Below, one piece after another: positions 1-64,000 of a DNA stretch of 64,000 bases. Within the stretch, counting starts at the first letter, position 1, and each line of letters starts with the position of its first letter. Origin of the DNA: Clostridiales bacterium (GTDB lineage: Bacteria > Bacillota > Clostridia > Lachnospirales > Lachnospiraceae); NCBI GenBank assembly GCA_020860715.1, contig JAJBTU010000038.1, positions 112,969-176,968 of the forward strand, written 5' to 3'. Position numbers and translations under genes: made by a program. The notes under the pieces are model-generated. The model did no database searches and had not been told where the DNA came from. It saw only the letters and a list, made by a program, of their open reading frames with translations.

Positions 1-1
1 G

Positions 2-148
2 GTTGAATTGTGGGAATATGATCCAAGGCAGTTTTCCGGCAACAATATGGCAGACAAGATATCTGTTGCATTGTCCTTTTTGGAGAACGAGGATGAACGT
101 ATAGAAGAAGCAGTGGAAGAATTACTGGAGGGAGTGTGGGGCGGCTGA
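2..148 (+). CDS. 3' end of an unrecognised gene (possible antitoxin partner)
   Basis: The frame is open from the window edge to a TGA at 146-148 and gives the last 48 residues of a protein. The tail is acidic and helical in character (ENEDERIEEAVEELLEG). The stop abuts the ATG of the next gene with no spacer, so the two are almost certainly translationally coupled. In AbiE-like type IV systems the first gene encodes a winged-helix antitoxin and the second a nucleotidyltransferase toxin. That order fits here, but the visible tail has no motif I can assign, so the antitoxin role is inference from context only. Confidence 0.55.
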   Translation, partial: VELWEYDPRQFSGNNMADKISVALSFLENEDERIEEAVEELLEGVWGG

Positions 149-904
149 ATGGTAACAGGATTCACAAAATTTAAAGAAAAGTTTCGGGGTTTTGAAGATC
201 AGTATGTCATTATAGGCGGAACAGCCTGCGATTTATTAATGGAAAGTGAAAACAGGAGTTTTCGCGCAACAAAGGATATTGATATTGTTCTGATCGTTGA
301 ATCCATTACTGCAGAATTTGGAAAAGCATTTTGGGAATATATCAAAGAGGCTGAGTACGAACATAAAAACAAAAGCACGGGAAATGCTCAGTTCTATCGT
401 TTTACTTCTCCGAAAAGCAAAGATTATCCTTATATGATAGAAATTTTTTCAAGAAAGCCAGAGCATATAGCTTTAGATGCGAACGCAGTTTTAACACCTT
501 TGCCGATTGATGATGAAATATCCAGTCTTTCAGCAATATTATTGAATAATGCTTACTATAATCTGCTGAAAAGCGGACAGGTTGTTATAAATGGTATTCC
601 GATACTGAAAGAGACATGCCTGATTCTGTTTAAGGCTAAAGCATGGCTGGACTTGACAGAGAGAAAAGCAGGTGGCGAGCCTGTCGACAGTAAGAACATC
701 AAAAAGCATAAAAACGATGTATTCCGATTGGGACAGTTAATCACAGCAGATTCAAGACAGAAACTTAGCGAAGAAATTGCAGCCGATATGAAACGATTCT
801 TAGACAAAATGGAAAAGGAAACCATTGATTTGAAGTCTTTGGGTATCAGAGGTTCTGACCAAAAAACGATTATGAGTTTATTGCATCGTTGCTATGAAAT
901 ATAG
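149..904 (+). CDS. Nucleotidyltransferase-fold protein (AbiEii/MNT-like toxin candidate)
   Basis: A 251-residue protein. Near the N-terminus it has the nucleotidyltransferase-beta signature: an IIGGTACDLL segment at about residues 21-30, followed by a KDIDIV acidic pair at about 42-47, the expected metal-binding aspartates of this fold. The middle and C-terminal parts are helical, with no membrane segment or signal peptide. Its ATG follows directly on the stop of the upstream gene, a two-gene arrangement typical of type IV (AbiE-like) toxin-antitoxin pairs, in which the second protein transfers nucleotides to RNA or protein targets. The fold call is well supported. The toxin role is inferred from fold plus gene order. 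A stand-alone metabolic nucleotidyltransferase is less likely given the neighbouring RelB remnant. Confidence 0.7.
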   Translation: MVTGFTKFKEKFRGFEDQYVIIGGTACDLLMESENRSFRATKDIDIVLIVESITAEFGKAFWEYIKEAEYEHKNKSTGNAQFYRFTSPKSKDYPYMIEIFSRKPEHIALDANAVLTPLPIDDEISSLSAILLNNAYYNLLKSGQVVINGIPILKETCLILFKAKAWLDLTERKAGGEPVDSKNIKKHKNDVFRLGQLITADSRQKLSEEIAADMKRFLDKMEKETIDLKSLGIRGSDQKTIMSLLHRCYEI

Positions 905-951
905 TATCGATTCTATTAATAATAAAATGTGAATCATAGGAGTGATGAATT

Positions 952-1140
952 GTGGCTAAAGCAGTGAATGTAAGTTTTCAAATGGACGGGGATTTAAAAT
1001 CCAGTATGGAAAAAAGGATTCCATTTGAGATTTCTGCAGATCCATTCTATTCTGACAGTAATATGGCACATTTACGCAGAGGCGTTGCTGCATTAAACGC
1101 AGGTGAGGGGATTGAGCACGAACTTATAGAGGAAGAATGA
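952..1140 (+). CDS. Internally deleted RelB/DinJ-family antitoxin (orphan)
   Basis: Starts at GTG 952, eleven bases behind a TAGGAG Shine-Dalgarno, and encodes 62 residues. The first 17 residues (MAKAVNVSFQMDGDLK) match the N-terminal beta-strand of RelB/DinJ antitoxins. From residue 21 (KRIPFEISADPFYSDSNM) the protein matches the C-terminal half of the same family. Family members are usually about 85-100 residues, and the ribbon-helix-helix core between these parts is missing here, so the gene looks like an in-frame deletion of roughly 25-35 codons. No RelE/YafQ toxin follows. It may be translated but should not bind DNA normally. The family assignment is by recognition; the deletion size is estimated from memory of family members. 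Confidence 0.6.
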   Translation: MAKAVNVSFQMDGDLKSSMEKRIPFEISADPFYSDSNMAHLRRGVAALNAGEGIEHELIEEE

Positions 1141-1183
1141 GAAAAATAAATTTTTCTGAATCGCTGTAAAAAATGAAAAAGAT

Positions 1184-1215
1184 AACAGGATCGAAAATCG
1201 TCGGTCCTGTTTTTT
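1184..1215 (+). terminator. Rho-independent terminator after the RelB remnant
   Basis: AACAGGA at 1184-1190 pairs perfectly with TCCTGTT at 1205-1211 across a 14-base loop and runs into a T tract (1210-1215). It separates the toxin-antitoxin debris from the sigma-factor operon. Confidence 0.6.
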
Positions 1216-1260
1216 GTATATATAAAAGTTGCTGCCTGCCGCAAAAAAATTTATCGGGCA

Positions 1261-1289
1261 GGGAACTTTTAGACTTCTTTGCACGTCTA
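1261..1289 (+). promoter_or_regulatory. ECF-type promoter, probably autoregulatory
   Basis: GGGAAC at 1261-1266 followed by a T run, a 17-base spacer and CGTCTA at 1284-1289. This resembles ECF promoters of the Bacillus SigM/SigX/SigV kind (TGAAAC, 16-17 bases, CGTC). It sits about 140 bases before the ECF sigma gene, as expected for a factor that activates its own operon. No good sigma-A promoter was seen in the same stretch. The match is by eye. Confidence 0.45.
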
Positions 1290-1429
1290 AAGAATGTAAG
1301 CTGTGTAACAGGTGTTCATGAATGACCGGGACAGAATAAAGATATGAAATATACTACAAACAGTGACGATTTATACGGACGGTGGGAAGCATACCGTTTT
1401 GGACAGATTGACAGAAAGGAACAAAACCT

Positions 1430-1930
1430 ATGACGAAAGATCAGTTGGGGAGTCTGATCATTGCTTCGGAAGATTCCCTGTATCATGTGGCAAAGACTTT
1501 GCTGCGGGAGGATGCGGACTGCGCGGACGCGATTCAGGAAGCGATTGTCAGCGCCTTTACGAAGCTGCATACGCTTCACAGCGACGAATTTGCCAAAACG
1601 TGGCTTACCAGAATTCTGATCAACGAATGCTATGACATTCTGCGGAAGCAGAAGCGTGTGGTTTCTATCGAGGAGGGAGACCTGCCGGAGAAGGAGGCTG
1701 TGGGGCAGGATTACTCGGAGCTGTATGAGGCGTTGGAGACGCTGCCGGATGAAATGCGGATCTGCGTCACGCTTTTCTATATGGAAGGCTACAGCATCCG
1801 GGAAATCGCATCGATTCTGGAAGTGAATGAGAATACGGTAAAGAGCCGCTTATCAAGGGCAAAGGCAAGGCTGCGCAGGGAACTGGAGCCGGAGAATTGC
1901 CCTGACAGGGATTCTCTGCAGAATGGATGA
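1430..1930 (+). CDS. ECF-type RNA polymerase sigma factor
   Basis: A 166-residue sigma-70 family protein with only regions 2 and 4. Region 2 covers about residues 10-70 (DAIQEAIVSAFTKL). Region 4 covers about 100-155, with a helix-turn-helix around SIREIASILEVNENTVKSRL. The length is typical of ECF factors. The start is supported by AGAAAGGA at 1411-1418. The stop lies about 50 bases before the start of the membrane protein behind it, which carries anti-sigma features, so the pair forms one operon. The upstream ECF-like promoter suggests positive autoregulation. It would direct RNA polymerase to an envelope-stress or similar regulon; the signal is unknown. Confidence 0.88.
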   Translation: MTKDQLGSLIIASEDSLYHVAKTLLREDADCADAIQEAIVSAFTKLHTLHSDEFAKTWLTRILINECYDILRKQKRVVSIEEGDLPEKEAVGQDYSELYEALETLPDEMRICVTLFYMEGYSIREIASILEVNENTVKSRLSRAKARLRRELEPENCPDRDSLQNG

Positions 1931-1979
1931 AGGTCGGACCAGAATTAAAAAAACGATATGCAGACTGAGAGGTGTCTAT

Positions 1980-3581
1980 ATGAAATTAGAGAATATGAGA
2001 CAGGAATTTCCGGAAATGCCGGAAAGTATGAGGACGATGATCGAGCGCGAGGTGGCCTCGCAGGTAAAAGTGGAACAGCAGCAGGAACACATTTTAAGCG
2101 ACAGAAAGATTCGTGATTTTACTGCCCGAAGTGAATCGGGTCAGCAAAGCATCACACAGCAAAAACCGGCGCGAAAGAAGGCTGGCAGGACTTTTTTGCT
2201 CGTCGCGGCCGCGGCAGCACTGATGTGTACGACTGTCTTTGCGGGCGTCGCGATCCGGGAACGGTTTTTTACCGAAGCGGAAGGAAATTATGGGGTAAAC
2301 ATTACGATCGGACCGGCAGAGACGGAGGTGGAATCCGGTGATGCCGACAGCTCCGCGGCTGCGCTGCTTTCCGGACTGGAGGCGCCGGAGGAAATCCCGG
2401 CAGATGTGACCGTGGAAGCCTCCTATATTCCGGAGGGGATGGTGCAGTACGACGACGGCTGGAAGATGGATTATGAGGATGATCTCTATGGCGGAAGTTT
2501 CAGTATGGGAGTACGGATCATGGATGAAGATCCCACGGAAACCCTGATTCTGGAGACGAGTGTGGTGGACAGTGAGGTGCTGGAGATCAACGGACACTAT
2601 GCCGTCTGGCTGAGTCTGAATTATCAGGACGATGGCAGCGGAAGCACGATGCAAAAGATGTATATCCTGTATCCGGAGGTATGGCGTATGCTTACCATCT
2701 ATTCCCTGAACGAGGAAGTGACAAAGGAGGAACTGCTCAAGGTTGCGGAAGGCATAAGCCTTATCGGAAGCGAAGAGATGATGTTACTGGAGGAAGCCTA
2801 TACCATCAGTGACTATGAAGAAGAGACGGAATTGGCAGATTATGATGTGACGGACGGCATTTTTACAACCGTGGAAGTGTCGGCTGTGGAGGAAAATCTG
2901 CACCAGATCGGCGATTCCTTTGAGATATCAGCCTATTCGAACAGGGAAGCGGACGAGGACTTTTTGCATACGGTCAGTGTCCGGGTCAGTGATGTTCAGG
3001 TATCGGATAACATGAGCGTACTGGGTGACGACTGGCAGAGCATACTGGATTCCGGAATGTACACCGATGAGCTGCAGGAGAGTACGGATGAAGACGGCAA
3101 CCTGCTGCCGGAGCTGATCGAATATGTGAAGGCTGGAGATGGTATTGATACTTTGAACACGGTGGTAAAGACCGAGGAAGCAGAACAGAAGCTGATCTGC
3201 GCCACGATCGAGTTTACCAATAACGGAGGATCCGATTTGCACAATGTCCTTTATAACGCCGACCTGATGACCCTGACAGAGGATGACGACGGTATGATGA
3301 TCATTTATGACCGCAGTACGCTCGAGGAGGGAGACTGGGACTACATGACGGCATCCTGCGGCTACGAGATGGATTATTATACTGCCGGAGGAGAAGAGAA
3401 TAACGGAAACAATTACATTACTGACCTTTTGGCAGGAGAGACCGTTACGGTCACAGTCGCGTGGATTGTCCGAGCGAATGAAATGCCGTATCTGTATCTG
3501 AACATGGAAGGGGGAACTTATCCGATTTATGCGGAGGGACTGGCAGTGGGATATGTCGATTTCCGGTCGCTGGAAAACTGA
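1980..3581 (+). CDS. Membrane-anchored anti-sigma factor-like protein
   Basis: From ATG 1980 (GAGAGGTG upstream) the protein has 533 residues. An in-frame ATG at 1923 overlaps the sigma gene and would add 19 residues, but its ribosome site is poorer. Order: about 60 cytoplasmic residues, one membrane helix near residues 74-96 (FLLVAAAAALMCTTVFAGVA), then a large extracellular part. The first extracellular domain (about 145-270) resembles the DUF4367 domain of Firmicutes anti-sigma proteins (YIPEGM start, KEELLKVAEGIS end). The second half resembles DUF4352-like immunoglobulin folds. The topology and the ECF gene in front support a role in holding the sigma factor at the membrane until a signal arrives. 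Confidence 0.68.
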   Translation: MKLENMRQEFPEMPESMRTMIEREVASQVKVEQQQEHILSDRKIRDFTARSESGQQSITQQKPARKKAGRTFLLVAAAAALMCTTVFAGVAIRERFFTEAEGNYGVNITIGPAETEVESGDADSSAAALLSGLEAPEEIPADVTVEASYIPEGMVQYDDGWKMDYEDDLYGGSFSMGVRIMDEDPTETLILETSVVDSEVLEINGHYAVWLSLNYQDDGSGSTMQKMYILYPEVWRMLTIYSLNEEVTKEELLKVAEGISLIGSEEMMLLEEAYTISDYEEETELADYDVTDGIFTTVEVSAVEENLHQIGDSFEISAYSNREADEDFLHTVSVRVSDVQVSDNMSVLGDDWQSILDSGMYTDELQESTDEDGNLLPELIEYVKAGDGIDTLNTVVKTEEAEQKLICATIEFTNNGGSDLHNVLYNADLMTLTEDDDGMMIIYDRSTLEEGDWDYMTASCGYEMDYYTAGGEENNGNNYITDLLAGETVTVTVAWIVRANEMPYLYLNMEGGTYPIYAEGLAVGYVDFRSLEN

Positions 3582-3587
3582 AATAGT

Positions 3588-3612
3588 AATTTTGTAACTA
3601 TACGTATGAAAA
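3588..3612 (+). repeat. Short copy of the GTAACTAT palindromic repeat
   Basis: ATTTTGTAACTA followed by TACGTATGAAAA joins two segments that lie apart (9021-9033 and 9064-9075) in the longer copy at 9021-9169. The 30-base hairpin found between them in that copy is absent here. Confidence 0.5.
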
Positions 3613-3630
3613 AGTACGTAATTTTATCGG

Positions 3631-3664
3631 GGGCTTTGAATGAAAAACAATTCATTCAAAGCCC
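3631..3664 (+). terminator. Strong hairpin after the anti-sigma gene
   Basis: GGGCTTTGAATGAA at 3631-3644 pairs perfectly with TTCATTCAAAGCCC at 3651-3664 across a 6-base loop. There is no T tract behind it, so it may act as an mRNA 3'-end stabiliser or as a bidirectional barrier before the cobalamin block. Confidence 0.5.
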
Positions 3665-3733
3665 TCGACACTATGGAAAAACTGTGTTAATCTAAGTGCG
3701 GTATAACGAATCGGAAGGACGCATGGTTTTTAT

Positions 3734-5011
3734 ATGAAACAGCTTGGGATTGCATATTTTACCGCGCACGGCGGGCAGACAGCGGAACTTGTTGCCGCGG
3801 CGTTTGCTGATGAGTATGATATTCTGCGATATGAAGGCAGTGGGCACAGGACCGGTCCTTCCTCCGGCCCGGAGAGCACGGGCAGCCTGAACCTGAAAGA
3901 CTGGTGCGGCAGTCTGTTTTTATCCGGAGCAGACGGCATTATTTTTGTGGGAGCGTGCGGCATCGCGGTGCGCACGATTGCACCTTTTATAAAAAGCAAG
4001 ACGACGGATCCGGCGGTGCTGGTGATCGACGAGGCAGGACGGTTCGTGATATCCCTGCTCTCAGGACATCTCGGCGGGGCAAATCGCCTGGCGGAGCAGG
4101 CGGCCTCGATACTTGGAGCTGTGCCTGTGATCACGACCGCGACGGATGTGAATGGAAAATTTGCAGTTGATGTATTTGCTAAAGAAAATCATCTTCGGAT
4201 AGGCAGCATGAAAGCGGCAAAAGAAATTTCCGCGGCAATCCTGCGCGGCGAGAAAGTCGGAGTGGTATGTGAGGGAAGGATAGAAGGGAAGCTGCCGCCG
4301 GAGCTGGAGCTGATGCGAAATCAGAATCAAAAGACAGTGCCTGATTTGAACCCGGCAGAAAACGGCTCCAAGGGAAATGCACGAATTCAGACGGGCGCTT
4401 TGATACGCATAGGGCTGCCTTTTTTTGCTCCGAAACCAACAGATCCGATTTCTGAACAAACGGAGCCTGACAAAAGGGCGGTGCTGACGCCGCCGGTTAT
4501 TTTAAATCTTTATCCAAAGAGCCTTGTCCTCGGCATTGGCTGCCGAAAAGGCAAGACGGAGCAGGAGATTGAAAGAGCAGTCGGACAGGCGCTTTTAAAA
4601 CTGGGCATTACCATGGAAGAAATCGCGGGTGTCGCGTCGATCGATTTAAAAAAAGAAGAACCGGGGCTGCTGGAATTTTGCAGAAAAAATGAGCTGCAGT
4701 TTGAAACGTATCCGGCAGAGGTACTCGCCGCGGTGGAGGGCGGTTTTTCGCCGTCTTCTTTTGTGAAACATGTGACCGGCGTGGACAATGTCTGTGAGCG
4801 CGCGGCGCTCTGCATGGCGAGGGAGATGTCTGGACAGCCGGATTTAGGACCTGTGATGAATGAAGTGCCCGCCCGGTCAGAACTCGGGGAAGCAGCCAGA
4901 TACGGGCAGCCGGACCCGACCGAAGCAGGAGGACGGCTTGTCCTGAGAAAACAGGCGGGAGATGGTGTAACCGTTGCTGTGGCGGAGAAAAGCTGGAGTG
5001 TAAGATTTTGA
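3734..5011 (+). CDS. cbiG: Cobalt-precorrin-5A hydrolase CbiG
   Basis: A 425-residue CbiG, which opens the ring A delta-lactone of cobalt-precorrin-5A and releases acetaldehyde in the anaerobic cobalamin pathway. The N-terminal CbiG domain is seen at about residues 60-150 (GACGIAVRTIAPFI, SGHLGGANRLAEQAA, TTATDVNGKFAVD). The C-terminal CbiG domain starts near residue 257 (LVLGIGCRKGKTEQEI, GVASIDLKK). The linker between them (about 185-255) is unusually long and variable, which makes the protein longer than typical members (about 350). GGAAGGAC at 3712-3719 supports the start. It begins a cbi gene run read in the same direction. No cobalamin riboswitch was found in front of it. Confidence 0.9.
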   Translation: MKQLGIAYFTAHGGQTAELVAAAFADEYDILRYEGSGHRTGPSSGPESTGSLNLKDWCGSLFLSGADGIIFVGACGIAVRTIAPFIKSKTTDPAVLVIDEAGRFVISLLSGHLGGANRLAEQAASILGAVPVITTATDVNGKFAVDVFAKENHLRIGSMKAAKEISAAILRGEKVGVVCEGRIEGKLPPELELMRNQNQKTVPDLNPAENGSKGNARIQTGALIRIGLPFFAPKPTDPISEQTEPDKRAVLTPPVILNLYPKSLVLGIGCRKGKTEQEIERAVGQALLKLGITMEEIAGVASIDLKKEEPGLLEFCRKNELQFETYPAEVLAAVEGGFSPSSFVKHVTGVDNVCERAALCMAREMSGQPDLGPVMNEVPARSELGEAARYGQPDPTEAGGRLVLRKQAGDGVTVAVAEKSWSVRF

Positions 5012-5053
5012 AACAGGTTTGATGAAGAAGCATTCCTGTGTAATAGAACGAGT

Positions 5054-5082
5054 GTAACTATGAAGGCAGTGAAGAGTTACGA
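5054..5082 (+). repeat. Minimal copy of the GTAACTAT palindromic repeat
   Basis: GTAACTATGAAGGCAGTGAA followed by GAGTTACGA joins the left arm and the right arm of the longer element at 9021-9169, with everything between removed. The outer GTAACT/AGTTAC pair remains complementary. It lies between cbiG and cbiH. Confidence 0.5.
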
Positions 5083-5111
5083 ATGAGTTTGAAGGAAAGC
5101 GAGGAACGAAT

Positions 5112-5846
5112 GTGAAAAAGAAGCTGTATGTAATAGGTATGGGACCCGGCGAAGCGGGCCTGATGTGCAAGAGGGCGGCGGAGGTGCTGGCCGCGTGCGA
5201 CACGATCATCGGCTATACGGTCTATGTGAATCTGCTTAAGGAGTCCTATCCGGGAAAAGAATTCCTGACGACGCCGATGACGCAGGAGGCAAAGCGCTGC
5301 GAGATGGCGTTTGAGGAGGCGGCAAAGGGCAAACAGGTCGCCATGGTCTGCAGCGGGGATGCCGGCGTCTATGGGATGAGCGGACTGATGCTGGAGATTG
5401 GAGAGACTTATCCGGATATCGAAGTGGAAGTGATCCCGGGGATTACGGCCGCCTTAAGCGGCGGGGCAGTGCTGGGAGCGCCGCTGACGCATGATTTTGC
5501 GGTGGTCAGCCTGAGCGACCGGCTGACTCCCTGGGAAAAGATAGAGAAACGGCTGGAGCTGGCAGCAGAGGCGGATTTTTCCATCTGCATTTACAATCCG
5601 TCTAGCAAAGGACGCCCGGACTACCTGAAACGGGCCTGTGATATCCTGCTGCGCGTGCTGCCGCCGGAACGCATCTGCGGGACGGTGGAGAACATCGGAC
5701 GCGAGGGGGAAGCGGCAAAGCTGTATACCCTGCAGGAGCTGCGGGAAGCGCAGGTCAATATGTTCACGACCGTATTTATCGGGAATTCGATGACAAAGGA
5801 AATAAACGGGCGGATGGTGACGCCGCGCGGATACCGGATCGGGTGA
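5112..5846 (+). CDS. cbiH: Cobalt-precorrin-3B C17-methyltransferase CbiH/CobJ
   Basis: A 244-residue SAM-dependent methyltransferase of the tetrapyrrole methylase family, which methylates C17 with ring contraction. Diagnostic segments are GMGPGEAGLM at about residue 9, the SGDAGVYGMSGLMLE loop near 75-90, VIPGITAALSGGAVLGAPL near 103-121 and IYNPSSKGR near 157. Length is typical for single-domain CbiH. The start is GTG 5112 behind AAGGAAAG. It follows cbiG by 100 bases that hold a short repeat, and precedes a MATE exporter by 6 bases, so all three are probably co-transcribed. Confidence 0.9.
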   Translation: MKKKLYVIGMGPGEAGLMCKRAAEVLAACDTIIGYTVYVNLLKESYPGKEFLTTPMTQEAKRCEMAFEEAAKGKQVAMVCSGDAGVYGMSGLMLEIGETYPDIEVEVIPGITAALSGGAVLGAPLTHDFAVVSLSDRLTPWEKIEKRLELAAEADFSICIYNPSSKGRPDYLKRACDILLRVLPPERICGTVENIGREGEAAKLYTLQELREAQVNMFTTVFIGNSMTKEINGRMVTPRGYRIG

Positions 5847-5852
5847 GACTGT

Positions 5853-7181
5853 ATGGAAAACGAACTTTTTGAAAAGACGCCGGTGCACAAAGCCTTTTTC
5901 AGCCTGTCCATGCCGGTCGTCATGGGCATGGTGGTTTCGCTGCTTTATAATATGGTAGACACCTACTTTATTGCGCAGACGGGAAACACAAATCTTGTGG
6001 CGGGCGTTTCGCTTAGCGCGCCGATCTTTACCTGCATGATCGCGCTCGGAGACATTCTGGGGCTGGGAGGAAGCTCCGTGATTTCCAGACTGTTCGGGCA
6101 AAAACGTGATGAGGACGGCAAACGGATCAGCATTTTCTGCTTTTATGTCTCCTTTCTGGGAGGCATTCTGGTGGCGGCGCTTCTGCTTCTGTTCCGGACG
6201 CCGATGCTGAATCTGCTGGGCGCGGATCAGGATACGCGGCAGTATGCGTCCCAGTATTATACGTACATTGCGCTTGGTGCGCCGTTTATTATTCTGACCT
6301 TTACGCCGAATAACCAGCTGCGGACGGAAGGCCTCGCAAAGCATTCCATGATTGGCAGCATTTTGGGTACGGTGGTGAACATTGTCCTGGATCCTTTTTG
6401 CATTTCCACTCTGGGTCTTGGAGCGGCGGGAGCAGCCATCGCGACGGTCATCGGAAATATCTGTACGGATCTGTATTATGTGTGGGCGCTGCAAAAAAAG
6501 AGCAGGAAGCTTTCCATGGACCCGCGGGGGTTTTCCATCACAGGGGCTGAGATCCGGCAGATTCTTGCGATTGGCATTCCTGCATCTGTGACCAATTTTA
6601 TGACCAGCTTAAGCATGACTCTGACCAACCGCAGCCTGCTTCCATACGGCAACGACAAAGTGGCGGCGATGGGGATTGTGATGAAGGTCAACATGATCGC
6701 GGTACTGGTCCTGGTAGGGTTTGCGTTTGGACCGCAGCCTCTTACAGGCTACAATTACGGGGCAAAAAACCAGAAACGTCTGAAAGAAATTCTGGCGTTC
6801 TGTTATAAATTTGAATGTGCGCTGGCCGTGCTGTTTGCTGTGCTGCTCTCCGCGGCGGCGCGGCCCCTGTTGGGGCTGTTTACCGCGGATCAGGGCCTGA
6901 TACAGACAGGCGTGGAGATGCTAAGATGGCAGCAGGCAGGCATGCTCTTCGTTGCAATTGTTCTGGTCACTACCTGTACGTTCCAGTCGGCGGGAAAGGC
7001 AATGGGCGCATTCTGGCTGTCGTTCAGCCGGCAGGGCATCATTTTTGCGGCTGTGCTTTTTGTGCTCTCCGGTATTCTGGGATACAGTGGAATCCTGATG
7101 GCACAGGCAGCGTCGGATCTGCTCACGGCAATCCTTGCGCTGGTTCTGTTTTGGCGCTATATCGTGAGGGAATGGGACTGA
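5853..7181 (+). CDS. MATE-family efflux transporter
   Basis: A 442-residue polytopic protein with about twelve hydrophobic segments in two similar halves, as in MATE multidrug/toxin exporters that use Na+ or H+ gradients. Family marks include PVVMGMVVSLLYNMVDTYFI in the first helix, GLGGSSVISRLFGQ near residue 72 and GFAFGPQPLTGYNYGAKN in the second half. The start lies 6 bases behind the cbiH stop, which places an exporter inside the cobalamin run. Its substrate cannot be read from sequence. The context allows export of a corrinoid intermediate or metal complex, but a general MepA-like drug exporter carried along in the operon is equally possible. Confidence 0.85.
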   Translation: MENELFEKTPVHKAFFSLSMPVVMGMVVSLLYNMVDTYFIAQTGNTNLVAGVSLSAPIFTCMIALGDILGLGGSSVISRLFGQKRDEDGKRISIFCFYVSFLGGILVAALLLLFRTPMLNLLGADQDTRQYASQYYTYIALGAPFIILTFTPNNQLRTEGLAKHSMIGSILGTVVNIVLDPFCISTLGLGAAGAAIATVIGNICTDLYYVWALQKKSRKLSMDPRGFSITGAEIRQILAIGIPASVTNFMTSLSMTLTNRSLLPYGNDKVAAMGIVMKVNMIAVLVLVGFAFGPQPLTGYNYGAKNQKRLKEILAFCYKFECALAVLFAVLLSAAARPLLGLFTADQGLIQTGVEMLRWQQAGMLFVAIVLVTTCTFQSAGKAMGAFWLSFSRQGIIFAAVLFVLSGILGYSGILMAQAASDLLTAILALVLFWRYIVREWD

Positions 7182-7347
7182 TCTGCCAGCAAAATTCATG
7201 AAACATGTGCTTTGAGATGTTATGAGAGGGGCGGCCGCAACCCTGGTGGCCTTGGACAAAGGGGAGTTCACATAGGCTTTACAATACTGCAGATGATGTC
7301 ATGTGCAAATGGGCATTTACAGGAAAACCGGCGGAAAGGAAAAGGGA

Positions 7348-9018
7348 ATGAGTATGAAAAAGGGAACTGGAGGTTTGCTGAAACGGATCGTGCGTTTGCT
7401 GATCACAGCGGTTCTGGGAGGCATCTATTTTTACGTGATGCTGCCTCCGATCAACCTGAAATCGATGGAATTCTGGCTGTTTTTGTTTGTTCTGCTGGTG
7501 ATTTATATTGTGATTACGGCAGTATCGTCGGGAATGAGCATTACACGCAGCGGGGTGACGCTGCCGCAGGGCGTACTGTGGGCAAACTGCAAAATCCCGC
7601 TGATCCTGGCTGTGCTTCTGATTCTGGGCTCGGCCATTGGCGGTATTGTTTCTTCGGAGATTTTCCATGCGGCTGCCTACTACAATCTGCTGGACGTGCA
7701 GACCGGCGATTTTACGGAGGAAGTGGCGGAGATTTCCTATGATAAGATCCCGATGCTGGATAAGGATTCCAGCGTGCAGCTGGGAAGCCGCGCGCTCGGC
7801 AATTTGAGCAGCAACAGCAGTCTGGTGTCGCAGTTTGAAGTGTCGGATGAGGAGTATTCGCAGATCAATTACCAGAATAATCCGGTGCGCGTGGCTCCGC
7901 TTCTGTACGGCAACATTATCAAATGGTTCAACAACCGCGCGGATGGTCTGCCGGGCTACATCATTGTCAATATGGTGACGCAGGAGGCGGATCTGGTGCA
8001 GCTCGATGAGGGAATGAAATATTCGACCGGCGAGCATTTTGGCAGAAACATCTACCGGCTTCTGCGGTTCCGCTATCCGACCATGATGTTCGGCGATGTA
8101 AATTTTGAGATTGATGAGGACGGAACGCCCTGGTGGGTATGCTCGCGCACGGTGCACAGGATCGGCCTGTTTGGCGGCGAGGACACGGAGGGTGCGGTGC
8201 TGGTAAACGCGATCACGGGAGAGAGTACCTATTATACGGAAGTCCCGACCTGGGTGGACCGCGTCTACTCCGCGGATCAGCTCGTGGCGCAGTATAATTA
8301 TCACGGCACGCTGGTCAACGGCTGGATCAATTCCTGGCTGGGCCAGAAGGGCATCACGACGACCTCGGACGGTTACAACTACATTGCGATGAACGATGAT
8401 GTGTATCTGTATACCGGCGTGACCTCGGCGGGAAATGACGAGTCCAACGTGGGCTTTATCCTGGTAAATCAGCGCACGAAGGAAGCGCGCTACTACAACA
8501 TTACCGGCGCGACGGAGTATTCCGCGATGTCTTCCGCGGAGGGTGCGGTGCAGCATCTGGGTTACGCGTCGACGTTCCCGATCCTGCTGAATATTTCCGA
8601 CGAGCCGACTTACTTTATGTCCCTGAAGGATTCAGCGGATCTGGTAAAAATGTACGCGATGGTAAATGTCTCCGACTACCAGATCACGGCGACGGGCAGC
8701 TCGGTGGCCGAATGCCAGTCGAATTATGAAGAACTGCTGGTCGAGAACGGGATTAAAGTGACAGACCCGGTGGAACTCATTGACGCTGAGACAGATATTG
8801 TCACAGGCACGATTACGGATATCCGCTCCGCAGTCGTGGACGGCAATACGATGTTTTATTTCTCCCTCGGCACGGAGGATTACTATGTGGTATCTGCGGC
8901 GGACGATTCAGACGCGGTGACTTACGATGTGGGAGATGAAGTCGCGATCACGTATTATGTGGATGAGGAGAGCACGATCCTGACCGGTATCTCGATCGAG
9001 GACGCGGCAGGGATATAG
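7348..9018 (+). CDS. Membrane protein with large extracellular domain, unknown function
   Basis: I do not recognise this family. From ATG 7348 (GAAAGGA at 7334-7340) the protein has 556 residues; an ATG at 7354 and an upstream ATG at 7303 are alternatives. Three hydrophobic helices lie near residues 12-32, 41-58 and 82-102. They are followed by about 450 soluble residues rich in Asp, Tyr, Thr and Gly, as in extracellular domains. The last 100 residues (DIVTGTITDIRSAVVDG onward, ending in alternating beta-like segments) could be a small OB- or SH3-like barrel. It sits in a predicted transcription unit between MATE and DUF554 genes of the cobalamin block. No catalytic motif was seen. Confidence 0.6.
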   Translation: MSMKKGTGGLLKRIVRLLITAVLGGIYFYVMLPPINLKSMEFWLFLFVLLVIYIVITAVSSGMSITRSGVTLPQGVLWANCKIPLILAVLLILGSAIGGIVSSEIFHAAAYYNLLDVQTGDFTEEVAEISYDKIPMLDKDSSVQLGSRALGNLSSNSSLVSQFEVSDEEYSQINYQNNPVRVAPLLYGNIIKWFNNRADGLPGYIIVNMVTQEADLVQLDEGMKYSTGEHFGRNIYRLLRFRYPTMMFGDVNFEIDEDGTPWWVCSRTVHRIGLFGGEDTEGAVLVNAITGESTYYTEVPTWVDRVYSADQLVAQYNYHGTLVNGWINSWLGQKGITTTSDGYNYIAMNDDVYLYTGVTSAGNDESNVGFILVNQRTKEARYYNITGATEYSAMSSAEGAVQHLGYASTFPILLNISDEPTYFMSLKDSADLVKMYAMVNVSDYQITATGSSVAECQSNYEELLVENGIKVTDPVELIDAETDIVTGTITDIRSAVVDGNTMFYFSLGTEDYYVVSAADDSDAVTYDVGDEVAITYYVDEESTILTGISIEDAAGI

Positions 9019-9020
9019 AT

Positions 9021-9169
9021 ATTTTGTAACTATTCAGGACAGTACCTCGCACTTGCTGCGAGGTACGTATGAAAACATAAATATTACAAGGGAAAATCCC
9101 ATCGCGCAGCGATTTTAAATGGATTTTCCCTCGTAACGGTGAAGGTACTGAACAGTTACGATATTTTAT
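9021..9169. repeat. Nested palindromic repeat element (about 150 bp)
   Basis: Outer arms: TTTTGTAACTATTCAG with CAGTACCT (9021-9048) is inversely matched by AGGTACTGAACAGTTACG (9143-9160). Inside lie GTACCTCGCA/TGCGAGGTAC (arms at about 9042-9051 and 9057-9066) and GGGAAAATCC (9090-9099) with GGATTTTCCC (9121-9130), the latter enclosing ATCGC-GCA-GCGAT at 9101-9113. Shortened copies occur at 3588-3612 and 5054-5082, and a right-arm-like copy at 51478-51500. This fits a REP/MITE-like family that decays by internal deletion. Confidence 0.65.
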
Positions 9170-9188
9170 AGAAAGAGAATCAAAAACT

Positions 9189-9935
9189 ATGGTGGGAACA
9201 GGTACATTGATAAATGTGGCGGCGATTGTGGCGGGCGGCCTCATCGGCATGGTCGGGAAAAAACTGATGAACGACCGGCTGCAGGAGACGATGATGAAAG
9301 CCACAGGTCTCTGCACGATGTTTATCGGCATATCCGGGGCACTTGAAAAAATGATGACCATCAGCGACGGCGCTTTAAGCTCCGGCGGCTCGCTGATGGT
9401 GATCGTCAGCTTTGCGCTCGGCTCTTTGATCGGAGAAGGACTGAATATTGAGCAGCGGATCGAGACATTTGGAGAATGGCTGAAGCGTAAGAGCGGCAAT
9501 GCCAACGACAATTCGTTTGTCAACGCCTTTGTGACCGCTTCATTCACGGTCTGCATCGGCGCGATGGCGATCGTCGGTTCCATACAGGACGGCATGTCCG
9601 GCGACCCTACTACGCTGATGATGAAAGCCATTCTGGACTTTCTGATCATCATGGTGATGTCGGCTTCGATGGGAAAGGGATGCATTTTCTCTGCCATTCC
9701 GGTCGGCATCTTTCAGGGTTCCATTACGATACTGGCAAGCGCACTCTCCCCACTGATGACGGAGGGCGCTTTAGATGCCATCTCGCTGGTGGGCTCTATG
9801 CTGATCTTCTGTGTGGGCGTCAATCTGATCTGGGAACACAAGTTAAAAGTGGCAAATATGCTGCCTGCGATCGTGATCGCGGCGGTTTGGGGGGGGCGGT
9901 TGCATGAACATTCTGATCTTTGGCGGGACGATTGA
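9189..9935 (+). CDS. DUF554 family membrane protein
   Basis: A 248-residue integral membrane protein. Its opening MVGTGTLINVAAIVAGGLIG and later TASFTVCIGAMAIVGSIQDG are characteristic of DUF554 (YdfK-type) proteins, whose function is unknown. About six to seven hydrophobic segments are visible. The last residues as read (GGRLHEHSDLWRDD) do not belong to the family and overlap the next gene by 32 bases. They come from a run of eight G at 9889-9896. With seven G the frame would end in VWGAVA at a TGA (9905-9907) that overlaps the cbiJ start as ATGA, a normal coupled end. The true C-terminus is therefore probably the shorter one. Confidence 0.8.
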   Translation: MVGTGTLINVAAIVAGGLIGMVGKKLMNDRLQETMMKATGLCTMFIGISGALEKMMTISDGALSSGGSLMVIVSFALGSLIGEGLNIEQRIETFGEWLKRKSGNANDNSFVNAFVTASFTVCIGAMAIVGSIQDGMSGDPTTLMMKAILDFLIIMVMSASMGKGCIFSAIPVGIFQGSITILASALSPLMTEGALDAISLVGSMLIFCVGVNLIWEHKLKVANMLPAIVIAAVWGGRLHEHSDLWRDD

Positions 9936-12180
9936 GGGACGGCAGGTATCTGAATATCTCGTTGAACACCATATCAGACATACTGTCTGCGTGGCGACAG
10001 AATACGGAGAAGAAGTGCTGCGGACAGATGCCGATTCCGCATGGCGCACAATCCATCAGGGACGGATGGACATGGAGCAGATGCGGGCTTTCCTGCGGAA
10101 GAATCCTTTCGCACTGGTGGTGGATGCGACGCATCCGTATGCCGTAGAGGTGTCAAACAATATCCGCGAGGCGTGTGAGAAAGAGCAGGTGCCGTATGTG
10201 CGGTATTTAAGACCGGAAGGCGCGGCCGCGGTCAATGGGACGTCAGGTTCCGGCGATGAGAAAAACATCCGGACAATCTACGTAAACTCGACCACAGAAG
10301 CGGCTGAGTATCTGGAAGCACAAAAAGGCGGCATCTTTCTGACTACCGGCAGCAAGGAACTGCATGTATTTACCGAACACATATCTGACAAAAACCGCCT
10401 GTTCGCGCGCATCCTTCCATCCGCGGAAGTGATCGCGTCCTGCCGCCCACTCGGACTGGAAGGAAAGCAGATCTGTGCCATGCAGGGACCATTCTCTGCA
10501 GAGATCAATACAGCGATGCTGCGGCAGACACACGCCTCTTTTCTGGTGACAAAGGATACCGGTATCTCCGGCGGCTTCCCGGAAAAGCTGGAAGCGGTGC
10601 GGGAGTGTGGCATCACGGCGGTCGTTATCCGCAGACCGCAGGAGAGCGGAGCCGGATGGGAGGAAGTGCGGGCGAGAATTGAGGAAGTTCTGGCAGAAAC
10701 GGATGAGACAGCGGCAGAAGCTGAGGGGACAGCGGCAGATCCTGATCAGAGTCATTCTGACGGAAAAATGGATGCAGATGTTCAAACGCAAACAGAGAAA
10801 TATGGTAATGCAAAAAGTGAGCATGTTTCTGCCCGCCGCATCAGCTGCATTGGAATCGGCATGGGCACGCCCGAGACGATGACACGCGAGGCTGCCCGTG
10901 AGATCCGGGAAGCGGAGGTAATCTTTGGGGCAAAGCGGATGCTGGAATGCGCGCAGGCACTGTTGGACTCTTCTCTGACAGAACAGGCGGAAGCTGTCAG
11001 GATTTTGCAATCGAGAACTGTGGGACCGAATATAAGGACTCCGCAGATGGTCGCGGAATACAGCGCGTCGAAAATCCATGCCTGGCTGGAAGCACATCCG
11101 CAGGTACGGCGCGCTGCGGTCCTGATGTCCGGCGACGTCGGCTTTTACAGCGGCGCGCGCCAGATCGCGGAGACATTCCCGGCAGGAGAAGTTCATTATT
11201 ATTGCGGGATCTCTTCGGTCGTATATTTTGCGTCACAGATCCCCACATCCTGGCAGGACGCAAAACTTCTGAGCGCGCACGGAAAAGATCTGGCACTTGC
11301 CAATTATGTAAAAAAATATCCAAAGATTATTCTTCTGGTCAGCGGGAAAAACGATATTTCCCGCCTTTGCCGGCAGCTTGCGGACGGTGGCATGGGAGAT
11401 GTGAAGGTTACCGTCGGAGCCAATCTTTCCTATCCGGACGAGTGGATTGATACGGGAACTCCGGAGGAGTTTCTGGGCGATACTCTGGATGTGGAGCGGC
11501 ATCGGACGGAAAATGCAAAGCGGACACAGGCAGAAGGGAAAAATTCCTGCGCCGCGGCAGACCTGTATGTCATGATGGTGGAAAATCCGAAAGGCAGCCG
11601 GATCCTCACACCGGGGATCCCGGATAAAGCATTTGTGCGCGGCGATGTACCGATGACCAAAGAGGAGATCCGGGCGCTGTCTGTCGCAAAGCTGCGCCTG
11701 AAAGAGGATTCCATCGTGTACGATATTGGAGCCGGTACCGGTTCGGTATCTGTTGAATGCGCTCTGCTTTGCACTGCGGGTCAGGTCTACGCAATTGAGC
11801 GCAACCCGAACGGGACAGATCTGATCCGGAGAAACAGTCATGAGTTTGGAGTGGCCAATCTTTCCATCATAGAAGGGACCGCGCCGGAAGCGCTGCAGGA
11901 ACTGGCTGCTCCGACGCACGCTTTTATCGGCGGCAGTGCCGGAAATATGCGCGAAATCATAGAGGTTCTGCTAAAAAAGAATCCGGCTGTCCGCGTCGTC
12001 ATCAACACAGTCACGCTGGAGAGCATTGCGGAGGTTATGAACCTGATCCGCGGGATGCATCTTGCGGATGCCGACATCGTGCAGGTGTCCGTGTCAAAAT
12101 CCCGTTCCCTTGGGAACTATCACCTGATGACCGCACACAATCCGGTGTATATCATATCTTTCGGCGGGGAGAAGGCATAA
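9904..12180 (+). CDS. cbiJET: Triple fusion CbiJ-CbiE-CbiT (cobalt-precorrin-6A reductase / precorrin-6B/7 methyltransferases)
   Basis: A 758-residue fusion of three consecutive cobalamin enzymes. Residues 1-250 are CobK/CbiJ, the NAD(P)H-dependent cobalt-precorrin-6A reductase (MNILIFGGTIEGR at the N-terminus, VVDATHPYAVEVS near 77). A low-complexity acidic linker spans about 255-305. CbiE, the C5-methyltransferase of the tetrapyrrole methylase fold, runs from about 311 (CIGIGMGTPETMT) to 550. CbiT, the decarboxylating C15-methyltransferase with a Rossmann SAM site (VYDIGAGTGSVSVECALL), runs from about 573 to the end. CbiE-CbiT fusions (CobL) are common; addition of CbiJ is less so. ATG 9904 overlaps the likely end of the DUF554 gene, indicating coupled translation. 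Confidence 0.9.
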   Translation: MNILIFGGTIEGRQVSEYLVEHHIRHTVCVATEYGEEVLRTDADSAWRTIHQGRMDMEQMRAFLRKNPFALVVDATHPYAVEVSNNIREACEKEQVPYVRYLRPEGAAAVNGTSGSGDEKNIRTIYVNSTTEAAEYLEAQKGGIFLTTGSKELHVFTEHISDKNRLFARILPSAEVIASCRPLGLEGKQICAMQGPFSAEINTAMLRQTHASFLVTKDTGISGGFPEKLEAVRECGITAVVIRRPQESGAGWEEVRARIEEVLAETDETAAEAEGTAADPDQSHSDGKMDADVQTQTEKYGNAKSEHVSARRISCIGIGMGTPETMTREAAREIREAEVIFGAKRMLECAQALLDSSLTEQAEAVRILQSRTVGPNIRTPQMVAEYSASKIHAWLEAHPQVRRAAVLMSGDVGFYSGARQIAETFPAGEVHYYCGISSVVYFASQIPTSWQDAKLLSAHGKDLALANYVKKYPKIILLVSGKNDISRLCRQLADGGMGDVKVTVGANLSYPDEWIDTGTPEEFLGDTLDVERHRTENAKRTQAEGKNSCAAADLYVMMVENPKGSRILTPGIPDKAFVRGDVPMTKEEIRALSVAKLRLKEDSIVYDIGAGTGSVSVECALLCTAGQVYAIERNPNGTDLIRRNSHEFGVANLSIIEGTAPEALQELAAPTHAFIGGSAGNMREIIEVLLKKNPAVRVVINTVTLESIAEVMNLIRGMHLADADIVQVSVSKSRSLGNYHLMTAHNPVYIISFGGEKA

Positions 12181-12282
12181 AAGGTGACAGATGTGTCGGA
12201 CGCGGAACTGCCGGTTGACATATTTTTGGGGATAGCTTATGATAGGAAAAGTTGCGAAATACACTGGAAAGGGACAAATGAC

Positions 12283-13026
12283 ATGACAGGAAAGCTGTAT
12301 GGGATTGGCGTGGGACCGGGGGATCCGAAGCTGATGACCTATCTGGCGGTGGAGACAATCGAGAACTGTCCGGTGCTGGCGGTGCCGGCGGACGGTAAGG
12401 AGTCCGCGGTGAGTTATAGGATTGCGGCCGGCATTGTAAAAGGGCTGGATGAGAAGGAATGTCTGAATCTGTCGACGCCGATGACAAAGGATAAGGCGGT
12501 ATTGAACGCGGCTTATGAGAAGGCGGCGGAGCAGATTATCGGATATCTGGAGCAGGGAAAGGATGTCGCCTATCTGACGCTGGGAGATCCGACGATTTAC
12601 TGTACTTATATTTATGTTCATCGGATCGTGAAGGAGCGCGGCTATCAGGCGGAGATCATCAATGGCGTGCCGTCTTTCTGCGCGGTGAGCGCGAAACTGG
12701 GCGACAGCCTTGTTGACCGTTCTGAACAGCTTCATATCATCCCATCCACCTATGAGATTGAGGACGCGCTGGAGCTGCCGGGGACGAAGGTGCTGATGAA
12801 GGCGGCTTCCAAGATGCCGCTTGTAAAGAAGACTCTGCGCGAGAAGAACCTGAAGGGCATGATGATTGAAAACTGCGGGATGGATTCGGAAAAGTGCTAC
12901 ATGGACGTCGGGGAGATTCCGGATCAGCCCAGCTATTATTCGGTGATCGTGGTAAGAGAAAACGCGGATGCACCGGGCGATTCTGCAGACCGGATCATGA
13001 CCGCGCAGGATAAAATTCATGATTGA
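12283..13026 (+). CDS. cbiL: Cobalt-factor II C20-methyltransferase CbiL
   Basis: A 247-residue tetrapyrrole methylase that methylates C20 of cobalt-factor II/precorrin-2. It has the SAM-binding opening LYGIGVGPGDPKLMT and the LTLGDPTIYCTYIY loop typical of CbiL/CobI. The frame is open back to GTG 12184, but homology starts at the ATG at 12283, which has GGAAAGGGA placed correctly in front; the upstream part is unlikely to be translated. About 100 bases separate it from the fusion gene. Its last 8 bases overlap the start of an ABC ATPase gene (ATGATTGA), so the exporter is translated in step with cbiL. Confidence 0.9.
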   Translation: MTGKLYGIGVGPGDPKLMTYLAVETIENCPVLAVPADGKESAVSYRIAAGIVKGLDEKECLNLSTPMTKDKAVLNAAYEKAAEQIIGYLEQGKDVAYLTLGDPTIYCTYIYVHRIVKERGYQAEIINGVPSFCAVSAKLGDSLVDRSEQLHIIPSTYEIEDALELPGTKVLMKAASKMPLVKKTLREKNLKGMMIENCGMDSEKCYMDVGEIPDQPSYYSVIVVRENADAPGDSADRIMTAQDKIHD

Positions 13027-13846
13027 ACTGAAAAATCTGACGAAAAAATACGATGAATTTCTGGCGGTCGACCACCTGAACCTGCAGATTGAGACAGGCG
13101 AGTTTTTCGGTCTTCTGGGGCCGAACGGCGCGGGGAAAACGACGACGATCGGCATGATGTCCACGCTGCTTTTGCCGACCGAGGGAGAAGTCCTCATAGA
13201 CGGGGAGCGGCTGACCCGCCAGAACGCGCGCCTGAAGCGGAAGATCAGCCTGATCACGCAGGAATATTCCATGCGGCAGGATATGACGATGGATGAGATT
13301 ATGGAGTACCAGGGCCGCCTGTATTATATGCCGAAAAAAAAGATACGGGAGCGCTCGGAAGAACTTCTGGAGTTCTGCGGCCTGATCGATTACCGCAGGC
13401 GCACCGTGCGCAGGCTGTCCGGCGGTATGAAGCGCAAGCTGATGGTCTGCCGCGCCCTTCTGACGGATCCGGAGATTCTGCTTCTGGATGAGCCGACCGC
13501 AGGGATGGATGCGCTGGCGCGGCGGCAGATGTGGAATCTGCTGAAAAAGCTGAACGGGCAGAATCTGACGATCCTGCTGACAACGCACTATATGGAGGAG
13601 GCGGAAAGCCTCTGCGGCAGAGTCGCCCTGATGCTGGAGGGAAAGCTGGAGGAGACGGATACGCCCGGGCATATGATTGATGCGCTGGGGCGCTATGCGG
13701 TGGATCAGACGACAGAGGACGGGATCGAGAGCCGATTCTTTGAGAAAAGAGAGGATGCGATTGCGTATCTTTCGGGCTTAAGCGGAGAATCCGCTCTTCG
13801 GAATACGACGCTGGAGGATGTGTTCGTGCGCCGCGCCTCGCGCTGA
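13019..13846 (+). CDS. ABC-2 type transporter, ATP-binding protein
   Basis: A 275-residue ABC ATPase with Walker A GPNGAGKTTT near residue 36, the ABC signature LSGGMKRKL near 136 and Walker B LLLDEPTAGMD near 156. These are the motifs of DrrA/CcmA-type exporters. The start overlaps the cbiL stop by 8 bases. The partner permease follows 105 bases later. The position inside a cobalamin block suggests it may move a metal, a corrinoid or a lipid-linked product, but no substrate can be read from the sequence. The C-terminal 60 residues are the regulatory extension usual for this class. Confidence 0.88.
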   Translation: MIELKNLTKKYDEFLAVDHLNLQIETGEFFGLLGPNGAGKTTTIGMMSTLLLPTEGEVLIDGERLTRQNARLKRKISLITQEYSMRQDMTMDEIMEYQGRLYYMPKKKIRERSEELLEFCGLIDYRRRTVRRLSGGMKRKLMVCRALLTDPEILLLDEPTAGMDALARRQMWNLLKKLNGQNLTILLTTHYMEEAESLCGRVALMLEGKLEETDTPGHMIDALGRYAVDQTTEDGIESRFFEKREDAIAYLSGLSGESALRNTTLEDVFVRRASR

Positions 13847-13951
13847 ACTTCCAAACCGCAACAGGAGATTTTTGCGGCAAATAGCAGATTATAGCGGAAT
13901 TGTGATACGAAAACGGACAGCAGTGGAAATCATGACGGAAAGCGAAGTACA

Positions 13952-14683
13952 ATGGGAATCATAACGGTATTATGGGAAAAATGGGTGGAGTTCCGCCGGG
14001 ATTTTTACAAGATCACACTGGCGGCGATGATTGCACCTCTGATGTATATCCTGGTATTCGGCCTCGGAGTGCAGACGTTCTCCCACGGCGAATCCTATCT
14101 GGAATTTCTGATCCCCGGTGTGGTTGCACTGACAACGATGAACGGGAGTTTCAACGCGATCGCGCAGAATTTAAATGTCCAGCGGTTATATGAAAAAGCG
14201 TTTGATCAGGTCATGATCTCGCCGACGCCGCTGTGGCAGTTTGTGACGGGGCAGATCATCGGCGGCAGCCTGCGCGGTATGTATGCAGGCAGCGTGATCA
14301 TTCTTCTGGTCCTCCCGATCGGGACGGGCCTGCGCTTCAATGGCTGGTCTTTTCTGATCATGTTTTTAAACGGAGCTGTGTTTTCCACGATCGGTGTGGT
14401 CGTATCCTTTATTGCGACAAACCATGCGGATGTGCCGCGGTTTTCCAATTATGTGATCATGCCGATGTCCTACCTTTGCAACACCTTTTTTTCCACAGAC
14501 AGCATGCCGAACGGGCTGCGTCAGGTGGTGGGAGCCCTGCCGCTGTCGCAGACAAGCAGCATGCTGCGCAGCATAGCGGCCGGGGAAGCCTGGTCGTATA
14601 CGGGCATTCTGGTACTGCTGCTCTATCTGCTGGTGTTTGGGGCGGCAGCGTCCTGGTTTCTTTATAAAAAGAAGAATCTGTGA
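13952..14683 (+). CDS. ABC-2 type transporter, permease protein
   Basis: A 243-residue membrane protein with six predicted helices and the ABC-2 permease pattern: a short N-terminal cytoplasmic piece, a first helix near residues 22-42, and the central MISPTPLWQFVTGQIIGG segment at about 89-106 that couples to the ATPase. A positively charged YKKKNL tail ends the protein. It pairs with the ATPase in front to form an exporter. The start is preceded by GGAAAGCGA. The DrrB/NodJ-like class fits length and layout. Confidence 0.85.
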   Translation: MGIITVLWEKWVEFRRDFYKITLAAMIAPLMYILVFGLGVQTFSHGESYLEFLIPGVVALTTMNGSFNAIAQNLNVQRLYEKAFDQVMISPTPLWQFVTGQIIGGSLRGMYAGSVIILLVLPIGTGLRFNGWSFLIMFLNGAVFSTIGVVVSFIATNHADVPRFSNYVIMPMSYLCNTFFSTDSMPNGLRQVVGALPLSQTSSMLRSIAAGEAWSYTGILVLLLYLLVFGAAASWFLYKKKNL

Positions 14684-14780
14684 CGGGGAAAGTGCGCCGG
14701 CAAAAGTCACAGTGAAATACAGCAGGCAGCAGAGAACATGCGGCACTGAAGGAATATGCGTGGAGGAGCAGAGGGCACAG

Positions 14781-15392
14781 ATGAAGAAACAGAGAAAGAG
14801 AGCGGCGCAGGGAAAACAGCGCCCAGAATTACAGACGAATATGCGAAAAAATATGGCGTATAAGAAGGATCTTTTGTCAGCCCCGGGCCTGCTGATTGCC
14901 GCGCTGTTCTTTTCTTTTATGATGGTTCAGCCTTTGCGCGCGTCGGAGCAGACTGCGGACGGCGAATATGCGATAGAGGTCACTATGACCGGCGGCAGCG
15001 GAAAGGCCAGCATAGAGTCGCCCACGCTTCTGACGGTGGAAGACGGACAGCTTTACGCTCGCATTACCTGGAGCAGTTCGAACTATGATTATATGATTGT
15101 CGACGGGGAAAAATATCTGAATCAGAGTGAGGAGGATGCAAATTCTTCATTTACCATTCCGGTATCAGATCTGGATACGGACATCACTGTGACCGCGGAC
15201 ACGCTTGCGATGGGCACGCCTCACGAAATTGAATATGTGGTACATTTTTACTCAGAGACGCTTGGCAGCAAAAGCAGCCTCCCGCAGGAGGCTGCGAAAC
15301 GAGTGCTGGCCATGGCCGCCGTGATCATTGTAGCCGGAGGTATTCTGAACTATTTTGTAAAAAAAAGAGCCAGGCGGGATTTTACCGCCTGA
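14781..15392 (+). CDS. Cell-surface protein with NEAT-like domain
   Basis: From ATG 14781 (GGAGGAG upstream) the protein has 203 residues; an in-frame ATG at 14637 inside the permease gene is unlikely. A signal-type helix lies near residues 33-53. A single beta-rich domain follows (DGEYAIEVTMTGGSGKASI, then TWSSSNYDYMIVDGEKY and TPHEIEYVVHFYS). It ends in a membrane anchor and a basic KKRARRDF tail. Proteins of this make-up are often labelled iron transporter or NEAT-domain proteins in Clostridia. NEAT domains bind haem; with cobalamin genes around it, haem or corrinoid capture is a reasonable guess but is not shown by the sequence. Confidence 0.6.
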   Translation: MKKQRKRAAQGKQRPELQTNMRKNMAYKKDLLSAPGLLIAALFFSFMMVQPLRASEQTADGEYAIEVTMTGGSGKASIESPTLLTVEDGQLYARITWSSSNYDYMIVDGEKYLNQSEEDANSSFTIPVSDLDTDITVTADTLAMGTPHEIEYVVHFYSETLGSKSSLPQEAAKRVLAMAAVIIVAGGILNYFVKKRARRDFTA

Positions 15393-15412
15393 TCTCTGCG
15401 GCGCTTTCCTCT

Positions 15413-16012
15413 TCAGAAGCGCTGGAGTTCTTTCATTGCCTGTTCCTGATTTCGAAAAACGATTCCGTGAAAACCGAGCGCGCAGGCAGCGCGGATGTTT
15501 GCCGGGGAGTCGTCAAAAAATACAGATTCGTCCGGGCGGATTTCCGGGAATCGCTGCAGAAAAGACCGGAAGATCTCCGGCTCCGGCTTGATCTGGCCGA
15601 CCTCATAGGAAAACAGACCGCCGTGCAGAAAAGGCAGGAAATCCAGCGCGTTCTGCGTCCGCTCGGCTGTCCATCTCGAATAATTAGAGAGGTACCAGGT
15701 CTTGAATCCCTGCTCCTGCAGAGAGAGGATCCACGGAATGGCAAAGTCCCGTCTGCGGATGGTCGCGTCCGAGTGGTCAAATACCTGCAGCACATCCTCC
15801 CGGTCTTCCGGCAGGACAAGAGAGGCAAGAGTTTCGCGAAGCTGTTTTACCGGTATAACGCTGCGGTCAAATTCGTGCCAGATCGGGCCGTCAAAAGTGG
15901 CTTCGCGGATTCTCTTTTCCTTTTCAGGCGCGAAGCCAAAGCCTTTTAAATAAGTTTCTGAATCAAAATCAACCAGAACATTTCCAATGTCAAATATAAT
16001 ATTTTTAATCAT
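15413..16012 (-). CDS. HAD-family hydrolase (YihX-like phosphatase)
   Basis: A 199-residue HAD hydrolase. Motif I is FDIGNVLVDFD at the N-terminus, motif II WYLSNYS, motif III the Lys of KPEPEIF and motif IV FFDDSPANI. The DIGNV form of motif I and the helical cap are those of YihX-type sugar-phosphate (alpha-D-glucose-1-phosphate) phosphatases. The frame extends upstream to 16099, but the start is placed at ATG 16012 because the family begins there and the additional 29 residues look non-coding. It is divergent from cbiA and convergent with the surface-protein gene. Substrate is not certain. Confidence 0.75.
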   Translation of the reverse strand: MIKNIIFDIGNVLVDFDSETYLKGFGFAPEKEKRIREATFDGPIWHEFDRSVIPVKQLRETLASLVLPEDREDVLQVFDHSDATIRRRDFAIPWILSLQEQGFKTWYLSNYSRWTAERTQNALDFLPFLHGGLFSYEVGQIKPEPEIFRSFLQRFPEIRPDESVFFDDSPANIRAACALGFHGIVFRNQEQAMKELQRF

Positions 16013-16038
16013 CACAGGAATCTCTCTGTCTATGCCTT

Positions 16039-16066
16039 TCTGGCAGTTTGTCTGATGACTGCCAGA
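16039..16066. promoter_or_regulatory. Inverted repeat between the HAD gene and cbiA
   Basis: TCTGGCAG at 16039-16046 and CTGCCAGA at 16059-16066 form perfect 8-base arms 12 bases apart in the divergent intergenic region, just upstream of the HAD gene start. It could be an operator or a leader hairpin of the HAD mRNA. Confidence 0.4.
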
Positions 16067-16091
16067 GCCCATCATAACAGATTTTTGCGGA

Positions 16092-16120
16092 TTGTACAAG
16101 ACGCTGTTTTGTGGTATGCT
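16092..16120 (+). promoter_or_regulatory. Sigma-A promoter for cbiA
   Basis: TTGTAC at 16092-16097, a 17-base spacer and TATGCT at 16115-16120. It gives cbiA-cobT a transcription start separate from the genes before 15.4 kb. Confidence 0.55.
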
Positions 16121-16207
16121 GTCAGCGGAAAATAAGAACTGTCATACTGCGTCCGGCGGAAACTGCCGTATGCAAAGAACGGGAAAACCGGAAGGGAGAC
16201 CACATAT

Positions 16208-17716
16208 ATGCTGCATTTGCCGAGAGTCATGTTTGCCGCACCGTCAAGCGGCAGCGGAAAGACCATGATCACATGCGGAATTTTGCAGGCATTCTGTGAA
16301 CGCGGCCTGAATCCGGCCTCCTTTAAATGCGGGCCGGACTATATTGATCCGATGTTCCACTCCAGAGTGATCGGCACGCCGTCAGGGAATCTGGATACAT
16401 TTTTTACGGATGAGCAGGTCACGCGCCATCTGTTTGCAAAAAATGCAAAGAACGCCGGTATTTCCGTGCTGGAAGGCGTCATGGGAATTTATGACGGACT
16501 GGGAGGAATTTCGTGGAAAGCATCTTCTTATGACCTGGCGTCCGTGACGGATACACCGATCATCCTTATTGTGAATGCACGCGGTATGAGTCTGTCGGTG
16601 ATCCCGCTGATACAGGGGTATCTGAATTATCAGACACCATCAGGGAAAGACCGGATCCGCGGCGTCATCCTGAACCAGACGACAAAAATGACATACCTGC
16701 TGTTAAAAGAAGAAATCGAAAAGCAGACAGGCGTGCGCCTGTATGGCTATGTCCCCAGAATGGAGGACGCGGTGATCGAAAGCCGCCATCTCGGCCTGGT
16801 GACGCCGGGAGAGATCTCGGATCTGAAAGAGAGACTGACACGGCTGGCGGCGGAACTGGAGCAGAGCCTGGATCTGGATGGGATCCTGCAGCTGGCGCAG
16901 GAAGCGGAAGATTATGAGGATGAGGCGCTGACGCTGCCGGAGAGTGTGCAGGTCCTGCTGCCGGAAACATCAAAACGGGCGGCTTCCACACGCATCGCCG
17001 TCGCACAGGACGAAGCGTTCTGCTTTTATTATCGGGACAATCTGGATCTGCTTCAACTGCTTGGTGCGGAGCTGGTACCGTTTTCACCGCTGCATGATAC
17101 GCGGCTTCCGGAATGCATCGGCGGCCTGATTCTTGGAGGCGGCTATCCGGAACTGTACGCGAAACAGCTCTCAGAGAATGAGCCGATGAGAGGTGCAGTC
17201 CGGGAGGCAATTATGGGCCAAAATGCTTCACCGGGACTGGCCGGATTCTCCGCAGACGCAGGCGGTATGCCCTTTCTGGCGGAATGCGGCGGATTTATGT
17301 ACCTGCAGGAATCCATGGAGGATATGGAGGCGCAGGCGTGGCCGATGTGCGGCTGCATAGCGGGGAAGTCTTATAAGACGCCGAAACTGGGACGTTTTGG
17401 ATATATTACACTTACGACGGGGTGCCAGGACGAAAAACAACAGACAGAAGAACAGAAAAACAGGGAGGCGCCGGATGCGGCCGGCCTGCTGCGTCCCAGT
17501 GAGACTATCCGCGCTCACGAATTCCATTACTTTGACAGCACGAATCCCGGAAACGATTATATCGCGCAGAAGCCGCAGGGAAAGCGCACGTGGAGGTGTA
17601 TTCATGCCGACGGTCACAGTGCAGCGGGGTACCCGCATCTGTATTACTGGTCTGATCCCGCCTTTGCCGCACGATTTCTGGCGCGGGCGCGGAACTATTC
17701 GGATGCAGAGCGGTAA
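16208..17716 (+). CDS. cbiA: Cobyrinate a,c-diamide synthase CbiA
   Basis: A 502-residue enzyme that amidates the a and c side chains of cobyrinate using glutamine and ATP. The N-terminal BioD-like ATPase has a P-loop (APSSGSGKTMIT at about residues 10-21) and the KCGPDYIDPMFH segment. The C-terminal class I glutaminase-like domain begins near 265, with GGLILGGGYPELYA, the nucleophile Cys in FLAECGGFMYL (about 360) and a terminal His-bearing HEFHY. Length is slightly above the usual 450-460 because of a loop around residues 400-430. It has its own promoter and is followed by cobT. Confidence 0.92.
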   Translation: MLHLPRVMFAAPSSGSGKTMITCGILQAFCERGLNPASFKCGPDYIDPMFHSRVIGTPSGNLDTFFTDEQVTRHLFAKNAKNAGISVLEGVMGIYDGLGGISWKASSYDLASVTDTPIILIVNARGMSLSVIPLIQGYLNYQTPSGKDRIRGVILNQTTKMTYLLLKEEIEKQTGVRLYGYVPRMEDAVIESRHLGLVTPGEISDLKERLTRLAAELEQSLDLDGILQLAQEAEDYEDEALTLPESVQVLLPETSKRAASTRIAVAQDEAFCFYYRDNLDLLQLLGAELVPFSPLHDTRLPECIGGLILGGGYPELYAKQLSENEPMRGAVREAIMGQNASPGLAGFSADAGGMPFLAECGGFMYLQESMEDMEAQAWPMCGCIAGKSYKTPKLGRFGYITLTTGCQDEKQQTEEQKNREAPDAAGLLRPSETIRAHEFHYFDSTNPGNDYIAQKPQGKRTWRCIHADGHSAAGYPHLYYWSDPAFAARFLARARNYSDAER

Positions 17717-17786
17717 GAAAGTGATATGTGATGCAGAACGGTAAGAAAATACTAGGTTATGCGGACCGGAAGAAATAAGAAGGGAA
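17703..17786 (+). repeat. Three tandem 28-bp imperfect repeats between cbiA and cobT
   Basis: Units start at 17703, 17731 and 17759, each opening ATGCRGANCGGTAAGAAA or a close variant, with period exactly 28. The first unit includes the last codons and stop of cbiA. The array probably arose by local duplication of the cbiA 3' end. It contains no convincing hairpin. Confidence 0.55.
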
Positions 17787-17803
17787 AGAGGAGATAGACG
17801 AAA

Positions 17804-18865
17804 ATGAACGAAGCACGATTTCATCAGATACTGGAGAGCATCATCCCCGGCGACGCGGCTGCGGCTGAGGTCAGCCGGAAACGGTGGGACAGCATTGCAA
17901 AACCGCTGCACAGCCTTGGCTGGCTGGAGGATGCCATCACGCGCATTGCGGCAGCGCAGCATGATCCGGAGGTTCGCACGAAGAAAAAGATCCTTGTACC
18001 GATGTGTGCCGACAACGGCATTGTCGAGGAGGGCGTGACGCAGACCGGGCAGGAGGTGACCGCGATCGTCGCGGAGAATTTTCTGGATGAGAAGTCCTGC
18101 GCGGCAATCATGTGCCGTCTGGCAGGGGCGGATATCCGTCCGGTCGACATCGGAATGGCGGCCGACACTCCGCGCGTAGAAAAGCGGAAGATTGCGTATG
18201 GGACGAAAAATTTTGCAAAAGAGCCAGCGATGACGCGTGAGGAGGCAGTGCGCGCGCTGATGACCGGAATCACTCTGGCAGGGGAACTGAACGGGCAGGG
18301 CTATGACCTGATCGCGACCGGAGAGATGGGGATCGGCAATACGACGACCTCCAGTGCCGTGGCGAGCGCTCTGCTGGGGGTGCCGGCGGCTGAAATGACC
18401 GGCCGCGGAGCGGGACTTTCTACGGAAGGGCTGAACACGAAAATCCGTGTCATTCAGGAAGCGGTCGACCGCTGGAACCTTTATGAGCAGGATGCGCTTA
18501 CTGTGCTTGCGGATGTCGGTGGATTCGATATCGCCGGGATCGCCGGCCTTTTTCTTGGAGGAGCCGTTTATCATGTGCCGGTGCTGATTGACGGTTTTAT
18601 TTCATCGGTCGGGGCCCTGCTTGCGGTTCGTCTTTGCCCGGCGGCAAAAGACTATATGCTGGCGACCCATGTATCGAAGGAACCCGCGTCCCGCAGAATC
18701 TTAAAAGAACTGGGACTTGAACCGGCTCTTGACGCAGGAATGTGTTTAGGAGAGGGGAGCGGTGCGGCCGCCGCCTTCCCGCTGATCGACATGGGCGCGG
18801 AGATTTATCACAGGATGAGCACGTTCGATCAGATTCAGGTGGAGGCGTATCAGGAACTGGTTTAA
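17804..18865 (+). CDS. cobT: Nicotinate-nucleotide-dimethylbenzimidazole phosphoribosyltransferase CobT
   Basis: A 353-residue CobT. It transfers the phosphoribosyl group of nicotinate mononucleotide to a benzimidazole-type base, providing the lower ligand of cobamides. Family marks are the VPMCADNGIVEEGVTQTG segment near residue 66, the TGEMGIGNTTTSSAV loop near 168-182, and GRGAGLSTEGL. Length is typical. AAAGAGGAGA supports the start. Its stop codon overlaps the stop codon of ptsI on the other strand, so there is no room for a terminator between them. It is the last cobalamin gene in the window. Confidence 0.92.
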   Translation: MNEARFHQILESIIPGDAAAAEVSRKRWDSIAKPLHSLGWLEDAITRIAAAQHDPEVRTKKKILVPMCADNGIVEEGVTQTGQEVTAIVAENFLDEKSCAAIMCRLAGADIRPVDIGMAADTPRVEKRKIAYGTKNFAKEPAMTREEAVRALMTGITLAGELNGQGYDLIATGEMGIGNTTTSSAVASALLGVPAAEMTGRGAGLSTEGLNTKIRVIQEAVDRWNLYEQDALTVLADVGGFDIAGIAGLFLGGAVYHVPVLIDGFISSVGALLAVRLCPAAKDYMLATHVSKEPASRRILKELGLEPALDAGMCLGEGSGAAAAFPLIDMGAEIYHRMSTFDQIQVEAYQELV

Positions 18866-20532
18866 GAGAGCGCGCGCACGGCTTTCCTTACCGGCAGGAT
18901 AAAGGACGGCGAGACAGACAGTTCGTCAATTCCCATGTCAAGGAAAGTCTGCGTGAGGGTGGTATCGGCGGCGAGTTCTCCGCAGATGCCGACCCAGGCG
19001 CCGCCTCTGTGACCGTTTTCAATCGTGGTCTGAATGGCTTTGAGCACGGCGGGATGGTGGGGATCATAAATGGCGTCCAGTTTTGGGTTCTGCCGGTCGA
19101 TCGCCAGTGTATACTGGGTCAGGTCGTTGGTGCCGATACTGAAGAAATCCACCTCTTTCGCCAGAGCCTCACTGATCCAGACCGCGGCCGGAGTCTCGAT
19201 CATCACACCGATTTCCACATCTTTAAAAGGAATCCGGCTTTCACGCAGTTCCGCCTTTACGCTTTCCAGTATTCGTTTGCTTTCCTGCACCTCCTGCACG
19301 GAAATGATCATCGGAAACAGGATGGAGATATTGCCGTATGCGCTCGCGCGAAGGAGCGCGCGCAGCTGGGTACGGAAGATCTCCGGGCGGTCCAGGCAGA
19401 TGCGGATGGCGCGGTATCCCATGGCGGGATTGTCTTCCTTTGCCAGATGGAAGTAGTCCGCCTGCTTGTCCGCACCAATATCCAGTGTACGGATAATGAC
19501 CTTTTTGCCGGCCATGGTTTCAGCGGCCATTTTATAAGCCCTGAACTGTTCCTCTTCCGTTGGGTAGTCTTTTGACTCAAGATACAGGAATTCGCTCCGG
19601 AAAAGGCCGATGCCTTCGCCGTCATTCTGCAGAACCAGAGCGATGTCCGATACACTGCCGATGTTCGCGTACAGATGAATCTTTTTCCCGCTTCCTGTGA
19701 TGGTTTCTTTCCCGCGCAGTTCTTTTAAAAGCCGGAGTTTCCGCTCATCCTCCTGCATTTTTGCCGTCATTTCTTCCAGAGTGGCCGGATCCGGGTCTAT
19801 CGTCACAGTCCCTGTGTAGCCGTCCACGATGGCGGTCTTTCCCGCCCAGTCGTTCTGTATATCGATGCCGATCACGGCGGGGATGTTCATCGTGCGCGCC
19901 AGAATCGCTGTATGAGAATTGGAGGATCCATGCCGTGTGACAAAAGCCAGGATTTTGGATTTGTCCATCTGTACGGTTTCGCTCGGCGCAAGGTCGTCCG
20001 CCATCAGAATGACAGGCTCTGCAGGCTGTCCGTCTTCCGGGCAGGCAGAAAGCACAGAATCTGTACAGTGAGGTTCACCGATGCGGCGTATGGCTGTACT
20101 GCCGCCGCAAAGGACTGTGATCAGACGCTCTGAGATGTCCTTTACATCAGCGGCGCGGGCCTGCATGTAAGAATCGTCCATCTGCTCAAACATCCGGGAA
20201 AAATTGCCTCCGGTCGCTGCCACCGCGTACTCCGCGTTCAGTTTCTGCTCACGAATGATATTGCGGACCGAATCCAGATAGTCGTCATCCTCCAGCATGA
20301 TTTTATGCACTTCAAAAACTGCCGCATTATCCGCGCCCACTTCGGCCAGGGCCTTTTCATAAATCTGATCCAGCTGGGAGAGGGCAGTTTCCCTTGCCGC
20401 GTCAAACCGGCGGAGTTCTTCTCCGACATCGTCGATGTGCCGTCTTTTTACGGTTGCCTCATTTTTCTGGTAAAGAAGCACTTTCCCAATGGCTATTTTA
20501 TTAAAAATCGTTTTGCCCTGAATCTGTTCCAT
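18862..20532 (-). CDS. ptsI: PTS enzyme I (phosphoenolpyruvate-protein phosphotransferase)
   Basis: A 556-residue enzyme I that autophosphorylates from PEP and passes phosphate to HPr. The N-terminal part holds the HPr-binding helices. The active His lies in GSSNSHTAILARTMNIPAVIG near residue 190. The C-terminal PEP-utilizer barrel has EFLYLESKDYPTEEEQF, the GYRAIRICLDRPEIFRTQLRA block and a terminal VGICGELAAD with the conserved Cys. AGGAAAGGA precedes ATG 20532. It is last in a fruK-ptsH-ptsI operon with 51 bases after ptsH. It is slightly shorter than Bacillus EI (570). Confidence 0.93.
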   Translation of the reverse strand: MEQIQGKTIFNKIAIGKVLLYQKNEATVKRRHIDDVGEELRRFDAARETALSQLDQIYEKALAEVGADNAAVFEVHKIMLEDDDYLDSVRNIIREQKLNAEYAVAATGGNFSRMFEQMDDSYMQARAADVKDISERLITVLCGGSTAIRRIGEPHCTDSVLSACPEDGQPAEPVILMADDLAPSETVQMDKSKILAFVTRHGSSNSHTAILARTMNIPAVIGIDIQNDWAGKTAIVDGYTGTVTIDPDPATLEEMTAKMQEDERKLRLLKELRGKETITGSGKKIHLYANIGSVSDIALVLQNDGEGIGLFRSEFLYLESKDYPTEEEQFRAYKMAAETMAGKKVIIRTLDIGADKQADYFHLAKEDNPAMGYRAIRICLDRPEIFRTQLRALLRASAYGNISILFPMIISVQEVQESKRILESVKAELRESRIPFKDVEIGVMIETPAAVWISEALAKEVDFFSIGTNDLTQYTLAIDRQNPKLDAIYDPHHPAVLKAIQTTIENGHRGGAWVGICGELAADTTLTQTFLDMGIDELSVSPSFILPVRKAVRALS

Positions 20533-20583
20533 GTGAGATCCTTTCCTTTCTGCTTACTACAGCTGCCGGCAACGAAAACAAAA

Positions 20584-20841
20584 TTACAGATGTTCCAGGA
20601 AAAATGCCTGCATTCCCGCAATTGCGGCATCTTCATCTTCGCCGTCCGCGGTAATCGTCACGGTCATGCCTTTTTTAACGCCGAGACGCATGATCATCAT
20701 CAGCTTCGCTGCGCCTGCGGTTCTGCCGTTTGCGCAGAGGGTGATGTCGGACGTGTATTTTTGGGCCTCTTTTACAAGCTGCCCTGCCGGACGTGCGTGG
20801 ATTCCAAGCTGGTCTGTGATGATGTATTCGAATGATTTCAT
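20584..20841 (-). CDS. ptsH: HPr phosphocarrier protein with Lys at position 46
   Basis: An 85-residue HPr. The phospho-acceptor His15 is present in GIHARPA. Aligning NGRTAGAAKLMMIMRLG with the Bacillus subtilis stretch NGKTVNLKSIMGVMSLG puts Lys at position 46, where Gram-positive HPr has the regulatory Ser, and Arg at 52. The protein should pass phosphate from enzyme I to EII but cannot be phosphorylated by HPr kinase at 46, so it should not serve as the usual CcpA co-repressor. It lies between fruK and ptsI, which suggests a dedicated phosphocarrier, and a second, regulated HPr may exist elsewhere in the genome. Confidence 0.9.
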   Translation of the reverse strand: MKSFEYIITDQLGIHARPAGQLVKEAQKYTSDITLCANGRTAGAAKLMMIMRLGVKKGMTVTITADGEDEDAAIAGMQAFFLEHL

Positions 20842-20911
20842 AATGCTGCCTGCCTTTTCATCTTATTTTGATTTTTAGTCTTCCCGTTTTCTGCGTTTTT
20901 ATGATTTAAAA

Positions 20912-21844
20912 TCACAATCGCCGGAAAACAACTTCCGGAAGCAGCTTTTGTATCACATCGTATTCTGCGGCCTGCGTTCCGCTTTCCATGGCATTGGCCG
21001 CACCGGCCGCCATAGAAAGCCGCACCGTGTCCTCCAGGTTCAGACGGCGTTCTCCGGCGACTGCGAGAGCGGCGACAACACTGTCGCCGGCGCCTGTCGT
21101 ACTTCCGACCGGCACTTTGAGACCTTCCGCGCAGACGGCTTCCTCTTCCGTTACGTACAATGCCCCGGCGGCTCCCATGGATATGACTGCTTTCGGGATA
21201 TGAAAGGTCCTCATCAGGTTCTGCGCAGCTTCTTTCAGCTGCCGCGGGGACGTAAGCGTCTGTCCTGCCAGCTCGGAAAGCTCGTGATTGTTTGGCTTTA
21301 TCAGAAACGGAGAAGCCTCAAGACCGGCTCTCAGAGATTCTCCGTCCGCGTCCAGAAAAACCTTTGCCCCCTTTGCGGCACAGGCCTTTGTCCATGTGGC
21401 GTAGGTGTCAGCCGGAGCCCCTTTCGGCAGACTTCCGGAAAGGACGACAATGGAGGCCGGATCAAGAACTGCCAGCAGTTTCTGCAGCACTTCATCCAGC
21501 AAACCATTCGGAACAGAGCCCCCCGGCTCATTGATATCCGTATTCGTGTGTCCGACGGGATCGATGATTTTCAGGTTTGTGCGTGTCTCGCCTTCTGTAA
21601 AAGTAAAATCTGTCCGCAGCCCCATTTCCGTAAGGGCGCATTGAATCAGCTGCCCGGTGTGTCCGCCCAGAATACCGACAGCAATGCTGTCTCCGCCCAG
21701 TTTCTGAATTACCTTTGATACATTGATTCCCTTTCCGCCCGGATCCGTCCGCATGGTTGTGATGCGGTTCACCGCGTTGACTTTCAGGAAAGGGATTTCG
21801 ACTGTTTTATCCAGAGCAGGATTCAGGGTTACTGTATAGATCAT
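20912..21844 (-). CDS. fruK: 1-phosphofructokinase (PfkB family)
   Basis: A 310-residue PfkB-family sugar kinase, opening MIYTVTLNPALDKTVE, with DPGGKGINVSKVI near residue 34 and the catalytic GAGDS motif near 248 (PVGSTTGAGDSVVAAL). These match 1-phosphofructokinases that make fructose-1,6-bisphosphate. An in-frame extension to 21898 exists, but AAGGAGGAC sits 5 bases before ATG 21844. First gene of a fruK-ptsH-ptsI operon that lacks a fructose EII component. Tagatose-6-phosphate kinase (LacC) is the nearest alternative; the PTS neighbours favour FruK. Confidence 0.85.
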   Translation of the reverse strand: MIYTVTLNPALDKTVEIPFLKVNAVNRITTMRTDPGGKGINVSKVIQKLGGDSIAVGILGGHTGQLIQCALTEMGLRTDFTFTEGETRTNLKIIDPVGHTNTDINEPGGSVPNGLLDEVLQKLLAVLDPASIVVLSGSLPKGAPADTYATWTKACAAKGAKVFLDADGESLRAGLEASPFLIKPNNHELSELAGQTLTSPRQLKEAAQNLMRTFHIPKAVISMGAAGALYVTEEEAVCAEGLKVPVGSTTGAGDSVVAALAVAGERRLNLEDTVRLSMAAGAANAMESGTQAAEYDVIQKLLPEVVFRRL

Positions 21845-21991
21845 AGCAGTCCTCCTTCGTTTTACATTGGCCGGATTGAATGATAAAAACACAGGCAAAT
21901 ACAGCCATATTTAAAAAAGAAAATACCACAGATTCCATGGAATGACAAGTTTGCCGCAAAGAAGAAACTCTACATCTGTCTGACGGCGCCC

Positions 21992-22032
21992 CGCGCCGCC
22001 CGTGAAAGCATTTTTTGCGCTGGGGCGGCGCG
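21992..22032 (-). terminator. GC-rich hairpin after the ABC permease
   Basis: CGCGCCGCCC at 21992-22001 pairs perfectly with GGGCGGCGCG at 22023-22032, 14 bases past the permease stop on the minus strand. It has no T tract, so efficiency is uncertain. The next 150 bases toward fruK are AT-rich and hold a 12-base palindrome (ATTCCATGGAAT). Confidence 0.5.
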
Positions 22033-22045
22033 GCAGGATTCCGGT

Positions 22046-22870
22046 TCAGCGGGATGCTTTTTTCTCCAGAAGACTCAAAAGAGCGTACAGCGCTGCCGCA
22101 ATGATGCACAAAATAACAATTGACAGAATTACCCAGTCGAGTTTGAAAACCTGACTCCCATAAATAATGAGATAACCAAGACCCTGCCGTGCACCGATGA
22201 ATTCTCCGATGACGACACCGACGAGACAAAGACCGATATTCACCTTCATAATGCTGATCAGCAGGGGAAGCGTACCCGGAAGAACGACTTTAAAGAGAAC
22301 GTCTTTCTTCGTGCCATGAAGCGTATAGATCAGTTTGATTTTATCCGCCTCCATCTCTTTAAAAGAGGTGTACAGGTTCAGAACAGTGCCAAAGAGTGCA
22401 ACCGAGATACCTGCGACAATGACAGTCCTCCTGTTTGCCCCAAGCCAGACGATCAGAAGCGGCGCGAGGGCAGACTTTGGCAGACTGTTCAGTACAACAA
22501 GGTAAGGTTCCAGAATTTCGGAAAGTGTATCGTTGTACCAGAGAAGAACAGCCATGGTTATGCCAATCAGAACAACCAGCGCAAAACTGATCAGCGTCTC
22601 AGTCAGAGTAACACCTGTGTGCAGGAAAATACTGCCGTCTTTCCACATACTCCGGAACGTATTCCAAAGGCGGGAAGGACTGCTGAAGATAAAACCGTCG
22701 ATCCATCCGAGACGGACAGCCGCCTCCCATAAAAGCAGAAACAGGGCAAAGATCAGAATCCGGGCAGCTGTAATTTGTTTTTTGTGCTTCTGCAGCTTCT
22801 GCAGATACTTCTGCTGATATACGGAGACCGGTTCCTGATCTGTGTATACACGGTTTTCATCATGATTCAT
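22046..22870 (-). CDS. ABC transporter permease (SsuC/TauC/NrtB family)
   Basis: A 274-residue membrane protein with six predicted helices and the BPD_transp_1 coupling segment (LHGTKKDVLFKVVLPGTLPLLISIMKVNIG, the EAA loop, near residues 180-210). The family imports sulfonates, nitrate, taurine or thiamine precursors. Its ATG overlaps the end of the ATPase gene by 11 bases, so both are coupled. The ATPase gene in front is interrupted by the element at 23629-30393, so the transporter is presumably inactive in this state. No substrate-binding protein gene lies next to it. A GC-rich hairpin follows. Confidence 0.85.
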   Translation of the reverse strand: MNHDENRVYTDQEPVSVYQQKYLQKLQKHKKQITAARILIFALFLLLWEAAVRLGWIDGFIFSSPSRLWNTFRSMWKDGSIFLHTGVTLTETLISFALVVLIGITMAVLLWYNDTLSEILEPYLVVLNSLPKSALAPLLIVWLGANRRTVIVAGISVALFGTVLNLYTSFKEMEADKIKLIYTLHGTKKDVLFKVVLPGTLPLLISIMKVNIGLCLVGVVIGEFIGARQGLGYLIIYGSQVFKLDWVILSIVILCIIAAALYALLSLLEKKASR

Positions 22871-23631
22871 GTGGGTTCAGCTCCTTCCATAAATAATTAA
22901 AATAGCCCTGAAATTCCGGCGCACTCCGACGTTCAAGCGGCGTCAGATCCTTCTGGCTGAAAGTTACTTCCAGAACGGATTGGATGCGTGCCGGACGTCT
23001 GGTCAGCACAATCACCCGGTCAGCCATGCTCAATGCCTCTGATAAGTCATGCGTCACCAGAAGGGCGGTCTTCTTTTCCCGGCGCAGGATCGCCGCGACA
23101 TCATTGCATACGGAGAGCCGCGTCTGAAAATCAAGCGCTGAAAAAGGCTCGTCAAGCAGGAGCAGGTCCGGATCCGGTGCCAGCGTGCGGATGAAAGCGG
23201 CCCGCTGGCGCATGCCGCCGGACAGTTCCGACGGTTTTGCGCTGCGAAACCGGTAGAGATCATAATCGTTCAGCATCTGGTCTACATGCCGGAGCGATTG
23301 TTTGTCAGCCCCATGTGCCTGAAAATGTTTTTTCTCACCGGTCTGACGGCAGCCTGCGGAAGCATGATGTGCATTCGGACGGCGGCGCTGCAGTTCCAGT
23401 CCGAGCGTGATATTTCGGTAAATGGTACGCCACTCAAAGAGATGATCTTTTTGCAGCATATATCCGATCTTATCCTGAACGGACGGTTCGGATTTATGGC
23501 GTCTCTTTTTCTCTGTCCGGCGGCTGCCTGTGCCGTTCACGGGAGACGGAAAGCCGGGCGAGCTGTTAAATAAAATGGAGCCGCTCTCAGGAACGAGCAG
23601 CCCGGAAATTAAAGAGAGCAGCGTGGATTTG
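22860..23631 (-). pseudogene. 3' part of an ABC ATPase gene split by a mobile element
   Basis: On the minus strand the frame runs from the element boundary (first codons GGC AAA TCC, Gly-Lys-Ser) to 22860. It encodes about 257 residues: GKSTLLSLISGLLVPESG, the Q-loop YMLQKDHLFEW, signature LSGGMRQR, Walker B LLLLDEPFSALD and H-loop LLVTHDLSEA. It lacks the first 46 residues, including the first half of Walker A. Those are found intact at 30379-30528 beyond the element. Joined at TTGCC the two parts give one open frame of about 300 residues (SsuB/TauB-like). A GTG at 23540 could start a truncated protein without Walker A. Confidence 0.85.
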
Positions 23632-23633
23632 CC
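23629..23633. other. attL core of the serine-recombinase element
   Basis: TTGCC joins host sequence GCGTGGAT on the left with element sequence GATGTGAGAGC on the right. The host part is the complement of the ABC ATPase Walker A codons. The element arm (CGATGTGAGAG, 23633-23643) is the inverse of the arm at the right end (CTTTCACATCG, 30376-30386) with one mismatch. Confidence 0.75.
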
Positions 23634-23691
23634 GATGTGAGAGCAGCGGAAACAAATCGGGCGGTCTTATTCCGGAGATGCAGAGCATTCG

Positions 23692-23883
23692 TTATTTCTC
23701 TTTTTCCATTGCGGTTAGCCTGTCTAAAACTGCCTGTATCTGCTCTTGTGAACAGTTCAGTCTCCTGACAGCCTGCGAAACCAGAAACGTATTTGCCTGT
23801 TCCAGACGCAGACTGTTTTCATCAGGTTTATCGATGTATGTATCAGGGCCATGGAAGACCACACGGATTGGCGCTTTCTTCAT
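23692..23883 (-). CDS. Small protein of unknown function at the left end of the element
   Basis: A 63-residue basic and acidic soluble protein (MKKAPIRVVFHGPDTYIDKP at the N-terminus, LDRLTAMEKEK at the C-terminus). It has a textbook ribosome site, AGGAGGTGATC, 5 bases before ATG. I do not recognise the family. It is read divergently from groES and lies 50 bases inside attL. Its size and place at the end opposite to the recombinase are compatible with a recombination directionality factor, but nothing in the sequence proves this. The last 45 residues look helical. It is antisense to a possible tail of the recombinase in the circular form. Confidence 0.65.
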   Translation of the reverse strand: MKKAPIRVVFHGPDTYIDKPDENSLRLEQANTFLVSQAVRRLNCSQEQIQAVLDRLTAMEKEK

Positions 23884-23985
23884 AAGATCACCTCCTGTAA
23901 ATGGACAGCCATTCCTTTTATTTCCTGTCTACAGAGTATGTACAGTGGGTTGTCCGCTATACAAATCTAAAATAAATATAAATTA

Positions 23986-24012
23986 TTAGCAATCACTGTT
24001 GACGAGTGCTGA
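23986..24012. promoter_or_regulatory. CIRCE operator (HrcA site) of groESL
   Basis: TTAGCAATC, nine bases, GAGTGCTGA. The CIRCE consensus is TTAGCACTC-N9-GAGTGCTAA, so there is one mismatch per arm and the spacing is exact. It overlaps the -35 region of the groES promoter, the normal position for HrcA repression. No hrcA gene is in the element, so the host regulator would control it. Confidence 0.85.
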
Positions 24013-24027
24013 TAGATGTGCTATATT
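23999..24027 (+). promoter_or_regulatory. Sigma-A promoter of groES-groEL
   Basis: TTGACG at 23999-24004, a 17-base spacer and TATATT at 24022-24027. The right CIRCE arm begins at the last base of the -35 hexamer. The leader is about 85 bases and ends in GGAGGA before ATG 24120. Confidence 0.75.
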
Positions 24028-24119
24028 CCGTATAACAAAAAAATAAACGACACCTGAGAGAATTTTATGGAAGAACCCGCAGGCGCCTGCACAAAAAGAT
24101 TGAAGGAGGATTAGCACTT

Positions 24120-24407
24120 ATGAAGTTAGCACCATTAGCAGACAGAGTCGTACTGAAGCAGCGCGAGGCAGAAGAAACTACAAAGTCGGGTATCATCCTG
24201 ATGTCCGGATCACAGGAAAAACCGCAGGAGGCGGAAGTCATCGCAGTTGGTCCGGGCGGTCTTGTGGATGGCAAAGAAGTAAAGATGACGGTAAAGCCGG
24301 GAGACACGGTTATTTACTCCAAATATTCCGGCACGGAAGTAAAGATTGATGAGGAAGAATATATCATCGTAAAGCAGAGCGATATCCTTGCTCTGGTGGA
24401 AGACTAA
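24120..24407 (+). CDS. groES: Co-chaperonin GroES
   Basis: A 95-residue GroES that caps the GroEL chamber as a heptamer. It has KLAPLADRVVLKQ at the N-terminus, the mobile loop around residues 17-30 (EAEETTKSGIIL) and the VKPGDTVIYSKYSGTEVKIDEEEYIIV core. Full length and without unusual substitutions. The gene is preceded by AGGAGGAT, a sigma-A promoter and a CIRCE operator, and followed after 106 bases by groEL. It lies inside the serine-recombinase element, so it may be an additional copy beside a chromosomal groESL, which cannot be checked from this window. Confidence 0.95.
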   Translation: MKLAPLADRVVLKQREAEETTKSGIILMSGSQEKPQEAEVIAVGPGGLVDGKEVKMTVKPGDTVIYSKYSGTEVKIDEEEYIIVKQSDILALVED

Positions 24408-24510
24408 GGTGAATCTGAGAACAGACAGCTGTGCAGGAAAGAAACAGCTGCAAAAATAATTGTGGAAACGACGAATGCCGTTTCCTGTAATTTAAACAGG
24501 AGGCAGTTGA

Positions 24511-26133
<1,623 letters not shown>

Positions 26134-26170
26134 ATTGTGCAGCTGCGAGAAAACACAGCCTCAGATAAGA

Positions 26171-26215
26171 GAGAAAACCACAGAATAGGCAAAGTTCTGC
26201 GGTTTTCCCGTTTTA
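26171..26215 (+). terminator. Terminator after groEL
   Basis: GAAAACCACAGAA (from 26173) pairs with TTCTGCGGTTTTC (to 26207) with one mismatch, then CCCGTTTTAT follows. It separates groESL from lon, which must have its own start or rely on read-through. Confidence 0.65.
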
Positions 26216-26334
26216 TGCGCCCGGCCGGGCAGGAAATTTTGCAGCTGACGCCGCGCCCGGTCTGAAGCAGCGGACAGGGAAGAAGAGAGTTTTCCCGTCT
26301 GATTCTGGATACGAATAAGGAAGGGAGAGGGCTA

Positions 26335-28614
26335 ATGATTATAGTTCCTTGTTATAATATTGTGCTTGCCCCGGAAATAAATCTGTATTTTGCCGGGGAA
26401 TATTTTAAGGAGATTACCCGGGAAAAAGGGGAACAGGGACAGACCGTAGTGTTTTTGATGCTGAAAGAGGACAAGCCGCGGGAGGCAATGCAGCCATATG
26501 ATTTTTATCCGATTGGCATTACCGGTACGATCGAAGCGGTTGACAAAGAAGGAAACGTGAAAATCAAAACCGGCAGCCGCGTTAATATTGATTCGATTGA
26601 CGCTGCAGACGGGACGATTGAGGTAACGCTGAGTAAACGCCAGGATGTAGACGATATGAGTCCGGAAGAGTCCGCAAAACATTTTGACAATGCCCGGATG
26701 GCTTTTATTCAGAGCATTCAAAATACGCAGAACATGCAGTTTCACCTGCTTGCGCGTAATTATATTCAGCAATGGGAATCCCTGGGGGAACTGACAGCGA
26801 CCCTGTCTTATCACCTGCCGATTTCAAATGAAGAAAAATACCTGATCCTGGCGGCTGATACACTTTCTGAGCGGACAGAGCGTATGGAACAGGCGATTTT
26901 CCAGTACGTTGAGGCGGAAAAAGTAAAAAAGGAAGCGGCAGCGGCGCAGCAGAACCAGAACGAAAAGGTTTACCGGGAACAGGCAATTAAGAAACAGATC
27001 GAATTTCTGCAAAATGAACTGGATGAGATGCATCCGGAGAATATTTCTGATGCGCGGAAGTTTGAGAAGAAAATCGAAGCGGCAGGAATGAATGAGACGG
27101 CTCACGCCGAGGCTGTGAAGGTTCTCAACCGCATGAAGCAGGAAGGGCAAGACAGCCATGAATACGGGATGCTGTATGATTATCTGGACTTTGTGACCAC
27201 GCTTTCCTGGAAAAAAGAAGAAATGAAGCTGGTGGATTTAAAAGAAGCGCGAAAAATCCTCGATGCAGATCATTTTGGGCTGGATAAGGTAAAGCGCAGA
27301 ATTGTGCAGCAGCTGGCGGTGATGACGCTGAACCAGAAGCAGTCCGGGTCGATCCTCCTTTTTGTCGGAGCGCCGGGCACCGGAAAGACAAGTATCGGAC
27401 AGAGCATAGCGAAAGCACTGGGCAGAGAATATGTGCGTGTGAGCCTTGGCGGCATCCGTGATGAGGCGGAAATCCGCGGACACCGCCGCACGTATGTCGG
27501 GGCCATGCCGGGACGGATTATGGAAGGCATCAAAAGAAGCGGAGTATCAAATCCGGTGATGGTGCTGGATGAGGTGGATAAGCTGGCAAAGGATTATGGC
27601 GGCGATCCTTCAAGCGCCCTGCTGGAGGTCCTTGACCCGGAACAGAACAGTACCTTTACAGATCACTATATGAATGTCCCATATGACCTTTCGGATGTCT
27701 TATTTGTCTGCACGGCAAATACCACGGACACGATTCAGGAGCCGCTGCTGAACCGCATGGAAGTCATCCAGTTCCCCGGATATACGGCTTCAGAAAAATT
27801 TCAGATCGCGAAACGGCATCTGCTGCCGAAGGCAATGGAAGAAATGGGTATTCATCAGGAAAAACTGAAGGTCTCCGATGCCGCGCTGCGCACGATCATT
27901 TCCGATTACACCATGGAAGCAGGAGTGCGCGGCCTGAAAAAGAGGCTGGATACGCTTTGCCGCACAGCGGCTGTTCGCCTGGTAGAAGGAAACAGGCGGT
28001 GTATATCCGTCTCGCCAGGACAGCTGCAGAAATATCTGGACAGAAAACCGCTTCTGCATGACCATATGCTGGAGCAAAAGCAGCCCGGCGTGGTGACCGG
28101 ACTTGCGTGGACGCAGGCGGGAGGCGAGATCCTGTTTATCGAAGCACTCTTTACCAAAGGGAAAGGAAATGTAATTATAACGGGGCAGCTTGGCGATGTT
28201 ATGAAAGAATCTGTACAGATTGCGGTCAGCCTTGCGAAGAGCAGGTTCCCGGAAAAAGCAGAATTATTTGAGAATCACGATCTGCATATTCATGTTCCGT
28301 CCGGAGCTGTTCCGAAGGATGGACCTTCAGCCGGGATTACCCTGACCACTGCGATTGTTTCCCTTGTCATCGGAAAAGCTGTTTCTCCGAAGATCGCGAT
28401 GACGGGAGAAGTGTCCCTGCGCGGCTGTGTGATGCCGATCGGAGGGCTTCCTGAGAAACTTATGGCTGCAGTCCGGGCGGGCATCAGGACAGTCTTTATC
28501 CCGGTGGAAAACGAGAATGACCTTGATGAGGTTCCATCGGAAGTAAAGAAAAGCCTGGAAATTATTCCGGTTCACATGGTGTCGGATGTGCTGGAAAAGA
28601 CCGGGCTGTGCTGA
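26335..28614 (+). CDS. lon: ATP-dependent protease Lon
   Basis: A 759-residue LonA-type protease. An N-terminal substrate domain (about 1-190) is followed by a coiled-coil helix region (190-270), an AAA+ module with Walker A GAPGTGKTS near residues 344-352 and Walker B VMVLDEVDK, and a C-terminal protease domain with the catalytic Ser in KDGPSAGIT (about 664) and Lys in GLPEKLMAA (about 708). All key residues are present. GAAGGGAGAGG lies before ATG 26335. In this element Lon sits beside GroESL, joining refolding and degradation functions on one mobile segment. A perfect hairpin follows the stop. Confidence 0.93.
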   Translation: MIIVPCYNIVLAPEINLYFAGEYFKEITREKGEQGQTVVFLMLKEDKPREAMQPYDFYPIGITGTIEAVDKEGNVKIKTGSRVNIDSIDAADGTIEVTLSKRQDVDDMSPEESAKHFDNARMAFIQSIQNTQNMQFHLLARNYIQQWESLGELTATLSYHLPISNEEKYLILAADTLSERTERMEQAIFQYVEAEKVKKEAAAAQQNQNEKVYREQAIKKQIEFLQNELDEMHPENISDARKFEKKIEAAGMNETAHAEAVKVLNRMKQEGQDSHEYGMLYDYLDFVTTLSWKKEEMKLVDLKEARKILDADHFGLDKVKRRIVQQLAVMTLNQKQSGSILLFVGAPGTGKTSIGQSIAKALGREYVRVSLGGIRDEAEIRGHRRTYVGAMPGRIMEGIKRSGVSNPVMVLDEVDKLAKDYGGDPSSALLEVLDPEQNSTFTDHYMNVPYDLSDVLFVCTANTTDTIQEPLLNRMEVIQFPGYTASEKFQIAKRHLLPKAMEEMGIHQEKLKVSDAALRTIISDYTMEAGVRGLKKRLDTLCRTAAVRLVEGNRRCISVSPGQLQKYLDRKPLLHDHMLEQKQPGVVTGLAWTQAGGEILFIEALFTKGKGNVIITGQLGDVMKESVQIAVSLAKSRFPEKAELFENHDLHIHVPSGAVPKDGPSAGITLTTAIVSLVIGKAVSPKIAMTGEVSLRGCVMPIGGLPEKLMAAVRAGIRTVFIPVENENDLDEVPSEVKKSLEIIPVHMVSDVLEKTGLC

Positions 28615-28620
28615 TGATTA

Positions 28621-28649
28621 CGGGCAGGGTATCAAAACAACCCTGCCCG
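28621..28649 (+). terminator. Hairpin after lon
   Basis: CGGGCAGGG at 28621-28629 and CCCTGCCCG at 28641-28649 pair perfectly over an 11-base loop directly after the lon stop. It has no T tract. About 60 bases later begins a very AT-rich stretch (28675-28705) that probably holds the recombinase promoter. Confidence 0.6.
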
Positions 28650-28736
28650 GACTGCACGAATGTCAATATGGATTAAATGAAATAATTATTTATATATATA
28701 TAAAGAATCCGTGATGGTACTGAAAAGGAAGCAGTC

Positions 28737-30422
28737 ATGAGGATTTTTCTATATAGCCGTAAATCAAAATGGACCGGCCGGGGTGAGAGCGTGGAGAACC
28801 AGCTTGTCATGTGCCGGGAGTATGTGCTGAATTATATTGAAGGCGCAGACAAAGCTGAAATTACTGAGTTTGAAGATGAAGGATATTCGGGAAAGGATAC
28901 AAAGCGTCCTCAGTTCCGGAAAATGATGGAACGGATCGATAAGGGGGAATGTGAATATCTGGTCTGCTATAAGCTGGACAGGATGGGGCGGAATATTGCG
29001 GATCTTGCCAGTCTGATTGAAAAACTGGATAAAAAGAATATTTATTTTGTCAGCATCAGTGAGCGGTTTGATACAACAACACCGATCGGCAGGGCGATGC
29101 TGTATTTTGCCGGCGTCCTGGCTCAGATGGAGCGGGAGCAGATTGCCGAACGGGTCAGAGATAATATGATGATGCTTGCCAGAAAGGGCCGCTGGCTTGG
29201 CGGCAATACCCCGTTGGGATTCCGGGCGGAGGCAGAGGAGAAGGTTACGGTCAGCGGTAAGTGCAGGAAGAGTTTCCGGCTGGCGCCAAATGAAGAGGAG
29301 ATGAAGACCGTTCATTTTATCTTTTCAGAATATCTGGAGAAACAGTCGCTGACAGGCATTGCAGAATATTTTCTGAGCCATGATATCAGGACAAAGCGGG
29401 GGAAAGAATATACAGTGACGGCGGTCAGGGATATTCTGATGAATCCTGTCTATTGTACAGCGGACAAAGAAGGCTGCGATTATTTTCGGAACCGTGGCTG
29501 TCAGGTCTGTATGGATGAGGAAGAAGCGGATGGCCGGTATGGCATGATTTCTTACGGAAAGACCTCTTCTGCAGAATACAAAAGCAGGAATACAGAACCT
29601 GAGAAATGGATTATTGCCCGTGGACGGCATAAGGGAATCATTTCCGGAGAGGATTTTGTCAGAACGCAGAATCTGCTGGAAAGAAACAAAAGAAAAGGCG
29701 CCGCATGGCGGAAACCGCAGAATTCCATAGCGCTTCTATCCGGACTGCTATACTGTTCCTGCGGACATCCAATGCGTCCGAAGTATTATTCGGCAAATCA
29801 GGTAACGGAAAAAGGCGAACGCAAATTTTCCTATCTCTGTGAATATAAAGATGCGACCCATGGAGAAAAGTGCTCTGTAGAGAACGTGCAGGGGAATCTG
29901 CTGGATGAGCTTGTCTACCGTGAGGTATTGCGCTATGCGGACGAAACCGCAGGCATCCATGCCATACTGGAAGCCTGGAAGAACCGGATGGAAGATACCC
30001 CGGGTGAGCCAGAACGTGCGGCAGAGGTTCTGGAAGAAGAAATGCGAAAACGCAAAAAGGAAATTCAAAACCTGATCGGCGCGCTTGCCAGATCATCCGC
30101 AAGTGAGGCGTTTGTCAGTCAGATCGAAGAACAGATACAAAAGCTGAGCGAAGAGTGTGCCTCTCTGGAAAAGAATAAGGCAGAACTGGGAGAGAACCTG
30201 CCTTCTTACGACTCCTGGCAGCCTGAACTTCTGATGGAACAGCTCTCGTCTTTTAAAAACGCTTTTCATACCCTGAGTGTTCTGGAGAAAAGAGAGTATC
30301 TCAGAATGATTCTGGATAAGGTCGTCTGGGATGGGGAGGAAGCCCATATATTCTGCGGCGCCTCTGTCGCCGCAGCTTTCACATCGCATTGCCACAGCCG
30401 CTCGGCCCGATTACAGCGATGA
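28737..30422 (+). CDS. Large serine recombinase (integrase)
   Basis: A 561-residue large serine recombinase. The resolvase domain spans about 1-150 with nucleophile Ser10 in YSRKS, the helix-E region and the LDRMGRN and AQMEREQIAER motifs. A recombinase domain follows to about 290. The zinc ribbon has Cys pairs near 340/342 and 366/377 (LYCSCGHPM, YLCEYK). A coiled coil covers about 425-480. AAAAGGAAG supports the start. The gene crosses attR: residues 553-561 and the stop are read from host DNA (the complement of the ABC ATPase gene), so its C-terminus differs between integrated and circular states. It is the enzyme expected to catalyse integration at the Walker A codons. Confidence 0.93.
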   Translation: MRIFLYSRKSKWTGRGESVENQLVMCREYVLNYIEGADKAEITEFEDEGYSGKDTKRPQFRKMMERIDKGECEYLVCYKLDRMGRNIADLASLIEKLDKKNIYFVSISERFDTTTPIGRAMLYFAGVLAQMEREQIAERVRDNMMMLARKGRWLGGNTPLGFRAEAEEKVTVSGKCRKSFRLAPNEEEMKTVHFIFSEYLEKQSLTGIAEYFLSHDIRTKRGKEYTVTAVRDILMNPVYCTADKEGCDYFRNRGCQVCMDEEEADGRYGMISYGKTSSAEYKSRNTEPEKWIIARGRHKGIISGEDFVRTQNLLERNKRKGAAWRKPQNSIALLSGLLYCSCGHPMRPKYYSANQVTEKGERKFSYLCEYKDATHGEKCSVENVQGNLLDELVYREVLRYADETAGIHAILEAWKNRMEDTPGEPERAAEVLEEEMRKRKKEIQNLIGALARSSASEAFVSQIEEQIQKLSEECASLEKNKAELGENLPSYDSWQPELLMEQLSSFKNAFHTLSVLEKREYLRMILDKVVWDGEEAHIFCGASVAAAFTSHCHSRSARLQR

Positions 30423-30528
30423 ATTCTCCGGGGAATACCTGAAACGAGATATCGGATAAGGCATAAGTTTCGCCGCTTTTGCTGTGATAGGCGTAGCTTA
30501 CGTCATGAAGTTCAAGTAACGGGTTCAC
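30379..30528 (-). pseudogene. 5' part of the ABC ATPase gene split by the element
   Basis: On the minus strand GTG 30528 (GGAGGTG in front) opens a 49-codon frame: NPLLELHDVSYAYHSKSG, ALSDISFQVFPGEFIAV, then IGPSGCG, which is Walker A up to its last Gly. At that point the element begins and the frame runs into Asn-Ala-Met-stop encoded by the element end. The missing Lys-Ser-Thr and the rest are at 22860-23631. The first three bases of the fragment (30379-30381) are inside the element; the host part ends at the TTGCC core, 30389-30393. It overlaps the 3' end of the recombinase gene on the other strand. Confidence 0.9.
30389..30393. other. attR core of the serine-recombinase element
   Basis: TTGCC preceded by element sequence TTCACATCGCA and followed by host ACAGCCGCTCGG, the complement of the codons for Gly-Cys-Gly and those before it. 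The predicted attB is GCGTGGAT-TTGCC-ACAGCC. The crossover dinucleotide is probably TT, at the centre of the attP inverted repeat, but any base in TTGCC is possible. Confidence 0.75.
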
Positions 30529-30635
30529 AATTACACCTCCAGTTTTTATTCTGTATGTAAATAAAATATGCTTTTTCGAAAAAAGCCGACACTCAAATCG
30601 TCATTAAGCCAGTGGCATTTTCAGAGAGCTCATGG

Positions 30636-30641
30636 TATACT
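30636..30641 (+). promoter_or_regulatory. Extended -10 promoter before queH
   Basis: TGG-TATACT (TGn extended -10) at 30633-30641, with no good -35 hexamer. The leader to ATG 30768 would be about 120 bases. Confidence 0.4.
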
Positions 30642-30767
30642 GCTTTCCGGATGGAGAAACGATTTCTGCCAGTGCCGGGGCAGAAGCATGCGGATCGCTT
30701 TTTTACAGAACCCGGATGCCTGGCAGCGGCGGAAAAACATCGGGCCATAGTCAGCAGGAGGTACCGA

Positions 30768-31439
30768 ATGCCCAATAAACGTAATTTTCAAAAAGAACTG
30801 GATCGGATTCTGGATTTACAGACGGCCAAAAAGCAGCGCCCGCCTTCTCTTTTGCTGCACAGCTGCTGCGCTCCCTGCAGCAGTTATGTGCTGGAATATC
30901 TTTCGCGGTATTTTCGAATTACAGTGTTTTATTATAATCCGAATATTTATCCGGAGGAAGAATATTGGAAACGGGTTGCGGAGGAACGCCGTCTGATCAG
31001 GGAGATGGGAGAGAAGGGTGTCTTTCTGAATCCGGTGCGCCTGCTTGAGGGACGTTTTGACAGCCGTGAGTTTTATGAGGCGGTACGCGGGCTGGAACAG
31101 ATCCCGGAGGGCAATGAGCGCTGCGATGCCTGTTTTCGGCTGCGCCTTGAAGAGACGGCGAGGATTGCGTGTTCTGACAATACGAACGCGTTTGATTATT
31201 TTACGACTACGCTGACCATCAGCCCGCTCAAAGACGCGCAGAAAATCAATGAGATTGGAGAGTCGCTTGCGGACGAATATCGGATAAAATGGCTGCCGTG
31301 TGATTTTAAAAAGAGAAACGGTTATAAAAGATCGGTGGAACTCTCGGCGGAATATGGGCTGTATCGTCAGGATTACTGCGGATGTGTCTTTTCGAAACGG
31401 GAGAGAGAGGAAGCGGCGAAGAGGAAACCGTCGGTTTAA
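30768..31439 (+). CDS. queH: Epoxyqueuosine reductase QueH
   Basis: A 223-residue QueH (former DUF208), the cobalamin-independent epoxyqueuosine reductase that completes queuosine in tRNA anticodons. The adjacent Cys pair in LLHSCCAPCSSY (about 29-40), the CDACF motif near 124 and the YCGC motif near 205 are the cluster and metal ligands of the family. The frame is open to 30612, but AGGAGGT ends 5 bases before ATG 30768, where homology begins. Monocistronic by layout. Use of QueH rather than the B12-dependent QueG fits many Clostridia. Confidence 0.9.
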   Translation: MPNKRNFQKELDRILDLQTAKKQRPPSLLLHSCCAPCSSYVLEYLSRYFRITVFYYNPNIYPEEEYWKRVAEERRLIREMGEKGVFLNPVRLLEGRFDSREFYEAVRGLEQIPEGNERCDACFRLRLEETARIACSDNTNAFDYFTTTLTISPLKDAQKINEIGESLADEYRIKWLPCDFKKRNGYKRSVELSAEYGLYRQDYCGCVFSKREREEAAKRKPSV

Positions 31440-31593
31440 AGGCATGGCTGTGAGATTTGGGGACACGTATATTTGCAGAAATTTTGCAAAGAATATGGAA
31501 GTGCCTCTTCGCTGAAGCCGCCGGACGGCCAAAGCTGAGAAACCTGGCGTGTATGGATCATCCTGCAGAGACGGGATATTACGTATCTTCTAC

Positions 31594-31620
31594 ATAAAAG
31601 AGCAAGAGCGGTTCTTTTAT
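31594..31620 (+). promoter_or_regulatory. AT-rich hairpin in the PTS gene leader
   Basis: ATAAAAGA at 31594-31601 and TCTTTTAT at 31613-31620 form perfect 8-base arms across 11 bases, about 125 bases before the EIICBA start. It could be a weak terminator or part of an antiterminator (RAT/terminator) arrangement as found before sugar PTS genes. No BglG-type regulator is in the window. Confidence 0.35.
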
Positions 31621-31746
31621 GGAATCTTGTGAAGGGAGCTAAGGCCTGCGTTCTGTGCAGACAGCCGCTTTTTGTGTGCGGAAGCGAAGCGCCTGCCTGA
31701 GGCAGAGATGCGGAGACGGATGAACAGACGCAGCCCGGAAGATACG

Positions 31747-33987
31747 ATGAAAGACAGAATTTTTGGTGTACTGCAGCGCATAGGGCGCAGCTTTATGCTG
31801 CCGATTGCAATTCTCCCTGTGGCGGGGCTGTTGATGGGCATCGGCAGTTCGTTTACGAATGTGACGACGATTGAGACCTATCGGCTGTCCGGAATTCTCG
31901 GAGAAGGCACTGTGCTGCATGCGTTTCTGGTCATTATGAATGATGTCGGCAGCGTTGTGTTTGACAACCTGCCGATTTTGTTTGCGATTGGTGTTGCCAT
32001 CGGTATGGCAAAAAAAGAAAAGGAGGTTGCCGCACTCTCCTCGGTGATCGCTTATTTTGTCATGAATGCCGCCATCCGCGCGATGCTGGAGATCAATGGG
32101 CAGATTGTGGACGGCGGGATCGCGGATTCCGTGCTGGAAGGAACGGTTACGGAATCGTGCGGCATTTATACGCTGCAGATGGGGGTATTCGGCGGGATCA
32201 TCGTCGGACTGGGTGTGGCAGCGCTGCATAACCGGTTTTACCGGATTCAGCTGCCGAATGCGCTTTCTTTCTTCGGCGGCAGCCGCTTTGTTCCGATCAT
32301 TTCGACGCTTGTCTATATGCTTGCCGGAATTTTGCTGTACTATGTCTGGCCGGTGGTGCAGACGGGCATCTATGCGCTGGGCGGCCTGGTCACAAAGTCA
32401 GGTTATATCGGGACCCTTCTTTTTGGACTGATCAAGCGGGCTCTGATTCCGTTCGGTCTGCATCATGTCTTTTATATGCCGTTCTGGCAGACGGCGGTCG
32501 GCGGCACGATGGAGGTGGCCGGCCGGATCGTTGAGGGCGGGCAGAACATTTTCTTTGCACAGCTGGCGGATTCTGCGAATATTACACATTTCAGTGCGGA
32601 TGCGACCCGCTATTTTTCCGGTGAATTCATTTTTATGATTTTCGGACTTCCGGGCGCGGCACTCGCCATGTACCATTGCGCTTATAACGAGAAGAAAAAA
32701 CAGGCGGGCGGCCTGCTCCTTTCTGCGGCGCTTACCTGTATGGCGACCGGGATCACGGAACCTCTCGAATTCTCATTTTTGTTTGCGGCTCCGGCTCTGT
32801 TTGCGGTGCAGGTGGTGCTGGCGGGCAGCTGTTATATGGTTGCCCATATGCTGAATATTGCGATTGGCCTGACTTTTTCCGGCGGATTTCTTGACTTTTT
32901 CCTGTTTGGTATTTTGCAGGGCAATGCGAAGACCAGCTGGCTGCTGGTGATTCCGGCCGGTATCGTCTATTTTTTCCTGTATTATTTTATTTTCCGGTTT
33001 CTGATTTTGAAATTTGATTTCAAAACGCCCGGACGGGAGGATGTGGATCTCTCCCCGCGCCTTGGCTCAAAGGCGGAATACACTGCCCATGCAAAAAAAG
33101 GCACGCGTCCGGAGGGCGCTGCTGACGAGGCAGGGCCTTCCGGGAAAACGGAGAGGCATGCCCGCGGCGGCGCGGAAAGGAAAAACGGAGACATGCGGAA
33201 TGAATCAGGCAGAACCACGGGCAGCACGAATGGAAAAGCCGGACAGGATACCGTCAGCGCCGCAATCACACAGGGACTTGGCGGGAAAAATAACATTGAG
33301 GATGTGGACTGCTGCGCAACGAGACTGCGCTGTACGGTAAAAGAATCCTCTCTGGTGAATGACGCTCTGCTCAAATCATCCGGCGCTTCGGGCGTGATTC
33401 ACAGGGGGAAAGGCGTACAGGTGATCTATGGCCCGCACGTTACGGTGATCAAATCGAATCTGGAGGAGTATCTGGAAAGTGCCGCGGAGGATTTGCAGCC
33501 TGCGGCGGATAAGGGAATCCTTGTAATCAGCAGCCCCATTACAGGCACAGCAGCGCCTCTTAATACCTGTCCGGATCCTGCGTTTGCGGAAGGAATGATG
33601 GGTGAAGGAGCGGTCGTTACACCGACCGACCCAATCGTGCGGGCACCGGAAGACGGGGAAATCGACTTTGTGTTTGATACAAAACATGCGATAGGCTTTA
33701 TCACGGATACCGGTGTCAGCATCCTCATCCATGTCGGAATCGACACGGTAGAACTGAACGGCCGCGGCTTTGAAGCCCCTGTAAAAGCAAGACAGAAAGT
33801 GAAAAAAGGCGACCCGATTTTAAAACTGGATCTGGAATATCTGCGGGAGCATGCGCCCTCACTGGCTTCCCCGGTGCTGTTTGCGGAACTTCCCCCGGAT
33901 CGGCGGATTCGGCTTTTAAAAGAAGGAGAAGTGGAAGCAGGGACACCGCTGTTTGAAATTTATTCTTCTGAAACGGAAACGTTCTGA
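31747..33987 (+). CDS. PTS glucose/maltose-family EIICBA component
   Basis: From ATG 31747 the protein has 746 residues; the frame opens at 31672. EIIC comes first (about 1-420): RIGRSFMLPIAILPVAGLL, the FDNLPILFAIGVAIGMAKKEK loop, PFGLHHVFYMPFWQTAVGG and TGITEPLEF. A charged linker follows (430-510). EIIB has the phospho-Cys in DVDCCATRLRC (about 522). EIIA (about 600-746) has the two histidines in KHAIGF and ILIHVGIDTVELNG. It takes up and phosphorylates a glucose-type sugar, receiving phosphate from HPr. The exact sugar (glucose, maltose or GlcNAc) is not determined. The fruK-ptsH-ptsI genes lie 10 kb away, beyond the mobile element. Confidence 0.85.
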   Translation: MKDRIFGVLQRIGRSFMLPIAILPVAGLLMGIGSSFTNVTTIETYRLSGILGEGTVLHAFLVIMNDVGSVVFDNLPILFAIGVAIGMAKKEKEVAALSSVIAYFVMNAAIRAMLEINGQIVDGGIADSVLEGTVTESCGIYTLQMGVFGGIIVGLGVAALHNRFYRIQLPNALSFFGGSRFVPIISTLVYMLAGILLYYVWPVVQTGIYALGGLVTKSGYIGTLLFGLIKRALIPFGLHHVFYMPFWQTAVGGTMEVAGRIVEGGQNIFFAQLADSANITHFSADATRYFSGEFIFMIFGLPGAALAMYHCAYNEKKKQAGGLLLSAALTCMATGITEPLEFSFLFAAPALFAVQVVLAGSCYMVAHMLNIAIGLTFSGGFLDFFLFGILQGNAKTSWLLVIPAGIVYFFLYYFIFRFLILKFDFKTPGREDVDLSPRLGSKAEYTAHAKKGTRPEGAADEAGPSGKTERHARGGAERKNGDMRNESGRTTGSTNGKAGQDTVSAAITQGLGGKNNIEDVDCCATRLRCTVKESSLVNDALLKSSGASGVIHRGKGVQVIYGPHVTVIKSNLEEYLESAAEDLQPAADKGILVISSPITGTAAPLNTCPDPAFAEGMMGEGAVVTPTDPIVRAPEDGEIDFVFDTKHAIGFITDTGVSILIHVGIDTVELNGRGFEAPVKARQKVKKGDPILKLDLEYLREHAPSLASPVLFAELPPDRRIRLLKEGEVEAGTPLFEIYSSETETF

Positions 33988-34191
33988 TGATCCGGCTTTT
34001 CTTGTCCGGCATTTTCTGTCTTGAAAGTCGGAAAGGCTTGTGATAGACTTTGCTGGAAGCATTCAGAACAGCTGGACAGCGGCTTTTGCCTTCGCTTTGG
34101 CCGGCACCCGGCAGAGGCCTTTGCGTTTTGACAGTATTCTGACTGCTGCAAAATCAGTGCCGCGAAAGCCGGCGGCGGAATGGAGAGCAGG

Positions 34192-35571
34192 ATGGCACAG
34201 TTATGGGGCGGCCGTTTTACGAAGGCGACCGATCAGATGGTATATGATTTTAACGCGTCAATTTCATTTGACAAACGATTGTATAAACAGGATATTGAGG
34301 GCAGCCTGGCTCATGTGAAAATGCTCGCGAAGCAGGGGATTCTTACGGAGGAAGAGCGGGACGCGATCATTGACGGGCTGAACGGGATCCTTGCGGATGT
34401 GGAGAACGGAGCGCTCAGCATCACATCCGAATATGAGGATATTCACAGCTTTGTAGAGGCAAATCTCACCGCGCGCATCGGGGATGCGGGGAAAAAGCTG
34501 CACACCGGGCGCAGCCGCAATGATCAGGTAGCGCTGGATATGCGGATGTATGTGCGCGATGCGGTAAAGGAGACCGACCGGCTTCTGAAAGAACTTCTGA
34601 AAGTATTGTACCGCATCATGGAGGAAAATACGGACACCTTCATGCCGGGCTTTACTCATCTGCAGAAGGCGCAGCCGGTCACGCTCGCCCATCATATTGG
34701 CGCATATTTTGAAATGTTTAAGCGTGACCGTTCGCGGCTCGCTGATCTATATAAAAGGATGAATTACTGCCCGCTCGGGGCCGGGGCTCTCGCGGGAACG
34801 ACTTATCCGCTCGACCGCGATTATACAGCGGAACTGCTGGGCTTTGACGGCCCGACTTTAAACAGTATGGATTCCGTGTCCGACCGCGATTATGTGATTG
34901 AATATTTAAGCGCGCTGTCGACGATCATGATGCATTTAAGCCGCTTTTCCGAGGAGATCATTCTCTGGAATTCCAATGAATATCAGTTCGTGGAGATCGA
35001 CGACGCCTACAGCACCGGAAGCAGCATCATGCCGCAGAAAAAAAATCCGGATATCGCTGAACTGGTGCGCGGCAAGACCGGCCGCGTTTATGCATCTCTG
35101 ATGGGAATGCTGACGACCATGAAAGGGATCCCTCTCGCCTATAACAAGGACATGCAGGAGGACAAGGAAGGCACGTTTGACGCGATTGACACGGTCAATT
35201 CCTGTCTGCCGCTGTTTACAGGAATGCTGGACACAATGAAATTCAACAAAGACGTGATGGAAGCCTCCGCGAAAAACGGCTTCACAAACGCGACCGACGT
35301 GGCGGATTATCTGGTGAACCATGGTGTGCCTTTCCGCGACGCGCACAGTATTTCCGGCCGGCTGGTGCTGCGCTGCATTGAGGAAAACAAGGCGCTGGAC
35401 GATTTGACACTCGATGAATTTCGCTCCGAGAGCAGTGTGTTTGAGGAAGACATTTATGACGCGATCAGCATGAAGACCTGTGTGGAAAAACGCCTGACAA
35501 AAGGCGCGCCGGGAGAGGCGGCCATGCGGGAGGTGCTGGAGAGTTATAAGGAGTATCTGTCTGGCCATTGA
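34192..35571 (+). CDS. argH: Argininosuccinate lyase
   Basis: A 459-residue fumarase/aspartase-superfamily enzyme that splits argininosuccinate into arginine and fumarate. MAQLWGGRF at the N-terminus, LHTGRSRNDQVALDMRM near residue 107, FTHLQKAQPVTLAHH near 155 and the signature GSSIMPQKKNPDIAEL near 276 are all present. The start at 34192 (GGAGAGCAGG in front) is preferred to 34180. argG is not adjacent. Its last codons and stop are part of a 28-base sequence that is repeated 231 bases downstream, flanking a structured element. Confidence 0.95.
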   Translation: MAQLWGGRFTKATDQMVYDFNASISFDKRLYKQDIEGSLAHVKMLAKQGILTEEERDAIIDGLNGILADVENGALSITSEYEDIHSFVEANLTARIGDAGKKLHTGRSRNDQVALDMRMYVRDAVKETDRLLKELLKVLYRIMEENTDTFMPGFTHLQKAQPVTLAHHIGAYFEMFKRDRSRLADLYKRMNYCPLGAGALAGTTYPLDRDYTAELLGFDGPTLNSMDSVSDRDYVIEYLSALSTIMMHLSRFSEEIILWNSNEYQFVEIDDAYSTGSSIMPQKKNPDIAELVRGKTGRVYASLMGMLTTMKGIPLAYNKDMQEDKEGTFDAIDTVNSCLPLFTGMLDTMKFNKDVMEASAKNGFTNATDVADYLVNHGVPFRDAHSISGRLVLRCIEENKALDDLTLDEFRSESSVFEEDIYDAISMKTCVEKRLTKGAPGEAAMREVLESYKEYLSGH

Positions 35572-35817
35572 GAACGCTTTCTCGACCATGAGACAGGATT
35601 ATCATGAGAAAGCCGATGACTCCGTGCTACGCACTCTCGTCATCGCCGCCGACATCTCCGCTGCCGCTCCGGTCGGCGCTAAACGAGCGCCACTGGCGCT
35701 CAGCGCCGCAATCCGCGCTGTTGCGCTACTTGCTCATGCCGTCTTGGTTCTCTAATGTCCATCCTCTTTGGTGCGCAGGCGCCCCTCGAGTCTGGCCATT
35801 GAGAACGCTTTCTCGAC
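35559..35817. repeat. 28-bp direct repeats flanking a structured covarying element (copy A)
   Basis: The 28 bases at 35559-35586 (opening GTCTGGCCATTGAGAACGCT), which contain the argH stop, recur exactly at 35790-35817. Between them lies a GC-rich structured segment with GATGAC/GTCATC arms and, at 35674-35708, a long hairpin: CGGCGCT-aaac-GAGCGCC-act-GGCGCTC-AGCGCCG. The same CATCTCCG...CCGCTCCGGTCGG core and hairpin architecture occur at 62098-62154 after glpK. The direct repeats look like a target duplication or a duplicated 3' end. Confidence 0.65.
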
Positions 35818-35825
35818 ATAAAGGA

Positions 35826-35845
35826 GGGCGGGCATTGCTGCCCGC
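35826..35845 (+). terminator. Terminator-like hairpin downstream of argH
   Basis: GGCGGGCA, TTGC loop, TGCCCGCC: perfect 8-base stem followed by AGAGAAAAATG. A likely 3' end for the argH transcript or for an RNA of the element. Confidence 0.5.
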
Positions 35846-35967
35846 CAGAGAAAAATGTATGAAAAACAAATGTCGGTCTGATGTCCTTCATTTGTTTCAT
35901 TTGCGAGTATACCCGCGAAATGTGTTGAGAATATGTCCGTTTTATGGCTGATATGTGAAAAATTTAC

Positions 35968-35996
35968 TTGACTTTCCTATAAAACGAGTATATTCT
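35968..35996 (+). promoter_or_regulatory. Sigma-A promoter of asd
   Basis: TTGACT at 35968-35973, 17 bases, TATTCT at 35991-35996. The roughly 100-base leader contains GATAAAA-ggg-TTTTATC (about 36046-36062), a small hairpin that may affect asd expression. No lysine riboswitch or T-box features were recognised. Confidence 0.65.
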
Positions 35997-36102
35997 GTGA
36001 AGACAAATGTGTGCCACACAAAGACACACTACAAATGCTTCGAGTGATAAAAGGGTTTTATCCCTTGCATCATTATAATATTACATGAGGAGAAATGAAA
36101 AA

Positions 36103-37191
36103 ATGGAGCAGAAGCTGAAAGTCGGAATCCTGGGAGCGACAGGAATGGTAGGACAGAGATTTATTTCTCTGCTGGAGAATCATCCGTGGTTTGAGGTTGT
36201 AACGGTGGCGGCGAGTCCGCGCAGCGCCGGCAAAACCTATGAGGAGGCAGTCGGCGGCCGATGGAAGATGACGACCCCGATGCCCGAAGGCGTGAAGAAG
36301 CTGATCGTGAAGAACGTGAACGAAGTGGAAGAGGTAGCGTCTTCTGTCGATTTTGTTTTTTCTGCAGTTGATATGTCGAAAGACGAGATTCGTGCGATCG
36401 AGGAAGAATACGCAAAGACTGAGACACCGGTCGTTTCTAACAACAGCGCGCACCGCTGGACACCGGATGTTCCGATGGTGGTGCCGGAGATCAATCCGCA
36501 GCATTTTGATGTGATCGCTTCCCAGAAAAAGCGGCTTGGTACGACGCGCGGATTTATCGCGGTGAAGCCGAACTGCTCGATCCAGAGCTACGCTCCGGCT
36601 TTGAGCGCGTGGCGTGAGTTTGAGCCGTACGAGGTGGTTGCCACTACATATCAGGCAATCTCCGGTGCGGGAAAGACTTTTAAAGACTGGCCGGAGATGG
36701 TGGAAAACGTGATTCCGTACATCGGCGGCGAGGAGGAAAAGAGCGAAAAAGAACCGCTTCGTCTCTGGGGCGTTGTAGAGGACGGCGTGATCAAACCGGC
36801 AGCCGAGCCGAAGATCACCTGCCAGTGCATTCGTGTACCCGTACTAAACGGTCACACTGCAGCAGTATTCGTAAAGTTCCGCAAAAAACCGACCAAAGAG
36901 CAGCTCATTGAGAAGCTGGTGAATTTCTCCGGACTTCCGCAGGAACTGGAGCTTCCGAGCGCGCCTAAGCATTTTATCCGGTATATGGAGGAGGACAACC
37001 GCCCGCAGGTGGTTCTGGACGTGGACTACGAGAACGGCATGGGCGTTTCCATCGGGCGTCTCCGTGAGGATACGATCTACGATTATAAATTCGTCGGCCT
37101 TTCCCACAACACTGTCCGCGGCGCGGCCGGCGGCGCGGTGCTGTGCGCAGAAACATTGAAGGCGCTGGGGTATATTGCCGCAAAAGAGTGA
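36103..37191 (+). CDS. asd: Aspartate-semialdehyde dehydrogenase
   Basis: A 362-residue NADP-dependent enzyme reducing aspartyl phosphate to aspartate semialdehyde for lysine, threonine and methionine synthesis. It has the Rossmann start KVGILGATGMVGQRFISLL, the catalytic Cys in VKPNCSIQSYAPAL near residue 160 and the IRVPVLNGHTAAVFVKF strand. This is the longer archaeal/fungal-type Asd also common in Clostridia. GAGGAGA stands 9 bases before ATG 36103; an earlier ATG at 36085 overlaps that site and is rejected. Own promoter, and a strong terminator after the stop. Confidence 0.93.
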   Translation: MEQKLKVGILGATGMVGQRFISLLENHPWFEVVTVAASPRSAGKTYEEAVGGRWKMTTPMPEGVKKLIVKNVNEVEEVASSVDFVFSAVDMSKDEIRAIEEEYAKTETPVVSNNSAHRWTPDVPMVVPEINPQHFDVIASQKKRLGTTRGFIAVKPNCSIQSYAPALSAWREFEPYEVVATTYQAISGAGKTFKDWPEMVENVIPYIGGEEEKSEKEPLRLWGVVEDGVIKPAAEPKITCQCIRVPVLNGHTAAVFVKFRKKPTKEQLIEKLVNFSGLPQELELPSAPKHFIRYMEEDNRPQVVLDVDYENGMGVSIGRLREDTIYDYKFVGLSHNTVRGAAGGAVLCAETLKALGYIAAKE

Positions 37192-37206
37192 AGCATACCT
37201 GAATGT

Positions 37207-37236
37207 GAGCCTTGCTGTCTGGCAAGGCTCTTTTTC
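37207..37236 (+). terminator. Rho-independent terminator after asd
   Basis: GAGCCTTGC at 37207-37215 pairs with GCAAGGCTC at 37222-37230, followed by TTTTTCT. A canonical intrinsic terminator. Confidence 0.85.
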
Positions 37237-37254
37237 TACCGGAGGATAGCGGCC

Positions 37255-38247
37255 ATGGCGAAAAGTTCAAACCAGAAACTGAAAATCGTATACCTGATGA
37301 AAATCCTGATGGAGCTGACCGATGAGACGCATTCTGTCAGTATGGCTGAGATCATCTCGGAACTCGGAAAATACGGGATTTCCGCTGAGCGAAAAAGCCT
37401 TTACAGTGATATCGAAACCCTGCGGCAGTTCGGTCTGGATATTATCGGAGAACAGCGTGAGCGCACGTATTACTATCACGTCGGGAACCGTCAGTTTGAA
37501 CTTGCCGAACTGAAACTTCTCGTGGATTCCGTGCAGTCTGCAAAATTTATCACGGCAAAAAAGTCAAACGATCTGATAAAAAAAATTGAAGGACTCGCGA
37601 GCAAATACGAGGCCAAACAGCTGCATCGCCAGGTCTATGTGGCCGGACGTGTGAAGACGATGAACGAGACCATATACTATGGCGTCGACTCGATTCATGA
37701 GGCGATTGCGGACAACCGGCAGATTCGTTTTCAGTATTTTCAGTGGAATGCGGACAAAGAGATGGAACTGCGCCACGGCGGCGCGTATTATCAGGTCAGT
37801 CCCTGGGCGCTCAGCTGGGACGACGAGAATTATTACCTGATCGCGTATGACAGCGCGGAAGCAAAAATCAAACATTTTCGTGTGGACAAGATGCTCCACA
37901 TAGAAATCACCCGCGAAAAACGCGAGGGGCGAAGTACGTTCCGGGAGTTTGATATGGCGCAGTACGCCCGGAAAGTCTTTGGTATGTACGGCGGCAGAGA
38001 AGAGACGGTAAAGATTCTCTGTGAGAACCGGATGGCCGGCGTGATCATTGACCGTTTTGGGAAAAGCATCAGCATCCGTAAAGAAGACGGAGAACATTTT
38101 ACAGTCAGTGTCAGGGTAGAAGTGAGCAACCAGTTCATCCACTGGATCCTGGCTCTTGGCGACGGCGTTAAGATCGTCGGCCCGGAAACAGTCGTGTCGG
38201 AGGTAAAAGACGAGATCGCGCGTCTGGAAAAACGGTATCGTTCGTGA
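37255..38247 (+). CDS. WYL-domain transcriptional regulator
   Basis: A 330-residue protein with an N-terminal winged helix (about 1-75: KIVYLMKILMELTDETHSVSMAEIISELGKYGISAERKSLYSDI in part), a WYL domain at about 140-225 (IRFQYFQW, SPWALSWDDENYYLIAYD, HFRVDKM) and a C-terminal WCX extension. Such proteins are ligand- or nucleic-acid-responsive regulators, often repressors, in DNA damage or defence settings. GGAGGATAGC precedes ATG 37255. A LexA-like palindrome and a small membrane protein follow. A target cannot be assigned. Confidence 0.85.
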   Translation: MAKSSNQKLKIVYLMKILMELTDETHSVSMAEIISELGKYGISAERKSLYSDIETLRQFGLDIIGEQRERTYYYHVGNRQFELAELKLLVDSVQSAKFITAKKSNDLIKKIEGLASKYEAKQLHRQVYVAGRVKTMNETIYYGVDSIHEAIADNRQIRFQYFQWNADKEMELRHGGAYYQVSPWALSWDDENYYLIAYDSAEAKIKHFRVDKMLHIEITREKREGRSTFREFDMAQYARKVFGMYGGREETVKILCENRMAGVIIDRFGKSISIRKEDGEHFTVSVRVEVSNQFIHWILALGDGVKIVGPETVVSEVKDEIARLEKRYRS

Positions 38248-38309
38248 TTCTGACTGCGAAAACCGCATGATTTCTATTCATACAATTCCTGTGCAAATTC
38301 AGAGATAAC

Positions 38310-38323
38310 AGAACATATGTTCT
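38310..38323. promoter_or_regulatory. LexA-like operator palindrome
   Basis: AGAACATATGTTCT is a perfect 14-base palindrome containing GAAC-N4-GTTC. The Bacillus LexA box is CGAAC-N4-GTTCG. It lies between the WYL gene and the small membrane protein gene, about 120 bases before that start. Could equally be the site of another dimeric regulator such as the WYL protein. Confidence 0.5.
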
Positions 38324-38444
38324 TTTTCAAGACCTGCTTTTGGGACACCCCGGAGAGTATATTGGATTCAGAGTAAGGCTCAGGGAATCAGAAAAAACGA
38401 TTCTGAGCAAAAATTCTTAAAAATCCAAAAGGGGGATAACAATT

Positions 38445-38666
38445 ATGTCGGGTAAGAACAAGAGGATGGAAGGTTATCTGGAGGCGCTTCTTTCTATGAT
38501 CGGCGGTTTGCTTTTGACTGCGTTTATTTTTAATGGTTCGGGCATCGCCTTGCGGGATATTCCCTTTGCCCTGGTGCTTGTGATCTATGCGATCTGTACG
38601 CTGGTCGTGATGGATGTCGCAAGCAGTGTGGCGGCCAGGAGAGGCAGAGCAAAAAAGAGGGTATGA
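38445..38666 (+). CDS. Small two-helix membrane protein, unknown function
   Basis: A 73-residue protein with two predicted membrane helices (about 13-30 and 39-60), a basic N-terminus (KNKRMEGYL) and a basic C-terminal tail (ARRGRAKKRV). It has a strong ribosome site (AAAGGGGG before ATG 38445). I do not recognise a family. It stands alone between a WYL regulator and an epimerase, downstream of a LexA-like palindrome. Small membrane proteins under LexA control (cell-division inhibitors or toxins) are known in other bacteria, but a role of that kind here is only a suggestion from position. Confidence 0.7.
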   Translation: MSGKNKRMEGYLEALLSMIGGLLLTAFIFNGSGIALRDIPFALVLVIYAICTLVVMDVASSVAARRGRAKKRV

Positions 38667-38691
38667 TTTCACGGGGCGGAGAAAGAGGGTG

Positions 38692-38720
38692 TTGGAAAAA
38701 GCCGGGTATTATGCTAGAAT
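38692..38720 (+). promoter_or_regulatory. Sigma-A promoter of the epimerase gene
   Basis: TTGGAA at 38692-38697, 17 bases, TAGAAT at 38715-38720, about 50 bases before the epimerase start. A GTAACTGAACAGCACC stretch just after it (38732-38747) resembles an arm of the repeat at 9021-9169. Confidence 0.6.
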
Positions 38721-38771
38721 AGTCCGAAAGAGTAACTGAACAGCACCAGAAGAACGGGAGGGGACGGATTC

Positions 38772-39794
38772 ATGAAAGTTTTATTTATCGGAGGAACCGG
38801 TGTCATCAGCAAGGCCATTTCAAAGCGGCTGCTTCTGGCCGGCCATGAGCTGTGGCTGATCAACCGGGGAAACCGCCTGGAGGGACTTCCGGAAGGCGCA
38901 CATCTGATCCGGGCGGATATTAATGAAGAGGAAAAAGTGGCCGGACTGCTCGGTGATGAGACGTTTGATGTGGTGGCGGATTTTATCGCGTTTGTTCCGG
39001 AACAGCTCAAGCGGGATCACAGACTGTTTGCCGGGAGGACCAGGCAGTTTATCTACATCAGCTCCGCATCCGCATACCAGAAGCCTCTTTCGGACTTCCG
39101 GATTGATGAGGGCACGCCGCTTGCGAATCCGTACTGGCAGTATTCACGGGATAAGATCAGCGGGGAGGAGCTGCTGATGCGTTATTACAGGGAGGAAGGC
39201 TTTCCGGTGACGATCGTGAGACCCAGCCACACCTACAATGAAGAGAAGATCCCGGTGTGTGTTCACGGGTCGAATGGTTCGTGGCAGGTGATCAAAAGAA
39301 TGATCGAGGGGAAACCGGTGATTATTCCCGGGGACGGCTCATCCCTTTGGACAGTTACCTGGAATGACGATTTCGCGAAAGGCTTTATCGGGCTGATGGG
39401 CAATGTTCACGCGATAGGGGAAGCCGTGCAGATCACGGGTGATGAGGTGCTGACCTGGAACCAGATCCACCGGGTGATCGCGGATGCGCTGGGCGTGGAA
39501 TTTAAGCCATATTATGTGGCTTCCGATTTTCTGATTTCCTGTGCGCCAAAGGAATGGGATCTTCGGGGAAATCTGCGGGGAGACAAATCCAACACGGTTT
39601 TCTTTGACAATACAAAGCTGAAACGGCTGGTGCCGGATTTTGTGCAGACGGTCCGTTTTGATCAGGGCGTGCGTCTGGCGCTCGATTATATCCGGATGCA
39701 CCCGGAAAGTCAGGTCCCGGATCCGGAGTATGATGCATGGTGTGACCGCGTGATCGAAGTGCAGGAAGAAGCCCTGGCGAAAATGAATGTCTGA
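38772..39794 (+). CDS. NAD-dependent epimerase/dehydratase (extended SDR)
   Basis: A 340-residue extended short-chain dehydrogenase. The nucleotide-binding motif GGTGVIS is at residues 7-13; FIYISSASAY with the Ser triad member is near 96-105, and the catalytic Tyr-x3-Lys appears as YSRDK near 123-127. The C-terminal substrate domain is complete. Enzymes of this family act on nucleotide sugars or related substrates; neighbours give no clue to the one used here. GGGAGGGGA precedes ATG 38772 and there is a promoter 50 bases upstream. A hairpin follows. Confidence 0.82.
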   Translation: MKVLFIGGTGVISKAISKRLLLAGHELWLINRGNRLEGLPEGAHLIRADINEEEKVAGLLGDETFDVVADFIAFVPEQLKRDHRLFAGRTRQFIYISSASAYQKPLSDFRIDEGTPLANPYWQYSRDKISGEELLMRYYREEGFPVTIVRPSHTYNEEKIPVCVHGSNGSWQVIKRMIEGKPVIIPGDGSSLWTVTWNDDFAKGFIGLMGNVHAIGEAVQITGDEVLTWNQIHRVIADALGVEFKPYYVASDFLISCAPKEWDLRGNLRGDKSNTVFFDNTKLKRLVPDFVQTVRFDQGVRLALDYIRMHPESQVPDPEYDAWCDRVIEVQEEALAKMNV

Positions 39795-39827
39795 GACCAG
39801 GCAGACACTTTAAGTGAGTTATGGCGG

Positions 39828-39861
39828 AACTGCCGTAGAACGAATGGACTGCGGCAGTTCT
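39828..39861 (+). terminator. Hairpin between the epimerase gene and topB
   Basis: GAACTGCCG at 39828-39836 and CGGCAGTTC at 39853-39861 pair perfectly over 16 bases. No T tract follows (TATCTATG), so terminator strength is doubtful. Confidence 0.45.
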
Positions 39862-39894
39862 ATCTATGATGAAAGAGATTGATGGAGAAATTGC

Positions 39895-42396
39895 ATGGCA
39901 AAATCATTGTTCATAGCGGAGAAGCCGAGCGTGGCGCAGGAATTTGCGAAAGCGCTGCATGAGAATATGCGGCGCGGCGACGGCTATCAGGAATCGGATT
40001 CCTATGTGGTGACCTGGTGCGTCGGTCATCTGGTGACCATGAGCTATCCGGACGCATATGATCCAAAATATAAGCGGTGGAGTCTTGATACGCTGCCGTT
40101 TTTACCGGATACATTTTTATATGAGGTGATTCCGTCTGTGAAAAAGCAGTTCGCAATCGTGAGCCGTCTTTTGAATCGGGACGATGTGGACACGATCTAT
40201 GTCTGCACGGATTCCGGGCGGGAAGGAGAATACATCTATCGTCTGGTGGAGCAGGAGGCAAAGGTGCACGGGAAGAAGCGTCTGCGTGTCTGGATTGACT
40301 CTCAGACGGAGGAGGAGATTCACCGCGGCATCGAGGAAGCAAAGGATTTGTCTGAGTACGACAACCTGGCGTCCGCGGCCTATCTTCGTGCGAAAGAAGA
40401 TTATCTGATGGGAATCAATTTTTCCCGTCTCCTGACACTAAAATATGGCAACGCGATTTCCAGCTATCTGGGGAAAGACCGCGCGGTCATCTCGGTCGGC
40501 CGCGTGATGACCTGTGTGCTTGGCATGGTCGTCCGGCGCGAGCGGGAGATCCGGCAGTTTGTAAAGACACCGTTTTACCGGGTGGTGCAGACGGTTGCGC
40601 TGCCGGGCGGCACAGTGCAGGGGCGGAGTCTTTCGAATGGGCAGCAGGAAGAAACAATGGCGCGGTACCGTCCTCGATTTCCTGAGGAAATCGGGACATT
40701 GCTTACATCCAATGTCATAAGGATTGCCGACGAAGTCGGAGGATCCCTTATGACACAGAGCATGCAGAGCAATGTCGGACAGGATGCGGAGAGCCGCACC
40801 ATGCAGAATCACCTGACGGTGATGGCGCGGCCTACGTCCGACATGCAGAGCAATGTCGGACAGGATATTGAAGGCGAATTTCGCGCGGCAGAGGGTTCCG
40901 ACTGGTACCTTTCACCGAAACTTTATAAGGAAAACGGTTTCCGGGAGCGGGCGGATGCCGAGGCCCTGATCGCAGGCCTGATGCCGGGGAGCGTGAATAC
41001 TGCCGCAGCTTCGAAACGTTCTCAGCCTGGCGTGCCGGATGCACAGATATTTCAGGCGTTGGCCGGAGAGACAGCACGCATCGATTCTATTGAAAAGAAG
41101 AGAGAAAAGAAAAATCCGCCTCTGCTTTATAATCTGGCGGAGCTTCAGAATGAGTGTTCCCGTACGTTCAAGATCAGTCCGGATGAGACGCTGAAGATCG
41201 TGCAGGAACTGTATGAAAAGAAACTGGTCACTTATCCTCGTACGGATGCCCGTGTGCTTTCCACAGCAGTGGCGAAAGAGATCCATAAAAATATCGGCGG
41301 TTTGAGAAAATTTGCCCCGGCAGCGGAGGCGGCCGAGGAGATTTTGTCGTCCGGCGCTTATAAAGGAATTGCGCGGACACGGTATGTGAATGACAAGCAG
41401 ATCACCGACCATTATGCAATTATCCCGACCGGACAGGGCTTTGGCGCGTTGGGTTCGCTGAAAGGGCATGCCTATGGCGTTTACGCGGCGATCGTCCGGC
41501 GGTTTCTGAGCATTTTTTATCCGGCAGCGGAATTTCAGAAGGTCACGATGGTGACTGCAATGGGAAAAGAAAAATTTTTCTTTTCCTTCAAAGTGCTGCT
41601 TTCGGAAGGATACTTTAAGGTGGCTGGGAATCCGAACGACCGGAAAAAGAAGAATCAATTGGGTCAAAAAAGTGAGACGGGGCAGAACAGTGAGTCAGGC
41701 CGGAACGGCGGGCCGGATGAAGGTGAGACGGAGTTCGGCACGGACCTGCTGGAAGCGCTGAAAGGCCTGCGCAGAGGGATGCAGCTTCCGGTGCTCTCCC
41801 TTGGCATCCGGGAGGGCGAGACGTCTCCGCCGAAGCGTTACAATTCCGGTTCGATGATTCTGGCGATGGAAAATGCCGGTCAGCTGATCGAAGATGAGGA
41901 ACTTCGCGCGCAGATCAAGGGCAGCGGTATCGGCACGAGCGCGACACGTGCGGAAATTCTGAAAAAACTGGTCGCCAATGAGTACATAGCCCTGAATAAA
42001 AAGACACAGATTTTATCGCCGACTCTGCAGGGCGAGATGATCCATGACGTTGTTTACTGTTCGATTCGCTCTCTTTTGAATCCGGAACTGACCGCCAGCT
42101 GGGAGAAGGGTCTGAATTATGTCGCGGAAGGGACCATCACAAGCGATGAATACATGGAAAAACTTGAAAAGTTCATCCGCTCCAGAACGGAGGGTGTGCT
42201 TTCCCTGAACAATCAGCTCGCGATGCGTCCGCTGTTTGATGAAGCTGCAAAATATTACAAATCCGGTACAGGTAAGTCAGGCTTGAATAAAACCCGTACA
42301 GGCAGAAACAGCACTTATAAAACTTACGGCAGTAAAACCTACAGCAATAATAAACCACGCAAAGGGGAAGCTGTAAGAAACAGGGGATATAAATAA
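39895..42396 (+). CDS. topB: DNA topoisomerase III (type IA) with palindrome-derived insertion
   Basis: An 833-residue type IA topoisomerase. The TOPRIM domain is at the N-terminus (KSLFIAEKPSVAQEF, DSGREGEYIYR near residue 106). The catalytic Tyr is in KLVTYPRTDAR near 447, and GSGIGTSATRAEIL is near 680. Members are usually 690-740 residues. Much of the excess is an insertion at about residues 258-325 encoded by a run of hairpins and a 25-base direct repeat, all in frame, in a surface region before KLYKENGF. A charged linker (580-615) and a Lys/Asn/Tyr-rich tail are also long. AT the catalytic level the enzyme looks intact. Confidence 0.92.
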   Translation: MAKSLFIAEKPSVAQEFAKALHENMRRGDGYQESDSYVVTWCVGHLVTMSYPDAYDPKYKRWSLDTLPFLPDTFLYEVIPSVKKQFAIVSRLLNRDDVDTIYVCTDSGREGEYIYRLVEQEAKVHGKKRLRVWIDSQTEEEIHRGIEEAKDLSEYDNLASAAYLRAKEDYLMGINFSRLLTLKYGNAISSYLGKDRAVISVGRVMTCVLGMVVRREREIRQFVKTPFYRVVQTVALPGGTVQGRSLSNGQQEETMARYRPRFPEEIGTLLTSNVIRIADEVGGSLMTQSMQSNVGQDAESRTMQNHLTVMARPTSDMQSNVGQDIEGEFRAAEGSDWYLSPKLYKENGFRERADAEALIAGLMPGSVNTAAASKRSQPGVPDAQIFQALAGETARIDSIEKKREKKNPPLLYNLAELQNECSRTFKISPDETLKIVQELYEKKLVTYPRTDARVLSTAVAKEIHKNIGGLRKFAPAAEAAEEILSSGAYKGIARTRYVNDKQITDHYAIIPTGQGFGALGSLKGHAYGVYAAIVRRFLSIFYPAAEFQKVTMVTAMGKEKFFFSFKVLLSEGYFKVAGNPNDRKKKNQLGQKSETGQNSESGRNGGPDEGETEFGTDLLEALKGLRRGMQLPVLSLGIREGETSPPKRYNSGSMILAMENAGQLIEDEELRAQIKGSGIGTSATRAEILKKLVANEYIALNKKTQILSPTLQGEMIHDVVYCSIRSLLNPELTASWEKGLNYVAEGTITSDEYMEKLEKFIRSRTEGVLSLNNQLAMRPLFDEAAKYYKSGTGKSGLNKTRTGRNSTYKTYGSKTYSNNKPRKGEAVRNRGYK
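40671..40870. repeat. Hairpin-rich in-frame insertion within topB
   Basis: Contains CGATTTCC-tga-GGAAATCG (40675-40693), TGTCATAAGG...CCTTATGACA (40713-40722 and 40746-40755) enclosing CCGAC-gaa-GTCGG, ATCACC-tgac-GGTGAT (about 40809-40824), and TCCGACAT...ATGTCGGA (40837-40860). A 25-base direct repeat opening CATGCAGAGCAATGTCGGAC lies at 40761-40785 and 40842-40866, offset 81 bases (27 codons). The reading frame stays open throughout. Confidence 0.65.
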
Positions 42397-42522
42397 TAAT
42401 TGCAAAACCACAGGAATTGTGTTAATATCACGTAGTTGACAATAAGTGATAGCATAAGCAAAACGAAAAATAGAGAGGCAGGAAGGCGGCTTTGAAATAG
42501 AGGAATGAGGAGGACGGAGACT

Positions 42523-43188
42523 ATGGAATCTGCCAAAATCAAAAATCTTTATAACTTAGAGGAGACCATTGCAAAAGATTTGTTTGAAGGCGCGGAATAC
42601 CCCTGGGAGGTGCTCCCAAAGATCAGCGCGTTTATTGTCGAACTGGGAAACACTTTGCCGGAGGAGGAATACGAAAAGCGCGGCGATGACATCTGGATCG
42701 CGAAGTCTGCGACAGTTGCGCCGACCGCTTACATCCATGGACCGGCGATTATCGGGAAAAATGCTGAGGTCCGGCACTGTGCGTTTATCCGCGGCAGCGC
42801 GATCGTGGGTGAGGGGGCAGTCGTGGGAAATTCGACCGAACTGAAAAATGTCGTTTTATTTAATAAAGTGCAGGTGCCGCATTACAATTATGTGGGCGAC
42901 TCCATTCTGGGTTATAAGGCACATATGGGTGCCGGTTCCATCACATCGAATGTGAAATCTGACAAGAAGCTGGTGGTCGTGAAGGACGGCAGAGAACGTA
43001 TTGAGACCGGTCTGAAAAAGTTCGGGGCAATGCTTGGCGACGAGGTAGAGGTCGGCTGCGGTTCAGTCCTGAATCCGGGAACGGTTATTGGTCCGCATTC
43101 CAACATTTATCCGCTCTCTTCGGTGCGGGAAGCGGTCCCGGCAAATTCCATTTACAAGAAGCGCGGCGAGGTGGCTGAGAAACTGTAA
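42523..43188 (+). CDS. Left-handed beta-helix (hexapeptide-repeat) acyl/nucleotidyltransferase-like protein
   Basis: A 221-residue protein. After about 60 helical residues (NLEETIAKDLFEGAEYPWEVL) hexapeptide repeats form a left-handed beta-helix (IHGPAIIGKNAEVRHCAF, GEGAVVGNSTELKNVVL, GAGSITSNVKSDKK, VGCGSVLNPGTVIGPHSNIYP). It resembles the C-terminal acetyltransferase domain of GlmU and is often labelled UDP-N-acetylglucosamine pyrophosphorylase-like, although it lacks the uridylyltransferase domain. GAGGAGGA lies before ATG 42523. It precedes the topoisomerase pair by 120 bases. Substrate unknown. Confidence 0.78.
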   Translation: MESAKIKNLYNLEETIAKDLFEGAEYPWEVLPKISAFIVELGNTLPEEEYEKRGDDIWIAKSATVAPTAYIHGPAIIGKNAEVRHCAFIRGSAIVGEGAVVGNSTELKNVVLFNKVQVPHYNYVGDSILGYKAHMGAGSITSNVKSDKKLVVVKDGRERIETGLKKFGAMLGDEVEVGCGSVLNPGTVIGPHSNIYPLSSVREAVPANSIYKKRGEVAEKL

Positions 43189-43308
43189 AATATCAGGATG
43201 AGACCAATCCTTGAGCTACGATAAAAGTCCGCATGAAAAATGTAAAAAGGCAATACGGAATAGAACGGATATAAAAGATAAAGATATTGCAAAGAGGAGC
43301 ATCATAAC

Positions 43309-45243
43309 ATGGCAAAGAACAGCAAAGGGGAGCAGATCTATGACGCGAGCAGCATTTCTGTGCTTGAAGGGCTGGAGGCTGTGCGCAAGCGCCCCGGAAT
43401 GTATATCGGCAGCGTATCCCGTAAGGGACTCAATCATCTGATCTACGAGATTGTGGACAATTCAGTGGACGAGCATCTTGCGGGTTACTGCAGCCAGATT
43501 GAAGTGTATCTGGAAAAGGACGGCACGGCCGTCGTGCAGGATAATGGCCGCGGGATTCCGGTCGGGATGCATGAAAAGGGCATGTCGGCGGAGCGGCTGG
43601 TCTTTACGACCCTGCATGCGGGCGGCAAATTCGATAACAGCGCGTATAAGACGAGCGGCGGTCTGCACGGCGTAGGTTCTTCTGTGGTCAACGCGCTCTC
43701 GACCTGGCTCGATGTGCAGGTCATGCTGGGCGGAAAAATCCATCACGACCGATATGAGCGGGGCGTGCCGGTGATCGAACTGGAGAACGGTCTGCTTCCG
43801 GTGATCGGAAAGACGAAAGAGACCGGTACGCGGATTCAGTTTCTGCCGGATCCGGAGATCTTTGAAAAGACGCGGTTTTCCGCGACGGAGCTGAAAAGCC
43901 GTCTGCATGAAACCGCTTACCTCAATCCGGAGCTGAAGATTCATTTTCAGGACCGGCGCGGGGAAGTTGTAGAGGACATTCTTTTCTATGAGCCGGAAGG
44001 TATTACCGGATTTGTGCGCGAGATGAATCAGGAATCCGAGCCGGTTGGCGATCCGGTTTATTTTAAAGGAGAGTCGGAAGGCATTCAGGTCGAAGTTGCG
44101 TTCCAGTATGTCAACGAATTCCACGAGAATGTGCTCGGTTTCTGCAACAATATCTACAACGCGGAAGGCGGCACGCATCTGACCGGTTTTAAGGCAACCT
44201 TTACGACAGTCATGAATACGTATGCGCGGCAGATCGGCGTTTTAAAAGAGAAGGACGCGAACTTCACCGGCGCGGATATCCGCAACGGCATGACGGCCGT
44301 GATTTCCATCAAGCATCCTGATCCGCGTTTCGAGGGACAGACCAAGACAAAGCTGGACAATCAGGACGCGGCGCGCGCGGTCGGCAAGGTTGCCGGGGAT
44401 GAGATCGTGCGCTACTTTGACAAGCATCTGGATGCGCTCAAGAATATCCTTTCCTGCGCGGAGAAGGCGGCGAAGATCCGCAAGACAGAGGAGCGCGCAA
44501 AGACCAATCTTCTTACAAAACAGAAATATTCCTTTGACAGCAACGGCAAGCTGGCGAACTGCGAGAGCCGTGACGCCAGTATCTGTGAAATCTTCATCGT
44601 GGAGGGCGATTCCGCCGGAGGTTCCGCGAAGACTGCCCGCGACCGCAATTTTCAGGCCATCCTGCCGATTCGGGGCAAGATTCTGAATGTGGAAAAAGCG
44701 AGTATCGACAAGGTGCTGGCGAATGCCGAGATCAAGACGATGATCAACGCGTTCGGCTGCGGTTTTTCCGAGGGCTACGGGAACGATTTTGATATCACAA
44801 AGCTGCGCTACGACAAGATCGTCATCATGACCGATGCCGACGTCGACGGCGCGCACATCAGCACCCTGCTTCTGACATTGTTCTACCGGTTCATGCCGGA
44901 GCTGATCTACGAGGGGCATGTCTACATCGCCATGCCGCCTCTGTACAAAGTGATTCCATCCAAAGGGAAAGAGCAGTATCTCTACGACGACAAGGCGCTG
45001 GAAAAATACCGCAAAACGCACAAAGCGCCCTTCACCCTGCAGCGCTACAAAGGTCTGGGCGAGATGGACGCCGAGCAGCTCTGGGAGACGACACTGAACC
45101 CTGCCACCCGCGTCATGCAGCGCGTGGCTATCGAGGATGCACGCTTCGCCTCCAGCGTCACATCAATGCTGATGGGCACCGAAGTCCCGCCGCGCAAGCA
45201 GTTCATCTATGAACATGCACAGGATGCGTTGTTAGACGTATAA
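43309..45243 (+). CDS. DNA gyrase/topoisomerase IV subunit B
   Basis: A 644-residue type IIA topoisomerase ATPase subunit. The GHKL ATPase domain shows EGLEAVRKRPGMYIGS, the EIVDNSVDEHLAGYC N-box, DNGRGIPVGMHEK and GGLHGVGSSVVNALS. The TOPRIM part has EIFIVEGDSAGGSAKTARDR and the acidic DADVDGAHI. The end (QRYKGLGEMDAEQLWETTLNP, with a short tail) is of the Gram-positive GyrB/ParE size. It lies 10 bases before the A subunit gene. Many Clostridia carry a second gyrAB/parEC pair away from dnaA; absence of the dnaA-recF context here suggests this is that pair. Confidence 0.88.
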   Translation: MAKNSKGEQIYDASSISVLEGLEAVRKRPGMYIGSVSRKGLNHLIYEIVDNSVDEHLAGYCSQIEVYLEKDGTAVVQDNGRGIPVGMHEKGMSAERLVFTTLHAGGKFDNSAYKTSGGLHGVGSSVVNALSTWLDVQVMLGGKIHHDRYERGVPVIELENGLLPVIGKTKETGTRIQFLPDPEIFEKTRFSATELKSRLHETAYLNPELKIHFQDRRGEVVEDILFYEPEGITGFVREMNQESEPVGDPVYFKGESEGIQVEVAFQYVNEFHENVLGFCNNIYNAEGGTHLTGFKATFTTVMNTYARQIGVLKEKDANFTGADIRNGMTAVISIKHPDPRFEGQTKTKLDNQDAARAVGKVAGDEIVRYFDKHLDALKNILSCAEKAAKIRKTEERAKTNLLTKQKYSFDSNGKLANCESRDASICEIFIVEGDSAGGSAKTARDRNFQAILPIRGKILNVEKASIDKVLANAEIKTMINAFGCGFSEGYGNDFDITKLRYDKIVIMTDADVDGAHISTLLLTLFYRFMPELIYEGHVYIAMPPLYKVIPSKGKEQYLYDDKALEKYRKTHKAPFTLQRYKGLGEMDAEQLWETTLNPATRVMQRVAIEDARFASSVTSMLMGTEVPPRKQFIYEHAQDALLDV

Positions 45244-45253
45244 GGAGGTTCTC

Positions 45254-47506
45254 ATGGAACAGGAAGAACGCATCATCGGAGCGGAATACTCCGAGATCAT
45301 GCAGAAATCATACATTGATTACGCGATGAGCGTCATCATATCCCGCGCCCTGCCGGATGTGCGCGACGGCCTAAAGCCGGTGCAGCGGCGGACGCTCTAC
45401 GATATGTACGAGCTGGGTATCCGCTACGACCGGCCGTACCGGAAGTGTGCGCGTATCGTCGGCGATACGATGGGTAAATACCATCCGCACGGAGACAGCT
45501 CGATCTACGATGCTCTGGTGGTGATGGCGCAGGACTTCAAGAAAGGACTGGCGCTGGTGGACGGCCACGGCAACTTCGGCTCGATTGAGGGCGACGGCGC
45601 GGCGGCTATGCGTTATACGGAGGCACGTCTGCAGAAGATTACGCAGGTCGCGTTTCTGGCGGATCTGGACAAGGATGTGGTGGATTTCGGACCAAACTTC
45701 GATGAGACGGAAAAAGAACCAATGGTGCTTCCGGTACGGATTCCGAACCTGCTGGTAAACGGCTCGGAAGGCATTGCGGTCGGCATGGTGACAAGCATTC
45801 CGACACACAATCTCGCGGAGGTGATCGACGCCGTTAAGGCATTGATTAAAAATAATAAGCTGACCAATGCGGATCTGATGAAATACATCAAGGGACCGGA
45901 TTTCCCGACCGGCGGCATTGTAGTGAACCAGGATGAGCTGCTGCAGATCTACGAGACCGGACAGGGCAAAATCCGTCTGCGCGGCCGTGTGGAGGTCGAG
46001 AAGGTGAAGGGCGGCAAAGAACGCCTGGTGATCACGGAGATTCCTTACACGATGATCGGCGCGAATATCGGAAAATTCTTAAATGAGGTTGCTTCCCTTG
46101 TTGAGACAAAAAAGACAAACGACATCATCGATATCTCCAACCAGTCCTCCAAGGGCGGTATCCGCATTGTGCTGGAGCTGCGGCGCGGCGCGGATACGGA
46201 GAAACTGAAGAACCTGCTGTACAAAAAGACGCGGCTTCAGGACACTTTCGGTGTGAATATGCTGGCAGTCGCGGACGGCAGGCCGGAGACCCTGAGCCTG
46301 AAGAAAATTCTGGAATACAACATTGATTTCCAGTTCGAGCTGACCACCCGCAAATATCAGAACCTGCTCGATAAGGAGCAGAAAAAGAGCGAGATTCAGG
46401 AAGGCCTGATCCGTGCCTGCGACATCATTGATCTGATTATTGAGATTCTGCGGGGAAGCCGCAGCCGAGATCAGGTGAAGGAATGTCTGGTAAACGGCGT
46501 GACAGAGGGCATCCGTTTCAAGACCGAAAAATCGCGCAAAATGGCGGCGAAGCTGAACTTCACCGAGCCGCAGGCAAACGCGATCCTGGACATGCGCCTG
46601 TATAAGCTGATCGGTCTCGAACTCGAGGTGCTGATGGCGGAGCATGAACAGACTATGAAAAACATCGCGGAATACCAGGACATTCTGAATAATTATGATT
46701 CCATGGCGAAGGTGATCATAAAAGAGCTGGATTCTCTGAAAAAAGAATTCGGACATCCCAGAAGAACCGCAATCGAAAATGCAGAAGAAATTGTGCTGGA
46801 AGAGCCAAAGATCGAGGAACTGCCGGTTGTTTTTCTGATGGATCGCTTCGGCTATGTCCGTTCGATGGATGAGACCATTTATGAGCGAAACAAAGAGGCG
46901 GCGGATGCGGAAAGCAGGTATGTGCTTCACTGCCTGAACACGGACCGCATCTGTATTTTTACAGACAACGGCAAGATACATCTGCTGAAAATGCAGAATG
47001 TGCCGTTCGGCAAATTCCGCGATAAGGGTACGCCGGTCGACAACCTCTGCAACTACAACAGCAGTGAGGAAAATTTTGTCGGCGTCATGGCAATGAACGA
47101 CATCAAAGAGACGGTTGTCACGTTCGTGACCAGACAGGCGATGGTCAAGCAGGTGGAGGGCAGTGAGTTTGATACTTCCAGAAAGACAGCTGCTGCGACC
47201 AAACTTCAGGAGGGGGATGCGGTGGTTGCCGTGCATGCGGCTTCCGAGCACGCGAACCTTGTGCTTGCCTCGGAAAACGGATATTTCCTGCGCTTTGCCG
47301 CATCCGAGATTCCGCTTAAGAAAAAGACGGCTGTCGGCGTGCGCGGCATGAAGCTGGCGGACGGGGACTCCGTTGCAGAAGCCTACTGGGTAGAAAAGAA
47401 CGGGACTGCACAGAACTCCGAGGTGGAATATAAAGGACATACCGTCACCCTGACCCGGCTGCGCGCCGCCTCGAGGGATACAAAGGGTACGAAAATCAGA
47501 TTATAA
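45254..47506 (+). CDS. DNA gyrase/topoisomerase IV subunit A
   Basis: A 750-residue breakage-reunion subunit. The winged helix carries ISRALPDVRDGLKPVQRR and the quinolone-region motif KYHPHGDSSIYDAL, with Ser and Asp at the usual positions, so no classical resistance change is visible. The active Tyr lies in AAMRYTEARL near residue 121. A coiled-coil gate and a C-terminal beta-pinwheel (from about 510) follow. I could not find the QRRGGKG GyrA box, which favours a topoisomerase IV-like (ParC) or divergent gyrase role. Coupled to the B subunit gene by a 10-base spacer with AGGAGGT. Confidence 0.87.
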   Translation: MEQEERIIGAEYSEIMQKSYIDYAMSVIISRALPDVRDGLKPVQRRTLYDMYELGIRYDRPYRKCARIVGDTMGKYHPHGDSSIYDALVVMAQDFKKGLALVDGHGNFGSIEGDGAAAMRYTEARLQKITQVAFLADLDKDVVDFGPNFDETEKEPMVLPVRIPNLLVNGSEGIAVGMVTSIPTHNLAEVIDAVKALIKNNKLTNADLMKYIKGPDFPTGGIVVNQDELLQIYETGQGKIRLRGRVEVEKVKGGKERLVITEIPYTMIGANIGKFLNEVASLVETKKTNDIIDISNQSSKGGIRIVLELRRGADTEKLKNLLYKKTRLQDTFGVNMLAVADGRPETLSLKKILEYNIDFQFELTTRKYQNLLDKEQKKSEIQEGLIRACDIIDLIIEILRGSRSRDQVKECLVNGVTEGIRFKTEKSRKMAAKLNFTEPQANAILDMRLYKLIGLELEVLMAEHEQTMKNIAEYQDILNNYDSMAKVIIKELDSLKKEFGHPRRTAIENAEEIVLEEPKIEELPVVFLMDRFGYVRSMDETIYERNKEAADAESRYVLHCLNTDRICIFTDNGKIHLLKMQNVPFGKFRDKGTPVDNLCNYNSSEENFVGVMAMNDIKETVVTFVTRQAMVKQVEGSEFDTSRKTAAATKLQEGDAVVAVHAASEHANLVLASENGYFLRFAASEIPLKKKTAVGVRGMKLADGDSVAEAYWVEKNGTAQNSEVEYKGHTVTLTRLRAASRDTKGTKIRL

Positions 47507-47576
47507 AACGCAGCTCTTTTGGTGGCGAAAATTGATATATACTGTGCATCCATATATAATTCTTGCGCGGCAATAC

Positions 47577-48674
47577 TTATCGCTGCTGCTTCTTCATCGC
47601 ATACATCTGCTGGTCCGCTTTTCGGATCAGTTCATCCGGGCTGAGATCTTTATCAAATACCGAGAGACCATAACTGGCGGCGGCAGTCTTGCCGCCAATG
47701 GTTTTCGGATCCAGAATTCTGGCGGATTCCCGGTAAATACGCCGACACAGTGTGGTCGCTTCTTCCAGCGTAATACCGTTAAACAGGATGCAGAATTCGT
47801 CGCCGCCATAGCGGAAGATAAGATGCTGGTCACAGGCGTTTCGCAGCACATTGCTGAATTTTCGAAGATAATCGTCTCCTGCGGTATGGCCGAGCGTATC
47901 GTTGACTTCCTTAAAATGATCAATGTCGATCATTGCGCAGACCAGACCGATGTCATCTTCACTCAGATGCCCCAGTACTTCGTCCAGGGCGGTGCGGTTG
48001 TACAGGGCGGTGAGCTGGTCGAGAATCATACCCTGCCGGAACTGAACGCGTTCCACCTCTTTCTTTACTGCTGCGTGGCTTTTTTCCTGCTCAAAATAAA
48101 TCAGAGTCAGACAGGAGATGTAGAATCCGGTCAGAATCAGGAGTGAGACGGCGAAATTGACGGAGTTGTAGCTTTCATCAAGCACAGCAGATTTGGCTGA
48201 ATCCCATACGATCACCACATCGCCGACGATTCTGGCAATAAACACACAGATGGCGGTCACGCTGGTGAGCACATAGTCTCCGTACAGACAGGAAAACATC
48301 AGCGGAATCGCAAACAGAAAATACAGGGAAGGGAAAATGCTGTGGATCGTAAACAGAACAAAGCAGATTCCCACAAGTCCGATTGAAATCACGTAAGACT
48401 GCAGAGTCAGACGCTTTGGATAAAGTTTTCGAAACATAAATATAATCAAAAGGATCAATAGATTCAGACCGGTGGGAATCAACAGATATTTCATTGCATA
48501 GCGGGAGGCTGTTGATTCCATCAGATTCAGTGCTTTCAGGATAAAATAGAGAATTGCCTCCAATAAAAAAGAGGCAGCAGCAAGCCCCGCACTGATCATG
48601 GTGTGTATTTTCAGCCAGTGGCGGCTCACTTTTTCATATTCGAATTCAATTGTTCTTATATAAGAATTTACCAT
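47577..48674 (-). CDS. Membrane-bound diguanylate cyclase (GGDEF)
   Basis: From ATG 48674 (GGATGGAGCC in front) the protein has 365 residues; a GTG at 48716 is the alternative. The N-terminal half has about six membrane helices (residues about 25-200), followed by a GGDEF domain with LTALYNRTALDEVL, IDIDHFKEVNDTLGH and the active-site RYGGDEF near 300. The full GGDEF motif suggests it makes cyclic di-GMP. No RxxD inhibitory site is evident just before the motif. The membrane part probably senses an envelope or extracellular signal. Single gene with its own promoter, convergent with the topoisomerase operon. Confidence 0.88.
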   Translation of the reverse strand: MVNSYIRTIEFEYEKVSRHWLKIHTMISAGLAAASFLLEAILYFILKALNLMESTASRYAMKYLLIPTGLNLLILLIIFMFRKLYPKRLTLQSYVISIGLVGICFVLFTIHSIFPSLYFLFAIPLMFSCLYGDYVLTSVTAICVFIARIVGDVVIVWDSAKSAVLDESYNSVNFAVSLLILTGFYISCLTLIYFEQEKSHAAVKKEVERVQFRQGMILDQLTALYNRTALDEVLGHLSEDDIGLVCAMIDIDHFKEVNDTLGHTAGDDYLRKFSNVLRNACDQHLIFRYGGDEFCILFNGITLEEATTLCRRIYRESARILDPKTIGGKTAAASYGLSVFDKDLSPDELIRKADQQMYAMKKQQR

Positions 48675-48779
48675 ATATACGGCTCCATCCGATGCCGCAG
48701 CCGGCTGGGATTTCACAGGAAGGGACAGCCTGTTGCCGCTGCGGGAAAATTGTTATGAAAAAATTCAATATCGCATACC

Positions 48780-48808
48780 AGTCTAGCACTTTTTGTCAGG
48801 GATGACAA
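48780..48808 (-). promoter_or_regulatory. Sigma-A promoter of the diguanylate cyclase gene
   Basis: On the minus strand TTGTCA (48808-48803), 17 bases, TAGACT (48785-48780). The leader to ATG 48674 is about 100 bases. Confidence 0.6.
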
Positions 48809-48893
48809 GCTGAATTTAAAGGAACGAAAAAATTACGAAACTCCGGGAATCTGAAGGAAATTACTGAAAGCAGCGCTGCGGATGAAAAAAATG

Positions 48894-48922
48894 TTGTGGA
48901 ATGTGTGGAAAGGTGCTAGAAT
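48894..48922 (+). promoter_or_regulatory. Sigma-A promoter of the hydratase gene
   Basis: TTGTGG at 48894-48899, 17 bases, TAGAAT at 48917-48922. It leaves a leader of about 140 bases to ATG 49067, in which I saw no riboswitch motif. Confidence 0.55.
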
Positions 48923-49066
48923 GTGACTTGCTATGTTGGGAATGCAGTTCTGGCATGCATTCTGATGGAAGAGAACACATGGGAATACATGAAAACAGGG
49001 TTTCTCACGCGGATATGCGATGGAGGAACCGTTCATACGTTACCGGAAAGGGAAAGGCGGGAGAAT

Positions 49067-51469
49067 ATGGTTCAATTATACGAGAGCGGCGCATGGCTGA
49101 TCCACGGCACAGAGATTATCCCGGAAGAAGAGAAAGCGAAGGTAGCTTCTGTCTGCGGGAAAGAGGCGGACAAAGAAGAGGACCGCAAAGGTACGATCGC
49201 GTATTCCATTCTGGAAGCACACAATACATCGGACGATATGTCGAATCTGAAGATTCGCTTCGATGCGATGACCTCGCATGATATTACATTTGTCAGCATT
49301 ATCCAGACGGCGAAAGCGTCGGGAATGGAGCGGTTTCCGATTCCATATGTCCTGACCAACTGCCACAATTCCCTCTGTGCGGTCGGCGGTACGATCAATG
49401 AAGATGATCATGTATTCGGTCTGTCGGCAGCCAAAAAATACGGCGGCATCTATGTACCGCCTCATCTTGCGGTGATTCACCAGTATATGCGTGAGACTAT
49501 GGCCGGCTGCGGCAAAATGATTTTGGGGTCGGATTCCCATACCCGTTACGGGGCGCTTGGTACGATGGCGGTCGGCGAGGGCGGCGGCGAACTGGTAAAA
49601 CAGCTGCTTTGCGATACGTACGACGTGGCCTATCCGGGTGTGATTGCGATTTATCTGGACGGGAAACCGAATCCGGGTGTCGGCCCGCAGGATATTGCGC
49701 TGGCGATCATCGGAGCAGTGTTTAAGAATGGCTATGTGAAAAATAAAGTGATGGAATTTGTCGGGCCGGGCGTTTCCTCCATGACGACGGATTACCGCAA
49801 TGGCGTCGATGTCATGACGACGGAGACGACCTGTCTTACCTCGATCTGGAGAACGGATGAGGATACAAAAGAATATCTGACAGAGCATGGGCGTGGGGAA
49901 GACTATCGGGAGCTGAATCCGGCGGATGTTGCTTATTATGACGGGCTGGTCTACGTGGACCTCTCTTCGGTAAAACCAATGATTGCACTTCCGTTCCATC
50001 CAAGCAATACGTACGAGATTGATGAACTGCTCGCCAATCCGGGAGACATCCTGCGGGAGGTGGAACGAAGCGCGGCAGCTCTTACCGAGAATACTTCCGT
50101 AGATTTCCACCTGACGGATAAGGTGGCTGACGGAAAGATTCATGTTCAGCAGGCGATCATCGCGGGCTGCGCAGGCGGTACCTACACGAACCTGATGGAA
50201 GCGGCCGACATTCTGAACGGCTGCAGTATCGGCAGCGGTGAATTTACGCTGGCAGTTTATCCGTCCTCTCAGCCGGTCTTTATGGATCTGGTGAAAAAAG
50301 GTGCAGTTTCTGCCTTGATGGCAGCCGGCTCAACGGTTAAGACTGCGTTCTGCGGACCATGCTTCGGCGCGGGCGATACCCCGGCGAACAATGCGTTCAG
50401 TATTCGCCACACGACACGGAATTTCCCGAACCGGGAAGGCTCCAAGCCGGGGGCGGGACAGCTCTCAGCGGTAGCCCTGATGGACGCGCGGTCAATCGCG
50501 GCGACTGCGGCCAGCGGAGGTGTGCTGACCTCCGCGGAGACGTTTCTGGAGGAGCGCTCCCGGGGAAAGACAGTTTCAGGAGCATACTTTGACAGGTCAG
50601 ATGAAACTGCGGCGGTATATCAGGTTCCAAAATACAGCTATGATGACAGCGCTTACCGCGCGCGGGTATATCAGGGCTTTGAAAAGGCGGATGCCGGAGC
50701 CTCTCTTGTTTATGGACCGAACATCAAAGACTGGCCGGATATGGAGCCGCTGGCCGACAACATTCTGCTGCGCGTATGTTCAAAGATTATGGATAAGGTC
50801 ACGACCACGGACGAGCTGATCCCGTCCGGCGAGACATCTTCCTATCGTTCCAATCCGCTTGGCCTGGCGGAATTCACACTGTCGCGGCGTGATCCGGCTT
50901 ATGTGGAAAGAGCAAAAGAAGTGGACCGCCTGGAACGGACCCGGCTTGCGGCAGGCGGGACAGCTGCTGCTGCGCTTGAACCGATGCTGCAGACGGCGTT
51001 TGACCGGATTAAGGAACTGGATCCGTCCGCCGACCCTGAGAGTATTGAGATCGGCAGCATGATTTATTGCGTAAAGCCCGGCGACGGATCCGCGCGTGAA
51101 CAGGCGGCAAGCTGTCAGAGAGTGCTTGGCGGCCTGGCAAATATCTGTACGGAATACGCGACCAAACGGTATCGCTCCAATGTCATGAACTGGGGTATGC
51201 TGCCGTTCCAGATGAAGCCGGAAGCAGACGAAAGCGAACCGTGCTTTGAGGTCGGTGATTACATCTATGTGCCGAATGTGAAAGCAGCGCTGGACGGCGA
51301 TATGAAAGAGATTAAAGCGTATGTGATGAAGATGGATGCGGCAGCGGTTACGCCGATACAGGAGATTTCACTGTATATTGCGGATATGACCGAGACGGAG
51401 AAAGAGATCGTCCGGGCAGGCTGCCTGATCAATTTCAACCGTAACCGCATGAAAGCTGCGCAGAACTGA
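49067..51469 (+). CDS. Aconitase-superfamily hydratase
   Basis: From ATG 49067 (GGCGGGAG upstream) the protein has 800 residues; the frame is open back to 48923 but those 48 residues look unlike protein. Aconitase-fold features are [32 protein letters not shown] near residue 155 and [21 protein letters not shown] near 430, which supply [4Fe-4S] ligands and substrate residues. The swivel-domain part ([51 protein letters not shown]) is on the same chain. This family is widespread in Lachnospiraceae and annotated only as hydratase; citrate/isocitrate or a related hydroxy acid is possible. Confidence 0.8.
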
Positions 51470-51477
51470 GAATGCCT

Positions 51478-51500
51478 GTGAAGGCACGGAACAGTTAGAA
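51478..51500 (+). repeat. Right-arm-like copy of the palindromic repeat
   Basis: GTGAAGGCACGGAACAGTTA followed by GAAT corresponds to the right arm (GTGAAGGTACTGAACAGTTA, then CGAT) of the element at 9021-9169 with few differences. It lies between the hydratase gene and aspS. Confidence 0.4.
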
Positions 51501-51533
51501 TGATACAGAAAAATCAGGAGCGAGGAAACGAAT

Positions 51534-53399
51534 ATGCAGGGAAGAACACATAACTGCGGAGAACTGAGGATTGGCGATGCCGGCGCAAATGTGAAGCTGG
51601 TCGGCTGGTTTGAAAATCTCCGCAAGGTAAGCAAAAATCTGGGATTTCTGATTCTCAGGGATTTTTATGGGACGACACAGATTGTTGTAGAGACGGAAGA
51701 AATTATGGAGCAGCTGTCCGGGATAAATTATGAGTCAACGATCTCGGTAGAAGGCGTGGTACGTGAGCGAAGCAGCAAGAATGATAAACTTCCGACCGGC
51801 GAGATTGAGGTGGTGCCGGAGAAGATCGAACTGCTTGGCAGATGCCGCTACAATGAGCTGCCGTTTCAGATCAATCATTCCAGGGACGCGGATGAGAATC
51901 TCCGCCTCAAATACCGGTATCTGGATCTGCGCAATCCGGCAGTAAAGGATAAGATCGTGCTGAGAAGCAAAATCGTGGCGGATCTGCGTGCGAGTATGAT
52001 CGCGCATGATTTCATGGAAATTACGACGCCGATCCTGACCTGTTCTTCACCGGAAGGCGCAAGAGACTATCTGGTGCCGGCAAGAAATCATCCGGGCAAA
52101 TTTTACGCGCTCCCGCAGGCGCCGCAGCAGTTCAAACAGCTTTTGATGGCATCCGGGTTTGACCGTTATTTCCAGATCGCGCCGTGCTTCCGCGACGAGG
52201 ACGCGCGTGCGGACCGCTCTCCGGGAGAATTTTATCAGCTCGACATGGAGATGGCGTTTGCGGATCAGGAGGATGTATTTGCGGTTCTGGAAGATGTGCT
52301 TCCGCCGATCTTCTCAAAATACGGGATTTATAAAAAAGCGTCCCGGCCTCCGTTTGCACGTATCGCGTACCTGGATGCGATGGAAAAATACGGCACGGAC
52401 AAGCCCGATCTGCGGATTCACCTGGAAGTGCAGGATGCAACCGCAGCGCTTGGCGGATGCGGCTTTGGTCCGTTCGAGGGGCAGACAGTAAAAGCGGTTG
52501 TGGCCCCGGCTTTTACCGGTACGAGAAAGGTGATCGATAAGCTGTGCGCGGACGCGGAAACACAGAGCGGACAGAAAGCATTCTGGTTCCGCTTAGATGA
52601 GCAGGGCGAGGTCGTCGGCGGCATTTCTAAATTTGTGAAAGAGAGAAAAGATACCGTCGTTGAAGCTCTTGGCTTAAAGCCGGGCGATTTTGTGGCACTT
52701 TGTGCAGGCAGCCTGAAAGCTGCGCAGAAAGGAGCCGGCGTGCTGCTGAAGATGATCGGCACCCGTTTCGACGGCTATATGGATAAGGAAAGCTATGAGT
52801 TCTGCTGGATTGTCGATTTCCCGATGTATGAGATCGGCGAAGAATCAGGGGAGCTGGAGTTCTGCCACAACCCGTTTTCCATGCCGCAGGGCGGTCTGAA
52901 AGTGCTCGAAGAAGCAGAAAACGCCATGCAGAATCATCGCTGCGGCGATGACGCCGCCTGTGCTCCTGACTCACAGGGCGGGATGGAACAGGCGACGGCA
53001 GGCCGGGAAAAAGCACTGGAAATTCTGGCATATCAGTATGACCTGGTATGCAACGGCGTAGAGCTTTCCTCTGGCGCGGTCCGTAACCACGATCCGGAGA
53101 TTATGGTCAAAGCGTTCAATATTGTGGGACTTGGCGAAGAGGATGTGAAAGCGAAGTTCCCGGCCATGTACAATGCGTTCTGCTATGGGGCGCCGCCTCA
53201 CGCGGGTATCGCTCCGGGCGTAGACCGTATGGTGATGCTGATTGCGGGAGAGGAGAGCATTCGTGAAATTATCCCGTTCCCGATGAACAAAAACGCACAG
53301 GATGTGATGATGGGCGCACCGGCAGAGGTCGAAGAAAAACAGCTGCGCGATGTGCACATTCAGATCGTGAAGGAAGAAAAGAACGGATCATTGATGTAA
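51534..53399 (+). CDS. aspS: Aspartyl-tRNA synthetase
   Basis: A 621-residue class IIb synthetase. It has an N-terminal OB-fold anticodon-binding domain (about 1-110), motif 1 around SSPEGARDYLVPAR, motif 2 in FQIAPCFRDEDARADRSPGEFYQLDMEM (about 208-230), a bacterial GAD insertion (about 290-420) and motif 3 in APPHAGIAPGVDRMVMLIAGEESIREIIPFP. Members are usually about 590-600 residues. About 30 extra residues lie at roughly 461-492, between GGLKVLEEAE and AYQYDLVCNG, encoded by hairpin-forming DNA. The domain set is that of the bacterial AspRS, and whether it is discriminating cannot be told here. Confidence 0.93.
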   Translation: MQGRTHNCGELRIGDAGANVKLVGWFENLRKVSKNLGFLILRDFYGTTQIVVETEEIMEQLSGINYESTISVEGVVRERSSKNDKLPTGEIEVVPEKIELLGRCRYNELPFQINHSRDADENLRLKYRYLDLRNPAVKDKIVLRSKIVADLRASMIAHDFMEITTPILTCSSPEGARDYLVPARNHPGKFYALPQAPQQFKQLLMASGFDRYFQIAPCFRDEDARADRSPGEFYQLDMEMAFADQEDVFAVLEDVLPPIFSKYGIYKKASRPPFARIAYLDAMEKYGTDKPDLRIHLEVQDATAALGGCGFGPFEGQTVKAVVAPAFTGTRKVIDKLCADAETQSGQKAFWFRLDEQGEVVGGISKFVKERKDTVVEALGLKPGDFVALCAGSLKAAQKGAGVLLKMIGTRFDGYMDKESYEFCWIVDFPMYEIGEESGELEFCHNPFSMPQGGLKVLEEAENAMQNHRCGDDAACAPDSQGGMEQATAGREKALEILAYQYDLVCNGVELSSGAVRNHDPEIMVKAFNIVGLGEEDVKAKFPAMYNAFCYGAPPHAGIAPGVDRMVMLIAGEESIREIIPFPMNKNAQDVMMGAPAEVEEKQLRDVHIQIVKEEKNGSLM

Positions 53400-53424
53400 A
53401 GCGGTATCTTATCAGACAGGAAAA

Positions 53425-53472
53425 GATACGCCGAGCACCGTTAAATGAAGAAACGGGTCCCGGCGTATTTTG
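53425..53472. terminator. Long hairpin between convergent aspS and the ZorB-like gene
   Basis: ATACGCCG at 53426-53433 pairs with CGGCGTAT at 53461-53468, followed by TTT; an inner CCGTT/AACGG pair lies in the loop. Suitable as a shared bidirectional terminator. Confidence 0.65.
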
Positions 53473-53525
53473 GGTTCATCTGTAATACGTGTTCCGGTTA
53501 TCATCGGAGACAGAGCTGCTGTCTG

Positions 53526-54650
53526 TTATTCAGTCACTGCTGTGGTATCCGCACCGGTTTCCGCTGCGGCGTCTGCGCCAGCCTGCGTTGAAGCATCCGT
53601 GCCGGTCACTGTTGTGGCGTCTGCCGCTTCTGTGCCGTCAGATGTCTCCGCCGCTGCCTCATTCAGAATTTCACTCAGCTCGTTGATCATATCCTCGTCT
53701 TTCAGGCTGAATTTGATCTCTACCCGGCGGGACGCGTCCGCATCAATCGTGCCGTCTTCCGCATAGACCGGATCTGACCAGGAGTGGCCGTTGACGGACA
53801 GCTTTTCTTCAAGAAGTTCCATATCAGAGGAAGAAATCGTCCCGAGATCAAGCAGATACGAGGCGACGGCAAACGCTCTGGACTGCGAGAGTTGGAGATT
53901 GGAAAAGTACGTGCCGGACGTGTCTGTGTAGCCGTCAATCCGGATCTCTGCGAGATAATCAAAATATTCATCAGAAAGGAGCACAGAACAGTAAACCGGC
54001 AAAATCTGGCCGAGCAGCGCCTGCCCTTCTTCCGTCAGGGAATATTCGTTGAAACCGAAAAGTACACTGGAATCCAGAAGAATGGAGCCGTCGGTCTCAT
54101 CCAGAGTTACCGTCAGATTCTGCGCGTCAAATTCCTGCTTCAGATCCGCGATCAGATCCGCCTTTACACCAATGATCTGCTCGATCTTCTGCTGCTGCTC
54201 TTCAAGAGTAGCCTGCTGGGAAGCAACCAGCGCGGCCTGCTCATCGAGATCCGCCTGCTGTGCGGCGACCAGAGCTTCCTGTTCCGCAAGTTCGGATTCC
54301 TGTTCGGCGAGAAGCGCACTTTGCGCGTCCAGACTTTCCTGTTGGGAGGTGACCAGAGCACTCTGCTCATCGAGATCTGCCTGCTGGCTGGCGAGAAGCG
54401 CAGCCTGCTCATCGAGTTCGGATTCCTGCTCGTTCAGCAGAGCCTGCTGTTCCTCCAGCTGTGTCTGCAGCAGACTTGTGGTCTGCTGATGCGCGGATTC
54501 TTCCTCCAGACGTTCCTGATAGTTTTTCTGCGCCTGCATGAAAGAGATGCACATAACAAGCACAAAAAGCAGCAGAAGTCCGGCCATCATGTCAGAATAA
54601 GAACGCCATACATTGTGTCCTTTGTAGGATTTCTTTCGTTTTGCCCGCAT
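53526..54650 (-). CDS. MotB/ZorB-like protein with OmpA domain and long coiled coil
   Basis: A 374-residue protein with one N-terminal membrane helix carrying the MotB-type Asp (SYSDMMAGLLLLFVL, Asp near residue 20). A long coiled coil of repeated 14-residue-like blocks (EQxALxxSQQxxLD) spans about 55-150. An OmpA-like peptidoglycan-binding domain is at about 185-310 (IDGYTDTSGTYFSNLQLSQSRAFAVASYLLD). It ends in an Ala/Thr/Asp-rich tail of about 50 residues. In MotB and ZorB the Asp carries protons and the OmpA part anchors the stator to the wall. Its start lies 4 bases behind the stop of the ZorA-like gene. The long coil is unusual for MotB. Confidence 0.8.
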   Translation of the reverse strand: MRAKRKKSYKGHNVWRSYSDMMAGLLLLFVLVMCISFMQAQKNYQERLEEESAHQQTTSLLQTQLEEQQALLNEQESELDEQAALLASQQADLDEQSALVTSQQESLDAQSALLAEQESELAEQEALVAAQQADLDEQAALVASQQATLEEQQQKIEQIIGVKADLIADLKQEFDAQNLTVTLDETDGSILLDSSVLFGFNEYSLTEEGQALLGQILPVYCSVLLSDEYFDYLAEIRIDGYTDTSGTYFSNLQLSQSRAFAVASYLLDLGTISSSDMELLEEKLSVNGHSWSDPVYAEDGTIDADASRRVEIKFSLKDEDMINELSEILNEAAAETSDGTEAADATTVTGTDASTQAGADAAAETGADTTAVTE

Positions 54651-54654
54651 AGCT

Positions 54655-56109
54655 TCACCCCTTGCTCTTTCTGCGGAACAGAACCGGCTGGGCGGCCAGC
54701 TTTTCCAGATGGTTCAGCTTTTTCATCATTTCATCCAGAAGCTGCTCCGTCTTATCCTGGTCGGAGGACAGGTTTGCCGCGGTCATCTGGCGTCTGCGTA
54801 TCTCTTCCAGCTGAGCCGAAAGAGCGGCGAGATCATCCAGAATTTCCGTATTTGACTGCACCGGCCCCATTTTTGCGATTTCGTCCGTATAGCCCTGAAG
54901 TTTTTCGTTGTTGGCTTCCCATACAGCAGAAAAACTTTCGATGGTCTGATACATGAAGCGGATATATTCCTGATAGGTGGCGGTCTGTTCCTCGCTGATG
55001 CGGAACGCGTCTTTCTGCGCCTGCGTCAGTTTGCTGAGCGTCTGTTCATTGTACTGTTCGGATTTTTCCACCTGGCTTTGCAGGTCGCCAAACATTTTCT
55101 GGAGCCGGGACATGGAGCGGTCCATGAAATCTGTGTAGGAAGCCTGCGCTCTTTCCAGCTGTTTTGCGGACTGGTTCAGCTTGCGGAACGAATCATCCAT
55201 GTCTGTATGAACATCCGTGATAATGGCGTCGCAGATCTTAGCGACGGAATCCGCCTGGCTTTGCGCAAATGTCTCTACAATCTGCCGGATGGAACCGGTC
55301 ATCTGTTCAAAAGCAGGAGTGACGGTCGCTTCAAAACTTCTGGCCATCTGTTCCGCTACGATTGCGGTCAGATCATCCGTCATCTGTTCGCGGCTCTTTG
55401 CCTGCTCCGCCAGACGGGACGCGGCGTCCACTTCACGGCTGGGACGGACATACAGATAAAAAGCATCCATAAAGGATTCGAGATTATCGGACATGTCAGC
55501 AAGTTCGCTGCGAAGATTGAACGAGAACGGAAGCGAGAGCGCAAGACCATAAATGGAAGTGACAAACGCCACTTTGATGCCGTCAATCAGCGGCGATACG
55601 GAATCCGCCATCTGCTCATAGCCGGATGGGTCAAAACTTCGAAGCCCAAGCACCAGGCCGATAAACGTGCCCAAGATGCCGAGACTTGTCAGGATATCCG
55701 GGATCAGTTCCAGAAGAGAGCGATGAATATAAGTCTCTATCGAATCTTCATTGATGAAATCTCCGAGGTCACAGGAACCGTCCGGATGCCGCTCGGACAT
55801 TTCGTAATACTGGGAATAGCAGTCGTCGAGAAAACGCTCTTCAAAAAGCCCTTCCTGCGGCAGCGCCCCGCCGTCGCCGGCGGAACTGCGGATGGTTTTT
55901 GCGGCTTTTGAAAGAGATTTGCTGATCCGCATCAGCCGGAGCAGGCCCGTAAAGAGCGAGGCTAAGATCGCAATCAGCATCACCGCCAGAAATCCAAGGT
56001 TGACCGCGAGTGATGTCATCTCCACATCCCGGCTGATATAGGTGATAAATACGCAGACACCGACGGCCAGAACAGCTGTCAGAACAGAAATAAACCTTCT
56101 TACATACAA
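54655..56109 (-). CDS. MotA/TolQ/ExbB-family proton channel with long tail (ZorA-like)
   Basis: A 484-residue protein with helices near residues 5-27, 33-57, 138-163 and 180-202. The channel core is PDILTSLGILGTFIGLVLGL and GIKVAFVTSIYGLALSLPF, as in MotA/TolQ/ExbB. Behind it is a cytoplasmic tail of about 280 residues predicted helical/coiled coil. A MotA core with a long cytoplasmic tail, followed by a MotB-like partner, is the ZorA-ZorB layout of Zorya phage-defence systems. No ZorC, ZorD or ZorE gene is nearby (aspS on one side, an ACT protein on the other), and no flagellar genes are present. A proton-driven envelope machine of unknown purpose is the safest description. Confidence 0.8.
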   Translation of the reverse strand: MYVRRFISVLTAVLAVGVCVFITYISRDVEMTSLAVNLGFLAVMLIAILASLFTGLLRLMRISKSLSKAAKTIRSSAGDGGALPQEGLFEERFLDDCYSQYYEMSERHPDGSCDLGDFINEDSIETYIHRSLLELIPDILTSLGILGTFIGLVLGLRSFDPSGYEQMADSVSPLIDGIKVAFVTSIYGLALSLPFSFNLRSELADMSDNLESFMDAFYLYVRPSREVDAASRLAEQAKSREQMTDDLTAIVAEQMARSFEATVTPAFEQMTGSIRQIVETFAQSQADSVAKICDAIITDVHTDMDDSFRKLNQSAKQLERAQASYTDFMDRSMSRLQKMFGDLQSQVEKSEQYNEQTLSKLTQAQKDAFRISEEQTATYQEYIRFMYQTIESFSAVWEANNEKLQGYTDEIAKMGPVQSNTEILDDLAALSAQLEEIRRRQMTAANLSSDQDKTEQLLDEMMKKLNHLEKLAAQPVLFRRKSKG

Positions 56110-56291
56110 ATGAATCCCCTCCCCCTTATTTTCATCCCGGATTCGTACACGGACTGTACGGAAAACCCGGAACGCGGAATGAACGTGAAAGATATGTAAC
56201 AGATAAAAAGAGTATAATGAAAAACGCGTAAAATGTAAAGCAATGGCGGGAAACCTTAAGAAAAAAATACAAAACCGGAAGGGAAGCAGTC

Positions 56292-56320
56292 TTGCGGATC
56301 AGGGGAATGGCGTGTATAAT
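56292..56320 (+). promoter_or_regulatory. Sigma-A promoter of the ACT-lipoprotein operon
   Basis: TTGCGG at 56292-56297, 17 bases, TATAAT at 56315-56320. Another TATAAT at 56213-56218 lacks a good -35. The 56110-56372 gap separates divergent operons and holds nothing else that I can name. Confidence 0.65.
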
Positions 56321-56372
56321 TCAAAAAGAAATGGAGTAAGAGATCTATACGGAAGAAGGGAGCAATAAGGCG

Positions 56373-56807
56373 ATGATCAGACAGATTGTGGCTTTTGTAG
56401 AAAACAGGAAAGGAATTGTACGGCAGGCAGCGACTGTGCTGCGCGAGGAAGGGGTTCGCATCTGCGGCCTGTCGACTGTGGATTCTCCGGAATTCGGTAT
56501 CGTGCGGATGATTACAGATGATCCTGACAGGGCTTTATCCGGTCTTGCAAATGCAGGTTTTGTTGCGAAAGAATGTGAGGTTATCGCAGTGCAGATGGGC
56601 GCAAATGATGATATAGAGCCGCTTCTGCGGGTGATTGAGGATGGGAATGTCAACATCAATTATTTCTATTCTTCCTTTGGAGACGACGGGCAGACTCCGG
56701 TTCTGATTTTGAATGCCGCAGATATGGATGAGACGGAAGCATTGCTTGCAAATCACGGATTTACGTGCCTCGGCTCCCGGATCTGCGGATCCGGCCTTAG
56801 GGATTAA
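56373..56807 (+). CDS. Tandem ACT-domain protein
   Basis: A 144-residue protein made of two ACT domains (about 1-70: IVAFVENRKGIVRQAATVLREEGVRI in part; about 72-140 the second, less regular). ACT domains bind amino acids and usually regulate enzymes; stand-alone tandem ACT proteins are common in Clostridia, with unassigned partners. No enzyme or DNA-binding domain is attached. GGGAGCAATAAGG precedes ATG 56373. A lipoprotein gene follows after 15 bases, so the two are probably co-transcribed. Confidence 0.75.
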   Translation: MIRQIVAFVENRKGIVRQAATVLREEGVRICGLSTVDSPEFGIVRMITDDPDRALSGLANAGFVAKECEVIAVQMGANDDIEPLLRVIEDGNVNINYFYSSFGDDGQTPVLILNAADMDETEALLANHGFTCLGSRICGSGLRD

Positions 56808-56822
56808 GGAGAGAAAAGGACA

Positions 56823-58145
56823 ATGACAGCACGAACGAAACGGATGCTGCTGACAGTTCTGGTTGGAGCCGCGGCGCTTTTTGGCGCGGGCGGGTGTTCC
56901 AGAAGCGTGATCAATTACCAGATCGCCGAGAGCATCGGAACAGTTGGAGAATATGAGAACAATTCACCGGTGGAGACGCCAAAGATGCAGGCGGAACGTG
57001 AACTGGAGGAAGCCGAGGAGGATCTGGAGGCGGAGCGGACTGCTGTTCTGGAGGAAGCGGAAACTCTCGCATCTGGCTACTGGTATGAGGAAGCGATCGC
57101 ACTGCTGGAAGAGAGCAGCCTGCTCTCCGAAGACGAACGGGCCGCAGCGGCGATTGAGGAGTACCGCCTGGCAAAAAATTCCCTGGTGGAGTATGAAGGC
57201 GAAGTCCTTCACCTGAACTTCCCGAACCTGATTGCGGATACTTCTCTGGCTATTGACGGCGACAGTTATGCGACGACCTACAGTCAGAACCTGATCACAC
57301 TGGATGAGTTTGAGGGAATCCTGACTCAGCTGTACGAGAAAGGTTATCTATTGATCGACATTCATTCTCTGGCTGAAAAAATCGATGACGGTTTCGGCAA
57401 TATCACACTGTCAGAGTCCACACTGCTGCTGCCTGAAGGCAAAAAACCGCTTGTTATATCCGTGGAGAACCTGAATTATGCGAATGTACGCAGCGGGGAC
57501 GGGATCGCTACGAAACTGGTGCTTGATGATGAAGGCAGTGTGGCTGCCGCCTATGTGGATTCGAAAGGTGTGACACAGACAGGCGCGTATGACACTGTTC
57601 CGGTGCTGGAGCAATTCATCGGGGAGCATCCGGACTTTTCTTATCAGGGCGCGCGGGGGATTATCGGCCTGTCCGGCAAATACGGTGTGTTCGGCTATGG
57701 GGTGGAAGAAAACAGGGATGCGGATTGGGAGAGCAACGCTGATACTGTGAAGCAGATTGCCGCAAAGCTGACAGAGGATGGCTGGACTTTTGCGACGCAG
57801 GGCTACAGCTATACCTATATGAATGATTTGTCTTATGATGAGCTGGCAGAAGATATCACAAAATGGGAGGATGCGGTTGGCAGTCTGATCGGGGACTGTG
57901 ATACGCTGATTTATCCTTATGGCTCGGAAGTAGAGTACATCTCCGATGAGTCTGTCTATCTGACCGGAGCAGGGTACTGCTATCTGATCGGCCTGTGGGC
58001 TTCGGATGACTATCTGTCTGTTAGTGAGACTTATCTCAGACAGACACGACGTTCGATCACGGGATATCTGCTGGAAAATTATCCGGATTATTATGCATCA
58101 TTTTTCACGGTTTCGGAAATCCTTGACAGTATAAGACAGGAATAA
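56823..58145 (+). CDS. Lipoprotein, polysaccharide deacetylase-like with degenerate active site
   Basis: A 440-residue lipoprotein: signal helix, lipobox GAGGC with lipid-modified Cys near residue 25, a helical segment with many Glu (50-120), then a domain whose order of strands (LHLNFPNLIADTSLAID, SQNLITLDEFEGILTQLYEKGYLLIDIHSL, KPLVISVENLNYANV, RGIIGLSGKYGVFGYG) recalls NodB-type polysaccharide deacetylases of Lachnospiraceae. The metal-binding Asp-Asp expected after the first catalytic strand is replaced by Glu-Asn, so it is probably not an active deacetylase. It would sit on the outer face of the membrane. The family call is from memory and moderately sure. Confidence 0.6.
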   Translation: MTARTKRMLLTVLVGAAALFGAGGCSRSVINYQIAESIGTVGEYENNSPVETPKMQAERELEEAEEDLEAERTAVLEEAETLASGYWYEEAIALLEESSLLSEDERAAAAIEEYRLAKNSLVEYEGEVLHLNFPNLIADTSLAIDGDSYATTYSQNLITLDEFEGILTQLYEKGYLLIDIHSLAEKIDDGFGNITLSESTLLLPEGKKPLVISVENLNYANVRSGDGIATKLVLDDEGSVAAAYVDSKGVTQTGAYDTVPVLEQFIGEHPDFSYQGARGIIGLSGKYGVFGYGVEENRDADWESNADTVKQIAAKLTEDGWTFATQGYSYTYMNDLSYDELAEDITKWEDAVGSLIGDCDTLIYPYGSEVEYISDESVYLTGAGYCYLIGLWASDDYLSVSETYLRQTRRSITGYLLENYPDYYASFFTVSEILDSIRQE

Positions 58146-58237
58146 AGACCGGATTGCCTGGCAGAACAGAGACGAATAAAAACGCAACAAAAATAGTATA
58201 AAATGTGTAATAAAAGATAAAAAAGCTCTGATAACGC

Positions 58238-58266
58238 TTGCTATTTTTTGAGCAGAGTGGTATGAT
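58238..58266 (+). promoter_or_regulatory. Sigma-A promoter of the SH3 lipoprotein gene
   Basis: TTGCTA at 58238-58243, 17 bases, TATGAT at 58261-58266, about 100 bases before the ATG. A CTCTG/CAGAG arm pair around it may terminate the previous gene. Confidence 0.55.
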
Positions 58267-58366
58267 GCTAAGCATATGGCGGGCCTTTTGCGGATTTCAG
58301 GGAGTGATAAAGCCGGTATGGACGCCGATTGAGGACAGAGTATAGGTTTTAATGGAGGGAATTTTT

Positions 58367-59200
58367 ATGATGAACAAGAGCAAAAGATGGCTGTTGGCGC
58401 TGTTGCTGTGCGTATCTGTAGTATTTGCGGCGACCGGGTGTGAGCAGCTGAAGAAGGAAACGGAGACGGAAGCGCCGACGGAGAGCGAGACGGAAAGCGA
58501 GACGGAGACCGAAACAGAGAGCGAGACGGAAACGGAGACGGAGACTGAGACAGAGACCGAGACGGAGACGGAGACCGAAACAGAACCGCAGACATTCACA
58601 CTGGACACTACGGTGGATGAGGAGAACGCGGCACTGACTCAGTATGATACGATTCGTGTGATGTATGCTCTGGACGACCTGAATGTTCGTACGGAACCGG
58701 GTACCAGCGATACATCCGAGATCTTTACCAGTTATGCGAGCGGTGATCAGATCAATGTGGTCGGCGAGACAACGAACTGGTATATGGTATCTATTGATGG
58801 CTATGAATCCAACGGCTATGTTTACAAAGAATACGTTGGCACTCTGGAGGAGATGAACGGCACCGATACGGCCTCGGAGGATGCTTCCGGTACGGACACG
58901 GCAGGTACGGATACCACAGGTACGGATACGACGGCCTCTGCGGCATCGCCTGACACGGTTTCCGTAGACACCTCATCGATTGACGTAGAATATGGCGTGG
59001 AGACCTATGCGGAAGTATTTACAGTGGTGGCAACTGCCGGAGCGAATATGCGCTCGGAGCCGTCTCAGGACGGGGAGATCATCGGTACGATCGCATCAGG
59101 CACGCAGGTGACGGCTGTCGGCTCTACGGAACGCTGGTATAAGATCAGCTACAATGGCACGGTAGGTTATGTGAATAAGAATTTGTTCAGTGCAGAATAA
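58367..59200 (+). CDS. Lipoprotein with Thr-Glu repeat linker and two SH3-like domains
   Basis: From ATG 58367 (GGAGGG in front) the protein has 277 residues. It has a signal helix, lipobox AATGC with Cys near residue 23, then a low-complexity (Thr/Ser-Glu) stretch of about 45 residues that would span the cell wall. Two SH3b domains follow: about 95-165 (NVRTEPGTSDTSEIFTSYASGDQINV, WYMVSIDGYESNGYV) and about 210-277 (ANMRSEPSQDGEIIGTIASGTQV, WYKISYNGTVGYV). A Thr/Asp-Gly-rich linker joins them. SH3b domains bind cell-wall peptides. The repeat linker is coded by GAGACG-type hexamers at about 58456-58585, prone to length change. Confidence 0.82.
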   Translation: MMNKSKRWLLALLLCVSVVFAATGCEQLKKETETEAPTESETESETETETESETETETETETETETETETETEPQTFTLDTTVDEENAALTQYDTIRVMYALDDLNVRTEPGTSDTSEIFTSYASGDQINVVGETTNWYMVSIDGYESNGYVYKEYVGTLEEMNGTDTASEDASGTDTAGTDTTGTDTTASAASPDTVSVDTSSIDVEYGVETYAEVFTVVATAGANMRSEPSQDGEIIGTIASGTQVTAVGSTERWYKISYNGTVGYVNKNLFSAE

Positions 59201-59395
59201 AATATAAAGCAGGTTATGGGGAAAGGGGAGTCCCGGTCCGGTTTTGTTTCGGTCCGGGATTTTTCCTGCTTTTTTACCGGATGTTGTTCTGGACGGTTAC
59301 ACAAAAAGATCACATTTCAGTCACAGACCGTACGCATGACCGCGGTATTGTTCGGGGTGTGCAAACGATTCTGTGAGTGGAAGAGGAGAAATGTT

Positions 59396-60430
59396 ATGAG
59401 CGATGAATGGAGCAGATTAAACCGGCAGCTGGAGCGGGAGCGGAAAGTGAGACGGTCACGCATTTACATAGCCATTGTTGTTGTCGCAATTATACTTTTT
59501 GCGGTCGGCATCAGTCTGATCATTCGGAGACTTTCGAACTATGACAGCGGTATTGAAGAAGCGCTGGGGATCGTGGAGACAGAGACAGAGACGGAGACGG
59601 AAAGCGAGTCGGAAAGCGAGACGGAGACCGAAACAGAGGCAGCAGCCGCATACGATGATATAGGAGAACTGGAAACGCTGATCGAAGATACGCTTGCGGA
59701 TCATTCCGGCACATGGAGTGTCTATGTAAAAGATCTGGATGCAGGCAATGTTGTCTCCATCAACAATGAAAGTATGTACGCAGCCAGTCTGATCAAGCTG
59801 TTCGTTATGCAGTCCTGTTATGAGAATATGGATGACCTGATCGCGAATTACTGTTCGATTCATGGTTCAAGTGAGGAAACCGCATCGGCGACGATTGAAG
59901 ACCGCCTCTATACGATGATTGTTTATTCACGCAACGAGTCCTATAATGAACTGGTGCGCCTGCACAGCAGCAGCGGCAGCTTTACGTCGGGCTGCAGGCT
60001 GGTCAATTCCTATATAGCAGAAAACGGATATGCGGATACGGGTGTCTATACGACGCTGCATCCTTCCGATTCCAGTTTTGAATCGACCGGGGAAGGGACG
60101 AATCACACGACCGTAGAAGACTGCGCGGCGCTGCTGGAATCAATTTACAACGGGACCTGTGTCTCAGAGGAAGCCTCTGAGGCCATGCTGAATCTGCTGC
60201 TCCAGCAGGATGTCACGACCAAAATTCCGGCCGGCGTGCCGGATGGGATTTCCGTCGCGAACAAGACTGGCGATACCGATGAGGAATCGCATGATGTGGC
60301 GATCGTATATGGCGAAAAGACAACCTATATTCTCTGTGTGATGTCGACCGGCGTAGACGAGATGGGCGCCGGAAACGCAGGAAATCTGGTTAAGGAGATT
60401 TCAACGCTGGTATATGATTTCCTGAATTGA
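59396..60430 (+). CDS. Membrane-anchored class A beta-lactamase-fold serine hydrolase
   Basis: From ATG 59396 (AGAGGAGA in front) the protein has 344 residues. It has a short basic cytoplasmic tail, one membrane helix near residues 20-43, a Thr/Ser-Glu repeat linker (about 60-82) like that of the preceding lipoprotein, then a serine beta-lactamase-type domain. SxxK is in AASLIKLFV near 128, an SxN-like SRN is in VYSRNESYN and KTG is in ANKTGDTDE near 290. No omega-loop Glu motif is obvious, so penicillin hydrolysis is uncertain and a cell-wall hydrolase or sensor is also possible. The frame is open from 59216 but that part has no ribosome site. Confidence 0.78.
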   Translation: MSDEWSRLNRQLERERKVRRSRIYIAIVVVAIILFAVGISLIIRRLSNYDSGIEEALGIVETETETETESESESETETETEAAAAYDDIGELETLIEDTLADHSGTWSVYVKDLDAGNVVSINNESMYAASLIKLFVMQSCYENMDDLIANYCSIHGSSEETASATIEDRLYTMIVYSRNESYNELVRLHSSSGSFTSGCRLVNSYIAENGYADTGVYTTLHPSDSSFESTGEGTNHTTVEDCAALLESIYNGTCVSEEASEAMLNLLLQQDVTTKIPAGVPDGISVANKTGDTDEESHDVAIVYGEKTTYILCVMSTGVDEMGAGNAGNLVKEISTLVYDFLN

Positions 60431-62014
<1,584 letters not shown>

Positions 62015-62097
62015 AAATCATTATTGATCAGATGAAAGATGCCGAAGGTGTGACTAAGGATTTGAAGCGCCGTGATTGGTGGAAGCGCCCCCTCGTT

Positions 62098-62203
62098 TCA
62101 TCTCCGTATCCGCTCCGGTCGGTGCTAAACGCCTGCCACTGGCAGGCAGCACCGGCGGCAGATCGGGTGCCCCATATAAAAACGCTTCGCGTTGGGGGCA
62201 CCC
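62098..62203. repeat. Structured covarying element, copy B
   Basis: After glpK: the CATCTCCG and CCGCTCCGGTCGG core, then at 62120-62154 the hairpin CGGTGCT-aaac-GCCTGCC-act-GGCAGGC-AGCACCG. Relative to copy A (35674-35708) four base pairs differ on both sides of the stem so that pairing is kept, while the single-stranded AAAC and ACT are unchanged. A second nested hairpin, GGTGCCCC...AACGC-ttc-GCGTT...GGGGCACC, follows at 62166-62202. Bases 62015-62097 hold nothing recognisable. Confidence 0.65.
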
Positions 62204-62303
62204 TGGTGGGGCTGGGTGCAGCGTAAGGGAAATATCCAGAACCGTGCTGAGGAGATCATCAGGGCAGAAATGATTTATCAATGATTTGTTATTAGATAGC
62301 GGA

Positions 62304-62330
62304 GGCCGTCTCTTTGGAGGCGGTTTTTTC
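62304..62330 (+). terminator. Rho-independent terminator downstream of glpK and element B
   Basis: CCGTCTC at 62306-62312 pairs with GAGGCGG at 62317-62323 (one G-T pair), then TTTTTTC. From here to 62558 the DNA is AT-rich and I see only a short hairpin (TAAGGGCTT/AAGCCTTA, about 62463-62483). Confidence 0.75.
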
Positions 62331-62558
62331 TATTCTGTTTGAATGGTATAGTTTAATCTGGTAAAGGGTCTTTTTGCTCCCTTGCCAAATTAAAAGAGTT
62401 GCTTTAAAACTTTTTAAGATTTATACGGACGCTTTTGTTTTGACAGGGATTTGTCTGCATTTAAGGGCTTAGAAAGCCTTATTTTTAAGGAAAAAATGAG
62501 AGCAAAATTGGTATTTGTGGAATTATTATCGTGGATTGGGGAAAATTTAAAATTCCTG

Positions 62559-62587
62559 TTGACATTTGCATTGATATCTTCTAAACT
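62559..62587 (+). promoter_or_regulatory. Sigma-A promoter of the type III toxin-antitoxin locus
   Basis: TTGACA at 62559-62564, 17 bases, TAAACT at 62582-62587. Transcription from about 62595 would cover the tandem repeats, the attenuating terminator and the toxin start. Confidence 0.65.
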
Positions 62588-62660
62588 AAATCTTGTGATA
62601 GGTCATTCCTATCTTATAAAAGTTCCATACTTCTTTTTTAGGAGGTTATGTACTTTTGTA

Positions 62661-62760
62661 AAAAGCGGTGAGTCCTACCGTTAAGTGGAACCGATAAAAG
62701 CAGTGAGTCCTACTGTAAGTGGAACCGATAAAAGCAGTGAGTCCTACTGTGAGTGGAATC
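62661..62760 (+). ncRNA. Type III antitoxin RNA: three tandem 34-35-nt repeats
   Basis: Units at 62661-62695 (35 nt), 62696-62729 (34 nt) and 62730-62760 (31 nt, cut short) share AAAAGC-GTGAGTCCTAC-GT-AGTGGAA. Each has a small stem: CGGT/ACCG in unit 1 and CAGT/ACTG in units 2 and 3, a compensated change. Placement between a sigma-A promoter and a terminator followed by a small toxin-like gene is the plan of type III (ToxIN/CptIN/TenpIN) systems, in which the RNA repeats, cut by the toxin, bind and silence it. Confidence 0.72.
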
Positions 62761-62765
62761 TTTTT

Positions 62766-62795
62766 AACAGGCTGCGTGAAAACGCGGCCTGTTTT
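62766..62795 (+). terminator. Attenuating terminator between antitoxin RNA and toxin gene
   Basis: AACAGGC-t-GCGT-gaaa-ACGC-g-GCCTGTT then TTAG. In type III systems a hairpin at this place limits toxin expression relative to antitoxin RNA. Confidence 0.75.
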
Positions 62796-62872
62796 AGTCC
62801 CGCCCATTCGTGAAGCGAACTTAAATGGTCGGGGTGTTACCGATCGTATGACCGTATCGAAAGGAATTACAT

Positions 62873-63022
62873 ATGGAACAAAAACGTTTAAATCTTTATC
62901 TGATAGACTTGAAGTATATCAGAAGCCTCGCACATGCAGATGATCATGTTATGTCTGTTTCACCTCAGATAAACATGGTGCATTCTGGGGACGTGAGGAT
63001 GTTTTTAGTAAGAGATTTGTGA
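62873..63022 (+). pseudogene. 5' fragment of a CptN-like type III toxin gene
   Basis: ATG 62873 (AAAGGA 7 bases upstream) opens 49 codons. The first 34 residues (LYLIDLKYIRSLAHADDHVM, then SVSPQI) resemble the N-terminus of CptN-type endoribonucleases from gut Clostridia, which are normally about 150-170 residues. After about 62973 the toxin similarity stops, the remaining codons are out-of-frame readings of the next gene, and a TGA ends the frame. The toxin is therefore cut at about one fifth of its length and must be inactive. The family call rests on memory of CptN sequences. Confidence 0.6.
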
Positions 63023-64000
63023 ATAAGCAGACTGGAAAGGTTGGATATTTTACGCAATGCAACAATTTCTGGAAATCAGGATGTCCCAAAAAGGAAAAGA
63101 AGAAAATATCATGTCACAACTGTTCCTGGCAGTCTTATCGGAAATTGAATCTTTCTGATATTGAGGAGCATCTGCGTGGCACTACAGTAAACGGACAGGA
63201 AGTGGTGCTTGGCGTTTATCCGCTGCATGCCAATGGCACCTGTCGTTTTCTGGTATATGATTTTGATAATCATGAAAAGGATGCGGAAGAAGCTGATTTC
63301 GCTAATACGGATACAATGTGGATGGAAGAAGTCAAAGCAATGCGGGAAATTTGTCTTGCGTATGGAATGGAACCTCTGGTGGAACGTTCCCGCTCGGGAC
63401 GAGGGGCACATGTATGGATTCTCTTTAAAGAGTTTATAGATGCTGCCCTGGCGCGGAAATTTGGTTATGCTTTGCTTCAGAAAGGCGCGGAACGAGTGAA
63501 TCTGAAATCATTTCGATATTATGACCGAATGCTTCCGATGCAGGATCGTCTTCCAAAAGGCAGCATTGGGAACCTGATTGCGCTGCCATTGCAGGGACAG
63601 GCTTTACATGAGGGGAATACGGCTTTTGTTGATGAAAACTGGAATGCATATCCGGATCAGTGGGATGTACTGCTTCACACGAAAAGATACTCCAGAGAAT
63701 TTCTGGAACAGAAGATGAAGGAATGGGGAGTGCAGCAGCCTTTTTCCACAGATGAAAATGAGAGTGGAGATTCAGATACGGAAATTCATAAAAACACGGA
63801 AAAACCGTGGAGGAAAGAAAAATGTTTTAACAAAGAGGATGTAGATGGCAAACTTCGAATTACACTGGCCAATGGCGTATATATTGATACATCCAACCTT
63901 GCTCCGCGTATACAGAACCGGATCCGTGAAATGGCGGCTTTTGGAAACCCGGTGTTTTATAAGAACCAGGCTATGGGTTTGTCAAATTATGATCAGGCCC
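62974..64000 (+). CDS. TOTE-type primase/helicase protein, 5'-truncated and running off the window
   Basis: The frame is open from 62944 to the window end; similarity starts at about 62974. A Cys4 zinc motif (CNNFWKSGCPKKEKKK, then ISCHNC) is followed by an archaeo-eukaryotic primase domain: metal-binding VYDFDNHEKD, the SRSGRGAHVWI motif and RYYDRMLPMQDRLPKGSIGNLIALPLQG. In complete proteins a superfamily II DNA helicase follows, which would lie beyond the window. These proteins are annotated as TOTE conflict-system primases and are counted as mobile-element or defence proteins. The usual N-terminus and a start codon are missing because the gene begins inside the broken toxin gene; internal translation or a pseudogene are both possible. 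Confidence 0.75.

Follow-up and report, generated by a model that had tools for sequence, protein, structure and literature searches.

A groES-groEL-lon island probably inserted at the Walker A lysine codon of an ABC ATPase gene, and its relatives with different cargo

Results

Division and restoration of the ABC ATPase gene

In the window (the whole 64-kb stretch of DNA that was analyzed) an ABC ATPase gene is divided inside its Walker A motif by a unit of 6,760 bp, which is very probably an island inserted at the Walker A lysine codon, carrying a CIRCE-headed groESL-lon set and belonging to a family with different cargo. The 5' part of the gene (30389..30531, minus strand, predicted GTG start at 30531) reads FIAVIGPSGCG and then runs into NAM-stop; the 3' part (22860..23630, minus strand, PF00005) resumes at KSTLLSLISG and continues for 256 codons until its stop, which is overlapped by the next gene, encoding an ABC permease (22046..22870, minus strand, PF00528). 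Cutting out the island by script produced a single ATPase frame reading GPSGCGKSTLL, 302 aa long from the N-terminal start and 74% identical to an intact 283-aa allele of a same-genus relative (G402, L077; 301 aligned columns, 23 gaps). Of 43 genomes with a match, loci were examined in 30 (29 besides this genome): the Walker A motif was intact in one frame at 24 of the 29 same-genus loci fetched. Thus, the proposal of the first-pass annotation that a recombinase element splits the gene in Walker A, and that removal of one TTGCC-bounded segment restores the frame, was confirmed by the junctions, the joined frame and the uninterrupted alleles that it had suggested looking for. Its further claim of a transporter shut-off stands as far as the ATPase frame is lost while the island is integrated; a shut-off in the cell would be a presumable consequence.

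The island contains a 63-aa ORF, groES, groEL, lon and a large serine recombinase gene, the same set as in the first-pass annotation. The last four are the family-matching ORFs of the 6.76-kb unit, and no relaxase or transfer genes of an integrative conjugative or mobilisable element were found among them. The 63-aa ORF (23692..23883, minus strand) is a candidate directionality factor of the island: it had no match in Pfam or NCBIfam and a protein database search returned only itself, but tblastn identified relatives with 55–59% identity in three other islands (G411, G413 and G409).

Attachment sites and crossover

The word TTGCC is present at both 23629 and 30389. Among the 12 islands that were read at both ends, the base following the AA of the gene strand differed between the two ends in all 12, and a base just before it in three (G104, G204 and G202). 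Since the bases around the core are not the same at the left and right junctions of other elements, the crossover is likely confined to the TT of TTGCC (23629..23630 at the left and 30389..30390 at the right junction), so that the TTGCC boundaries noticed earlier hold as a shared word in this island, with a probably narrower crossover inside them. Its likely position is the AA of the Walker A lysine codon, in the center of a 50-bp attP dyad. The two 24-nt arms of this dyad (23631..23654 at the left and 30365..30388 at the right end of the island) pair at 18 of 24 positions, a value reached by none of 20000 shuffles, and over 12 islands (11 plus G202) 186 of 288 positions were paired against a shuffle maximum of 106. 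The dyad of G204 paired at only 8 of 24 positions. The right arm in the present island reads GGCGACA, in place of GGAAACA or GGCAACA in other islands. The attL and attR sites, which have their core in common, and the uninterrupted attB of relatives constitute the arrangement of a large serine recombinase element.

The recombinase and its clade

The recombinase (28737..30422, plus strand, 561 aa) is a single protein with a Resolvase, a Recombinase and a zinc-ribbon domain (PF00239, PF07508, PF13408). The serine of its YSRKS motif is at position 10, matching S10 of CD1231, which was shown to be catalytic (PMC5025042). Its frame crosses attR into the ATPase gene; the relatives terminate sooner, after approximately 543–560 codons, and their stop is lost in this frame. 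The lost stop, together with the changed right attP arm, suggests that the recombinase activity may be reduced.

Related recombinases are located at the same Walker A motif in 16 genomes and form one clade with a support of 100/100 in a tree of 38 recombinases, which was calculated without L031–L035, L227, L228, L230, L263, L265, L266, L267, L268 and L270 and in which G412 and G415, not checked for the ATPase gene, bear the label "other"; both groups used in the AU tests were named after the trees had been seen. The check for the ATPase gene covered 30 of the 40 recombinase matches listed in one search, namely those with loci. Of two further searches, L227, L228 and L230 from the first lay outside this check, as did the matches with about 39–40% identity from the second except for L084 on contig C25 of this genome. 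All ten of the 30 loci fetched from the family search with at least 44% identity (tblastn) adjoin the 5' part of the ATPase gene, and the remaining 20 are not located beside it. Within the genus, the recombinase tree (G000,((G411,G403),(G413,G409))), where G000 is this genome, showed no conflict with the native groEL tree (calculated without G404n).

The measured islands at this motif range from 2.4 to 29.5 kb. Some carry genes for inositol and pectin, others a BspA-type surface protein or a two-component/ABC set, and others have hardly any cargo. The island is a member of a clade with a common recombinase, attP dyad and Walker A target but differing cargo. Since islands of this recombinase clade have unrelated cargo at the same codon in other genomes, a module dedicated to protein quality control is not supported. 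Of the mobile module suggested by the first-pass annotation, the recombinase, the att sites and groESL-lon remain, the last as one cargo on a cargo-swapping island.

Searches for the recombinase outside chromosomes produced one matching stretch without a locus in viral contigs (a set from which this genome's own records may be missing), one match of 34.6% in phage records and six matches, all below 40%, in plasmid records. PADLOC gave no result for GroEL or the recombinase and only weak domain matches for Lon. Among the papers listed in literature searches, whose coverage excludes supplements and most subscription papers, none dealt with a groESL-lon island or with a recombinase that has an ABC ATPase as its target.

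The groES-groEL-lon cargo

The cargo unit (23963..28616, plus strand), consisting of a promoter, groES, groEL and lon, is homologous to chromosomal groESL2(-lon) loci and is enclosed by backbone common to other islands. The left backbone (23631..23961) is homologous to L272, L274 and L277, the homology stopping at 23960–23961 in 3/3 islands, and 19 of the 24 chromosomal loci compared become homologous to the cargo from 23963 onward, which defines the left edge to within about 2 bases. At the right edge the cargo homology ends at 28601–28616 in the copies with lon, and the homology of the right backbone (28725..30388) begins at 28724–28743 in the closest matches.

All three genes are second copies on the plus strand: groES (24120..24407; PF00166, with NF001531 over its cut-off), groEL (24514..26133; TIGR02348 over cut-off) and lon (26335..28614; TIGR00763 over cut-off). 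The native groEL, on contig C14, is 87% identical to that of the island, and a native lon relative on contig C4 is 46% identical. Upstream of groES lies a CIRCE operator (23986..24012, plus strand) with 2 mismatches in 18 positions to the consensus, the only one in the window with up to 4 mismatches allowed. It is overlapped by a promoter-like site TTGACG-17-TATATT (23999..24027, plus strand), although such sites were not more frequent in the region than in shuffles. A CIRCE thus accompanies the promoter and the genome contains hrcA, as in an HrcA/CIRCE heat-shock operon, and the island groESL-lon is predicted to be under HrcA control. It may provide heat or stress tolerance. A hairpin-like stretch was seen by eye 3' of groEL, which makes co-transcription of lon uncertain.

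In relatives from the genus, groESL-lon occupies varied chromosomal places with no such recombinase found nearby, which points to a separate history of the cassette; no other integrases were noticed beside groESL2 when the ORF lists of the relatives were inspected by eye. A simply native operon was rejected as an explanation for the unit, since backbone and att ends flank it and the native groESL is located elsewhere. The present genome was the only one found to have groESL-lon as cargo of this island; in G403 the cargo lies beyond the contig end. None of the fetched loci had groESL-lon in this position while lacking the recombinase, and intact alleles exist, so that neither of the outcomes named by the first-pass annotation as refuting its proposal was seen.

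Discussion

Proposed mechanism and alternatives

The recombinase likely inserted the island by recombination between attP and attB with an AA crossover. The integrated state would combine a broken transporter gene with an added HrcA-controlled chaperone and protease, and excision, should the recombinase be active, would rebuild the ATPase gene exactly. Movement of the island between cells is presumed; the genomes, one per species, showed neither a circular form nor excision nor transfer. An error joining unrelated DNA in the draft assembly of 39 contigs is extremely improbable: both junctions are inside one 177-kb contig, and 15 other genomes have the equivalent junction at one end of the island or at both. 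These genomes and the 24 intact same-genus loci also speak clearly against a chance junction. Of the other scenarios, a later arrival of the cargo is the most plausible, although it has somewhat less than an even chance: the island would have come with other or no cargo and groESL-lon would have moved in here by ordinary recombination. This is consistent with the absence of conflict between the genus recombinase tree and the native groEL tree despite the different cargo, and with the presence of groESL2 at many chromosomal places where this recombinase was not found close by; the clean left edge speaks against it, as does the lack in this genome of a second chromosomal copy of the island-type groEL or lon that might have been the donor. 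A single insertion that has since become fixed in place, with a recombinase that no longer works and an ATPase gene simply lost, is unlikely. The altered end of the recombinase frame and the changed attP arm would fit such a relic, but all three recombinase domains are intact, the dyad still pairs, and neither part of the ATPase gene has acquired a stop.

An addition to the insertion scenario, rather than a replacement of it, is that a lineage retains the island and excises it in a regulated way, so that the transporter gene is rebuilt in certain cells or under certain conditions, as for skin in sigK and SP-beta in spsM; we regard this as a tentative possibility. In all 12 carriers examined, the ATPase 3' part has an open frame up to its stop. 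In G347 and G028, which share an island, its dN of 0.029 and dS of 1.19 are similar to those of the neighboring permease (0.030/1.04) and a queH-like gene (0.032/1.17), with dS of 1.2 for the recombinase, 0.86–1.46 for the cargo and 0.34–1.61 for other host genes. Since an ancestrally broken gene should look less constrained than its neighbors, this conservation suggests a reversible disruption in this pair. However, a dS of about 1.2 is near saturation, and separate recent insertions or a within-species polymorphism of the island would look identical. In G413 and G409, the values for the ATPase 3' part (0.048/0.105, or 0.034/0.117 without a variable insert) compared to the permease (0.010/0.119) give no clear support for reversible disruption and may reflect a relaxed constraint, and in G204 the 3' part has an unusual terminal tail.

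Returning to the insertion of exchangeable islands at one codon, a bolder and rather doubtful extension is that the Walker A lysine codon serves as a docking port for a cargo-swapping clade across the family, with docking and undocking switching the transporter reversibly and with heat-shock machinery, sugar catabolism, surface proteins and stress-sensing pumps as the traded functions. If true, a gut-type family of Clostridia would have an SCC-like exchange port at a codon hardly able to mutate. This would account for the spread of a single recombinase clade across many genera, and the cargo trade would become traceable. Core chaperonin and Lon genes appear here as exchangeable cargo, and a testable question is raised of whether the island switches the transporter off and on. 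Recombinases with a target pinned to a protein-invariant codon may also serve as site-specific tools.

Relation to known elements

The SCC elements use a large serine recombinase and one fixed chromosomal target, the end of rlmH, and carry a cargo that depends on the member. The present island is similar in having a large serine recombinase, a fixed target, varying cargo and no transfer genes seen, but it is located in the Walker A motif of an ABC ATPase instead of rlmH, and its recombinase scores far under the Ccr cut-offs (129.5 against 900 bits for CcrB, 112.7 against 900 for CcrC and 82.4 against 700 for CcrA). Precise excision of a gene-splitting large serine recombinase element restores sigK in C. 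difficile (skin; PMC5025042) and spsM in B. subtilis (SP-beta; PMC4191935), with a small element protein that sets the direction. The joined frame predicts that precise excision would restore the ATPase gene likewise; however, in those two systems excision is proven and controlled by sporulation, whereas here both excision and the directionality factor are putative, the split gene encodes a transporter ATPase and the cargo is exchanged.

Single-target clades, in which diverse large serine recombinases share one conserved coding site, are described in PMC10083194 for a Mg-chelatase/ATP-dependent protease gene and a prolyl isomerase gene; the target here is different, being the Walker A lysine codon, and the term "ABC transporter" did not occur in a search of the main text of that paper. 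The TLPQC/LHR islands also bring mobile second copies of core protein-quality-control genes (PMC7685784), with a dna-shsp20-clpG core plus FtsH and others, located at or near a tRNA gene. The present island shares such second copies but lacks that core, carrying groES, groEL and lon on a serine-recombinase island instead. The fdxN element of cyanobacteria, with XisF, belongs to another gene and another host, but is similarly a serine recombinase element within a gene, and XisF was the second-best NCBIfam match of the island recombinase, at 121.9 bits and under the cut-off of 375.

Split ATPase gene and its uninterrupted counterparts

The genome of the window (G000; 2.67 Mb in 39 contigs, with the window at positions 112969-176968 of contig C31) carries the ABC ATPase gene in two parts on the minus strand: the 5' part starts at about 30531 and reads ...FIAVIGPSGCG followed by NAM-stop, and the 3' part runs from KSTLLSLISG for 256 codons to a stop at 22860. 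Between them lie a 63-aa ORF, groES, groEL, lon and a large serine recombinase. In-script removal of the 6,760-bp unit produced a single frame of 302 aa counted from the N-terminal start, which shared 74% identity across 301 columns with the intact 283-aa allele found in the related genome G402; excision of the island would restore the split gene.

The ATPase 3' part was matched in 43 of the 47 genus genomes, from which 30 ATPase loci were obtained, including that of G000. Walker A was intact, with one frame throughout, in 24 of the 29 others. The five remaining loci comprised two from genomes carrying the recombinase (L054 of G403 and L057 of G418), two situated less than 200 bases from a contig end (L045 and L049) and one (L040 of G408) for which the script gave no single frame, yet whose Walker A is intact, as seen in locus L078. 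Locus L077 presents permease, ATPase, queH-like, PTS-like and argH genes in the window order without the island, the last three identities being our reading of the translations.

Recombinase clade and probable crossover site

Recombinase matches at 1e-60 were found in 36 of 397 family genomes. Among 30 fetched family loci, all 10 with a tblastn identity of at least 44% adjoined the 5' part of the same ATPase gene, and none of the other 20 did so. The order search (392 genomes) contributed G713 to the carriers of this site and the genus search (47 genomes) G411, G409, G413, G403 and G418. In a tree of 38 recombinases, a branch supported at 100/100 separated all 16 Walker A-site recombinases from the rest; judged from these sequences, this ABC ATPase gene is the one target of the whole clade.

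The attR junction could be read in every carrier except G418 (15 of 16) and attL in 13 (all but G021, G262 and G403), and both ends were compared in 12 islands, that of G409 having its ends on two contigs. The base following AA was unequal between the two ends in all 12 islands, and a base just preceding AA was unequal in three (G104, G204, G202). Because the bases around AA differ between the ends, AA, i.e., bases 1-2 of the Walker A lysine codon, is the likely crossover. Together, the two ends of the element make up an imperfect dyad of 50 bp with AA at its centre: 18 of 24 positions pair in the window island, a value reached by none of 20000 shuffles, and 186 of 288 over the 12 islands (5000 shuffles averaged 78.6 and reached at most 106), with a weak dyad in G204 (8/24).

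Several further observations concern recombinase loci. In L276 (G418:C241) the recombinase adjoins the attL end instead of attR, so the inner order of the G418 island differs. In G403, a 46-bp stretch between recombinase and attR (L261:1766-1811) matches window 26215-26260, just 3' of groEL, at 85%. One of the 20 loci mentioned, L028, has a recombinase in the same ATPase gene at a different place: in its wider version L232 (G345; positions 3475-6025), a distinct serine recombinase with 36% identity interrupts the gene near the DISEA stretch. A second serine recombinase of G000 (L269, C25:254-1873) is near-identical to L262 (G415) and L264 (G412) from two other species, with tree branches up to 0.006, which suggests a recent transfer of another element.

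Variable cargo and its boundaries

Eleven islands had both ends within a single contig, and their lengths ranged from 2,421 bp (G204) to 29,469 bp (G413). Cargo was assigned by Pfam, and by eye only for G367 (a 25.8-kb island), G262, G021 and G418. It comprised a helix-turn-helix protein in G204; BspA-type leucine-rich repeat and Fic proteins in G176; LysE, a cupin-type regulator, PfkB and a serine-dehydratase-alpha protein in G347, with the same gene order in G028; a phospholipase-D-like protein, response regulator, histidine kinase, ABC ATPase and FtsX permease in G202; two ABC2-type membrane proteins in G104; a sensor kinase and solute-binding protein in G713; an AAA-ATPase-like protein with PDDEXK and a helix-turn-helix protein in G411; PfkB, TPP enzyme, IolB, TIM-barrel, GH28, amidohydrolase and GH38 proteins in G413, with resembling genes in G409. 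The G403 contig stops just ahead of the recombinase, so its cargo lies outside the contig. The Fic protein of G176 (L068:9157-9858) scored 344 bits against PDC-S04, a candidate defence model of PADLOC.

In the window island, left-end homology to the G411, G413 and G409 islands ends at 23960-23961, and homology to loci with the island-type groES-groEL (groESL2) begins exactly at 23963 in 19 of 24 loci, a set including some single assemblies present in two collections. The exceptions were L092 (23964), L093 (23968), L086 and L090 (starting inside) and the native locus L082. In lon-bearing copies the cargo homology ends at 28601-28616, and similarity to other islands sets in again at 28724-28743 among the closest matches. 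Just beyond the cargo edge, a strong hairpin-like inverted repeat was seen by eye 3' of lon (28619-28650).

A CIRCE element, scored against its consensus, is located at 23986-24012 with 2 of 18 mismatches and is the only window site with four or fewer. A CIRCE with three or fewer was also found at native groESL and in 14 of 15 further loci scanned; only the native lon locus L083 lacked one. A promoter-like site overlaps CIRCE, although the region contains no more such sites than its shuffled versions do (6 vs 6.8); hrcA is located on contig C28. Lon still has its Walker A, GPSAG and lysine motifs, and GDGTTT is preserved in GroEL. Co-transcription of lon is unsure because of a hairpin-like stretch, seen by eye, 3' of groEL.

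Possible excision and known systems

That the island acts as a switch, its excision restoring the transporter ATPase gene, is possible but rather doubtful. The ATPase 3' part is open up to its stop in all 12 carriers examined, and in G347 and G028, which have an island in common, cargo (dS 0.86-1.46) and host genes (0.34-1.61) are alike in divergence and the 3' part is constrained like the permease (dN 0.029 vs 0.030, dS 1.19 vs 1.04), which would not be expected of a gene broken since their ancestor; however, a dS of about 1.2 is near saturation, and separate recent insertions might have occurred. The G413/G409 pair speaks against a switch, the dN/dS values of the 3' part being 0.048/0.105, or 0.034/0.117 minus a variable insert, compared to 0.010/0.119 for the permease.

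The window island works like SCC elements, yet is no SCC element. Like skin and SP-beta (PMC5025042, PMC4191935), it interrupts a gene that would be restored by excision. Serine recombinase clades with a single target are already known (PMC10083194), and so are transmissible loci for protein quality control that contain other genes (PMC7685784); among the literature matches listed, no paper dealt with this ABC ATPase target or a groESL-lon cargo.

groESL2 and lon outside the island

Database records with close groES-groEL-lon copies were, by title, Lachnospiraceae or Clostridiales MAGs. A groEL match was present in 45 of 47 genus genomes, at 94-99% identity in 13 of the 46 others than G000, and lon at 1e-180 or better in 36 of these 46 (59-92% identical). 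The three genes occurred together in L085, L087, L088, L089, L099 and L114 and, at about 65-70%, in L127 and L142; by tblastn, no recombinase of the island's kind was present in these eight loci, some of them short. The surroundings of groESL2 loci vary. The second groEL was nearer to that of G000 than the native groEL in all 10 genomes with both values (e.g., 92.3% vs 87.6% in G408), and two groupings drawn from the native tree were rejected by the groEL2 tree (p-AU 0.00019 and 4e-85). Both results fit horizontal movement of groESL2. Two second-groEL copies with different tree positions, besides the native one, were found in G411 (C11, C80) and in G416 (C120, C54), and the lone lon copies L091, L092 and L093 are preceded by some 80-100 bp of the CIRCE-bearing promoter region of groESL2.
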